Notes under the pieces: generated by a model | The model's database searches: none | Told to the model about the DNA's origin: nothing | The model's input: only the letters and a program-made list of their open reading frames with translations | Virus record (IMG/VR): IMGVR_UViG_3300045999_003534 | Span: 1 to 37,389 of that record | DNA from: a virus | DNA: 37,389 nucleotides | Direction: 5' to 3' (one strand) | Part shown: positions 1 to 37,389 of the stretch, piece after piece | Position numbering within the stretch: the first letter of the stretch is position 1 | How the letters are laid out: every line of letters starts with the position of its first letter | Translations under genes and position numbers: made by a program

Positions 1-222
1 GGATCCTTGTTTCAGGGCTATTGCTTGTGGGTATTGGTGCTTGAACTTGTCCAGAAGTTCTTCGCTTCTATCCCTGGCTAGACACCAGTGGAAAAGGTTG
101 TCCCAGACTTCTCTGTCATTGCCTAGGTTAAACCTGAACCTTGCGTTTGCCATGAATTGGCACATCCTGATATGACTAGCGTAGAAGTCAGCAAGCAACA
201 ACAAAAGCGTTTGGTCAGTCAT
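1..222 (-). CDS. Hypothetical protein, N-terminal 73 codons; continues at the right end of the window
   Basis: Reading starts at ATG 222-220 behind a GGAGG site about 9 nt upstream, and the start overlaps the previous stop as TGATG. The frame is still open at the left edge. Read into the right-hand repeat copy it adds codons GTG TCG TAT GAC and stops at 37249, giving 77 aa. The protein is rich in aromatic and charged residues (FYASHIRM, DREVWDNLFHWCLARDRSEE) and shows no membrane segment or known motif. The family is not recognised. Its main value is that it bridges the join. Confidence 0.75.
   Translation of the reverse strand, partial: MTDQTLLLLLADFYASHIRMCQFMANARFRFNLGNDREVWDNLFHWCLARDRSEELLDKFKHQYPQAIALKQGS
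4..129. repeat. Terminal direct repeat, left copy (126 bp)
   Basis: Bases 4-129 are identical to 37264-37389. The first three bases of the window (GGA) do not match the corresponding CAC at 37261-37263. The repeat either marks a circular molecule whose ends overlap in the assembly or is a true short direct terminal repeat. A gene that reads in frame through the join supports joining the ends at this repeat. Confidence 0.95.
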
Positions 223-422
223 CACTCAATCCTCCAGCATCTGTAGGTGTTCTGTACTGTCTTCTTGATGGTGAACTTAGCACCATGCTTTTGTCCCCAC
301 CGTTGGGCAGCAACAGTGACAGTGGCTCTCTTCATGGTTGGGGCTAGCTCAAAACTGTCTCCTACTTCCATGTCTTGGAAGGGGTACTTGTTTGGAATGG
401 GGACATCTTTTTCTACTTGCAT
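222..422 (-). CDS. Small conserved phage protein (66 aa), paralogue of the 3665-3889 product
   Basis: The start ATG at 422 follows AGGAGA at a 5-nt spacing. The core YPFQDMEVGDSFEL and the ending YRCWRIE line up with YPYEEMDVGDSFVV and VRVWRVR of the product at 3665-3889, so the two are paralogues. This small family is common in phages of freshwater and environmental proteobacteria. I believe it carries a DUF label (possibly DUF7303), but I am not certain of the number. Function is unknown; its size and basic charge would fit a nucleic-acid or protein-binding role. The stop overlaps the next start as TGATG, which implies translational coupling. Confidence 0.8.
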   Translation of the reverse strand: MQVEKDVPIPNKYPFQDMEVGDSFELAPTMKRATVTVAAQRWGQKHGAKFTIKKTVQNTYRCWRIE

Positions 423-441
423 CTTTTTCTCCTAGGTTAAG

Positions 442-588
442 TTAGCAGCCCCTGGTCGCTGGCGCTGGGGCTTTCACCTCTACAAATGGGGCAGGTTCAT
501 CCTCATCACTGGGGACGTACCTATCCCGGCCTGGGGGCAATCCTGGGCGGTCTAGAGGGTTAGGGAATGGTGGAAAGGGCCATGTCAT
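442..588 (-). CDS. Proline-rich small protein (48 aa)
   Basis: I chose ATG 588-586 because it follows AAGGATGTTTCC, a leader found before several leftward genes. The frame extends to a GTG at 624, but that lacks a ribosome site. The protein opens with MTWPFPPFPNPLDRPGLPPG, has an acidic patch (SDEDEP) and ends in an Ala/Pro stretch. It is probably disordered. No family is recognised. It is the first gene after the 589-988 gap. Confidence 0.55.
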   Translation of the reverse strand: MTWPFPPFPNPLDRPGLPPGRDRYVPSDEDEPAPFVEVKAPAPATRGC

Positions 589-647
589 GGAAACATCCTT
601 CTTGTTTACTTTTCTATCTTGCACAACTCATGCACCCGAGGGGGAAC

Positions 648-679
648 CTGTGGGTAAGTTATCCACAGTGTTATTCACT
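648..679. other. Cluster of DnaA-box-like sites; candidate replication origin
   Basis: TTATCCACA at 659-667 is an exact copy of a strong E. coli DnaA box. TGTGGGTAA at 649-657 is the facing partner (TTACCCACA on the minus strand, one mismatch to consensus). Together they form a near-palindrome with perfect CTGTGG/CCACAG outer arms (648-653 and 663-668). TTATTCACT at 671-679 is a third near match. The sites sit in a long non-coding gap of a genome with no recognisable replication initiator. An origin is inferred, not shown. Confidence 0.45.
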
Positions 680-853
680 GGGGACAGAAGCTCTCGTTTA
701 TCACGGTTGACCATTGCTGGCTCGACTTTTCTCTGCCCCGAGGGATGCTCACCCAGGAGACACAAGGCCGACTCACCGTTTTTATCCTACTTGGTCGCTT
801 CAACCGCATAGAGGGGTGGGTGATGCCCCCGGATCTGATGACGTACAGACAAC

Positions 854-932
854 AAAAAAGCCGCTTACTGCTGCATTCGGGTCGCACCCCCCGAGTAGTC
901 TCGGAGGCCTGAACGCATGAGTAAACGGCTTT
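854..932 (-). ncRNA. Structured RNA candidate with a 3' U-run (possible sRNA or elaborate terminator)
   Basis: On the minus strand the arms at 932-920 and 869-857 pair over 13 bp with one G-U. Inside, 917-911 and 878-872 pair over 7 bp. The centre holds two adjacent hairpins: CCGAG-ACTA-CTCGG (904-891) and GGGT-GCG-ACCC (889-879). This gives a three-way junction. The base of the stem runs straight into six U (859-854). On the plus strand the outer helix has a C-A mismatch in place of the G-U, so the minus strand is favoured. It could be a small RNA, a regulatory leader or a terminator behind the 989-1347 genes. I know no matching RNA family. Confidence 0.55.
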
Positions 933-962
933 CATCTGTTGCGTGCGACGACAACGGGGGCA

Positions 963-992
963 ACTCTACTAGATGGGGCTGGGGGCTGTCAA
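963..992 (-). promoter_or_regulatory. Weak sigma70-like promoter candidate upstream of the structured RNA
   Basis: Minus-strand TTGACA (992-987) is followed after 18 bp by TAGAGT (968-963). Transcription would start near 956 and reach the U-run at 854, giving an RNA of about 100 nt. The -35 lies inside a GGGGCT/AGCCCC hairpin at the stop codon of the 989-1180 gene, and the spacer is GC-rich, so the match may be chance. Confidence 0.25.
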
Positions 993-1180
993 GCCCCTGC
1001 CACCAGTAGGCCCACTAGGAAACCCAGGGCAAACATGGAACCCATAGCGACAAGCCAGTCAGGGTTAACGTGTCGGGGCTTGTAGGCGCGTATGGGGCAA
1101 AACTGCTCCCTGTAGTGTCGGGGGAAAGCTTCCTCAAGTGTTCGGGGGAAGCGTTTGTAGGTGTCGCGTGGCTCTGTCAT
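989..1180 (-). CDS. Small membrane protein (63 aa)
   Basis: I chose ATG 1180 because it overlaps the upstream stop as ATGA; an in-frame ATG at 1192 is the alternative. Residues 1-40 are basic and soluble, with the motif FPRTLEEAFP that I associate with small proteins of betaproteobacterial phages. Residues 42-63 form one hydrophobic segment (LVAMGSMFALGFLVGLLVAG), so it is probably anchored by its C-terminus with the N-terminus in the cytoplasm. Function unknown; an early host-membrane role is possible. Confidence 0.65.
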   Translation of the reverse strand: MTEPRDTYKRFPRTLEEAFPRHYREQFCPIRAYKPRHVNPDWLVAMGSMFALGFLVGLLVAGA

Positions 1181-1347
1181 GCTGCCATCCATTCGTCGTA
1201 GGTTAAAAGGGGCGAACCATTACGGGTGATATCACCACCTTTGCCATCATCAGCAAAGGTTAGGTAGATCTGATATTCCTGGTCGTTAGACCCTCTGGCT
1301 TGGGTTTGCCAGTTGGCGGCAGGGATAAGGTTCGGGTTATCTTGCAT
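1177..1347 (-). CDS. Hypothetical protein (56 aa)
   Basis: ATG 1347 follows GAAAGGATGTTTCCC, the same leader type as the gene at 588, and the stop overlaps the next start as ATGA. The sequence is ordinary soluble protein (MQDNPNLIPAANW near the start, PLLTYDEWMAA at the end) with acidic and glycine-rich parts. No family is recognised. The ribosome site and the translational coupling make it a credible gene despite its size. Confidence 0.65.
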   Translation of the reverse strand: MQDNPNLIPAANWQTQARGSNDQEYQIYLTFADDGKGGDITRNGSPLLTYDEWMAA

Positions 1348-1421
1348 GGGAAACATCCTTTCAAACGGGTTTAAACGGGCCTGGGGGCGTTTTTAACCCA
1401 CAGGCTAGGGGCTAGGTAGGG

Positions 1422-1646
1422 TTAGATGGTGCAACAGCCACAGCATGGTGCATCTTCACAGCGTCCCCTAGCGTTACGGGTGTACGTACGGTAGACCCCT
1501 TGATTGTTCAGGGTGATTGTGTCTACCCTATCAGTAGAGACAAGCTCAGATCTACCCTTTCCATGCCAGACAATGCTATCCCCTGGCCTGATAGCAGACC
1601 CTGTGCGGTAACACTTTCCGGGATACTTGGCTGTGATTGTTTTCAT
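1422..1646 (-). CDS. Cysteine-rich small protein (74 aa), degenerate zinc-finger-like
   Basis: ATG 1646 is preferred because AGGTGG (1657-1652) sits just upstream; the frame extends to a GTG at 1655. The N-terminus MKTITAKYPGKC followed by RTGSAIRPGDSIVWHGKG resembles small phage zinc-binding folds (GKC..C then I..G..IVW), but the second cysteine is missing here. The C-terminus CEDAPCCGCC adds five cysteines in ten residues and may bind metal. Function unknown. Two hairpins lie between it and the upstream gene. Confidence 0.65.
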   Translation of the reverse strand: MKTITAKYPGKCYRTGSAIRPGDSIVWHGKGRSELVSTDRVDTITLNNQGVYRTYTRNARGRCEDAPCCGCCTI

Positions 1647-1666
1647 GGTAACCACCTATCTGTTAT

Positions 1667-1703
1667 CGGGACAATTCCCGGATATGGCCCCTGTAGAGCC
1701 ATA
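1667..1703 (-). promoter_or_regulatory. Tandem intercistronic hairpins
   Basis: Two perfect inverted repeats stand side by side between the 1719-2396 stop and the 1646 start. TATGGC (1683-1688) pairs with GCCATA (1698-1703), and CGGGA (1667-1671) pairs with TCCCG (1676-1680). There is no U-run, so a simple terminator is unlikely. They could stabilise mRNA ends or modulate the downstream ribosome site. Confidence 0.35.
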
Positions 1704-1718
1704 CCCTGGCTCTGTCAG

Positions 1719-2396
1719 TTAGTGCAGGGCATAAGACACTACTGCGTCTGTCCAGCACAGCCTACAGTCCCGGCATTCCCCATTCTGGCTAGGTGCATTA
1801 CAGGCCTGTCCTACAGGCTGAGCTTTGCTGTGTACGTTACTAGCGGTAATGCCAGGGATACCCTGTAGGCTAGCGGGTATCCTTACGGGTTGATCTGGAT
1901 ACATAGCAGACAGCCTAATTGTCAGATTAGCGGGTAAAGCACCATGCTTAGCGATGTATTCTTTAACCATGCCGAATTCCCTTGTAGGGAGCCAATGCTC
2001 ACAATGGGGAGTGGCTTCGCATACGCTAGCGATAAGCTCTAGGTGAGCTAGACCCTGCAAGTCTCCACTATCATGCCAGCGAAACCATGAGTCAGACCCT
2101 ATCAAGCTAACCATGCCAGTAACCCATGCAAGGGCTAACTCTGAGCTTTCCATTGCTTGCCACACTGCATCCAGTCTAGCGAATTGGCTAGGCTTAATAG
2201 AGTTAGCGTACATGGCATAGAAACCCTTGTCGGCATAGCAGTCTGAGCAAATAGAGCCGGGTATCTGTGCCATTCTGAAACCAGTCTGACAGGCTTCAGT
2301 AGGCAAGCTCATACTCTTACATGGCATTTTGCTAGTCTGAGTCAGAGAGCCACAAACAGACTTGGCAACAGCCTTAGAGATAGGAATAACTTTCAT
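1719..2396 (-). CDS. GP88-family protein (225 aa), cysteine-rich, function unknown
   Basis: The start ATG 2396 follows AAAGG; the longer frame to 2501 would overlap the upstream gene and lacks a ribosome site. The sequence matches the phage 'gene product 88' family known from mycobacteriophages: MPCKSMSLP with cysteines at 26, 36, 50 and 53, FRWHDSGDLQ at 105-114, WLPTRE at 135-140, and a C-terminal cluster C199, C208, C211, C214. The cysteine layout suggests a metal or Fe-S site, but I know no proven activity for the family. It lies second in the leftward block after the SprT-like gene, so it is probably expressed early. Confidence 0.8.
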   Translation of the reverse strand: MKVIPISKAVAKSVCGSLTQTSKMPCKSMSLPTEACQTGFRMAQIPGSICSDCYADKGFYAMYANSIKPSQFARLDAVWQAMESSELALAWVTGMVSLIGSDSWFRWHDSGDLQGLAHLELIASVCEATPHCEHWLPTREFGMVKEYIAKHGALPANLTIRLSAMYPDQPVRIPASLQGIPGITASNVHSKAQPVGQACNAPSQNGECRDCRLCWTDAVVSYALH

Positions 2397-2465
2397 GGCA
2401 ACAGCCTTTAGGTTTCGCTGTGACAGTACAGCCCATAGCACCCCTAGGATGCTACAGGATAGACT

Positions 2466-2748
2466 GTTTAAACGCTTTGCATCTCTCCATGATATGGACA
2501 ATGAGGTGCGCCCATGTCATCAAGCCACTTACCCGCAACTCTCACTGTATAGCCACATTCTGAGCAGTAGCACTTGAGCATTCTGGTGCTTTGCTTTTTT
2601 CTAGCGTTAGCCGGGATAAGCTCAGCGTGAGGGTATGCACCTAAACGCTCAATAACTGGCTTTGCCCATTGTTTAAACGCTTCGCCTGCTACAGTGGCCG
2701 TCATTTTGCCCTCAAGCCCGATAGCAGTGGCAGTGTGTTTAAACGCTT
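2466..2748. repeat. Three copies of GTTTAAACGCTT within one gene
   Basis: The 12-mer occurs at 2466-2477, 2671-2682 and 2737-2748, all in the same orientation. Its palindromic core GTTTAAAC also occurs at 2977-2984 and 1369-1376, making five cores in 1.6 kb. In the SprT-like frame the copies at 2671 and 2737 encode A-F-K, so part of the recurrence may be a codon effect. The copy at 2466 straddles the end of that gene. Confidence 0.6.
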
Positions 2749-3034
2749 TACCATGCCCAGCCCCCGGATGCAAAGCATGGATAAGCTCATGAGCGAGAAT
2801 GTCCAAAACCCTAGAGCTATCGCTAAGCGTGGGTGAAATGAAGATTTCAGCGTAAGAATCAGCGGAGGCCTTAGCAGACCAACATTCCCCGATTCTCCGA
2901 TTCTTCGCACTCAGCGCAGACTTGGAAGGAAACCCGCAACTAGACCGTACACGCTCAGGCAGTGTGTAGCCATGCTGTTTAAACAGCCCTCGCAACTCTG
3001 TAGTTGCAAGCTCTAGCCATTGTTCTCTATTCAT
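2468..3034 (-). CDS. SprT-like zinc metalloprotease (188 aa)
   Basis: ATG 3034 follows GGAGGTTTCCACA; the frame also opens at a TTG at 3049, which would place the ribosome site inside the gene. The zinc-protease signature HELIH is at 82-86 with a third ligand candidate H94 (PGAGHGKAFK). A C-terminal zinc ribbon follows (C157-x2-C160, then C179-x2-H182). This is the SprT/Spartan-like domain order. Cellular relatives cleave proteins crosslinked to DNA; phage versions are common but mostly uncharacterised. It is the first gene of the leftward block, directly behind the strong leftward promoter, so it is among the earliest proteins made. Confidence 0.88.
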   Translation of the reverse strand: MNREQWLELATTELRGLFKQHGYTLPERVRSSCGFPSKSALSAKNRRIGECWSAKASADSYAEIFISPTLSDSSRVLDILAHELIHALHPGAGHGKAFKHTATAIGLEGKMTATVAGEAFKQWAKPVIERLGAYPHAELIPANARKKQSTRMLKCYCSECGYTVRVAGKWLDDMGAPHCPYHGEMQSV

Positions 3035-3058
3035 TGTGGAAACCTCCAACTAGTTAGA

Positions 3059-3076
3059 CACTGCTCTGTTGCAGTG
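3059..3076. promoter_or_regulatory. Inverted repeat at the leftward transcription start
   Basis: CACTGC (3059-3064) and GCAGTG (3071-3076) are perfect arms around TCTGTT. They sit just downstream of the leftward -10 element (3087-3082). The site could be an operator or a hairpin at the 5' end of the early mRNA. Confidence 0.4.
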
Positions 3077-3081
3077 ATTCT

Positions 3082-3109
3082 ATTCTATACAGAGTGTTAC
3101 CCTTGTCAA
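3082..3109 (-). promoter_or_regulatory. Leftward (early) sigma70 promoter
   Basis: Minus-strand TTGACA (3109-3104, perfect -35) is followed after 16 bp by TAGAAT (3087-3082, five of six to TATAAT). The predicted start near 3075 gives a 5' leader of about 40 nt to the SprT-like gene. It is the best promoter match I see in the window and would drive the leftward block from 3034 across the join. Confidence 0.7.
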
Positions 3110-3153
3110 CACCTAACACTAGATTATTTTCTAGGTGGTTTCCCTAGTGTGGC

Positions 3154-3173
3154 TAGACTATTGCTATAGTCTA
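3154..3173. promoter_or_regulatory. 20-bp palindrome, operator candidate
   Basis: TAGACTAT (3154-3161) and ATAGTCTA (3166-3173) are perfect 8-bp arms around TGCT. Related half-sites occur nearby: AAAGTCTA at about 3191-3198 and TAGACTAA at 3231-3238. The palindrome covers the -35 of the rightward promoter candidate, as expected for a repressor or activator site. Confidence 0.5.
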
Positions 3174-3188
3174 TACTCTCTCTATAGT
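3161..3188 (+). promoter_or_regulatory. Rightward promoter candidate
   Basis: TTGCTA (3161-3166, four of six) is followed after 16 bp by TATAGT (3183-3188, five of six). Its -35 lies within the 3154-3173 palindrome. Transcription would start near 3195 and cross about 400 nt of non-coding leader to the terminator at 3603-3629. Confidence 0.4.
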
Positions 3189-3293
3189 TAAAGTCTATTT
3201 AAGAACTAGATATAGTGTGTGGTTACTAACTAGACTAAAGTAAAGACACATGGGGTTATGCAAGAAACGCATAGACTTTCACCTCCCGCTCAC

Positions 3294-3308
3294 TAGGGAT
3301 TTTCCCTA
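3294..3308. promoter_or_regulatory. Inverted repeat TAGGGA-TTT-TCCCTA
   Basis: The arms are perfect 6-mers. The longer element CACTAGGGA (3291-3299) recurs in the opposite orientation at 3141-3149 beside the leftward promoter. Both lie in the divergent control region, so a protein-binding site is possible. Confidence 0.35.
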
Positions 3309-3334
3309 ATATGGCATAGGGGTTGCTAGGGTCT

Positions 3335-3416
3335 GACAGGGCATAGGCCGACAGGCTGACAGGGTAGAGATACAGACAGACAGCCTAGGGCTGGGTATGG
3401 GTAGACAGACAGACAG
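3335..3416 (+). repeat. GACAG array (eight copies, iteron-like)
   Basis: GACAG occurs at 3335, 3350, 3358, 3375, 3379, 3404, 3408 and 3412, all on the plus strand. Two runs of AGACAGACAGCC are about 30 bp apart. The array lies in non-coding DNA between the divergent promoters and the rightward terminator. It may be an iteron-like binding array or a simple slippage microsatellite. Confidence 0.6.
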
Positions 3417-3503
3417 CCACAGCCAGACACATACAGAGCGGCCCAGGTGAATGGGACTTGAGATTGCTTAGTGTGTGGCCCCCACATTGCACCCCCCATA
3501 AAA

Positions 3504-3546
3504 AAATTCGTGTTTTCTGAACAAGAATTTTTCAAATTCGTGTTTT
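3504..3546 (+). repeat. Two 13-bp direct repeats, AAATTCGTGTTTT
   Basis: The copies lie at 3504-3516 and 3534-3546, 30 bp apart (about three helical turns). AAAAATTC and GAATTTTT nearby form inverted arms. The spacing suits a pair of protein sites on one DNA face, just upstream of the terminator. Confidence 0.5.
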
Positions 3547-3602
3547 TGGTAGACTTGGCTTCGATTGCAGTTGCCACTTCAATCAGGGAATCCGCCCGCT
3601 TT

Positions 3603-3629
3603 GACCAACCCTTGTGTTGGTCTTTTTTT
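3603..3629 (+). terminator. Rho-independent terminator before the first rightward gene
   Basis: GACCAAC (3603-3609) and GTTGGTC (3616-3622) form a perfect 7-bp stem with a 6-nt loop, followed at once by seven T (3623-3629). It points rightward and lies 36 bp before the first rightward start codon. No promoter fits in between, so late transcription must pass through it. Confidence 0.85.
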
Positions 3630-3664
3630 GCCTGTAGGATATGGTTATACGTAGAGGTGTAGAG

Positions 3665-3889
3665 ATGACGATAGCTGCGATAGAGAAAGAAGTAGGTGTA
3701 CGGATGCCACAGCCGAGGGTGGTGTATGCCTATCCGTACGAGGAGATGGATGTTGGGGACAGCTTTGTAGTTCCTGTTGCTGCCAGGGGTAAGGTGTTGA
3801 ATGCGAACTACAGGGCTGGCAAGCGGCTTGGGTGTCGGTTTGAGGCCAGGACTGAGGGTGATGTAGTTCGGGTGTGGAGGGTCAGGTGA
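3665..3889 (+). CDS. Small conserved phage protein (74 aa), paralogue of the 222-422 product
   Basis: ATG 3665 follows AGAGGTG with about 5 nt spacing; the frame opens earlier at ATG 3641, whose AGGA is too close. YAYPYEEMDVGDSFVV and VRVWRVR match the 222-422 product, while the middle is diverged. It is the first gene after the rightward terminator, so it is made only when that terminator is passed. Function unknown; a DNA- or RNA-binding role would fit the basic charge and position. The stop overlaps the next start (GTGA). Confidence 0.8.
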   Translation: MTIAAIEKEVGVRMPQPRVVYAYPYEEMDVGDSFVVPVAARGKVLNANYRAGKRLGCRFEARTEGDVVRVWRVR

Positions 3890-4113
3890 CTTCGCTTTTG
3901 TGGATGGGTGAGGATGAGTTGAGGGAGACTTGTCGTCTTCTGATGGCCCACCTTATTTACGAGCAGAAGAAGCAGGAGCAGTTGATTCGGTTGGTGCAGG
4001 AGGCGGCATCTGATGGCTACAGGATTGGATATGGAGATGCGGTGGCAGACAGAGCTATACGCATCTCGCAAGAGGTTGCAGTGGGAGATGAAGAGGGCTT
4101 TGTCCTGCACTAG
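3886..4113 (+). CDS. Hypothetical protein (75 aa) of the packaging block
   Basis: GTG 3886 overlaps the previous stop as GTGA and has GGAGGG at 3876-3881; an earlier GTG at 3874 has no site. The sequence is helical and Glu/Gln-rich (YEQKKQEQLIRLVQEAASDGYRIGYG split by short turns) with no known motif. By position between the leader gene and the large terminase it could be a packaging accessory, but nothing in the sequence proves this. Confidence 0.65.
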   Translation: MTSLLWMGEDELRETCRLLMAHLIYEQKKQEQLIRLVQEAASDGYRIGYGDAVADRAIRISQEVAVGDEEGFVLH

Positions 4114-4267
4114 CGCCAAGTCAAAGAGGGAGCTTGCTGCTCAGTGGAGGCAGCAGTACTCTGAACACTTCTACAGTGAGCTTATTCGGTGTGCCAGGAA
4201 CAAGACGGTTGCTGGTGACATCATTGCTTGGAACCTTGATGACTTTGACGACAAGAAGGCAAGATGA
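4031..4267 (+). CDS. Hypothetical protein upstream of large terminase; small-terminase candidate by position only
   Basis: The frame ends by overlapping the terminase start as ATGA. Start choice is open: ATG 4031 has AGGA about 6 nt upstream but overlaps the previous gene by 83 bp, while ATG 4088 overlaps by 26 bp but has no well-spaced site. The protein is basic and helical, with KSKRELAAQWRQQYSEHFYS and an acidic end (NLDDFDDKK). Small terminase subunits often precede the large one and are poorly conserved, so that role is possible. I see no helix-turn-helix I would trust. Confidence 0.55.
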   Translation: MEMRWQTELYASRKRLQWEMKRALSCTSAKSKRELAAQWRQQYSEHFYSELIRCARNKTVAGDIIAWNLDDFDDKKAR

Positions 4268-6021
4268 ATTTTGATCTGAAGAAGTTTTACAAGTTCTGCT
4301 CTGAACTCAAGATTGAGACTAAGGAGGAGGGCTTGAAGAAGATGGGTACGTTGCTGGGGACGCAGACGTATGTCATGGAAGAGATTCAGAAGGGGTTGGA
4401 TGAGGATGTTCATTTCTTTGTCATCCTCAAAGGTCGTCAGTTGGGAATTACCACCATCAGTCTCGCGCTCGACCTTTACTGGCAGTTCACGCATCCTGGT
4501 TGGCAAGGTACGTTGGTGGCCGACACGGAAGAGAACAGGGATATGTTCCGCTCGACTCTTGCTATGTACATGGAAGGGTTACCGAAAGAGTACAAGATTC
4601 CACTTGTTGCCCACAACAGAAACCAGATGGTTCTCAAGAACAGGAGCAGGCTGTTCTACCAAATCGCGGGTAACAAGTCTCGACTGGGGCAGGGCAAGGC
4701 TATCACTTATCTTCACGGTACGGAAACGGCTTCCTGGGGCAATGAAGAAGGCTTAGCTTCCCTGATAGCCTCTCTTGCAGAAAAGAATCCTGAGCGTCTG
4801 TATATGTTTGAATCCACGGCTCAGGGCTTCAATATGTTCCACGATATGTACAAGACTGCCAAGCGAGCAAAGACTCAGAGAGCAATCTTCTGCGGATGGT
4901 GGCGTAACGAGTTCTACTCTGTTGCTGGCGACTCCCAGATCTACAAGGTCTACTGGGATGGCAAGCTCAAGTCAGAAGAGAAAGAGTGGGTCAAGGACAT
5001 CAAGAAGCTCTATGGTGTTGACATCAACTCCAGGCAGATGGCATGGTGGCGTTGGAAGATGCATGAGGGCATCAAGGATGAGACTCTGATGTATCAAGAG
5101 TTTCCTCCTACAGAGGATTACGCTTTTGTGATGACAGGCACTAGCTTCTTTTCTCACACGAGATGCACAGAAGCTGCCAAGCAAAGTAAGAAGAGGGACT
5201 GTGAAAACTACCGCTACTCTTTTGGTCAGTTGTTCCAAGACACCGAGGTGCTTAAGTCCACAGAGCGACTGTCCACGCTTAGCGTTTGGGAGCAGCCCAT
5301 CGACTCAGCTTACTATGTTATTGGAGCCGATCCAGCCTACGGAAGCTCAGACTGGGCAGATCGATTTTGCATACAGGTGTTCAGATGCTACGCTGACGGC
5401 CTTGACCAAGTAGCAGAGTTTGCAACCAGTGAACTCAACACGTATCAGTTTGCTTGGGTCATTGCTCACCTTGCTGGCGCTTACAAGAACTCGACTCTGA
5501 ACCTTGAGGTCAACGGCCCTGGTCAAGCAGTCATCAACGAGATACGTAACCTCAAACGCATGGCGGTGAGCATGGGTGGGCCTGTAGGTCATGGACTCAT
5601 GGATGTGCTGGGTTCCATGCAGAACTACATCTGGCGCAGGAACGATACGCTAGGCGGCATCTCCAACAGCATCGGATACCTGACTACTGCCTCTACAAAA
5701 GAGCGGATGCTCAACTACATGAAAGACTACTTTGAGCGGGAGATGATGGGCATCTACAGCATGGACTTGCTGGAAGAGATGAAGGGCATTGTTCGTGACA
5801 ACGGATTTCTGGGCGCTCCTGGGCGCGGCAAGGACGACAGGGTCATTGCAACTGCGTTAGCTTCTGTTGCATTTGCCGAGCAGATCCAGCCTCGCCTGAT
5901 AGCGTCAAAGATAACCAGAGAAGTCAACAAGGCTCAGCAAAATTACACGCCTGAGCAGATTGCTGTTGGCAGGAACGTCAGTGACTACCTAAAGCGGATT
6001 GGGATGTATGGCGCACAGTAA
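4264..6021 (+). CDS. terL: Terminase large subunit (585 aa)
   Basis: This is the DNA-packaging motor that translocates DNA into the procapsid through the portal and cuts it. The ATPase half shows a deviant Walker A (KGRQLGITT, 56-64), a Walker B-like strand ending in E (YLHGTETASW, 149-158) and the coupling motif ESTAQG (183-188). The RNase H-like nuclease half shows acidic residues in order: D356 (VIGADPAYG), E415 (NLEVNGPG) and D524/D525 (GKDDR). Length is normal for the family. The start overlaps the upstream stop (ATGA). The stop lies 14 bp inside the next gene. Confidence 0.95.
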   Translation: MNFDLKKFYKFCSELKIETKEEGLKKMGTLLGTQTYVMEEIQKGLDEDVHFFVILKGRQLGITTISLALDLYWQFTHPGWQGTLVADTEENRDMFRSTLAMYMEGLPKEYKIPLVAHNRNQMVLKNRSRLFYQIAGNKSRLGQGKAITYLHGTETASWGNEEGLASLIASLAEKNPERLYMFESTAQGFNMFHDMYKTAKRAKTQRAIFCGWWRNEFYSVAGDSQIYKVYWDGKLKSEEKEWVKDIKKLYGVDINSRQMAWWRWKMHEGIKDETLMYQEFPPTEDYAFVMTGTSFFSHTRCTEAAKQSKKRDCENYRYSFGQLFQDTEVLKSTERLSTLSVWEQPIDSAYYVIGADPAYGSSDWADRFCIQVFRCYADGLDQVAEFATSELNTYQFAWVIAHLAGAYKNSTLNLEVNGPGQAVINEIRNLKRMAVSMGGPVGHGLMDVLGSMQNYIWRRNDTLGGISNSIGYLTTASTKERMLNYMKDYFEREMMGIYSMDLLEEMKGIVRDNGFLGAPGRGKDDRVIATALASVAFAEQIQPRLIASKITREVNKAQQNYTPEQIAVGRNVSDYLKRIGMYGAQ

Positions 6022-6853
6022 CCTCACAGTCGTAGCTGTCTACGGCCACAACGATGGTTCTAGCGCCATTCCTAGCCTCGTCAAGAGCATGACGCAGCTT
6101 CCAGGCAGTAAGGCTCTTTTGCTAAGCCCTAGCCGCCCTGCAACGCTTCCTTGGTTCATAGAACACAAGCCCATCTTTTCTCTGGACTACTACCAGTACT
6201 CGTGGTTCATGATGTATGCCTTGCATAACTTCATCGACACTGACCATGCACTCATAGTCCAAGATGACGGTTTTGTAATCGACGGAACCAACTTTGATCT
6301 TGACTGGTACAAGTACGACTACATAGGTGCGCCTACCCACTGTGCTTTGACTGGTAGCCAGTACTACTGGAACTGGACTTGGCAGCAGCAAAAAGAGCCT
6401 ATGCACATCATCCAAAATGGTGGCCTGTCTCTACGTAGCAAACGGATGATGCAAGCCCCAGGCAAGTACGGCATCATTCACAGAGCATTCAATGTCCAAC
6501 CTTTCTGCAATGAAGATGTGCAGTTGTCTGGTTTCATGAGAAACGATCTGGAAAAGGTCGGGATGCGTTACGCACCTGATGGCATTGCCAAGTACTTTTC
6601 TATTGAGTACATGGGGCCGGGATATCACGACGACATTGACCTTGCCAAGCTTTTTGGATGTCATGCGCCTACCCGCAAGTTAGTTGGCGCTCACAAGCTT
6701 ATGGTTGATGTGACTCAAAACGCTCCAGAAAATATGCACGGTGAGCAAATGTTCTTGGGCTTCTTGTTGAAAAAGGGGTACGAAATTGTCTACTTCAAAC
6801 GCGAAACCGCTGAGCAAAGTCGAGTTGAAGAAGCAGATGCGCCGGTTCTATGA
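6008..6853 (+). CDS. DUF5672-like putative glycosyltransferase (281 aa)
   Basis: ATG 6008 is chosen; an upstream TTG at 5999 would add three codons. The ribosome site (GGGATG) is weak and the start lies within the end of terL. Residues 5-11 (NLTVVAV) look like the first strand of a Rossmann-type fold. QDDGFV (85-90) and YDYIGAP (103-109) are hallmarks of DUF5672, a family related to glycosyltransferases in which the acidic pair may hold metal and sugar nucleotide. Location between terminase and portal is unusual for a sugar-transfer enzyme. Targets could be capsid or tail protein, phage DNA or host surface glycan. Confidence 0.75.
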   Translation: MAHSNLTVVAVYGHNDGSSAIPSLVKSMTQLPGSKALLLSPSRPATLPWFIEHKPIFSLDYYQYSWFMMYALHNFIDTDHALIVQDDGFVIDGTNFDLDWYKYDYIGAPTHCALTGSQYYWNWTWQQQKEPMHIIQNGGLSLRSKRMMQAPGKYGIIHRAFNVQPFCNEDVQLSGFMRNDLEKVGMRYAPDGIAKYFSIEYMGPGYHDDIDLAKLFGCHAPTRKLVGAHKLMVDVTQNAPENMHGEQMFLGFLLKKGYEIVYFKRETAEQSRVEEADAPVL

Positions 6854-7190
6854 CGACAAGGACAGAGGCATTTCTATCCAGCATTTCTGCGATTTGGCTG
6901 GCATCTCTCACAGGATGTTCCACACAGTCTTTGTCTACGAGGAAGAACCGCTGTCAGAACATATACAACTGCGAGTAAACAAGGCATACGCTCACTGGAA
7001 AGAAGGCGCTGTGCAAGTCATGCGTGACCACACCAGAAAACACTGGGTCGAGTACAGGCGCGTTGCCCAACCTCCCATCATCAGACAGACAAAACTACAG
7101 GTCACTCCTGAAGGCGTGAAAGTCAAGGTCGGACTCGTCAACCGACATGACTATTCCAATCCTAGCTTTGACGAACAACTTAGAGGGTAA
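6786..7190 (+). CDS. Hypothetical packaging-block protein (134 aa), TTG start
   Basis: TTG 6786 is chosen because AAGGGG lies about 7 nt upstream and the conserved-looking segment LSKVELKKQMRRFYDDKDRG begins at residue 9, before the first ATG at 6834. This makes a 68-bp overlap with the previous gene. The segment ISIQHFCDLAGISHRMFHTV could be a helix-turn-helix (residues about 29-48). A DNA-binding packaging role such as small terminase is therefore possible. The C-terminal half is basic and beta-like. Confidence 0.65.
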   Translation: MSTSNAKPLSKVELKKQMRRFYDDKDRGISIQHFCDLAGISHRMFHTVFVYEEEPLSEHIQLRVNKAYAHWKEGAVQVMRDHTRKHWVEYRRVAQPPIIRQTKLQVTPEGVKVKVGLVNRHDYSNPSFDEQLRG

Positions 7191-7192
7191 AA

Positions 7193-7696
7193 ATGGCTGT
7201 CCTGAAAGACTACTACTGCGAGACACACGGAATTTTTGAAGCATGGGAGCCTAAATGCCCCATGAAAAACTGCAAGGGGGAACTCAGTGTTGTGTTCCTC
7301 AAGCCTGTCGGCCTCAAATCAGACAAGACTAAGCGCACGGACAAGACCGTTCAGCAGCTTGCCATTGACTACGACATGACCGACATCAAGACTACCCGTG
7401 AAGGCGAACACCAGACTGGCTACATGAAACGCCATAACAAGCTCACGGACAAACAGTTCGCAGAAGCAGACGCAGCCATGAAAGAACAGCAAAAACAACA
7501 AGGCCCACGCCCTGGAGACCAAGCAATCTGGGGTGGAGGTGGCAACATCAGCATGAAGTCCGTCATGGGCGGTCAGTTCAAGCCCGTAAAAGACGAAACT
7601 GTAAGTATTAACCCTAAGTCGGCAGGAAATTTGACTGGCCCCAGAGCCGGGGTTATCATCAACGACCATGAGAACTTGCAGGTTAGCAAATCATGA
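7193..7696 (+). CDS. Hypothetical protein with N-terminal zinc ribbon-like motif (167 aa)
   Basis: AGAGGG precedes ATG 7193. Residues 7-30 contain YYCETHGIFEAW and KCPMKNCKG, a Cys-His-Cys-Cys arrangement that could bind zinc. The rest is charged and probably flexible, with Gln/Lys-rich and glycine-rich parts (IWGGGGN). Proteins of this kind often sit between terminase and portal in environmental podoviruses; I know no function. Its stop overlaps the portal start as ATGA, which implies coupled translation. Confidence 0.75.
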   Translation: MAVLKDYYCETHGIFEAWEPKCPMKNCKGELSVVFLKPVGLKSDKTKRTDKTVQQLAIDYDMTDIKTTREGEHQTGYMKRHNKLTDKQFAEADAAMKEQQKQQGPRPGDQAIWGGGGNISMKSVMGGQFKPVKDETVSINPKSAGNLTGPRAGVIINDHENLQVSKS

Positions 7697-9330
7697 GAAT
7701 TCCAACTGATCTGATCGAGAGAGAGGAGTTTTACCTCGATCTCATCGAGAAATGCTTGGTTTCGCGTGAAAATCGCAAGACTGACTATGACTCTCTGCGG
7801 AGTTGGTACTTGTTTGGCAATGGCCCAGACGAGTCCCCTGCTCTTTACAACAAAATCTTCCCCCACATTGACCAACTGACCAGCTTTCTCTACTCAGCAG
7901 AGACAACTAGGTTCAGCATCAATGTAGGTGCGTCAGTAAAGAAGAACGAGCATAGCAAGATTCCAGTTCTGACACGCGCCTTGAATGACCGTTGGCTAGA
8001 TAGCAACGCAGATCAGAAGTTCGCGCTGGCTACAACCTGGGCACTTTGCTACAACAGCGGGTTTATCAAGCTGGTGATGAAGGGCAAAAGCGCTCATCCT
8101 CACTATGTTGAGCCTGCCTGCATAGGTGTTTTACGGGAAGATATTCCCGGATTGGATAACCAAGAAGCCTTTATCCACACCTACTACATCACAAAGTCTG
8201 AGCTTTACAGCCAACTTTTCCTGCATAAAGACCGGGAAAGCATTGTCAAGCGGGTGTCTGCGATGCCGCATGAGCGCACAGAAGTTGCCAATGGCATTGA
8301 GCGCATCATCATGAACCAGACAAACCCCACGTTGTACGGCAATGTGAACTTGGATCTGGGCGGCATGAATCGCTACAAGGCAGAAGTTGCTGAAGACACC
8401 ATTGAGATGGTCGAGTTGTATGTTTGGGACGATGACATTCATGACTACCAAGTGGTCACGAAAGCAGAGCCGAACGTCATCATCTATGACCGGCCCAATG
8501 AGACTATGTTCCTCAAGGGTGAACTGCCATTCGTGCAGATTAGCCCCAATCCCCTGTACGACTACTTCTGGGGGATGTCAGAAGTTCAGCGGCTCATATT
8601 CTTGCAGCAGCTTCGCAACAAGCGAATGGCCGAGATTCTTGACTTGCTAAGCAAACAAGTCTCTCCACCAACGGCTCTCATCGGATTTACGGGCATCCTC
8701 GATGAAAAGAACTTTGCTCTCAACCGTGCTGGTGGCCTGCTTGCTACTGATATGCCCAGTGCCAAGGTTGAGAAACTCGCTCCTCAAATTCCTCCTGATT
8801 TGTTCCGCGAAATCGGAGAGATTGACTTGATGTTTGAGGAAGCCAGTGGCATTGTGAGTGTTTTGCAGGGTCGTGGCGAATCAGGCGTGAGGTCGTCAGG
8901 TCATGCTTCTCAGCTTGCCCGTCTTGGCTCCAGCCGTGCCAAGAAACGCGCCCTCGTCATTGAAGACTCTCTAGAGAAACTGGCAACGCTATACCTGCGG
9001 TGTATGCAGGAATACGATGACACGCACTACGTTGATGAAAACGGTGTTCCATTCATCGCAGACCAGTTCACCAAAGATTTTGTGGTCAAGGTAGATGCAC
9101 ACTCCAACAGTCCGATCTTCATGGAAGACCTACGGACAATGGCATTTAGCCTGTTCAACGCACAAGTCATCGACAAAGAATCCTTGCTCGACTTGATTGA
9201 CCCGCCTATGAAGCAAATGCTCAAAGACCGGCTCAAGAAAGAACAAGAAAACAAGCAAGCTCAGCAGGATACGCAACCTCAACCAGAAGGCAAGCCAGAA
9301 GGCAAGCCCCAACTTAAACAGGTGGGATGA
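7693..9330 (+). CDS. Portal protein (545 aa)
   Basis: The portal forms the dodecameric ring at one capsid vertex through which DNA enters and leaves. Size, position after terL and several segments agree with podovirus portals: early YNKIFPHIDQLTSFLYS, the central FVQISPNPLYDYFWGMSEVQ region and the helical RNKRMAEILDLLSKQ. The C-terminus (LKKEQENKQAQQ, then Pro/Gln/Lys repeats KPEGKPEGKP) is a flexible tail. The start overlaps the upstream stop (ATGA). I cannot assign the exact portal subfamily from motifs alone. Confidence 0.88.
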   Translation: MRIPTDLIEREEFYLDLIEKCLVSRENRKTDYDSLRSWYLFGNGPDESPALYNKIFPHIDQLTSFLYSAETTRFSINVGASVKKNEHSKIPVLTRALNDRWLDSNADQKFALATTWALCYNSGFIKLVMKGKSAHPHYVEPACIGVLREDIPGLDNQEAFIHTYYITKSELYSQLFLHKDRESIVKRVSAMPHERTEVANGIERIIMNQTNPTLYGNVNLDLGGMNRYKAEVAEDTIEMVELYVWDDDIHDYQVVTKAEPNVIIYDRPNETMFLKGELPFVQISPNPLYDYFWGMSEVQRLIFLQQLRNKRMAEILDLLSKQVSPPTALIGFTGILDEKNFALNRAGGLLATDMPSAKVEKLAPQIPPDLFREIGEIDLMFEEASGIVSVLQGRGESGVRSSGHASQLARLGSSRAKKRALVIEDSLEKLATLYLRCMQEYDDTHYVDENGVPFIADQFTKDFVVKVDAHSNSPIFMEDLRTMAFSLFNAQVIDKESLLDLIDPPMKQMLKDRLKKEQENKQAQQDTQPQPEGKPEGKPQLKQVG

Positions 9331-9497
9331 TGGCAGCAGTACCAGGAACCCAAGCGATGACCGCTCCCAAGGCCGACCAGCCTCGCGTGACGACTGAATC
9401 CCTGAAAAGAGGTGAAGGTACGCCAAGCTTGACAATGCGCCAGACAGGGTTTAAAACCTATACTGGGCGTAGTCAACGGGACTACAACCGCCGTTAA
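9327..9497 (+). CDS. Small basic protein (56 aa) after portal
   Basis: ATG 9327 overlaps the portal stop (ATGA), and a second ATG follows at 9330. The protein is Thr/Arg-rich and ends in GRSQRDYNRR. It has no membrane segment and no recognised family. A virion-associated or packaging accessory role is suggested only by position between portal and scaffold. Confidence 0.65.
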   Translation: MMAAVPGTQAMTAPKADQPRVTTESLKRGEGTPSLTMRQTGFKTYTGRSQRDYNRR

Positions 9498-9507
9498 GGA
9501 GTGAAAA

Positions 9508-9549
9508 ATGTACGGTATGAAGAAAAAGGGTCGTAAGACTCGTCGTTGA
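9508..9549 (+). CDS. Micropeptide MYGMKKKGRKTRR (13 aa)
   Basis: AAGGAG lies six nt before the ATG, the same site and nearly the same spacing as for confirmed neighbours. The 13 residues include seven Lys/Arg. A perfect hairpin ATTCCC-CGAAA-GGGAAT (9549-9565) follows. It is too short for homology, but the ribosome site and the matching peptide at 9623 argue for translation. A nucleic-acid-binding role is a guess from charge. Confidence 0.5.
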   Translation: MYGMKKKGRKTRR

Positions 9550-9570
9550 TTCCCCGAAAGGGAATTGGGT

Positions 9571-9630
9571 ATGGCTGCTTCCCCCCATAAGCAAGTGGCC
9601 CCTCTGAACCAAGGAGCGCATCATGCGTAA
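9571..9630 (+). CDS. Possible micropeptide MAASPHKQVAPLNQGAHHA (19 aa)
   Basis: AAGGGA lies about 7-12 nt upstream of the ATG. The frame ends inside the start of the next micropeptide, so both could be coupled. Composition is neutral and unlike the basic neighbours. It may be spacer DNA. Confidence 0.25.
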   Translation: MAASPHKQVAPLNQGAHHA

Positions 9631-9661
9631 AGGTCGTAAAGGTCGTAAAGGCCGTAAGTAA
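9623..9661 (+). CDS. Micropeptide MRKGRKGRKGRK (12 aa)
   Basis: AAGGAG stands six nt before the ATG. The peptide is four near-perfect copies of Arg-Lys-Gly, with eight basic residues in twelve. The repeats use mostly the same codons (CGT AAA GGT), suggesting recent expansion. A DNA-condensing or RNA-binding role is possible. Being a short repeat it could also be a leader peptide with a regulatory purpose. Confidence 0.5.
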   Translation: MRKGRKGRKGRK

Positions 9662-9680
9662 TCCGTAAGGATTTGTCTTT

Positions 9681-9738
9681 CGGGGCTGACATAAAATGCC
9701 CCGGCCTATTGCAAAAAAGTTTGTAATCGCTTACAAAC
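9681..9738 (+). promoter_or_regulatory. Two hairpins upstream of the 9756 gene
   Basis: CGGGGC (9681-9686) pairs with GCCCCG (9698-9703). GTTTGTAA (9719-9726) pairs perfectly with TTACAAAC (9731-9738) around TCGC. Neither has a U-run, so termination is unlikely. They may be RNA processing or stability elements that set different expression levels for portal and capsid genes. Confidence 0.4.
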
Positions 9739-9746
9739 CGCGCTAA
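9696..9746 (+). CDS. Possible micropeptide MPRPIAKKFVIAYKPR (16 aa)
   Basis: The frame is basic (five Lys/Arg) and ends at the AAGGAG of the next gene. There is only a weak ribosome site (GGGGC about 10 nt upstream), and the start lies inside a hairpin. It is listed because it would extend the run of tiny basic peptides. Confidence 0.2.
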   Translation: MPRPIAKKFVIAYKPR

Positions 9747-9755
9747 GGAGTTGAG

Positions 9756-10244
9756 ATGAGTGTTCCGGCAGACAAGTTGATGGAGTTGATGAGGGGTGCT
9801 AGATCGGCAGGCACAGCTATGCCTATGCCCGGAAGTCCCGCTGGTGTTGCGGCTGGAACAATGCCTACTCCTCCAGCACCTCTAACTGACGCTGAAACTC
9901 CTCCTATCTCCGCGCCAATGTCTACCCCAGAACCCAAGATGGGTAGCCGGGAAGCTGCGATGATTAACATCGGCATGGCGATGGATCTGCTAGAGCAATC
10001 GATTCCTGCGCTAGGAACAGAATCGGAAGAAGCTCGAAAGACGCTAGATGCCATTCGTAACCTGACTGGCATCCTTGGCCCACGCAAAGGCCAGACTAAC
10101 GAACTTCAGCAAGCTGAGATTCTTCAGATGCTGCAATCGCTTCCTCAAGCTGGTGGCGCAACGCCTGAAGGAAAAGCTCTAGCACAAGCGCCCGTCCCTG
10201 GTATGCCGCCTATGGGCGGTATGCCAACACCACCCCAAATGTAA
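9756..10244 (+). CDS. Pro/Met/Ala-rich protein before the scaffold (162 aa)
   Basis: AAGGAG stands 5 nt before the ATG. Residues 20-60 and the C-terminus (PVPGMPPMGGMPTPPQM) are Pro/Met-rich and likely disordered. The centre (about residues 65-130) is helical, with DLLEQSIPALGTESEEARK. Proteins of this type occur between portal and capsid in related environmental phages. An assembly role is likely from position, but no function is known to me. Confidence 0.75.
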   Translation: MSVPADKLMELMRGARSAGTAMPMPGSPAGVAAGTMPTPPAPLTDAETPPISAPMSTPEPKMGSREAAMINIGMAMDLLEQSIPALGTESEEARKTLDAIRNLTGILGPRKGQTNELQQAEILQMLQSLPQAGGATPEGKALAQAPVPGMPPMGGMPTPPQM

Positions 10245-10256
10245 AAGGAGTCCATC

Positions 10257-10439
10257 ATGGATTTGTTCAAGCCCCGTGGCGCTGCTGCTCCCCGCCGCCC
10301 CACTGACAACAACCAACAAAACGGTTCTGTCACCAACACCCCACGTTTCTCTGAACTCGGCGGTCTGTCTTCTCCCAGCAAAGTTGGGAAAAGCGGGATG
10401 GCCGTGAAGAAGCCTGGCGACGGGAAAAAAGTCATTTAA
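10257..10439 (+). CDS. Hypothetical basic protein (60 aa)
   Basis: AAAGGAG precedes ATG 10257. The protein is Pro/Arg/Asn/Gly-rich and basic (RGAAAPRRPTDNNQQ near the start, KKPGDGKKVI at the end) and is probably disordered. No family recognised. It sits between the Pro/Met-rich protein and the scaffold candidate. Confidence 0.65.
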   Translation: MDLFKPRGAAAPRRPTDNNQQNGSVTNTPRFSELGGLSSPSKVGKSGMAVKKPGDGKKVI

Positions 10440-10459
10440 TCGTATAAAGAGGGTAACAA

Positions 10460-10990
10460 ATGTCTCTAGAAAATCTTTCTCCCCAAGCTCGGGATGAACT
10501 TGCGGCTCTGGCTCAGCGTCTTGCTGACAATCCAGAGACTCGCAAAGACTTCTTGCGGATGACCAAAAAGGTCAATCCCGATCTGCCTATTCCTGAACTA
10601 GAAATTGATGACAGGACTAGCTCTGCCATCAGTCAGATGCGGCAGGAAAACGATGCGATCCGTGCAAAACTGCAAGCTAAAGAAGCGCAGGAAATGCTGG
10701 ACAAGCGGCGGCAGTCGTTGGTGAAAAAGGGTCTGGTAGACAATGAAGACGAAATTGATGCCGTGGAGAAACTCATGTTGGAGAAGAAAATCGCCGACCA
10801 TGAGACTGCGGCACAGTATCACCAGTGGATGAAACAGGCGGCAGTACCGACTCCTTCTGGATACCAACCTTCAGCCGTCAAGTCTTTTGACCTGAACAAG
10901 TTCTGGAAGAATCCGGCAAACGCCGCCCGTGAAGAAGCTGTGAGAGCGCTCAATGATGTTCGCAAACCTATGCGACCCATTGGATTGTAA
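10460..10990 (+). CDS. Scaffolding protein candidate (176 aa)
   Basis: It lies directly before the major capsid gene, is highly helical and charged, and has a coiled-coil stretch (ISQMRQENDAIRAKLQAKEA, about residues 56-75). The C-terminal end (AREEAVRALNDVRKP) is basic and helical, as in scaffolds that bind capsid protein. Scaffolds guide procapsid assembly and leave before maturation. Sequence alone cannot confirm the assignment. The site is AGAGGG about 8 nt before ATG. Confidence 0.65.
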   Translation: MSLENLSPQARDELAALAQRLADNPETRKDFLRMTKKVNPDLPIPELEIDDRTSSAISQMRQENDAIRAKLQAKEAQEMLDKRRQSLVKKGLVDNEDEIDAVEKLMLEKKIADHETAAQYHQWMKQAAVPTPSGYQPSAVKSFDLNKFWKNPANAAREEAVRALNDVRKPMRPIGL

Positions 10991-11019
10991 AAGAGGGTAT
11001 TTTTTTCTAGGAGAGAACC

Positions 11020-12021
11020 ATGCCTATTGGTGGCGGTATTCTTCCGGCAACAGGTAGTTCGCAGTTCACCGAACTGACTTATGTCACTCGGCGTGCGTTC
11101 ATTCCTAAGCTGGTTGTCCAACTTTATAACTCTACGCCCTTGATGGCGGCACTGATTGCTAACAGTCAGCAAGCCTCTGGTGGTGTGTCGTCCGTAACTG
11201 TGCCCGTTCAGGGCGCTCAGTTCGTGAACGCTCAATGGTCTGACTACAGCGGCTCGTTCGCTCAGCCGTCAGTCCAGCAAGGCGCTTACAACGCTGAGTT
11301 TGACCTCAAGCTGATGATTTCTCCCGTTCCGTTCCTCGGGATGGAAGGTGCAGTTCAGCAAGACGCAGCAATCATCCCCTTGATTGAGGCTCGCATGAAT
11401 GATGCGACCAACGTCATGATGGATGCTATGGCGACTGCGCTGTACAACAACACGACCAACACTCAGCAGTTCATCGGTCTGCCTGCTGCCGTTAGCGCCT
11501 CTGGCACTTATGGCAACATTGACCGTAGCACCTATAGCTGGTGGCGCTCGAAAGCCTATGACGCAGGTTCCAAGAACCCGACTCGTCAGAACATCCTGCA
11601 ATACATCTCCGGCACTGTGAAAAACGGCGCTGAGATGCCTTCGTTCGGTGTTTGCGGCTTTGGCACTTGGACTCTGCTGGCTCAAGACTTTGTTGGTCAA
11701 GAGCAGTACGTCATCACTCCAGGTTCTGGTTTTGATGGCGACCCGAATGGCCCCCAGGCTGCATTCCGCGCCCTGATGGTTGCTGGCGTTCCGATCTACC
11801 CAGATCCGTACTGCCCAGAAGGAACCGTGTACTTCCTGAACACCAACTACCTGTCGCTCTACATCCATGAGCAAGGTTCGTTTGTGTTCACGGGTTTTGA
11901 GTCCACCCTCCCGAACTGGCAGATTGGCTATGTCGGTGCAGTTCTGATGATTGCAGAACTTGTCAACGTCAAGCCTAAAGCCATGACAGCGGTCAGCAAC
12001 TACAACTACCTCTCGCTGTAA
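11020..12021 (+). CDS. Major capsid protein (333 aa)
   Basis: This is the shell protein, assigned from position after the scaffold candidate, length and composition. It has an N-terminal arm followed by LTYVTRRAFIPKLVVQLY, a helix-rich middle (ARMNDATNVMMDAMATALYN, about 128-147) and a beta-rich C-terminus (FGTWTLLAQ, VAGVPIYPDPYCPEGTVYFL), consistent with an HK97-like fold of the kind seen in environmental podoviruses. AGGAGA precedes the ATG. A run of eight T (10999-11006 region) lies upstream without a stem. Confidence 0.85.
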   Translation: MPIGGGILPATGSSQFTELTYVTRRAFIPKLVVQLYNSTPLMAALIANSQQASGGVSSVTVPVQGAQFVNAQWSDYSGSFAQPSVQQGAYNAEFDLKLMISPVPFLGMEGAVQQDAAIIPLIEARMNDATNVMMDAMATALYNNTTNTQQFIGLPAAVSASGTYGNIDRSTYSWWRSKAYDAGSKNPTRQNILQYISGTVKNGAEMPSFGVCGFGTWTLLAQDFVGQEQYVITPGSGFDGDPNGPQAAFRALMVAGVPIYPDPYCPEGTVYFLNTNYLSLYIHEQGSFVFTGFESTLPNWQIGYVGAVLMIAELVNVKPKAMTAVSNYNYLSL

Positions 12022-12031
12022 GGAGTAGAAG

Positions 12032-12358
12032 ATGTCACTGTCCACAAACAAAATCATCCTGGCAAATGCCACCACCAACACTGCTGGTGCGTATTTCCTG
12101 ACTACCACTGTCACTGCTGTTAGCACTGGTAATGGCACGGTCATTCCTGCTGGCGTTTACCTGATGTTCCCGCAAGCGAACACCAGCGTGATTGCCAACA
12201 ATGGCTCGTCCAATACCACTCTGATGGCGGCAAACACTGGTGGGGTCATCATCTCTGATGGTGTAAATGTGTTCGCCAAGACTTCTGCGTCTAGCGATAC
12301 CGTCACCCTGCTGGCTACCAATGGTGGTCAGTCGGTTGGCAGCACCTACACAAGCTGA
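12032..12358 (+). CDS. Beta-rich structural protein (108 aa)
   Basis: AAGGAG precedes the ATG, 10 bp after the capsid stop. The protein is Thr/Asn/Val/Ala-rich with alternating beta pattern (GVYLMFPQANTSVIANN) and few charges, as in capsid decoration or head-surface proteins. A decoration protein is the best guess from position. No family recognised. Confidence 0.7.
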   Translation: MSLSTNKIILANATTNTAGAYFLTTTVTAVSTGNGTVIPAGVYLMFPQANTSVIANNGSSNTTLMAANTGGVIISDGVNVFAKTSASSDTVTLLATNGGQSVGSTYTS

Positions 12359-12370
12359 TAGGAGTCTGCA

Positions 12371-12778
12371 ATGCAAGCGAACCATGTAAGTTCAGACTAC
12401 CCAGACCAGTTCGGCAACTACGCTATTGCATCGGGCCAAGCCGTTAGTGTTGGCGCGGTCAGCAATATCGCTGCCGTGATGGGCACTACGGGTACTAGCT
12501 TCATTGTTCGCCGCATTACCGTTGCAAACGCCAACAAGAGTCTTGCTACCGCAAACGTGTCTATCATCACTACCAGTGACGGTAACACCTCAAATGCAGT
12601 AGCAAGCACGACTCAGTTGTCCAACGTCACCAGCACCAGTACTTTCCAAGACCTGACGCTTGCAGCGGGAGCCGCCACTACGGTGTACTCTGCTGGCGCT
12701 CTGTTCGTGAAAGTCACCACCGCAGTCAGTGGTGGAACTTGTGACGTAACGGTTTACGGCGACATTGTGAACCTATGA
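12371..12778 (+). CDS. Beta-rich virion protein (135 aa)
   Basis: AGGAG precedes the ATG. After a short polar start (DYPDQFGNYAIASG) the chain is Val/Thr/Ser/Ala-rich beta sequence with SFIVRRITVANANKS in the middle. The layout resembles small head or tail decoration proteins. The stop overlaps the next start as ATGA. It is not clearly homologous to the 12032 product. Confidence 0.65.
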   Translation: MQANHVSSDYPDQFGNYAIASGQAVSVGAVSNIAAVMGTTGTSFIVRRITVANANKSLATANVSIITTSDGNTSNAVASTTQLSNVTSTSTFQDLTLAAGAATTVYSAGALFVKVTTAVSGGTCDVTVYGDIVNL

Positions 12779-13119
12779 GTGAAACTGTCTTTGTTACCAA
12801 TCAAAGCGACAAACCTCTTGTCGTGACGTACAACTACAAGTCGGTAGAGTTTCCTATCGGCAAGCCAGTTGAAATCACGACAGTAGCTGCTCACTTTATT
12901 TTTGGTCACGGCCAGACAGACAAAGAGCCGCACCTGACCCGTTTGGGTTGGGTGCAGCTTCACTCCGAACTCGAACAAGGATTGGAGAGGTTGTCAAAGT
13001 TCATCATCTCTGACAAACCTCTTATTGAAGAAGACCGCTCGTTACCCTCGGCGGTTGGTGTAGTACCCCTCCACGTTGAAAAGCGTGGTGGGGGAGCCAC
13101 TCGCCAGCGGGTTGCGTAA
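12775..13119 (+). CDS. Hypothetical head-completion-region protein (114 aa)
   Basis: The start overlaps the upstream stop (ATGA). The N-terminal half is beta-rich (TVFVTNQSDKPLVVTYNYKS), the middle includes a helix (HSELEQGLERLSKFI), and the C-terminus is basic and glycine-rich (RGGGATRQRVA). Its position between decoration and adaptor genes suggests a minor virion part. No family recognised. Confidence 0.65.
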   Translation: MSETVFVTNQSDKPLVVTYNYKSVEFPIGKPVEITTVAAHFIFGHGQTDKEPHLTRLGWVQLHSELEQGLERLSKFIISDKPLIEEDRSLPSAVGVVPLHVEKRGGGATRQRVA

Positions 13120-13134
13120 AAAAATGGAACGTAG

Positions 13135-13980
13135 ATGGCTACTCTTGCTTCCTACCTTACGGAAGTCCGTAGGCTCTTGCACGATGCCAACGGTGTCTTC
13201 TGGTCAGATCAAGAACTGACGGATGACATCAATGCGGCACGAGAGCGCACGGTAAGAGATACAGGCTGTCTACGTAATCTTCAAATCACCTCAACTCCCC
13301 TGTCATCTACAGGGGTTGCTGCTGTCGCCTGGACAGCAGGTGCTACCGTAAGCACGGGTGATTTTGTCTTCAACAACATCTTCATTTACCAAGTCACCAC
13401 TGGCGGTGTTCTTGGTTCTACTGTCCCGATCTGGCCTACAGGCACTCAGCCTTATCCCCCATCTACTCCGTTTGCAGATGGTACGGCTACGCTGACGTAT
13501 GACAGTCCTTCTGAAATCATCAGTCTTGCAGCCCTGCCGGGGGGTGTGCAAACACTTGACGTACTCAACGTAAATATCTTCTGGGGCAATAGCCGCATCC
13601 CTCTGCGCTATTTGCCTTGGACAAACTTCAACGCACAACTGCGTTATTGGCAGAACTACGTAGGTAGACCTGTTTGCTTTTCCATGTATGGTCAAGGACA
13701 GGTGTACATTGGCCCAGTGCCAGATCAGTCCTATCCGTGCGAGATAGATACGGTCATCTTGCCAAACCCACTGTCTTTGTCAGCCACCACTCAGGTTGAC
13801 CAGATCGTTGACCCTTACACATCTCCTGTAGCCTTCTACGCTGCGTACAAAGCCAAGTACAAAGAGCAGAGCTATGGTGAGGCAGAAATTTACAAGCAAG
13901 AGTACGCTAAGAGCGTACAAGCTGCTTTGAATAGCACGTACACACGGCGCATCCCAGACCCCTACTCTAACCCGTACTAA
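13135..13980 (+). CDS. Head-tail adaptor protein (281 aa) with an inserted beta domain
   Basis: GGAACG before the ATG is a modest site. The N-terminus (SYLTEVRRLLHDANGVFWSD, then ELTDDINAARERTVRDTG) is the helical start typical of podovirus gp4-like adaptors that bind below the portal. Residues about 63-122 are a beta insertion (GDFVFNNIFIYQVTTGGVLG, then PFADGTATLTY) that looks like the small W/G-rich domains often added to phage virion proteins. The C-terminal helix (YAAYKAKYKEQSYGEAEIYK) fits adaptor folds. The next gene starts two bases after the stop. Confidence 0.75.
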   Translation: MATLASYLTEVRRLLHDANGVFWSDQELTDDINAARERTVRDTGCLRNLQITSTPLSSTGVAAVAWTAGATVSTGDFVFNNIFIYQVTTGGVLGSTVPIWPTGTQPYPPSTPFADGTATLTYDSPSEIISLAALPGGVQTLDVLNVNIFWGNSRIPLRYLPWTNFNAQLRYWQNYVGRPVCFSMYGQGQVYIGPVPDQSYPCEIDTVILPNPLSLSATTQVDQIVDPYTSPVAFYAAYKAKYKEQSYGEAEIYKQEYAKSVQAALNSTYTRRIPDPYSNPY

Positions 13981-13982
13981 TC

Positions 13983-16199
13983 ATGGCAGCAGCAGAGCAA
14001 AAGAAGTCCTATGCTGTCATCAAGAACTTTAAGGGCCTAAACACCAAGGCCAACAGGACGGCTATCGACGAGGCAGAGTTCTCATGGATTGAGAACGCAA
14101 TGCCTATCGGGTTTGGCAACATCAAGATTGTCAAAGCTCAGACCAAAGTAACCACTGGTGCTGGTGCAAACATCTCTGCCGCCAACACGGTTACCGCTCT
14201 AGAGTCTGCAAACCTCAACACCGACAACTACCTCTTGTCTTTTGAAGACAATGGCAGAGCGCAGTTTGTCAACATCACAACCAGCAGCATAGGCAACATC
14301 GCTACTGCTGGAACATTCTCCAACTCTGGCGTTTCCACCGCTCAATACAACGATGAGCGAGTAATCATTGGCGACCCTAGCAAGGGCTTGTTCAACTGGG
14401 ATGGCGCAAACCTAGTCAGTATCGGCTCTGTAGGTACGATTGGCATTACAAACCCAGGTTCAGGGTATGTCAGCGCCCCTACTGTCACCATCTCTGCGCC
14501 TAACGATGCCAATGGTGTGCAGGCTACAGCAGTGTCTACCATCAGCACAGGCTCTGGCGGCATTTCTGCGGTAGATATCACTTCTGGCGGGTCTGGCTAC
14601 ACCTTTGTTCCTGGCGTGACTATCGGGCCTCCTGACCAAACAGGGGGTACACAAGCCCAAGCTTTCGCTACGATTGCTAGTGGCGTTGTCGTTGCGGTCA
14701 CTGTCACCAACGCAGGAAGTGGATACACAACTGCGCCTAGTGTGACGTTCTCTACAGGCGCTGCTGCTGCTACGGCTGTAGTTGCTACAGGGCAGGTCAA
14801 CAGCATCACGCTGACCAACGCAGGTACTGGCTACACAGCAAGCCCCACCATCACGATTGCAGCGCCTCCTAGTGGCACTACAGCTACTGCAATTGCTAGC
14901 TACAACACGTTTAAGACAGGCACAGTTGCTGTAGTGATTACTAGTGGTGGGTCTGGCTATGTTAATGCGGCCAACACGGTAGTCACAATCACTGGTGCGG
15001 GGACAAACGCTGCTGGTACAGCTATCTTGTCTGGGGGTCAAGTCACCCAGGTCATCATGACCAACCCTGGTAGCGGCTATCTTGCCAACACTACTGTGAC
15101 TATTTCTGGTGGTGGAGCGACAAATGCAGCCATTGCGACTGCCGCAGTCAGCCTCAACGACATCATTGATGTAGCTACGTTCTCCGGCAGGGTCTGGGTT
15201 GCTGTTGGTCGTACGGTGTTCTACACCGCTGCGGGGTCATACTCTGACTTTACTAGCGTGTCTGCGGGTAGCTTTACGCTTACAGACTCTACGCTTCACG
15301 GCAACATCCGTGCGATTGTCTCTGCCAACAACTTCCTCTACATTTTTGGTGACGACAGCATCAATGTCTTTTCTGACTTGAGGGTGTCTAGCACAGGCCA
15401 GACGCTGTTCACGAACACAAACGTCAGTGCTAGCGTAGGAACGCGCCGGACACGGGCAATCTTCCCGTACTTCCGTTCTGTCTTGTTCATGAACGACTAT
15501 GGCGTGTACGCTTTAGTTGGATCGACTACAAGCAAGCTGTCTGACCCGCTAGATGGCATTTTTCCAAGCATTGACTTTACCCTTCCTGTGACGGGTGGTC
15601 AGGTCTTGCTTAACAACATCCTGTGTGCGGCATTCAACTTCACGTATTCGCCGCCAGGAGAGACTCCTCGTCAGTTGCAAGCAGTTTTTTTTGACAAGAA
15701 GTGGTTCTTAACAAGCCAAGGTTCTCTTGATTACGTGACCTCTTTGCCTGTTGCTGGCCTTATCAACCTCTACGGTGTTGACGACAAGGACTTCTACAAG
15801 CTTTACAACAGCAGTACTGCGACTATCAGTAGCATGATCCAGACTGCGCTTAGCCCTATGCAGGACACAATCCGCACTAAGCAGGCTTTGAAGTTTGGTG
15901 TAGAGGCTATTCTTGACCAAGGAGCGACTTTCACCATCACGGTAGACAGTGAACAGGGGTCTAGCCCTCCCTATACCCTTGCGAACTTTGCCCAGTGGAT
16001 TAACAATGCGAGTCAGGTTATCCCGTGGATAAACAACTCTAGTGTTGTTATCGGATGGGTAACAACAGACAGTTATTTCCTATACAAGTCAGACGCTCAG
16101 CAGTACGGAAAGTACTTGGGTTTGACCTTGACGAGTTCTGACCCTGGCTTTGTGGTCAGCACGTTTGAGATGGAACATGAATTGAGAGTGAGGTTCTAA
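13983..16199 (+). CDS. Tail hub/nozzle protein, P22 gp10-like, with six GSGY repeats (738 aa)
   Basis: The N-terminus (VIKNFKGLNTKANRTAIDEA, then WIENAMPIGFGNIKIV) and the C-terminal half (GRVWVAVGRTVFYT, TRAIFPYFRSVLFMNDYGVY) resemble the P22 gp10 family, a beta-propeller tail part that closes the portal channel. Residues about 153-387 hold six copies of a 35-40 residue repeat with the core N/G-x-GSGY (GTGY once) followed by a PTVTI-like strand. Such an insert would make a repetitive beta projection. AT-rich runs such as eight T at about 15687 remain in frame. Confidence 0.78.
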   Translation: MAAAEQKKSYAVIKNFKGLNTKANRTAIDEAEFSWIENAMPIGFGNIKIVKAQTKVTTGAGANISAANTVTALESANLNTDNYLLSFEDNGRAQFVNITTSSIGNIATAGTFSNSGVSTAQYNDERVIIGDPSKGLFNWDGANLVSIGSVGTIGITNPGSGYVSAPTVTISAPNDANGVQATAVSTISTGSGGISAVDITSGGSGYTFVPGVTIGPPDQTGGTQAQAFATIASGVVVAVTVTNAGSGYTTAPSVTFSTGAAAATAVVATGQVNSITLTNAGTGYTASPTITIAAPPSGTTATAIASYNTFKTGTVAVVITSGGSGYVNAANTVVTITGAGTNAAGTAILSGGQVTQVIMTNPGSGYLANTTVTISGGGATNAAIATAAVSLNDIIDVATFSGRVWVAVGRTVFYTAAGSYSDFTSVSAGSFTLTDSTLHGNIRAIVSANNFLYIFGDDSINVFSDLRVSSTGQTLFTNTNVSASVGTRRTRAIFPYFRSVLFMNDYGVYALVGSTTSKLSDPLDGIFPSIDFTLPVTGGQVLLNNILCAAFNFTYSPPGETPRQLQAVFFDKKWFLTSQGSLDYVTSLPVAGLINLYGVDDKDFYKLYNSSTATISSMIQTALSPMQDTIRTKQALKFGVEAILDQGATFTITVDSEQGSSPPYTLANFAQWINNASQVIPWINNSSVVIGWVTTDSYFLYKSDAQQYGKYLGLTLTSSDPGFVVSTFEMEHELRVRF

Positions 16200-18299
16200 A
16201 TGCCAGTCCCGTTTTCTTTTGGTGCAGCAACTACTGCCATTCCGCTGTCCCAGTTGGACAGCAACTTCAACACGCCTATCACCCTGGGCAATACAGCTAT
16301 CCAGCTAGGCAACACTGTCACCACGCTCAACAACATGACGTTGGCAAACGTGACCATCTCCAGCGGCAATGTGACGATTACGAACGTGACAGTGACGACT
16401 GCGAATGCGACGACAGTCAACACCACAACGCTTATTGCAACGACTGCCAATGTCACGACTGGAAACGTGACCAATCTTGTTAGCGGGAATGTTTCGTTGA
16501 CAGGTGGAGCGATTAACGGAACAACGCTTGGCGCAACTACTGCGGCTAGCGCAAATGTGACTACGCTAACTACATCTAGCACTGTCACCCTCTCCGGCGG
16601 CACAGCCAACGGCGTGGCCTACCTTGACGGCTCCAAAGTCCTGACCACGGGCAGTGCGCTGACGTTTGATGGGAGCAAGCTAACTGTTAAAGGCGGCAAC
16701 GCAGGACAGTTTGTTCTTGATAACGCCAACGAGCAGTACATCCAGCAACTCTTCCAGCGTAACGCAACAGCGAACACGGGCGCAGACTTTCTGTTGGATG
16801 GCTCAGGGAATACATTTAATTTCCGTACTCTTGCTGCGGGAATGCCGTTTGTTTGGGCGGTAAGTGCAACAGCGGGTACTCCTATTGAAGGTATGCGCCT
16901 GACCTCCACAGGTCTGGAAGTCAAGCAGAGCCAACTGATCGGGTATTCCTCATACGCGGGTATCGGCACCAACGGCCTTGCAGTAGCGGGAAATGTGGGT
17001 ATTGGGACGAGTTCGCCTGCGACACGCCTTCATGTGGCGGCGGCAGGCAGTGCAATTGTGTTGACGCAATCTACAGTCAATAACTCTGGCGCGTTTTATC
17101 GCTCTTCTGGCCTTAACGGTTCTGGGACTGCGCTTGTTTTTGAACAGGGCGTGAACATCACCGCAAACGGGTATGAAATCTACGACCGTCAAAATTCTCA
17201 AAGCGTAGACGTCTACCTTCCCGGGGCCAGTGGCTACCGCGCTCTGTACACCAACGGCACAGAACGTATGCGCCTCGACTCCTCCGGCAATCTGGGCTTG
17301 GGGGTGACGCCGAGTGCTTGGGCTGGTAATGGAAACATACAAGGTCAGAACAGCTTTGTATGGTCAGCATACGATGCATCTTTAGGGGCTAATTATTACT
17401 ACGATGGCGCGTACAGATATATCGACTCTACTCGGGGGGTAAGCAAATACGAGCCGTTTAACGGCGCTCACAAGTGGTACACCGCCCCCTCCGGCACAGC
17501 AGGCAACGCCATCAGCTTCACCCAAGCAATGACGCTGGATGCGAGTGGGAATTTGGGTGTGGGACAAACCAACCCATCGGCATGGCTTGTAAACGGTATT
17601 GGTGTTGGTTCTGGCGCATCTGATTGGGGCGCTACGATATACACTGGCACTTCAAGCAGCGGTTATTTGTGTTTTGCAGACGGCACAAGCAGCACTGATC
17701 GCTATCGTGGCTACTTGCAATATAGCCATGCCACGGATGCAATGGTGTTTGCTACTGAGGCAACCGAACGCGCCCGTATCACCAGCGTGGGGCATTTTGT
17801 TGTTGCGAGAGGTACTGGGGGCGATACAACCGTTGGCGCTACTTTGTACGACAGCGGGACAATTACTTGTGCAAGATCGGCGTCTACCAATGGCGATTTG
17901 AACCTGTATGTGTACTCCACAGGCGCTGCTGCTGCACGGTTCTATGTTGGTATGGGCGGTACGGTTTACGCTACCAGCACAACCATTACGGCCATTTCTG
18001 ACCAGCGCCTGAAAGAAAACATCCAAGACATTGACGTTGGTCTTGATGCAATCATGGCGCTCAAGCCCCGCAAGTTTGATTGGAAGGCAGGCAAAGGCAA
18101 GGACAAGAAAGGCGACCGTGGTTGGATTGCTCAAGAGTTTGAGCAAGTGTTCCCCGACATGGTTGACACTTGGGCTGACCCCGCACCAGAAGGTGAAGAG
18201 CCGTACAAGGCAGTCAATGCCGACCTCATCCCTGTCCTTGTAAAAGCCTTGCAGGAACTCAAAGCCGAGTTCGACGCATACAAAGCAACCCACCCTTAA
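16200..18299 (+). CDS. Tail fibre with C-terminal S74 chaperone/peptidase domain (699 aa)
   Basis: The receptor-binding fibre starts right after the gp10-like stop, with GAGG upstream. Residues about 25-110 are Thr/Asn/Val-rich beta repeats (NVTISSGNVTITNVTVTTAN), then fibre modules of the type GIGTSSPATRLHV and MRLDSSGNLGLGVTPSAW. The last 100 residues are a Peptidase S74 domain: SDQRLKENI (600-608) supplies the catalytic Ser-Asp, followed by ALKPRKFDW and GWIAQEFEQVFP. This domain helps trimers fold and then cuts itself off at the serine. Confidence 0.92.
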   Translation: MPVPFSFGAATTAIPLSQLDSNFNTPITLGNTAIQLGNTVTTLNNMTLANVTISSGNVTITNVTVTTANATTVNTTTLIATTANVTTGNVTNLVSGNVSLTGGAINGTTLGATTAASANVTTLTTSSTVTLSGGTANGVAYLDGSKVLTTGSALTFDGSKLTVKGGNAGQFVLDNANEQYIQQLFQRNATANTGADFLLDGSGNTFNFRTLAAGMPFVWAVSATAGTPIEGMRLTSTGLEVKQSQLIGYSSYAGIGTNGLAVAGNVGIGTSSPATRLHVAAAGSAIVLTQSTVNNSGAFYRSSGLNGSGTALVFEQGVNITANGYEIYDRQNSQSVDVYLPGASGYRALYTNGTERMRLDSSGNLGLGVTPSAWAGNGNIQGQNSFVWSAYDASLGANYYYDGAYRYIDSTRGVSKYEPFNGAHKWYTAPSGTAGNAISFTQAMTLDASGNLGVGQTNPSAWLVNGIGVGSGASDWGATIYTGTSSSGYLCFADGTSSTDRYRGYLQYSHATDAMVFATEATERARITSVGHFVVARGTGGDTTVGATLYDSGTITCARSASTNGDLNLYVYSTGAAAARFYVGMGGTVYATSTTITAISDQRLKENIQDIDVGLDAIMALKPRKFDWKAGKGKDKKGDRGWIAQEFEQVFPDMVDTWADPAPEGEEPYKAVNADLIPVLVKALQELKAEFDAYKATHP

Positions 18300-18311
18300 A
18301 GGAAACCAACC

Positions 18312-18629
18312 ATGACCACCATTACTTGGACTGTTACCGCTATGGACTGCTACCCTCATGCAGATGGGCAAGCAGATGTTGTTTTTACCGTTCACTGGAC
18401 TTGTGCTGGTACTGACGGAACGTACAACGCCTCTGTGTACTCAACCTGCTCTGTCCCAGCACCATCCGTCAACTTCACTCCTTATGAAGACCTGACGCAA
18501 GAACAAGTGTTGGAATGGGTGTGGGATAACGGTGTGGACAAAGATGCTACTGAAGCCGCAGTGCAGCAGCAGATTGACAACCAGATCAACCCACCTGTGG
18601 TTACCCCGCCTCTGCCCTGGAGTGCCTGA
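18312..18629 (+). CDS. Fibre-associated conserved protein (105 aa)
   Basis: AAAGGAAACC precedes the ATG. The chain has a beta N-terminal part (ITWTVTAMDCYPHADGQADV) and then an acidic helical part (YEDLTQEQVLEWVWDNGVDK) ending in a proline-rich tail. Proteins like this follow tail fibres in many environmental phages and carry a DUF label I cannot name with certainty. Role unknown. The stop overlaps the next start (TGATG). Confidence 0.7.
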   Translation: MTTITWTVTAMDCYPHADGQADVVFTVHWTCAGTDGTYNASVYSTCSVPAPSVNFTPYEDLTQEQVLEWVWDNGVDKDATEAAVQQQIDNQINPPVVTPPLPWSA

Positions 18630-18958
18630 TGGTTAACTCACCATTCACACCCACAGGCAACACGGTGGTCTTCACCGCTGCTGCCACTGCTCCTACCGCT
18701 GTACAAGCAGTCTCCACCACTCTTGGTGGTAATCAGTACCGTGTTCTCAACGCTGGTTCTGTGACTGTGTTTATGGGTGTAGGAGTTACTGCCGCAACAG
18801 CCAACGCTGCCGCTATCTCTGTAAGCACAACTGCACCGTCTATTCCTCTGCTTGCTGGAACAGACGAAATCTTGACTTTCACACCAAACGCATTCTTCAC
18901 TGGTGTTACCGGTAGCAGTTCTGCTGTTGTCTACATCACGCCTGGAGATGGCAGTTAA
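18629..18958 (+). CDS. Beta-rich virion protein (109 aa), paralogue of the 28572-28898 product
   Basis: The core FTPTGNTVVFTAAATAPT, GGNQYRVLNAGSVTVFMG and the end FFTGVTGSSSAVVYITPGDGS align over the whole length with the product at 28572-28898 (FTPMGNAVTF, GGTQYRVHNTGNVVVYMG, TIIAGDGS). The jelly-roll-like pattern suggests a decoration or fibre-attachment protein. The gene after each copy begins with a similar start (MLKT/MLRT), so a two-gene unit seems to have been duplicated. Confidence 0.75.
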   Translation: MVNSPFTPTGNTVVFTAAATAPTAVQAVSTTLGGNQYRVLNAGSVTVFMGVGVTAATANAAAISVSTTAPSIPLLAGTDEILTFTPNAFFTGVTGSSSAVVYITPGDGS

Positions 18959-18960
18959 TC

Positions 18961-19833
18961 ATGCTCAAGACTGTCAGCTCCTTCCAAAACGCTATAGGCG
19001 CTCTTGTCTACAAGGGTACGTGGAATGCTTCCGCGAACAGTCCTTTCCTAGCGTCTGGAGTTGGCAACAAAGGTGATTACTACGTTGTCTCTACTGCTGG
19101 CACGACCAACTTAGACGGCATCACCGACTGGCAGATCAACGACATAGCCCTGTTTAACGGCACGGCTTGGCAGAAGATTGACAACACAGATGCCGTCCTG
19201 TCCGTTAACGGTCAGACTGGCGTTGTCGTACTTGGCCCTACAAACGTAGGAGCAACGCCCAACACTGCCTTTGTCATTGCTGGTACTGCGCTGTCAGGAG
19301 GAGGTCAGCTTACAGGCAATGTCACTATCAACCTTGCCAACACTGCTGTTGCTGCTGGCTCCTACGGTAATTCCTCTACTGTTAGCTCTATCACTGTAGA
19401 CGCACAAGGCAGACTTACTTCTGCAAGCAACGTCACGATTGCTATTGCAAACACGCAGGTGTCTGGCCTGGGCACGATGTCTACGCAGAATGCAGACAAC
19501 GTAGCTATCACTGGTGGCAACATCTCTGCTGTCACTGGCAATGTTGTCACAGCTATTCCTAACGGCAGTGTGACAAATGCTTTGCTTCAAAACAGCACTG
19601 CAACACTAGGCAATGCGACTATCACGCTAGGTGGAACAACCACTTCCGTGGGAAACCTAACGCTAAGCAATGTGACGATAGGAAGCGGAGAGGTCACGGC
19701 AAACATTTCTGTGACGAACACGACTAATGCGTCTGCCACGTTTGCCACCTCCAGTCTGCCGCTAGTCCCAGAAGGCTACATCATCATCAGCATTGGTGGT
19801 CAGCTTAAAAAGATTCCTTATTACGCCACTTAA
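18961..19833 (+). CDS. Fibre-like tail protein (290 aa)
   Basis: GGAG lies upstream of ATG 18961. Residues about 15-60 (YKGTWNASANSPFLASGVGN, then GDYYVVSTAGTT and WQKID) match a small module common in phage fibres before VLSVNGQTGVVVLG. The rest is Thr/Asn/Val-rich beta repeat, with GNATITLGGTTTSVGNLTLS resembling the repeats in the 16200 fibre, so segments may have been exchanged. The C-terminus (GYIIISIGGQLKKIPYYAT) is a typical fibre ending. Confidence 0.78.
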   Translation: MLKTVSSFQNAIGALVYKGTWNASANSPFLASGVGNKGDYYVVSTAGTTNLDGITDWQINDIALFNGTAWQKIDNTDAVLSVNGQTGVVVLGPTNVGATPNTAFVIAGTALSGGGQLTGNVTINLANTAVAAGSYGNSSTVSSITVDAQGRLTSASNVTIAIANTQVSGLGTMSTQNADNVAITGGNISAVTGNVVTAIPNGSVTNALLQNSTATLGNATITLGGTTTSVGNLTLSNVTIGSGEVTANISVTNTTNASATFATSSLPLVPEGYIIISIGGQLKKIPYYAT

Positions 19834-19834
19834 C

Positions 19835-20068
19835 ATGGACAACCAGCAACTGTTCAACATGGTCATTGCAGGTTCTGGCGCTCTAGGCGGCTGGATGCTC
19901 AAGGTCATCTGGGATGCTATCCGTGACCTCAAGAGTGATGTGCGCGACATCAGTCAGACCATGCACAACGACTTTGTTCGCAGGGATGACTTCAGTGATG
20001 CAGTCAAGCGGATCGAGTATATGTGTGAGCGCATCTTTGACAAGCTAGATGGCAAGGCTGACAAATGA
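19835..20068 (+). CDS. Small membrane-anchored coiled-coil protein (77 aa)
   Basis: ATG 19835 lies one base after the previous stop; no good ribosome site is visible, so translation may be coupled. Residues 8-26 are a membrane segment (NMVIAGSGALGGWMLKVIW), followed by a charged helix (DAIRDLKSDVRDISQTMHND) to the end. This plan is common for small phage proteins called holin-like or DUF2730-like. I would not assign holin function from this alone. Confidence 0.65.
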   Translation: MDNQQLFNMVIAGSGALGGWMLKVIWDAIRDLKSDVRDISQTMHNDFVRRDDFSDAVKRIEYMCERIFDKLDGKADK

Positions 20069-20403
20069 ACATGGAGACACTCTCCTATGTTAGGTTTGGC
20101 GACAGGGATGGCCTGGGAGAGTTCTTGTTTGAAAACGGTGTGCAGCACCAGTTGTTCTACGAAATCTTGGCAGACAAGGGCATCCTTATCCCCAAGTACC
20201 CAATCACTGATGCTGACCCTGCCAACCTAGACGATTGGCTTTTTGTGCATAACCAAGAGCATGAGGCGCTTGCTTCTGCTCTGGACTTGGATAACCCGTT
20301 CCAGTTGATCGATGCTGACTGGAATGTTGAAGATGACTTCTACGATTGGATCGGGGTGCATCAGACCATCCATCAACAGATAGCTGCTGCGCTAGGAGTG
20401 TGA
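20065..20403 (+). CDS. Conserved hypothetical protein with His-rich segments (112 aa)
   Basis: The start overlaps the upstream stop (ATGA). The protein is acidic, with VQHQLFYEIL, LFVHNQEHEALASAL and WIGVHQTIHQQIAAAL. The two latter segments look like an internal repeat (HNQEHEALASAL against HQTIHQQIAAAL). Proteins of this kind occur in many environmental podoviruses next to fibre genes. Function unknown; metal binding by the histidines is possible. Confidence 0.7.
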   Translation: MNMETLSYVRFGDRDGLGEFLFENGVQHQLFYEILADKGILIPKYPITDADPANLDDWLFVHNQEHEALASALDLDNPFQLIDADWNVEDDFYDWIGVHQTIHQQIAAALGV

Positions 20404-20404
20404 G

Positions 20405-22468
20405 ATGAGCTTTTTAGGAACTCCATTTACGGTAGAGCAAGTAAAAGCTATTCCTGGCTTGTATGACGATGTAATGAATAATTTGTCGTCTGGGGGGTCT
20501 AGTCCACAAGAAAGGAGAGCGGCTATTCAAGGCGCTTACGCCGTCTTAAAGCCAGCGATGGATAACCCTGTTTCCTATGTGCAGAGCAACTTGCATCTTG
20601 CAATATTTGACGACTACAAAAATAAAAACAACAGTGCAACAACTCAGTACGTTTCGTTTTTGAAGAGCAAAGGGGTTGGTGACCAACAAATTCAACAGGC
20701 ATATCAAGAAGCTCTGCCGGTTGCTCAAAAAAGAATTTCTTATCTTGCGGCAGATGCAAATCAGTCAAGCCTAGCGACTATCGTTCCTATCGCACTGTCC
20801 TTGTTTGCTCCAGGCATTGGTGGCGCTATAGGAGCTGCTTTGACCGGCACTGCTGCAACTACTGTCGCTTCTCAGGTTATCGGTGCTGCTGTTGTCCAAG
20901 GTGTTCTTGCCGAGGCCCAAGGCGGTGACTTTTTAGATGGCGCGATTCAAGGCGCTGTTTCCGCTGGCGTTGCGCCTGCTGTTGCAAACTCTGTTGGAAC
21001 AACAGTTGCAGAAGTCATGGCAGACTCCGCTATCAAAAACGTAGTTGCCAACGCTGTTGCGTCATCTGCCGCTTCTGCTGTTACTGCTGCGCTGACTGGT
21101 GGCGATGTTAGTCAGGCTGCGCTCACTGGCGCTCTTGCCGGTGCTGGTGGATCTATTGGCAGAGAGCTTGGCACGGCTGTTGACTTGGGAACCACACCGT
21201 TTTCCGAGCAAACGCAGATGCTTGCAGGTCAAGAACAAGGGCTTGGCACTGCTGGTGGACTAGGAGCCAACATAGGTCAAGCTGTTGGAGCCATTGCTGC
21301 TGGAACAGACGCTGACCAAGCCATTTTGCAGTCGCTTGTTCAGGCGGCGGCTGAAAAACAGGCTTCTACACCGAAAACAGTTGAAGAAAACATTACTCAG
21401 ACTCCTGTTTCACCCTCTCCCGAAGCCAAAATAACTGCTCCTGTAGCCTCAGAAACGCCTATTTTGGTCACTGAGCCGTTGGACGCGACTATTTCAGAGC
21501 CGGTTGAAATCGCTCCCCCCACCCCCCAAGAAAAACTAATACTTGACTTAATTAGTCAAGAATTAGGGTTGGTAGAAGGTGGTTTGCAAGAGGGAATTGC
21601 GGGGACGATTCCAGAAGTTATTCCTGGCATTCAAGAAGGCATCGTTGAAACGACTCCAGGCTTTGACTTTGGTGTTCAGCAAGGTGTTGTTGAAACAATT
21701 CCTGAAGATCTAGGTGTACAACCTGAGATAGTTGCAACCATTCCTGAAAACTTGGGCTTGCAAACAGGTGTAGCAGAAACCATCCCAGAGGATTTAGGTC
21801 TTCAAGGCGGTGTAGCAGAAACAATTCCAAATCTAGACCAAGAAGTCTTAGACCTTATTACGCAGCCGACAGTTCCAGAAGAAAACTTGGCTCTAGATGT
21901 TCTTGGTGAACCTTTAACACCAGAGGCAGTTGACATTGAGCCTATTCCTCAAGACCCGCTGCTTGGCCTGTCGGCTCCGGCAGTAGGAGAAGGAGAGCAA
22001 GAGGCAATCGACTATCAAGCTTTAGAAGGTTTGTCTGACCCATCTGTTGGCCTGGGTGAAGAAGCAGCTATAGATCAAGCAAACCTTGATGCCTTAGGTG
22101 ATTTGTCTTCTCCTGAAGTCGGTCAGGGTGAACAAGAAGCCATTGACCGGCAAGCTCTAGAGGAGCTTTCTTCTGCCGAGGTTGGCCTGGGTGAGAAAGG
22201 TGCGATAGATGAGTCCATGACCCAAGTTGATGCTGTTCCGTACATTCGAGATGTCTACATCTCTGGTGGACGCAAGCAACCGATCATGGGGCCAACCGTG
22301 ACCACCCTAGGACAAGCTTTGTCTGCTCCATTTTTCTCATCATCACCTGTTTCTGGTTTGACTTCTTACCGTGGCGCTGGTGAAATTGAGTCTAAATCTA
22401 CGGGTAAGCCCCGCAGAGATGTTTGGAATGAAGCCTCTTTGCGGCTTAAAGATGCGTTAGGACTGTGA
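20405..22468 (+). CDS. Internal virion protein candidate with two tandem repeat arrays (687 aa)
   Basis: AGGAG precedes ATG 20405. Residues about 118-310 are Ala/Gly-rich and hydrophobic, with membrane-active character (IALSLFAPGIGGAIGAALTG). Residues about 392-478 are a tandem repeat of the type G-V-x-E-T-I-P-E-D-L-G-L-Q (six or seven units), and residues about 518-603 hold four units of the type LSxPxVGxGEQEAIDxQAL. It is followed by three more large virion-type proteins, as in podovirus internal core or ejection sets that pass into the host to guide DNA entry. Assignment is by position and composition. Confidence 0.6.
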   Translation: MSFLGTPFTVEQVKAIPGLYDDVMNNLSSGGSSPQERRAAIQGAYAVLKPAMDNPVSYVQSNLHLAIFDDYKNKNNSATTQYVSFLKSKGVGDQQIQQAYQEALPVAQKRISYLAADANQSSLATIVPIALSLFAPGIGGAIGAALTGTAATTVASQVIGAAVVQGVLAEAQGGDFLDGAIQGAVSAGVAPAVANSVGTTVAEVMADSAIKNVVANAVASSAASAVTAALTGGDVSQAALTGALAGAGGSIGRELGTAVDLGTTPFSEQTQMLAGQEQGLGTAGGLGANIGQAVGAIAAGTDADQAILQSLVQAAAEKQASTPKTVEENITQTPVSPSPEAKITAPVASETPILVTEPLDATISEPVEIAPPTPQEKLILDLISQELGLVEGGLQEGIAGTIPEVIPGIQEGIVETTPGFDFGVQQGVVETIPEDLGVQPEIVATIPENLGLQTGVAETIPEDLGLQGGVAETIPNLDQEVLDLITQPTVPEENLALDVLGEPLTPEAVDIEPIPQDPLLGLSAPAVGEGEQEAIDYQALEGLSDPSVGLGEEAAIDQANLDALGDLSSPEVGQGEQEAIDRQALEELSSAEVGLGEKGAIDESMTQVDAVPYIRDVYISGGRKQPIMGPTVTTLGQALSAPFFSSSPVSGLTSYRGAGEIESKSTGKPRRDVWNEASLRLKDALGL

Positions 22469-22469
22469 T

Positions 22470-23513
22470 ATGTCTCAAGTTAAAAAAATGACTCGCCTGG
22501 GTAGTGATACCCGCAAGATTGCAGCCCTGTTGCAAGCAAAGGCTCCTAAAGGTGAAATGCTTGCCTACATCTCTCCGCAAGAAGCTGCTCTGCTGAAGTC
22601 TCGTGGTGGTTCTGGTATGCCTCACGCTGACACTGGCATCCCGTCTTACCAAATCATGTCCGACTTTTCAGAGCCGTATATGTATGAGGCATACACCACT
22701 CCGGTAAACATTGGTGGTGGAGATTTTGCTGCGGCAACACCTAGTGCCTACGATCTGTCGCCAGGACTTCCATCCACTAGCATGGAGTACTTGCGCCAAC
22801 AGTTTCCAGGCGCACCAATGTCTGCTCAGTTTGAACCGCCAGCACCGCCTCCTACTGTAGATTTTGGTGGTGTAGCTCCTGTCTCTGCTGCGGCACAGGG
22901 CGTTCCTACTCCATCTATGCCAGCCTTCACGCCTCCTGCTGTTGAAGGCTATCAGCTAGGTCAGATGGATACGGGTCGTGTAGGACAAGAGCCTTCTGCA
23001 CTTAGTCGTCTTGGTGGCGCACTAGGTATCGACAAGCTAGACCCAACGAGGCTTGGCATTGCTGGCCTGCAAGCCCTTATAGGTGGCCGTCAGGCTCGTG
23101 CTGCTGCTCGCCAGGGTCAAGCAGGCAAACAAGAGATGCAAGCCCTTGCCGCTCCATACCGTCAGCAAGGTCAACAGATCCAGGCTCAAGCTGCTCGTGG
23201 TGAACTTACTCCCCAGGCTCAGCAATCTCTGCAAGCTGTTCAAGCACAACTGGCACAGGGAGCGCAAGCTCGTGGCGGTGTTGGCGCTGCTCAGATTGCC
23301 GGTCAGGTAGAAGCCGTGAGACAGCAGTTGTTGCAATCACAAGCTGACTATGGCTTGAAGCTTTCTGGTATCGGTGACCAGATTGCGCTGGGTGCTATCC
23401 GCGCTGGCATCCAAGCTGACCAGTACGTCAACAACTTGACTAGTGGCTATATGAACAACATCATGCGGGTGTTTGGCAGCACTGCGCCTACAGCGCCTGG
23501 AGGTCAACGATGA
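22470..23513 (+). CDS. Internal virion protein candidate (347 aa)
   Basis: AGGA lies about 8 nt before ATG 22470. The first half is Pro/Ala-rich and likely flexible (PPAPPPTVDFGG), the second half is a long Gln/Ala helix (about residues 205-310, QAGKQEMQALAAPYRQQGQQ). A short motif GGSGMPHADTGIPSYQ is near residue 47. It belongs to the four-gene internal protein set by order and style. No family recognised. Confidence 0.6.
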   Translation: MSQVKKMTRLGSDTRKIAALLQAKAPKGEMLAYISPQEAALLKSRGGSGMPHADTGIPSYQIMSDFSEPYMYEAYTTPVNIGGGDFAAATPSAYDLSPGLPSTSMEYLRQQFPGAPMSAQFEPPAPPPTVDFGGVAPVSAAAQGVPTPSMPAFTPPAVEGYQLGQMDTGRVGQEPSALSRLGGALGIDKLDPTRLGIAGLQALIGGRQARAAARQGQAGKQEMQALAAPYRQQGQQIQAQAARGELTPQAQQSLQAVQAQLAQGAQARGGVGAAQIAGQVEAVRQQLLQSQADYGLKLSGIGDQIALGAIRAGIQADQYVNNLTSGYMNNIMRVFGSTAPTAPGGQR

Positions 23514-24886
23514 ACGGTGAAGCAGCAAAAAGCCTGACTGGGATGCAGCAGTATCCCGTTTACATCAAGCCATTCCAAGAGTCGCTACAAGAATCTTCCG
23601 AGGCTAAAGGTGAGCTTGCTGGCCTTGAAAAAGGTATGCAGACTGAACGGACAGCGGCTCGTGAAACTGCTCGTGCTGGAGTCGAGGAAAAGTTTGCCAA
23701 GCAGGTTGCAGAAGCTCCACAGCGAGAGTTGCTGTCTGGCGTTTCCGAAAAGATGGAAGCTCCATTTGTTCCGACAAAAGAGACTGCCGGAGACATGGCT
23801 CAGTTGTTTGCGCTGGTCAACATCGCAGGATTTGCGTTAGGCGCTGGTGGCAAGCGTAACTCGCAGGCAGCAATGTCTGGCATGAACGGAATGCTAGAAG
23901 GCTATCAAAAAGGCCGAATGGATCTGTACAAGCGAGAGAAAGACTTGTTTGACACGAACATCAAGCAACTGAAGATGCGGTATGACACGCTAGATCGACA
24001 GTTAAAAGATGCTCTGGAGACATACAAGACTGACAAGGAAGCTGGCCTGCGTCAAGCAGACATGGCATATGCCCAGGCAGGAGCAAACTTCTACAAGCAG
24101 TACGCAGACAAGTTTGGTCTTGCTGCTATGTACGAGTACCACAAACAGGCAAAAGACAATGCCGACAAGATGTGGTCAGAAAGAACAAGGGAAGAGGAAC
24201 GCGCAAGAGCGCAGGCTTTCCGTGAGGCTCAGGCACGAGAGTCAAATTTGCTACGCCAGCAAGGCTTAGACATTCAGCGTCAAACATTGGCGATAAGACA
24301 AACCCAAGCAGAACAGTCTGCTGCCGCAAAAAATCTGAAGCCGCCAGCAAAAGAGTTGTTGGCTCAGAACACACTGCGAAACAACCTTATTCCAAAAATA
24401 CAAGAAGCCATTCCAGTTTTGGATCGGCTCAACAAAGAAAACAAGTGGAACACGCTGACCGCCCTCTTAGCCGTTGACTCAAGGCTTGCCGAGGTTCAGT
24501 TTAAAGACGATCCAGAGGCTCTGAATCTGATCCTAACGCTTGCTTACTTCCGCTCGAAAGAGTTTGAGACTGCTGGTAAAGCTCTTACACGCAAAGAGGA
24601 TCAAATTCTTGCGCCAATCGTTCGCGGAGACTTGCGTGTTTACGAGGGTGTTCGCAACGCGATGCAGGTTGGCCTGGGAACTTTGCAGAAAGAACAGAAG
24701 GCTTTGGAGGCCGCTGTTCCTTACATCGCAGAAGTCAACAAGGTCATCCGTGGAGAAAGCGACGATGGAGGAACTCCAGGCAAGTCCAAGTACTCAGTCG
24801 GCCAGATCATTGAGCGCGGAAACAAAAAGTACAGAGTGACTGGTATTGCTGACCCAAACAATCCAGACATTGAGGAGGTCAAATGA
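23510..24886 (+). CDS. Coiled-coil internal virion protein candidate (458 aa)
   Basis: GGAGG stands about 8 nt upstream of the ATG, which overlaps the previous stop (ATGA). Residues about 150-290 are long charged helices (LDRQLKDALETYKTDKEAGL; EEERARAQAFREAQARESNL). A short hydrophobic segment lies near 95-115 (AQLFALVNIAGFALGAGG). The C-terminal 30 residues (YSVGQIIERGNKKYRVTGI) form a small beta unit seen at the ends of some phage virion proteins. Confidence 0.6.
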   Translation: MNGEAAKSLTGMQQYPVYIKPFQESLQESSEAKGELAGLEKGMQTERTAARETARAGVEEKFAKQVAEAPQRELLSGVSEKMEAPFVPTKETAGDMAQLFALVNIAGFALGAGGKRNSQAAMSGMNGMLEGYQKGRMDLYKREKDLFDTNIKQLKMRYDTLDRQLKDALETYKTDKEAGLRQADMAYAQAGANFYKQYADKFGLAAMYEYHKQAKDNADKMWSERTREEERARAQAFREAQARESNLLRQQGLDIQRQTLAIRQTQAEQSAAAKNLKPPAKELLAQNTLRNNLIPKIQEAIPVLDRLNKENKWNTLTALLAVDSRLAEVQFKDDPEALNLILTLAYFRSKEFETAGKALTRKEDQILAPIVRGDLRVYEGVRNAMQVGLGTLQKEQKALEAAVPYIAEVNKVIRGESDDGGTPGKSKYSVGQIIERGNKKYRVTGIADPNNPDIEEVK

Positions 24887-27606
24887 AGCTCTCCGACATT
24901 GATGCTGCTCCTCAAGGAAAGCTCAAGCTTTCAGATATCCCACCTGAACCTGCCGCTCCACAGCCAGAAGGTAAGAAGGGGTACGACCTGCTGGATGGAG
25001 CTAAAGACGTAGCAAAGTCAACAGGATTTGGTGCAGTTGCTGGAGCATTTGCTCCCGAGATTTTGTCTGCTGCTGGAGCAGGCATGATGGCATTCCCGCC
25101 TACCGCCCCGTTTGGCCCTGCCGTTTTTGGTGCTGGACGAGCTATGCGTGGTCAACGTATTGCAAGCGCTGTATCTGGTGGGTTTGGTGGTGGAGTAGGT
25201 GAGACTGCTGGTCAAGTTGTCGAGGCAAATGACGGAGGCAGGACTGCTGGTGAAGTTGCTCGTCTTGTCGGCGGCATGACAACTCCAGAGCTTGCTCGTC
25301 AAGCTGTAAAGCCATTTGCAAAAGCCGGTGGTTATGGCTTATCCCTGCTTGCAAACAAGATTCTTCCAGGCGCGGGTACGTCTGCCAGAACTCTTGGTCA
25401 ACTCTTGAAAGAAGAGGGGCCAGCAACTGCGAATCTGACAGAAGCGCAGAGGCGGTTTGTTGAAGAAAAGTTGATGGCTATCCGTGGCGGGGAGCAGTCG
25501 TTTAAGCCCATGCAAGACATCTATGCTGTCCTGCGTCAAGGCGCTCAGAAGGCCACCTCTATGGCCGATCAAGCTGCCACGGCTCTGGAGACAGAAGCTG
25601 GGCGCATCATTGCTGAAGCTCAGACAGCAGCAGGGCGAATCCCAGGTCAGTACGAGACTCGTATCAGCAACCTGCAAAGCCAGCTTAATACTTCTGCTGA
25701 CGGTCTTCGCAAAGCAGCAACAGAACACGCAGCTACTATTCGCGCTCAATCCGAGTCTGCGGCAGAAGGTATCCGTCAACGTGCTGCTGCACAAGGCCCA
25801 CAAATGCAAGCTGCTGCTCAACAGCAAGCAGACCAAATCATCGCAAATGGCCGTCAGCAATCCGACTCCATCTTGTCTGATGCCAACGCAAGAATTGGCC
25901 GACTGCGCTCTGTAGCAGACAGGCTTAGGTCTAGCATCCCTGGTCAACAAGCTGGTGCAGCACAACAGCTAGGATCCATTGGTCAAGCTGCCAAGCCTAC
26001 AGACATCGGCAACCAGATCCGTCAGCAGTTCATGTCAAAGCTAGACGAGTTGAAGGCTGTCAGAGAGCAAAACCTACAGAAGCTCAAGACATCGGCATTC
26101 TCTGATGCTCAAAACAAAGAAGCAGCAGGACAGCGCTACATGAACACAAAGGCTTATAGCGATGCTATAGGTCAGATGAGCCGTGAAATTCAGAACCCAG
26201 AAACCAAGTTGCTGAATGTTCCAGAAGGAGAGATTCGTCAGTCCTTGGTCAAGGTGATGGATCAACTACGCTCTGGTCAGATGAGCTTCCAAGGTTTGGA
26301 GACTCTGCGCCGCTCTTTGCGTGACAGGGCTTTTGGCTTGCCAGCAGAAGGCTATGACGCTATCGGTCAACAGCAGGCTGGTCGTCTTGCTGACTACGTA
26401 GAGAACATCCAGAAAGAGTTTTCGCCAGGGTTTGAGAAGTACCTCAAACAGTACGCAGAGGACTCCAAGCCTCTGAACGAATTCAAGAACCGTCTTGGCA
26501 AGGCTATTGTCGGCAAAGAAGAGTTCGACATGAGTATGTTCAAGACCGACCCAGCGGCCTTGGGTAAGCAGGCATTCTCTACTGCAAGCACTGTTGACCA
26601 GCTTGTGAAGACTGTTGGCGCTCCGCAGGCTGAGCGTCTTGCTCGGATGTTTATCGCAGATACTTTGCGCGGTGGATCTGCCAAAGATGTGGCAAGCACG
26701 ATCAAAGCAAACAGGGATTGGCTAGACCAGTTCCCGGCTCTTAGCCAGCAGCTAAATCAGGCGGCTGAGCGGCTTGGGATTGCTGAGCGTGTTATCTCTA
26801 AACGGGAGACTCTGTCAAAAGCTCTCAGAACTGAGATGGGAGGCATCCCAGGTAAGGCTCAGCGTCTTGCAGTTAGGACAGAAGAAAGCGCTGCAACTGC
26901 TGCACGGCGAGTGGAAGAAGAAGCTGCTCGTCAGGCTCGTGCGCTTGAGAAGACTGCTGAAGGTCAGGCAGGCAAAGCGCTTGCTGCCGGAGAGACACAG
27001 GCAGGAGCAAGGATTGCTGGCACGGAGCAACAGATCGGAGCATCTGCCAAGTCTGTAGAGCGTCAGCGTGAGGCTTTGCAGAAAGAGGCTGAGCAGAAGG
27101 CTAAAGGTCTTGTCGGTGCGGCAGAGACAAAGGCTGCACCACTGACGGCTGAAGCACAGAAACTTCGTCAAGAGGCTCAAAGCAAAGCGAGCATCATTCT
27201 TGGCAAAGAGACTGATGAGAAGCGAGTCATGAACTTCTTGTTGGGCGCAAAGGCAGATGAGTGGGATGTCATTTCTCCGATCATTGCAGCCACACCTGGA
27301 GGCAGAGAAAGGTTGGCAGATGCTGTTGCTCAAACGATTGCACTTAGGGCAAACTCAAGCCTGAAAGGTGCAATCACAGATATGCAACTGATGTCTGAAA
27401 ACCTTGTGAGGAACAACCTGATGTCTCGTGGAGATGCTGACAAGCTCGTCAAGAAATTGCAGGACGTTTTTGTTGCTCCAATCTCTGACATTCAGAGGTC
27501 AAGTCTTGGTCAGCGTCTTATCCGTAATGCCATTACTGGCTACGTGGCCCCTGGCGCTGGGCGTGGTGTTGAGGGTATTTTCAACCTTATAGGAGAACAG
27601 CAATGA
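24883..27606 (+). CDS. Large internal virion/ejection protein candidate (907 aa)
   Basis: This is the largest gene of the window. GGAGG precedes the ATG, which overlaps the previous stop. The N-terminus carries KLSDI repeats (residues 2-5 and 14-18). Residues about 45-100 are Gly/Ala-rich and hydrophobic (FGAVAGAFAPEILSAAGAGM), a possible membrane-penetrating part. Long Ala/Gln/Glu helices dominate residues 200-390 and 660-760. Size and position fit the big core proteins of podoviruses that help form a channel across the host envelope. No lytic transglycosylase motif was seen. Confidence 0.6.
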   Translation: MKLSDIDAAPQGKLKLSDIPPEPAAPQPEGKKGYDLLDGAKDVAKSTGFGAVAGAFAPEILSAAGAGMMAFPPTAPFGPAVFGAGRAMRGQRIASAVSGGFGGGVGETAGQVVEANDGGRTAGEVARLVGGMTTPELARQAVKPFAKAGGYGLSLLANKILPGAGTSARTLGQLLKEEGPATANLTEAQRRFVEEKLMAIRGGEQSFKPMQDIYAVLRQGAQKATSMADQAATALETEAGRIIAEAQTAAGRIPGQYETRISNLQSQLNTSADGLRKAATEHAATIRAQSESAAEGIRQRAAAQGPQMQAAAQQQADQIIANGRQQSDSILSDANARIGRLRSVADRLRSSIPGQQAGAAQQLGSIGQAAKPTDIGNQIRQQFMSKLDELKAVREQNLQKLKTSAFSDAQNKEAAGQRYMNTKAYSDAIGQMSREIQNPETKLLNVPEGEIRQSLVKVMDQLRSGQMSFQGLETLRRSLRDRAFGLPAEGYDAIGQQQAGRLADYVENIQKEFSPGFEKYLKQYAEDSKPLNEFKNRLGKAIVGKEEFDMSMFKTDPAALGKQAFSTASTVDQLVKTVGAPQAERLARMFIADTLRGGSAKDVASTIKANRDWLDQFPALSQQLNQAAERLGIAERVISKRETLSKALRTEMGGIPGKAQRLAVRTEESAATAARRVEEEAARQARALEKTAEGQAGKALAAGETQAGARIAGTEQQIGASAKSVERQREALQKEAEQKAKGLVGAAETKAAPLTAEAQKLRQEAQSKASIILGKETDEKRVMNFLLGAKADEWDVISPIIAATPGGRERLADAVAQTIALRANSSLKGAITDMQLMSENLVRNNLMSRGDADKLVKKLQDVFVAPISDIQRSSLGQRLIRNAITGYVAPGAGRGVEGIFNLIGEQQ

Positions 27607-27764
27607 ACGACAGTTTGGAATACAAGGAAAGCAGCGAGTACCGCAAAGACAAGGACACTCGTGAGGGTGGTGAGAACGAACTGCGTGGCAGCAAGGACGC
27701 ACAACGCGCCCTGCAACGTGTACGCAAGCAAGACCGTCAGAGCAAGCGTTCTAGCAAGAGGTAA
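27603..27764 (+). CDS. Small charged basic protein (53 aa)
   Basis: The ATG overlaps the previous stop (ATGA), with AGGAG about 8 nt upstream. The chain is almost entirely charged or polar ([29 protein letters not shown] at the end). No fold or family recognised. It is the first of two adjacent basic small genes. Confidence 0.6.
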
Positions 27765-27766
27765 TC

Positions 27767-27907
27767 ATGCCGCTGAAACAAGGGTTTTCTAAAGAGACTG
27801 TCAGCAAGAACATCTCTCGTGAGATGAAGCGTGGCCGTCCCCAGAAGCAGGCTATTGCTATCGCGCTGAGCGTTGCACGGAAGGCCAAGCGCAAGGCTAA
27901 GCGATGA
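27767..27907 (+). CDS. Small basic helical protein (46 aa), DUF6496-like
   Basis: The ATG follows the previous stop by two bases. The sequence [20 protein letters not shown] followed by [20 protein letters not shown] and a KAKRKAKR tail matches a small family widespread in phages and bacteria, which I believe is DUF6496. The pattern (helix with 'G.p.kQAvAIALs.ARk') is strong although no function is known. A nucleic-acid-binding role is likely from charge. The stop overlaps the next start (ATGA). Confidence 0.7.
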
Positions 27908-28116
27908 GCAAGAAGAAGATTGGCATCAACCCTGAGCTTGAGAAGCACATCAACCAGCTTCTGAGTGCCGTGATGATGGACGGAACTGCTAGCATCACAG
28001 AGAAGATGAAGGTGGTAGACAGGGCGCTCAAGCTAGAGCAGTTGAAGGCCAAGATTTCTGATGATGAGTGGGGGTCTGGCTTCCTAGCGGAAGAGGACGA
28101 CGACAAGGATACGTGA
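27904..28116 (+). CDS. Hypothetical acidic-tailed protein (70 aa)
   Basis: The start overlaps the upstream stop. The chain is helical ([36 protein letters not shown]) and ends in an acidic tail (AEEDDDKDT). No family recognised. The acidic tail could pair with the basic proteins encoded just upstream, but this is only a suggestion. Confidence 0.6.
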
Positions 28117-28125
28117 TGATATGAT
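28117..28125 (+). promoter_or_regulatory. Extended -10 promoter candidate before the lysis-end genes
   Basis: TGATATGAT fits an extended -10 (TG-n-TATGAT, five of six). It lies in one of the rare gaps of the rightward block, 33 bp before the 28158 start. No clear -35 is present. Chance is possible. Confidence 0.25.
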
Positions 28126-28157
28126 TATCCCGCTATCACAACATAGAGGGTTTAGTC

Positions 28158-28385
28158 ATGGACGCACAAATCTTGAAGTTTGTCAGGCTTGGTCTGGAGG
28201 TCATCACAGACCGCCTCATCACCATTCTTGCTCTGCTAAGCAGCGGTGGGTTGGCTTGTTGGGTGATGTGGGGGCCGGTGTGGGAGCGTGTTTCTACACT
28301 AGCAATTTTTGTGATTTTTGCGTATCTTGTCGTACGCGCAAAGGAGAGTAGAAATGAATTTCATTCCCAAAGTAAAGACGGTTAA
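28158..28385 (+). CDS. Small membrane protein (75 aa), holin-like candidate
   Basis: GAGGG precedes the ATG. Two hydrophobic segments lie at about residues 20-38 (LITILALLSSGGLACWVMW) and 43-60 (RVSTLAIFVIFAYLVVRA), followed by a charged C-terminus. Two-segment small proteins near an endolysin are often holins or antiholins, but the 29891 product is a better holin match. The end overlaps the next gene by 32 bp. Confidence 0.6.
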   Translation: MDAQILKFVRLGLEVITDRLITILALLSSGGLACWVMWGPVWERVSTLAIFVIFAYLVVRAKESRNEFHSQSKDG

Positions 28386-28569
28386 GACTGTCGCTGAAGT
28401 CGGCACTGGCATCATTGAAAACAAGCTGTGTGTCCCAGGCCAGTTCACCCCTGGCAAGATGCCTGCTGGTGGCTTCCAGGCCGTCTGGAACTTCAAGAAC
28501 AACCAGCCTAACGACTACTTCACCCGTAAGCAAAGTCCTACGTCTGGTGGCGGCAAGAAGGTGTACTAA
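28354..28569 (+). CDS. Hypothetical protein (71 aa)
   Basis: AAGGAGAG stands just before ATG 28354; the frame extends upstream but lacks another site. The chain has a beta/turn pattern with PGQFTPGKMPAGGFQAVWNF and a Gly/Lys-rich end. No family recognised. It lies before the duplicated tail-decoration pair. Confidence 0.6.
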   Translation: MNFIPKVKTVKTVAEVGTGIIENKLCVPGQFTPGKMPAGGFQAVWNFKNNQPNDYFTRKQSPTSGGGKKVY

Positions 28570-28571
28570 TC

Positions 28572-28898
28572 ATGGGAATCATGGCCTTCACCCCTATGGG
28601 GAATGCGGTGACGTTCAATGCCGCAGTAACGCCACCCACGCCTGTACGCGCCACCTCGTCAACCATTGGCGGCACACAATACCGTGTTCACAACACTGGC
28701 AATGTGGTCGTCTACATGGGTTACGGTGACTCTGCTGCCAACGCCACCTCCACTGCAAACGCATCCCTGAACGGCACAACTATCAGCTTGATGCCAAACA
28801 GTGTTGAGGTGTTCACGTTCAACGCGAATGCGTACTTCACAGGCGCAACTGGCTCTGGCACGGCTGTCGTGACCATCATTGCCGGGGATGGTTCGTAA
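28572..28898 (+). CDS. Beta-rich virion protein (108 aa), paralogue of the 18629-18958 product
   Basis: Start ATG 28572 or 28581; no clear ribosome site, two bases after the upstream stop. Full-length similarity to the 18629-18958 product is visible (see that entry for the shared cores). The next gene starts on the stop (TAATG). Being kept as a second copy 10 kb away, next to a second fibre-tip gene, suggests that both attach tip proteins or decorate the same structure. Confidence 0.72.
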   Translation: MGIMAFTPMGNAVTFNAAVTPPTPVRATSSTIGGTQYRVHNTGNVVVYMGYGDSAANATSTANASLNGTTISLMPNSVEVFTFNANAYFTGATGSGTAVVTIIAGDGS

Positions 28899-29407
28899 TG
28901 CTCAGGACTGCTGGCGGGTTAACCGTTAATAATATAACCAACTTTGCTGGTTACTACGGCTCGTTCTACAGCAGTCTAGACCAGACTGACGGCACAACGC
29001 CTCACCTGATGTTTGCTGAGAACACGGCAGACAATGCTGGTGTGACGATGGAGACTGGTTCAGAAGGAACAAAGAGCAGGATGACGTTTGCCTTCGCAGG
29101 CACGTACAACATCCAGTTCTCTGCTCAGCTTCACAACACTGGTGGCGGTGGATCTGGAAACACAGTCAACATCTGGTTCAAGCTGAACGGCGCGAACATT
29201 GCAAACTCTGACACCAAGGTCACTGTGCCTAGCAATGCGCCGTATGTCGTTGCTGCCTGGAACTTCATTGCTAGTGTTGCTGCTGGGAACTATGTGGAGC
29301 TTGTTTGGCTTACAGACAACTCCAACATCATCCTTGAGCATGAGCCATCTGGAACTTACAATCCCGCAATCCCCTCTCTAATCCTTACAGCCCAGCAAAT
29401 AAGGTGA
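28898..29407 (+). CDS. Fibre-tip-like jelly-roll protein (169 aa)
   Basis: The ATG overlaps the previous stop (TAATG). The pattern YYGSFYSSLDQT, MTFAFAGTYNIQFSAQLHNT, NIWFKLNGANIANSDT and WNFIASVAAGNYVELVWLTD matches a beta-sandwich module frequent at the tips of phage fibres, loosely similar to C1q/TNF-like folds. It is likely a receptor-binding or fibre-tip protein. Its start (MLRTAGGL) resembles that of the 18961 product (MLKTVSSF), consistent with duplication of a two-gene unit and replacement of the C-terminal part. Confidence 0.72.
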   Translation: MLRTAGGLTVNNITNFAGYYGSFYSSLDQTDGTTPHLMFAENTADNAGVTMETGSEGTKSRMTFAFAGTYNIQFSAQLHNTGGGGSGNTVNIWFKLNGANIANSDTKVTVPSNAPYVVAAWNFIASVAAGNYVELVWLTDNSNIILEHEPSGTYNPAIPSLILTAQQIR

Positions 29408-29412
29408 CTTGA

Positions 29413-29889
29413 ATGATTGACCCGATAACCGCACTAGCGGCTGTCTCATCTGCGGTCAACTTAGTCAAGAAGGCTGTCAAGACCGTTCAAGATGTGCAGA
29501 GCCTTGGGCCTGTGCTGGGTCAGTATTTCGATGCCAAAGCGCAAGCAATCGAGGTAGTCGAGAAAGCAAAGACTGGTGGCTTCAAAGGCTCAGCGCTTGG
29601 TAAGGCGCTAGAGCTTGAGCTTGCTCTTGAGCAGGCCCGTGAGTTTGAAGAACAAGTCAAGATGCTCTTCTTCCAAAGCAACAAAATGGATGTGTGGCAG
29701 CGCATCACCGCTCGTGCCAAACAGATGGAAGCTGATGCTGCTCGTGCGGAAGGCAAGCGCAAAGCAGAGGCAAAGCGCCGCCAAGCAGAGATAGACGATA
29801 TGTTCTTGATTGGCATCGCCCTCCTAACCACGCTGGTTGTTCTCGGCGTCACCTTCTACTTTGTGGTTGAAGCCTTACAGAGGAACTGA
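29413..29889 (+). CDS. Coiled-coil protein with C-terminal membrane segment (158 aa)
   Basis: No strong site precedes ATG 29413. Residues 1-60 start with MIDPITALAAVSSAVNLVKK, a beginning shared by small proteins near podovirus lysis genes. Residues 75-125 are highly charged helix (RAKQMEADAARAEGKRKAEA). Residues 128-150 are a membrane segment (MFLIGIALLTTLVVLGVTFY). It could belong to the lysis set, for example as a spanin-like or accessory membrane protein, but lacks a signal or lipobox to show it. Confidence 0.65.
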   Translation: MIDPITALAAVSSAVNLVKKAVKTVQDVQSLGPVLGQYFDAKAQAIEVVEKAKTGGFKGSALGKALELELALEQAREFEEQVKMLFFQSNKMDVWQRITARAKQMEADAARAEGKRKAEAKRRQAEIDDMFLIGIALLTTLVVLGVTFYFVVEALQRN

Positions 29890-29890
29890 C

Positions 29891-30382
29891 ATGGATCTAG
29901 TCAACATACTAAAGTCTGTCGCCCCTGGTCTAGCCACAGTGGTTGCTGGCCCTTTAGGTGGTGCTGCGGTCAAGATGATTGCAGACAAGTTGGGTGTAGA
30001 AAATGAGGTCAATGCTGTTGCTCAGGCTATCGCTGGTGACCCAGATGCAGCCCGTAAGCTGGCAGAGATTGATCTAGCCCAGTTCAAAGCAGAAGCAGAG
30101 GACAGGCATAGTGCTAGGCAGATGCAAATTGCTGCTCTACAACAGGAAGACAAGGTAGCCAAAAACTTCATCTACTGGTACGCTTGGTACTGGGGAGTTG
30201 GCTCCACACTGTATTTCTTCTGCGTGACATTTCTGGAGATGCCGCAGGGTGGTCGGGACTTTGCCAACATCATCCTTGGATTTCTGTTGGGCACGGCGGT
30301 AGCAACCATCATCAGTTTTTTCTACGGCTCATCCAAGTCCAGCAAAGACAAGACTGACGCACTTGTAAAGGAGCTTGAATGA
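29891..30382 (+). CDS. Holin, 3TM-like family (163 aa)
   Basis: GAGGAA precedes ATG 29891; longer frames upstream overlap the previous gene. The first 90 residues are amphipathic (KSVAPGLATVVAGPLGGAAV), then a membrane segment at about 95-114 (YWYAWYWGVGSTLYFFCVTF) and another at 124-146 (FANIILGFLLGTAVATIISF), with a charged tail. This order matches 3TM-type holins found before phage endolysins. Holins form holes in the inner membrane so that endolysin can reach the wall. The stop overlaps the endolysin start (ATGA). Confidence 0.78.
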   Translation: MDLVNILKSVAPGLATVVAGPLGGAAVKMIADKLGVENEVNAVAQAIAGDPDAARKLAEIDLAQFKAEAEDRHSARQMQIAALQQEDKVAKNFIYWYAWYWGVGSTLYFFCVTFLEMPQGGRDFANIILGFLLGTAVATIISFFYGSSKSSKDKTDALVKELE

Positions 30383-30888
30383 AACACAATTGGGAAGAAG
30401 CACTCAAGCACGTACTCAAGTATGAGGGCGGCTATGTCAACCATCCTGCTGACCCTGGCGGGATGACCAACCTGGGGGTAACAAAACGTGTTTGGGAAGA
30501 ATGGACAGGCTCTCCTGCAACTGAGCAAGAAATGCGTAGTCTTACCCCTGATATGGTTGCTCCTCTTTACAAGAAGAGGTATTGGGATGCTGTTCGCGGG
30601 GACGACCTTCCTAGTGGCGTCGATCTTTGCGTGTTTGATTGTGCCGTTAACTCTGGTGTTGGTCGGGCTAGTAAATTTCTACAGCGAGTTGTTGGAGTAG
30701 GTCAGGACGGTCAGATCGGCCCTGCCACTCTTGCTGCTGTCGCCCAGAAGGAACCAGTAACCATCATCGCTGAGTTCTGTCATCACAGGGAATCCTTCCT
30801 GCGTGGACTAGATACCTTCGCCACATTTGGCAAGGGATGGATGCGTAGAGTTGATTCTGTTGAAACAGAGTCTAGGGAGTTAGCTTGA
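30379..30888 (+). CDS. Endolysin, glycoside hydrolase 108 family (169 aa)
   Basis: Residues 16-35 (EGGYVNHPADPGGMTNLGVT) are the hallmark of GH108 lysozyme-like endolysins; E16 is the catalytic candidate. The C-terminal half (about 80-160, FDCAVNSGVGRASKFLQRVV then DGQIGPATLAAV) resembles the peptidoglycan-binding part of that family. No signal peptide, so it depends on the upstream holin. Length is normal. The start overlaps the holin stop. Confidence 0.92.
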   Translation: MKHNWEEALKHVLKYEGGYVNHPADPGGMTNLGVTKRVWEEWTGSPATEQEMRSLTPDMVAPLYKKRYWDAVRGDDLPSGVDLCVFDCAVNSGVGRASKFLQRVVGVGQDGQIGPATLAAVAQKEPVTIIAEFCHHRESFLRGLDTFATFGKGWMRRVDSVETESRELA

Positions 30889-31118
30889 TGGCTAAGAAGA
30901 ATTTCCCAAACCTATCTGTAGGTAGAGGCGAGAAGCTGCCTGTAAGCAAGGGTGCTGGCCTGACTGCTAAGGGTCGTGCAAAGGCTAACAGAGCCACTGG
31001 TAGCAAGCTCAAAGCTCCTACAAAGTCTGGCCCTAGGCAGAAGGCTTTCTGTGCCAGAAGTAAGTCATGGACTGGTGAGCGCGGCAAAGCTGCTCGTAAA
31101 CGATGGGGATGCAGATAA
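30888..31118 (+). CDS. Small basic protein (76 aa), DUF6321-like
   Basis: ATG 30888 overlaps the endolysin stop (TGATG). The chain is Lys/Arg/Gly-rich with GAGLTAKGRAKANRATGSKL and an ending CARSKSWTGERGKAARKRWG. This pattern matches a small phage and bacterial family that I believe is DUF6321. The function is unknown. Strong basic charge points to nucleic-acid contact, possibly packaged in the virion. The stop overlaps the next start (TAATG). Confidence 0.72.
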   Translation: MAKKNFPNLSVGRGEKLPVSKGAGLTAKGRAKANRATGSKLKAPTKSGPRQKAFCARSKSWTGERGKAARKRWGCR

Positions 31119-31267
31119 TGGAATACACACCTAAAGAAAAGCGCGGCCTGTACTACAACATCAACCAGCGTAGGGCTGCTGGCCTTCCTCCGAAAAGACC
31201 TGGGCAAGCAGGATATCCCACTGCCCAAGCCTTTCGTAAGTCTGCTCGTACGGCTAAGAAGCGTTAG
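31118..31267 (+). CDS. Small basic protein (49 aa), last rightward gene
   Basis: ATG 31118 overlaps the upstream stop. The sequence is basic and Gly/Pro-rich (YYNINQRRAAGLPPKRPGQA, ending KSARTAKKR). Its last 14 bp overlap, tail to tail, the end of the minus-strand gene at 31254. No family recognised. Confidence 0.65.
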   Translation: MEYTPKEKRGLYYNINQRRAAGLPPKRPGQAGYPTAQAFRKSARTAKKR

Positions 31268-32009
31268 GCATCAGGCCACCTTCAAAGAGGTAGCTTCCGA
31301 AATGCCCCAGGTTGACCCAGGGTGCAGCGTAGATCTTTATGCCATGCTCACGGGCTTTCCAGCAGAAGTAGTAGTCTTCGCTGAGCAGGCGATCTAGTCC
31401 CGGCTCTATAGCGCAGGCAAAGTATTCTGTGATGCGGTCTATAGGCTGACCAGACAAAACCTTCACATCGTTGACGTAAGAAGGCAGATGCTCTTTCATC
31501 TTGAGCATGGCTTCTTTCTTGATGAGCATGAAGCCTGTACCACCGTTCCATATCTCTAGTGGCTCGTGCATAGGCACAGTGACTTCACCGTCATAGCCTA
31601 CGAGGTTGACAACCATGCTGCCTGTCTTGTTCTTGAGTTGGTCTACAGGAACACCCTCCTGTACTGCCTTCTCGACTGTGTGCCAGTTGATTTCCTTCTT
31701 AGGATAGATGCCGCAGATGATGTCCTTGTCTGCTCTGAGCATATGCACGATGTCAGCAGGATTGAACTTGATGTCTGCATCTATGAACATCAGGTGAGTC
31801 GCTGCTTCGTTCTGCATGAACTGGTGAGCCAGCAGGTTCCTGCCACGCTGGATGAGTGACTCGTTAAACAGGAATGAGACTGACAGTTCGATGTCGTTGT
31901 CAGTGAGAATCTTTGCAGTGGTGATGAGTGACTGCGTGAAGAATCCTGTGCATTGCCCACCATACATAGGTGTCGCCAGGAAGATGTGAGGTTTCTTTGC
32001 TTCTGTCAT
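31254..32009 (-). CDS. Glycosyltransferase-like protein (251 aa)
   Basis: The chain starts with a strand typical of GT-A folds (HIFLATPMYGGQCTGFF) and has the metal-binding DAD at 77-79 (MFIDADIKFNPADI). IWNGGTGFMLIKKEAM and SEDYYFCWKAREHGI fit the acceptor and ED-type catalytic region of GT2-like enzymes. Many phages carry such enzymes to modify their DNA, virion or the host surface. It is the last gene of the leftward block, behind a folded leader (32021-32078). The ribosome site is weak (GAAAG). Confidence 0.8.
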   Translation of the reverse strand: MTEAKKPHIFLATPMYGGQCTGFFTQSLITTAKILTDNDIELSVSFLFNESLIQRGRNLLAHQFMQNEAATHLMFIDADIKFNPADIVHMLRADKDIICGIYPKKEINWHTVEKAVQEGVPVDQLKNKTGSMVVNLVGYDGEVTVPMHEPLEIWNGGTGFMLIKKEAMLKMKEHLPSYVNDVKVLSGQPIDRITEYFACAIEPGLDRLLSEDYYFCWKAREHGIKIYAAPWVNLGHFGSYLFEGGLMPNAS

Positions 32010-32020
32010 TGTTTACTTTC

Positions 32021-32078
32021 TGAGTTAGGTGGAGGGGGATGCCAGCACCGTTGTCCCCCCGGTCAACGTCCTAACTCA
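32021..32078 (-). promoter_or_regulatory. Structured leader before the glycosyltransferase gene
   Basis: TGAGTTAGG (32021-32029) and CCTAACTCA (32070-32078) are perfect 9-bp arms. Inside, GGGGGA (32034-32039) can pair with TCCCCC (32054-32059). CGTTG (32049-32053) can instead pair with CAACG (32064-32068), which would exclude the first inner helix. The stem ends about 12 nt before the start codon at 32009. There is no U-run. It could regulate translation or be an RNase III site. Confidence 0.5.
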
Positions 32079-32080
32079 CC

Positions 32081-32263
32081 TCATTGCGAGGTTGCATCTG
32101 CTGGCTGACTAAGCTGCGCTACAGCATCCTCATAGCCGGATGTGTACGCGATGTTCCACAGTTGCTGTAGGCTCATGTTGACAAGGTTCTGCGAGTACTC
32201 GATAGCATTGCGTCCCTTGTCCACTGCCTTCTGTGATGGTTTGATTTCGATCTGTTGAGTCAT
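32081..32263 (-). CDS. Hypothetical protein (60 aa)
   Basis: The start overlaps the upstream stop (ATGA) with AGGATAG upstream. The chain is helical and polar (SQKAVDKGRNAIEYSQNLVN; YTSGYEDAVAQL). No family recognised. It is translated with the nuclease-like gene before it. Confidence 0.6.
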   Translation of the reverse strand: MTQQIEIKPSQKAVDKGRNAIEYSQNLVNMSLQQLWNIAYTSGYEDAVAQLSQPADATSQ

Positions 32264-32583
32264 GATATGTCTTCTATCCTCATTACGTACTTGTTTGTCT
32301 TTGCTGACTTGCGCCAGCCGTGAACTTCGATCCTGATACCAGCTTCTCTGACGAGAACCAGGGTGTCAGAGTCCATGATTTTCTTAATCCTGTCGCTGAC
32401 AGCAGAGGCTGTAACCTGCACTGCCAGGACTTCACCCTTGCGTATTGCTAGGATGTCACACCACCCCCAGAGGTCTTTCCTCTGCTTGGTAAAGCTGTTC
32501 CACTTCTCTACCACTTCGCAGTGATAGCCCTGCTCACGCAGGTAAGCGAGGCTCCTCTGTGTGGGTGATGTCTTCGTTGCCAT
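32260..32583 (-). CDS. PD-(D/E)XK-like nuclease family protein (107 aa), degenerate active site
   Basis: ATG 32583 overlaps the stop of the small secreted protein (TGATG), which fixes the start. Residues 7-25 (PTQRSLAYLREQGYHCEVVE) and WGWCDILAIRKGEVLAVQVT (39-58) follow the fold order of small VRR-NUC or resolvase-like nucleases: E24, D43 and then the motif normally (E/Q)xK, here Q56-V-T58. The missing lysine may mean altered or lost catalysis. It belongs to the recombination/DNA region. Confidence 0.65.
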   Translation of the reverse strand: MATKTSPTQRSLAYLREQGYHCEVVEKWNSFTKQRKDLWGWCDILAIRKGEVLAVQVTASAVSDRIKKIMDSDTLVLVREAGIRIEVHGWRKSAKTNKYVMRIEDIS

Positions 32584-32732
32584 CAATAGCAGTTAGTCGT
32601 GCAGTTGCCGAAATAGCAGCAAGTGGTACACGTAACCATACGGCCACCAGATGTGATGGTGTGGGTAGAGCATGATGCCCAGGCTCCTGTTGTCACGAGG
32701 GCAATGCTCATAGCTGCGAGAAACTTCTTCAT
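32583..32732 (-). CDS. Small secreted cysteine-rich protein (49 aa)
   Basis: ATG 32732 follows TGGAG at a good distance, and the stop overlaps the next start (TGATG). Residues 1-19 are a signal peptide (two Lys, hydrophobic AAMSIALVTTGAWA); cleavage after AWA is likely. The 30-residue mature part has six cysteines (C21, C35, C38, C39, C44, C48), and CTTCCYFGNCTTNC looks like a disulfide-rich knot. C21 in AWASC is not a good lipobox. A periplasmic role, such as blocking superinfection or acting on the envelope, is a guess. Confidence 0.65.
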   Translation of the reverse strand: MKKFLAAMSIALVTTGAWASCSTHTITSGGRMVTCTTCCYFGNCTTNCY

Positions 32733-32744
32733 GTTCAACTCCAG

Positions 32745-33050
32745 TTAAAAAGGTACGTCATCGTTGCGAGGGCGATATGCGTAGTCGCTCTTTTGCTTTT
32801 GGTAGCCAGACTGAACTTCGCGTGGAGTCTCTTTCTGTTTGCGACTCCAGTTGTTTTCAGACAGCGACAGGAGGTTGTACCCAAACGATGTCGGATGTTG
32901 CCAAGCGCTCAGCTTGAGCTTGTCTCCTGCCCTGTAGTCCATCTCCAGCACGATATAGCCACTGTAGTCAGGAGCTTTAGGATGCTTTCGCTTTTCTGGT
33001 GGTTCGAAATACATGACACCTTTTCCTGGCATCTCTTTGTGTTCACTCAT
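32745..33050 (-). CDS. SSB-like protein with DDVPF tail (101 aa)
   Basis: ATG 33050 follows AAAGGAAAAGT. The frame stays open to ATG 33188, and the extra 46 residues (SKSLDDKDIESLQRMLVRVG) look protein-like, so a longer form is possible. The body has KGVMYFEPPEKRK and GYIVLEMDYRAGDKLKLSAW, and the C-terminus ends in NDDVPF, like the acidic tips by which single-strand DNA-binding proteins recruit partners. It lies next to RecT, which supports a ssDNA role. I cannot confirm an OB fold. Confidence 0.65.
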   Translation of the reverse strand: MSEHKEMPGKGVMYFEPPEKRKHPKAPDYSGYIVLEMDYRAGDKLKLSAWQHPTSFGYNLLSLSENNWSRKQKETPREVQSGYQKQKSDYAYRPRNDDVPF

Positions 33051-33212
33051 ACTTTTCCTTTCATGGTTGATAGTGGTATCTGGCAAAGACCGACCCACCC
33101 TGACTAACATTCTCTGTAAAGATTCGATGTCCTTGTCGTCTAAAGACTTCGATATGTGCTGCAAGCCTCGTGTCCCTGTAAAGCTCATAAGACTGCTTCT
33201 GTGTCAGCGGCC

Positions 33213-34088
33213 CTACTTCCCGGAGATGTCCGAGAATTCTGGATCGTTTTGTAGCGAATCCATACTTGACGGGGACGGGTGGGGCTTTGGGCTAGACGGC
33301 CCTCCTGCCTTTACCACCTCCCCTTTCAGCTTAACCCTGTAGAGACTGCTAAAACCCTCTATAACCTCTTTATTTGCTTCATGTAGGGCTAGGTACTTTC
33401 CTTCTTTCTCAGAAGCTCCTAGCTTGCCAGACGAGGCGATACGACCTACCAGCCCTGAGTAGGCAGCAATCCAGTCATCTTCTGAGTGCAGACGGTTGTA
33501 GGGCTTGTCATTGCCGGGAACGTAGAGCGGGAATGCCCCGTCAGGTTCTTCGATGACGACAGGCTGTACGTCTACCCGCTCTACTGTTCCCATGTCTACA
33601 GTCTTAGTCTTAGGTGGCTCAAAGTCCTGCACCTCTTCTGGTGTGTAGACACCGACTACGCAGCCAGGGTAGACAGCGCGGATACCTTCTGACAGGCAAC
33701 GAGCGCGGAGCATGGCACGAGGGTAGTTACGCCAGTTGTCTTTATTGGCAATTCCTATCGACTTGGCCTGAGTCATAGTCCAGCTTACTTCTAGACTGCC
33801 GCCAGCAGGGTGAGAGAACACGCCTGTGACCTCTGCATCTGTGTAGACCTTCCAGTTCACAGTGCCACCTGCTTGCTGGAACCTAGCTAGCATTGCGTCT
33901 GCTTTCAGAGCAGGACGACCTTGGATGACATGGTAGTCACGCATAGCCACAGCAGGGTGCATATTCTCTGCTTGACACAGCAGCATGATAGACATCGCTT
34001 CTTCTGGTGTTTTGAACCCGAACAGCTTTGACTTAGCTGCGACTATGCCCATGCTCTCAATGTCTGAGAAAGGTACGATATTGCTCAC
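33213..34088 (-). CDS. recT: RecT-family single-strand annealing protein (291 aa)
   Basis: GTG 34088 overlaps the upstream stop (GTGA) with AGGAG upstream. Family signatures follow in order: SKLFGFKTPEEAMSIMLLCQ (19-38), HPAVAMRDYHVIQGRPALKA (44-63), WTMTQAKSIGI and YPRAMLRARCLSEGIRAVYP. RecT proteins anneal complementary ssDNA and work with a 5'-3' exonuclease, here at 34544-35443. The C-terminal 90 residues are charged and variable. Such pairs repair and concatenate phage DNA, and can also swap genes with relatives. Confidence 0.93.
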   Translation of the reverse strand: MSNIVPFSDIESMGIVAAKSKLFGFKTPEEAMSIMLLCQAENMHPAVAMRDYHVIQGRPALKADAMLARFQQAGGTVNWKVYTDAEVTGVFSHPAGGSLEVSWTMTQAKSIGIANKDNWRNYPRAMLRARCLSEGIRAVYPGCVVGVYTPEEVQDFEPPKTKTVDMGTVERVDVQPVVIEEPDGAFPLYVPGNDKPYNRLHSEDDWIAAYSGLVGRIASSGKLGASEKEGKYLALHEANKEVIEGFSSLYRVKLKGEVVKAGGPSSPKPHPSPSSMDSLQNDPEFSDISGK

Positions 34089-34351
34089 TTCACTTCTCCT
34101 GCGTCTTTGGTTTGTGCTTTGAAGATTGCAAACTCAGCGTTAGTCTGTATGCCTACCTCTATAGTGATTTTCAGAGGAGGGTTTGCATCCATCCAGATTG
34201 GCATGATGACTTGTCTGGCGTCCATGTCTTTGCCAGCTTCCTTGAAAGCCTTCCTGTTGACTTCTAAGATTGCTTGAGCGGCAAGGTAAAGGACATGGAT
34301 AGGGTTCTTGTCAGGACTGCGAACCTTAACTGTTGATTTGCTACAAGTCAT
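34085..34351 (-). CDS. Hypothetical protein (88 aa) between Exo and RecT genes
   Basis: The start overlaps the upstream stop (ATGA), and the stop overlaps the RecT start. Residues 14-40 form a helix (DKNPIHVLYLAAQAILEVNR), and ITIEVGIQTNAEFAIF is a beta stretch. No family recognised. Coupled translation on both sides suggests co-production with the recombination proteins. Confidence 0.65.
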   Translation of the reverse strand: MTCSKSTVKVRSPDKNPIHVLYLAAQAILEVNRKAFKEAGKDMDARQVIMPIWMDANPPLKITIEVGIQTNAEFAIFKAQTKDAGEVK

Positions 34352-34533
34352 TTCTTCTCTCCTCTACGAATGGTCTTCCTTCCCGGCTTGAGCCTGGGTG
34401 AACCGTCCTTGCACCTGCCGTACGGTGCTGGCAGCATGAGCCTGTCCAAGCACTGACGCATATAGTCGTAGCTACCTTTTAACTTGTTGATTTCAGAAAA
34501 GATTGCATCCTTCTCTGCTTTAGAGATAAACAT
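34348..34533 (-). CDS. Hypothetical basic protein (61 aa)
   Basis: ATG 34533 follows AAGGAGGTTTCC, the shared strong leader of this block. N-terminal helix (KAEKDAIFSEINKLKGSYDY) is followed by a basic tail (SPRLKPGRKTIRRGEKK) that could bind nucleic acid. No family recognised. Confidence 0.65.
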   Translation of the reverse strand: MFISKAEKDAIFSEINKLKGSYDYMRQCLDRLMLPAPYGRCKDGSPRLKPGRKTIRRGEKK

Positions 34534-34543
34534 GGAAACCTCC

Positions 34544-35443
34544 TTACTTGATTAAGAACTTGCGTGGGCCTGGGACTTCACGCATGAATTGCTTGTAGAT
34601 GTCAGGCATGGATTGCTGGAAGAGCTTGGCATCAAACTTCATGCTGGCCTTGTCGTTCTTCCATGTCGCCAGGACATTACCTGCAATGTCTACGAGCGCG
34701 GCTCTGTTGCCCATACGCTCCTGTATCTTTGCTTTTAGCTTGTCCTCTTCTGTCTCTAGTTGCTTGCGCTCTGCGTTGACGCGAAACAGCAGGCTAGCCA
34801 GTTCTTCTAGCGTAGAGTCGGCCAGGACGGTTGTGTCTGGCACTGACGTAGGGAACATGAGCTTAGCTTCTTCTGAGCTAGATGGTGGCAGAGGCTGTCT
34901 AGTCTGAACGTGTCCCCAGTAGACTGCCATCTGCTTGATTAGCTCGTCTTTCTGTTCGTCAGCGATTGTGAAAGGCGCGAGGAAGAACTCTTGACCGCCG
35001 AATAGGACAGCCAGATACATCTTCCTAACACCGAACACCGCAGCTTCGTGTACAAGTTGCGCCATGTCAGCAGCAGGTATGACTCCAGCTTCCGCATCAA
35101 ACTTACTACGCACAGCAGCGTTGTAGTTCTTGCATTCAACCAGAATCGTCTGACCATCTTGCACCCCGGCAAAGTCAAAGTGGCTACGCAACCAAGACTC
35201 TTTCGGGTGAGTCCTGAACTCTTCTACCTTTGTAAGCTGTACGCCTAGCTTCTGCTCAGCAAGCCTGCCGATAACAGGCTCCATCACATGACCCATCTGC
35301 ACAGCCTCGTTGTCAGACAGGTCTTCTACCTCCATCATGTCGAGCTTTTGGAGGATGACTTCGTTAGCTTTGCCGTTGACAGCCCTGCGGGTATCGCCTG
35401 ACCACCATGCTTGTTTACGGAATGAGTGGTCAAAGTCCGACAT
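34544..35443 (-). CDS. YqaJ-type exonuclease (299 aa)
   Basis: AAGGAGG stands before ATG 35443. The PD-(D/E)XK core of lambda Exo/YqaJ proteins is visible: E55 (MGHVMEPVIG), D90 (WLRSHFDFAG) and E103-C-K105 (ILVECKNYN), then the helix AQLVHEAAVFGVRKMYLAVL. These enzymes resect dsDNA 5'-3' to expose ssDNA for a RecT partner. Residues 215-260 form a coiled-coil (ERKQLETEEDKLKAKIQERM), not usual in minimal family members. The start lies 14 bp inside the previous gene. Confidence 0.88.
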   Translation of the reverse strand: MSDFDHSFRKQAWWSGDTRRAVNGKANEVILQKLDMMEVEDLSDNEAVQMGHVMEPVIGRLAEQKLGVQLTKVEEFRTHPKESWLRSHFDFAGVQDGQTILVECKNYNAAVRSKFDAEAGVIPAADMAQLVHEAAVFGVRKMYLAVLFGGQEFFLAPFTIADEQKDELIKQMAVYWGHVQTRQPLPPSSSEEAKLMFPTSVPDTTVLADSTLEELASLLFRVNAERKQLETEEDKLKAKIQERMGNRAALVDIAGNVLATWKNDKASMKFDAKLFQQSMPDIYKQFMREVPGPRKFLIK

Positions 35444-35672
35444 TGCCGTCCTCCTTGGCTACCCAATACTTGCCTTCAGAGCCACAGAAGGACTCGCCAG
35501 GAGTCGCGTAGGACGATCTTACGACCCTGGCCCACTGGAACTGTCGCCCGTCCTCCCAGGCTCCGGTTACAGGGTCACGTTTACCGTCTACACGGCTGCA
35601 CAGCCCCAGGTCAGGGCGATGTTCCAGCTTGTCTTGCAGGACAAAGTTGGCACAGTTAACACAGAATTTCAT
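35430..35672 (-). CDS. Cysteine-rich small protein (80 aa)
   Basis: GGAGGTTTCC precedes ATG 35672. MKFCVNCANFVLQD, GLCSRVDGKRDPVTG and ESFCGSEGKYW give at least four cysteines in a layout common to small phage zinc-binding proteins. Function unknown. It is the first gene after the promoter candidate at 35706-35734 and leads the recombination cluster. Confidence 0.7.
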   Translation of the reverse strand: MKFCVNCANFVLQDKLEHRPDLGLCSRVDGKRDPVTGAWEDGRQFQWARVVRSSYATPGESFCGSEGKYWVAKEDGNVGL

Positions 35673-35705
35673 GGAAACCTCCAGTTGAGTTAGGATGAGA
35701 TGAGA

Positions 35706-35734
35706 AGATTAGATGATTAGAAGTGGCTTGTCAA
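35706..35734 (-). promoter_or_regulatory. Leftward promoter candidate before the recombination cluster
   Basis: TTGACA (35734-35729, perfect) is followed after 17 bp by TAATCT (35711-35706, three of six). The -35 overlaps the end of the 35731-35985 gene. The leader to the next start is about 30 nt. The weak -10 suggests it needs help from an activator or is not used. Confidence 0.4.
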
Positions 35735-35985
35735 GTGTTTATTTTTCCTTTCGTTGCTTCTTGTTTACTTGCTCTCATTCTGAGCTTGGTCTGACCCTCC
35801 GCAGGCAACAGCTCTTCTGCCATGACCTGCCTGCCACCAATCACATAGCTGACTCTGCCATATCTGTTCATCGTTACCTTCTCAACAATCCCTAAAAACG
35901 GCTCACCAAGCCACGTAAAAGGATAAACAGGCACAGTCTCTCCAATCTTGCAGTAAACTTTTTTCCAGTCAATCTCGTGCCTCAT
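35731..35985 (-). CDS. Hypothetical protein (84 aa)
   Basis: GGGGG about 6 nt before ATG 35985 is the ribosome site, and the start overlaps the upstream stop (ATGA). The body is beta-like (GETVPVYPFTWLGEPFLGIV; GRVSYVIGGRQV) with a basic C-terminus (SKQEATKGK). No family recognised. Confidence 0.6.
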   Translation of the reverse strand: MRHEIDWKKVYCKIGETVPVYPFTWLGEPFLGIVEKVTMNRYGRVSYVIGGRQVMAEELLPAEGQTKLRMRASKQEATKGKINT

Positions 35986-36206
35986 ACTTGCCCCCTTGCT
36001 CTGATGGCTTGGTTAATTTCCTCGGCGTTGTTGTCACTAATACAAAGACCCGTAACGATGCGGCAAACTGCCTCGCGCTCGTCAGCCCGGACAAGGGCGG
36101 CAAAGCTCTTAAGCTCCTCCCAATCGCACAGCAAAAGCTCGTCACCGTTGTCGTCAAATTTGTAAAACCCAGCCTCCAGCGCCATTGCAATGATGTCTTC
36201 TTTCAT
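35982..36206 (-). CDS. Small helical protein (74 aa), related to the next gene upstream
   Basis: AGGGGACAAGC precedes the ATG, which overlaps the upstream stop. MKEDIIAMALEAGFYKFDDN, then ALVRADEREAVCRIV and an RARGQV end. The elements (D/E)-IIA-(L/M)-x-x-EA and ADEREA recur in the 36203-36409 product, so the two are likely related. This is a frequent type of early phage protein in betaproteobacterial hosts. Function unknown. Confidence 0.65.
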   Translation of the reverse strand: MKEDIIAMALEAGFYKFDDNGDELLLCDWEELKSFAALVRADEREAVCRIVTGLCISDNNAEEINQAIRARGQV

Positions 36207-36409
36207 GCTTGTCCCCTTTTTCTGATGGTTTTTGCTTCCATATCACGCACAGCGTCCATCAATTCGTTCGCGCCGGTCTTGCGCGACTCAATCAGCTTCG
36301 CACACGCCTCGCGCTCGGCTCTAGCTCCTGCTGTCAGGCCCATCTGGTAAGCCTTCTCTACGGCTTCCATCGTCAGTGCGATGATTTCATCTTTGAGTGT
36401 GTCAGTCAT
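36203..36409 (-). CDS. Small helical protein (68 aa), related to the 35982-36206 product
   Basis: The site before ATG 36409 is weak (GGGTGA). Sequence: DEIIALTMEAVEKAYQ, ARAEREACAKLIESRK, ending RKRGQA. The shared ending RGQA/RGQV with its neighbour arises because both stop regions encode the ribosome site of the following gene (GGGGACAAG or GGGGGCAAG). Function unknown. Confidence 0.65.
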   Translation of the reverse strand: MTDTLKDEIIALTMEAVEKAYQMGLTAGARAEREACAKLIESRKTGANELMDAVRDMEAKTIRKRGQA

Positions 36410-36415
36410 GGCAAG

Positions 36416-36631
36416 TCACCCGTTGCTGTCAGGCACATATCCAGGATGTTCCGGGGCAAGGACTGTCCGTCTTTCACGCTGTCCAGCATCTTGTTCGCTG
36501 TCGATCTGTCGTATGACAAACCTCTCACGGATGTGCATAGCCTCGTTGTACCTGTGCATCCACTTGATGTCTGCTGAGTCTTTGTATCGTTGACGCAGTT
36601 CTGTGATTCGTTCATCTAGAAACTCTTTCAT
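36416..36631 (-). CDS. Hypothetical helical protein (71 aa)
   Basis: AAGGATGAAGACAA precedes the ATG, which overlaps the upstream stop (ATGA). MKEFLDERITELRQRYKDSA and KWMHRYNEAMHIRERFVI form charged helices; the C-terminus is loop-like (PEHPGYVPDSNG). A competing frame at 36406-36615 looks like a shadow. No family recognised. Confidence 0.65.
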   Translation of the reverse strand: MKEFLDERITELRQRYKDSADIKWMHRYNEAMHIRERFVIRQIDSEQDAGQRERRTVLAPEHPGYVPDSNG

Positions 36632-36732
36632 TTGTCTTCATCCTTGTTGTCAAAGTCGGCAGAGCTAGCCCACCATGTAACCGCTGCTAGCCCACCAAAA
36701 GTGAACAGCACATCCCACCATGAGACAGTCAT
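36628..36732 (-). CDS. Single-span membrane micropeptide (34 aa)
   Basis: GGGGGAG stands two nt before the ATG; both ends overlap neighbours as ATGA. Residues 5-23 are hydrophobic (WWDVLFTFGGLAAVTWWAS), flanked by Trp pairs typical of membrane interfaces, and the C-terminus is acidic (ADFDNKDEDK). It would span the inner membrane once. Function unknown. Confidence 0.6.
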   Translation of the reverse strand: MTVSWWDVLFTFGGLAAVTWWASSADFDNKDEDK

Positions 36733-37256
36733 GACTCCCCCTTTATGCCGTGGGCGGCTTCGATGGCTCTGGCAAATTCTGTTTGCTTCTCGTCACTGCA
36801 ATAGTTGACCAGCGTTATCTTGCAGTCTTCAACGATCTGACCTATACGCTCATCCGTCAGCGGCTTGCGCTGTGGTGGGGCGGTGTAAAGAGCTGTTGCC
36901 CCTTCAAACGGTTTTTCTGTGTGCGCTTGCAATCCATAACCTAGCCAGTAATTCGGCTCCTGCTCTGGCTGCGCCTCCAACTCCGCTATGCGCTTTGCCA
37001 TGCGCTGCTGTTCTTCCACCATCACAGCCATCGCGTCCCAGTCAGGATTGAAGTCATTGGGCTGCGCCAGCCTCTCGCGCAGGGCTAATCTAGCCGTTTG
37101 TCGCTCAGCAGCGTTTCCATATGACATAGCGTCAAACACCTGTTGCATTAGTTCTCGGTCAGTCATGCTTCCCAGTCTGTCGCGCAGTTCGTCGCGCTGC
37201 GCTTTTATGCACTCGGGCCTGTCGCAGTAATAGCTGCATGAGTGGACATCAGTCAT
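36729..37256 (-). CDS. Conserved hypothetical protein (175 aa) of betaproteobacterial-phage type
   Basis: AAGGAG lies 7 nt before ATG 37256, inside the end of the join-spanning gene. Cysteines at the start (SCSYYCDRPECIKAQRDELR) may bind metal. A helix (EEQQRMAKRIAELEAQPEQE) follows. The segment LYTAPPQRKPLTDERIGQIV and the end FARAIEAAHGIKGES are phrases that recur in phages and prophages of Burkholderiales, which is one reason for the host guess. Function unknown. Confidence 0.75.
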   Translation of the reverse strand: MTDVHSCSYYCDRPECIKAQRDELRDRLGSMTDRELMQQVFDAMSYGNAAERQTARLALRERLAQPNDFNPDWDAMAVMVEEQQRMAKRIAELEAQPEQEPNYWLGYGLQAHTEKPFEGATALYTAPPQRKPLTDERIGQIVEDCKITLVNYCSDEKQTEFARAIEAAHGIKGES

Positions 37257-37389
37257 ACGACACTCCTTGTTTCAGGGCTATTGCTTGTGGGTATTGGTGC
37301 TTGAACTTGTCCAGAAGTTCTTCGCTTCTATCCCTGGCTAGACACCAGTGGAAAAGGTTGTCCCAGACTTCTCTGTCATTGCCTAGGTT
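37249..37389 (-). CDS. Hypothetical protein, C-terminal part; start is at 222 at the left end
   Basis: This is the same gene as 1-222, read in the right-hand repeat copy. It ends at TGA 37251-37249, overlapping the next start by 8 bp and carrying that gene's AAGGAG in its own codons (CAA GGA GTG). Together the parts encode 77 aa. Confidence 0.75.
   Translation of the reverse strand, partial: NLGNDREVWDNLFHWCLARDRSEELLDKFKHQYPQAIALKQGVSYD
37264..37389. repeat. Terminal direct repeat, right copy (126 bp)
   Basis: This is the exact second copy of bases 4-129. If the copies are collapsed, the unique genome is about 37,263 bp. The length is close to a typical assembler k-mer overlap, so a circular or circularly permuted molecule is at least as likely as a physical terminal repeat. 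Confidence 0.95.

Follow-up and report, generated by a model that had tools for sequence, protein, structure and literature searches.

The 37,389-base IMG/VR virus record analysed here (hereafter, the window) carries on its minus strand a structured RNA of ~103 nt from predicted start to U-run, at 854–956, which we denote RNA1. A promoter-like site lies ahead of it at 963–992, with TTGACA (992–987), an 18-nt spacer and TAGAGT (968–963). The RNA opens with a 5′ hairpin, P1 (938–955), formed by GUUG (955–952) and CAAC (941–938), which stands outside the long helix. It continues into a terminator arm (856–933) made of P2 (933–920/869–856), P3 (917–911/878–872) and P4 (907–900/895–888), and ends in the U-run of an intrinsic terminator (854–859), six U in the window. 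Enclosed by the outer helix is one arm, in which P3 leads into P4; its 3′ side carries a 7-nt bulge that separates P4 from the 3′ strand of P3. The ~10-nt loop of P1 pairs with this bulge to form a pseudoknot, which in the window is perfect: GUCGCAC (949–943) with GUGCGAC (887–881).

The minimum free energy (MFE) of positions 850–960 on the minus strand is −49.4 kcal/mol, compared with a mean of −33 for shuffled sequences (z = −5.1; 0 of 200 shuffles equally stable) and with −41.8 for the plus strand of the RNA1 stretch. These values bear out the folded minus-strand RNA that a first-pass annotation had proposed for this gap, and the TTGACA/TAGAGT site, the six terminal U and the inner helix of 7 bp are all present as it described, the promoter and the U-run being kept in relatives as well. 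Its outer helix is also present, but comprises 14 bp in our analysis rather than 13. The proposed three-way junction is wrong, because the helix encloses one arm and not two adjacent hairpins, and the junction is absent from both the MFE and the low-energy suboptimal folds. The pseudoknot made by the P1 loop had been overlooked, as had a second structured RNA at 831–620 on the minus strand.

This second RNA, RNA2 (620–831, ends approximate), belongs to a class that is kept in at least 14 relatives, and the first gene after it is a small minus-strand gene, MTWPFPPFPNPLDRPG... (442–588). The early minus-strand module of the window contains SprT-like, GP88, RecT and YqaJ/RecE-type genes. The other long gap of the window, 3050–3640, lies between divergent gene blocks and has a strong promoter-like site on the minus strand at 3109–3082 (11 of 12 positions) and a terminator-like hairpin on the plus strand at 3603–3622. 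A tRNA or tmRNA was considered and rejected, with 0 such genes called in the window by ARAGORN.

RNA1 of the window has no match in Rfam 15 at the gathering score, and an E-value scan of positions 830–1000 returned matches at chance level only (best E 0.34, a microRNA model on the plus strand), in agreement with the earlier statement that no known RNA family could be recognized. No description of RNA1 was found in literature searches with incomplete coverage of subscription papers. A blastn search with the window segment gave no match among 50,697 phage records or in E. coli genomes, and plasmids searched with the RNA1–RNA2 region of a relative (L138) gave none either. Relatives were reached through the terminase of the window (4264–6021), which led to 80 IMG/VR loci, and through a 19-base RNA1 pattern, which added 20 more. 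Alignment of those loci revealed a clear RNA1 family, from which a covariance model, R1, was built; looser patterns added many more contigs, bringing the family to more than 200 phage contigs. Among the 36 terminase contigs whose upstream sequence exceeds 2.5 kb, R1 finds RNA1 in 29 (four of these matches being weak and divergent), mostly 2–5 kb from the terminase and on the opposite strand. The remaining seven have no RNA1 by R1, and six of them, scanned with a topology descriptor, were likewise negative.

A structural parse of 206 loci, containing 158 distinct RNA1 cores, shows compensating changes in the helices and in the pseudoknot. The pseudoknot has at least 7 contiguous Watson–Crick pairs in 149 of the 158 cores, formed by 45 distinct strands; 7–9 nt of the P1 loop take part across the family, and all four pair types are found at pseudoknot positions 3 and 5. 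The 100% standard pairing given by the parse is a product of its own selection rule, and the real test is a control with swapped partners, in which the loop of one member set against the inner strand of another reaches at least 7 pairs in ~4% of cases. The four pairs of P1 form in 153 of 158 distinct cores, and in P2 and P3 together pairing reaches 98.7%, with 12 of the 19 pairs having changed on both sides. When the register is shifted by 1–3 columns, pairing of the whole RNA1 structure falls to 37–51%. The geometry is also constrained: the distance from the end of the bulge to the U-run is 19–21 nt in 124 of 149 members and 17 nt in 22, or about two helical turns. In one alignment (A1) the pseudoknot of several rows is out of register, with 59.5% pairing there, and pseudoknot counts were therefore taken from the structural parse; a second alignment (A2), which contains two sequences with unchecked linkers, was set aside. 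The window itself has P1, the pseudoknot into the 3′ bulge and the terminator arm with its U-run, and scores 95.4 bits with R1, a value that is not independent, as the window sequence is among the training sequences. The covariance model and the search for compensating changes, both suggested in the first-pass annotation, were thus strongly positive. On comparative sequence evidence, a pseudoknotted fold on the minus strand is shown by covariation, and RNA1 is a real, large family without an Rfam match and with a distinctive pseudoknotted terminator; we regard its nature as a structured RNA as almost certain.

The plan of RNA1 persists where its sequence does not. A GenBank phage genome from Manatee Spring (MW202484.1) carries a standard member (77 bits), whereas in L042, L035, L026 and L028 the helices differ and the plan is retained. 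In MW202753.1, whose terminase is 75% identical to that of the window, the sequence in the place of RNA1 is unrelated and the plan is the same: a CGCG/CGCG hairpin whose loop CUGAUAAC pairs with GUUAUCAG, a 23-bp arm and a U-run, followed by RNA2. When contigs were collected by one RNA2 class alone, with no condition set on the upstream sequence, most had an R1 match upstream. Among 51 unique regions upstream of RNA2 in this search, 38 contain a terminator helix together with a pseudoknot of at least 7 bp, compared with none in full shuffles (a donor-only shuffle, at 12.9%, kept part of the donor unshuffled and was not relied on). These include sequence-unrelated RNA1 versions in L293 (GCCUGGCAGC/GCUGCCAGGC), L313 (13 bp), L327 and L333. 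Because phages with unrelated RNA1 sequences share the plan, the fold is what is conserved.

Of 180 unique relatives, 148 have a sigma-70-like promoter (at least 8 of 12 positions) ahead of RNA1, compared with ~11% in shuffles. The end of its −10 box lies mostly 5–6 nt ahead of the RNA1 core, so that transcription would be expected to start at the first bases of the core; at the other end, at least six U are present in 193 of 206 loci. Promoter and U-run therefore bracket the core exactly, and the conserved RNA and the predicted transcript coincide. The placement of these elements strongly supports the predicted start and end points of RNA1 and would fit a discrete transcript, and it is consistent with the earlier proposal of selection on a minus-strand RNA of ~100 nt that has a promoter and a terminator of its own. 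Over the first 500 nt beyond RNA1, promoter-like sites are no commoner than in shuffles, and a single terminator-like site is found among 137 unique regions. A separate promoter for RNA2 was thus looked for and not found in this interval by a sigma-70 scan, which is blind to phage-specific promoters. In some loci another terminator abuts the RNA1 promoter, so upstream transcription should not feed into RNA1.

RNA2 comes in several classes and lies directly past the RNA1 U-run, within tens of nucleotides in most loci. In the class found in the window, 14 of 31 predicted pairs show compensating changes. A second, 'CCGTCAGGGCGCG' class (alignment A3: L138, L276, L289 and others) has them at 12 of 34 predicted pairs, together with a covarying pseudoknot between a hairpin loop and a downstream strand (GAUUGA/UCAAUC, GGUUUA/UAAACC and others). 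The Betaproteobacteria-1 RNA (RF02932) is a further class, located directly after RNA1 in L028 (6978–7094, minus strand) and L154 (5101–5216); in the window, RF02932 has no match in 500–860 up to E = 5, nor in 830–1000. The small gene MTWPFPPFPNPLDRPG follows different RNA2 classes in the window and in L005, and the classes therefore behave like swapped cassettes. A few loci, such as L254, have a gene and no recognized RNA2 right after RNA1.

Several further elements accompany RNA2. Structured or tRNA-like inserts between or within RNA1 and RNA2 contain a T-arm-like GGTTCGAATCC (L160, L283, L318, L319, L114, L191 and L284), and in L114, L160 and L191 ARAGORN did not call these elements as tRNAs. 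In L187, L192, L228 and L273, RNA1 and RNA2 are separated by a further ~100-nt element ('GGGTTAGCGCCA...'), which suggests longer RNA arrays. Within RNA2 of the window there is a perfect DnaA-box-like TTATCCACA at 659–667 on the plus strand, with TTATTCACT at 671–679; an RNA hairpin may explain this equally well. An annotated hypothetical protein, UOF77725.1 (L276 5947–6306, equivalent to MW202484.1 33533–33892), overlaps RNA1 as well as RNA2 and is unlikely to be a real gene.

Genes beside the cassette encode a replication initiator (67 loci), Sak/Erf annealing proteins, an exonuclease and RusA. No protein, including any antiterminator, is common to all RNA1 carriers. tRNA genes are near RNA1 in 2 of 206 loci; in L140, at 6822–8044, six clustered tRNA genes are immediately succeeded by RNA1 on the same strand. 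A strict RNA1 pattern searched against 84,980 species genomes matched two short contigs of metagenome-assembled genomes (MAGs), one from a beta proteobacterium and one from a member of Comamonadaceae, the latter being clearly phage (terminase and replication genes). R1 run on 401 genomes of the family of the Comamonadaceae contig gave 1 match, that contig itself. With these two contigs as the only matches, one of them clearly phage, and 1 of 401 family genomes positive, a host chromosomal RNA was rejected. The hosts are probably, if tentatively, freshwater Burkholderiaceae.

The first-pass annotation had offered a phage sRNA, a regulatory element or an unusual terminator, which are not exclusive; the comparative data favour a pseudoknotted leader-terminator that would release a discrete RNA. 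In the best-supported reading, to which we give about an even chance, this leader-terminator gates RNA2 and the early or replication genes. Host RNA polymerase would start near 956 and make P1 first, then the long arm P2–P3–P4. The P1 loop would pair with the bulge ~20 nt, or two helical turns, before the U-run, with P1 folded alongside the arm. Transcription would mostly stop at 854, freeing a compact RNA of ~103 nt with both ends tied down; if polymerase did not stop there, through failed or overridden termination, that transcript would run on into RNA2 and the following genes, which may thus depend on read-through.

Several observations argue for this gate. The pseudoknot and helices covary, and the plan is the same in sequence-unrelated versions; promoter and U-run bracket the core, with RNA2 then close behind in most loci; and when RNA2 alone is searched for, RNA1 or a fold resembling it lies upstream in most cases. 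The lack of promoter excess and the one terminator-like site among the 137 downstream regions are as expected of a single transcription unit gated at RNA1, as are the terminators abutting the RNA1 promoter in some loci. There is also a precedent for the layout in IsrK, discussed below. Against the gate, the terminator looks uniformly strong, no antiterminator gene is common to the carriers, and loci of the L254 type have a gene after RNA1. No alternative antiterminator pairing or switching structure was noticed, outside any systematic search. It is the absence of a protein common to all carriers, together with no switching structure having been seen, that holds our confidence at an even level.

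Known systems share parts of this arrangement. The late leader of phage lambda (PR′–6S RNA–tR′) is ~194 nt long and Q-dependent. Like RNA1, it has a promoter, a short terminated leader RNA and promoterless genes downstream; unlike it, it has a different fold, and the RNA1 carriers have no Q-like gene in common. In the Pistol ribozyme, the loop of a 5′ hairpin pairs with a downstream strand beside another hairpin, a likeness to RNA1 that ends there: in RNA1 the downstream strand lies 3′ of the inner hairpin, the RNA closes with a terminator, and an Rfam scan of the RNA1 region gave no ribozyme match. GOLLD and ROOL occur in phages near tRNA genes. They resemble RNA1 as structured RNAs without an assigned role, and their structures have been described (PMC12286853), but they are much larger than RNA1, which measures ~100 nt, has its pseudoknot embedded in the terminator and gives no Rfam match to either. 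Betaproteobacteria-1 (RF02932) is a neighbour of RNA1, as one RNA2 class, and RNA1 itself has no Rfam match. The same layout is seen in IsrK from the Gifsy-1 prophage, described (PMC4825925) as a phage sRNA that has a promoter of its own and a terminator ahead of a downstream unit; some transcripts read through this terminator, and the short form base-pairs with the read-through RNA. RNA1 has the corresponding predicted elements, an sRNA terminator followed by a unit without its own promoter, and read-through is documented for IsrK. The structures differ, and IsrK is not known to have a pseudoknotted terminator family.

The main rival to the gate, which we consider a serious one though less likely than not, is that RNA1 acts in trans as an autonomous structural sRNA, its stable, pseudoknotted body binding or decoying a host protein such as polymerase, a nuclease or a defence factor, with RNA2 a co-inherited cassette partner. 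In its favour, RNA1 has its own promoter and a complete terminator, the fold, with both ends tied into the structure, is kept through total sequence change, and RNA1 is spread across phages and adjoins tRNA genes in the 2 of 206 loci. The tight, directional coupling of RNA1 to RNA2, with no other promoter there, fits it less well, and the sequence-unrelated versions speak against a sequence-specific protein site. Base pairing in trans with RNA2 or with the read-through transcript, in the manner of short IsrK, is suggested by the layout shared with IsrK (PMC4825925) and is unlikely: pairing between RNA1 and its own downstream region is no better than pairing with regions swapped in from other loci (mean rank 0.45 and 0.49 among swapped pairs). 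Nearly all of the conserved sequence is paired, and no conserved, exposed, unpaired seed of the antisense-sRNA kind was found, the P1 loop being taken up by a freely varying pseudoknot. Equally unlikely is that RNA1–RNA2 belongs to a replication origin and supplies its primer or an origin transcript; the replication initiator, Sak/Erf annealing proteins and RusA nearby and the DnaA-box-like TTATCCACA would suit it, but such boxes were noticed only in the RNA2 class of the window, and RNA1 ends before any RNA2 sequence. An ordinary strong terminator for upstream genes, to which the GC-rich arm, the U-run and the same-strand genes upstream in the window would conform, is very improbable, as such a terminator requires no promoter positioned for a start at P1 and no covarying 5′ hairpin or pseudoknot, and the fold is held at fixed geometry.

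A group of environmental, freshwater phages thereby gains a large, well-supported family of structured RNA without an Rfam match and with an unusual design, in which the 5′ hairpin forms a pseudoknot with the terminator body. The Betaproteobacteria-1 orphan RNA gains a genomic context, as the second member of a phage RNA cassette in two contigs (L028 and L154), and gene callers put false proteins over such RNAs, as UOF77725.1 probably illustrates. We suggest, tentatively and as a doubtful possibility, that RNA1, a pseudoknotted terminator RNA that retains its fold but not its sequence, and the interchangeable RNA2 together make up a phage cassette of two RNAs not seen before, and that this cassette serves as a novel RNA-only module for control or for acting against the host, close to early or replication genes. 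Since the fold persists when the sequence is replaced entirely, and an RNA2 of swappable class nearly always follows it, the family would allow a direct test of how a pseudoknot tunes intrinsic termination.
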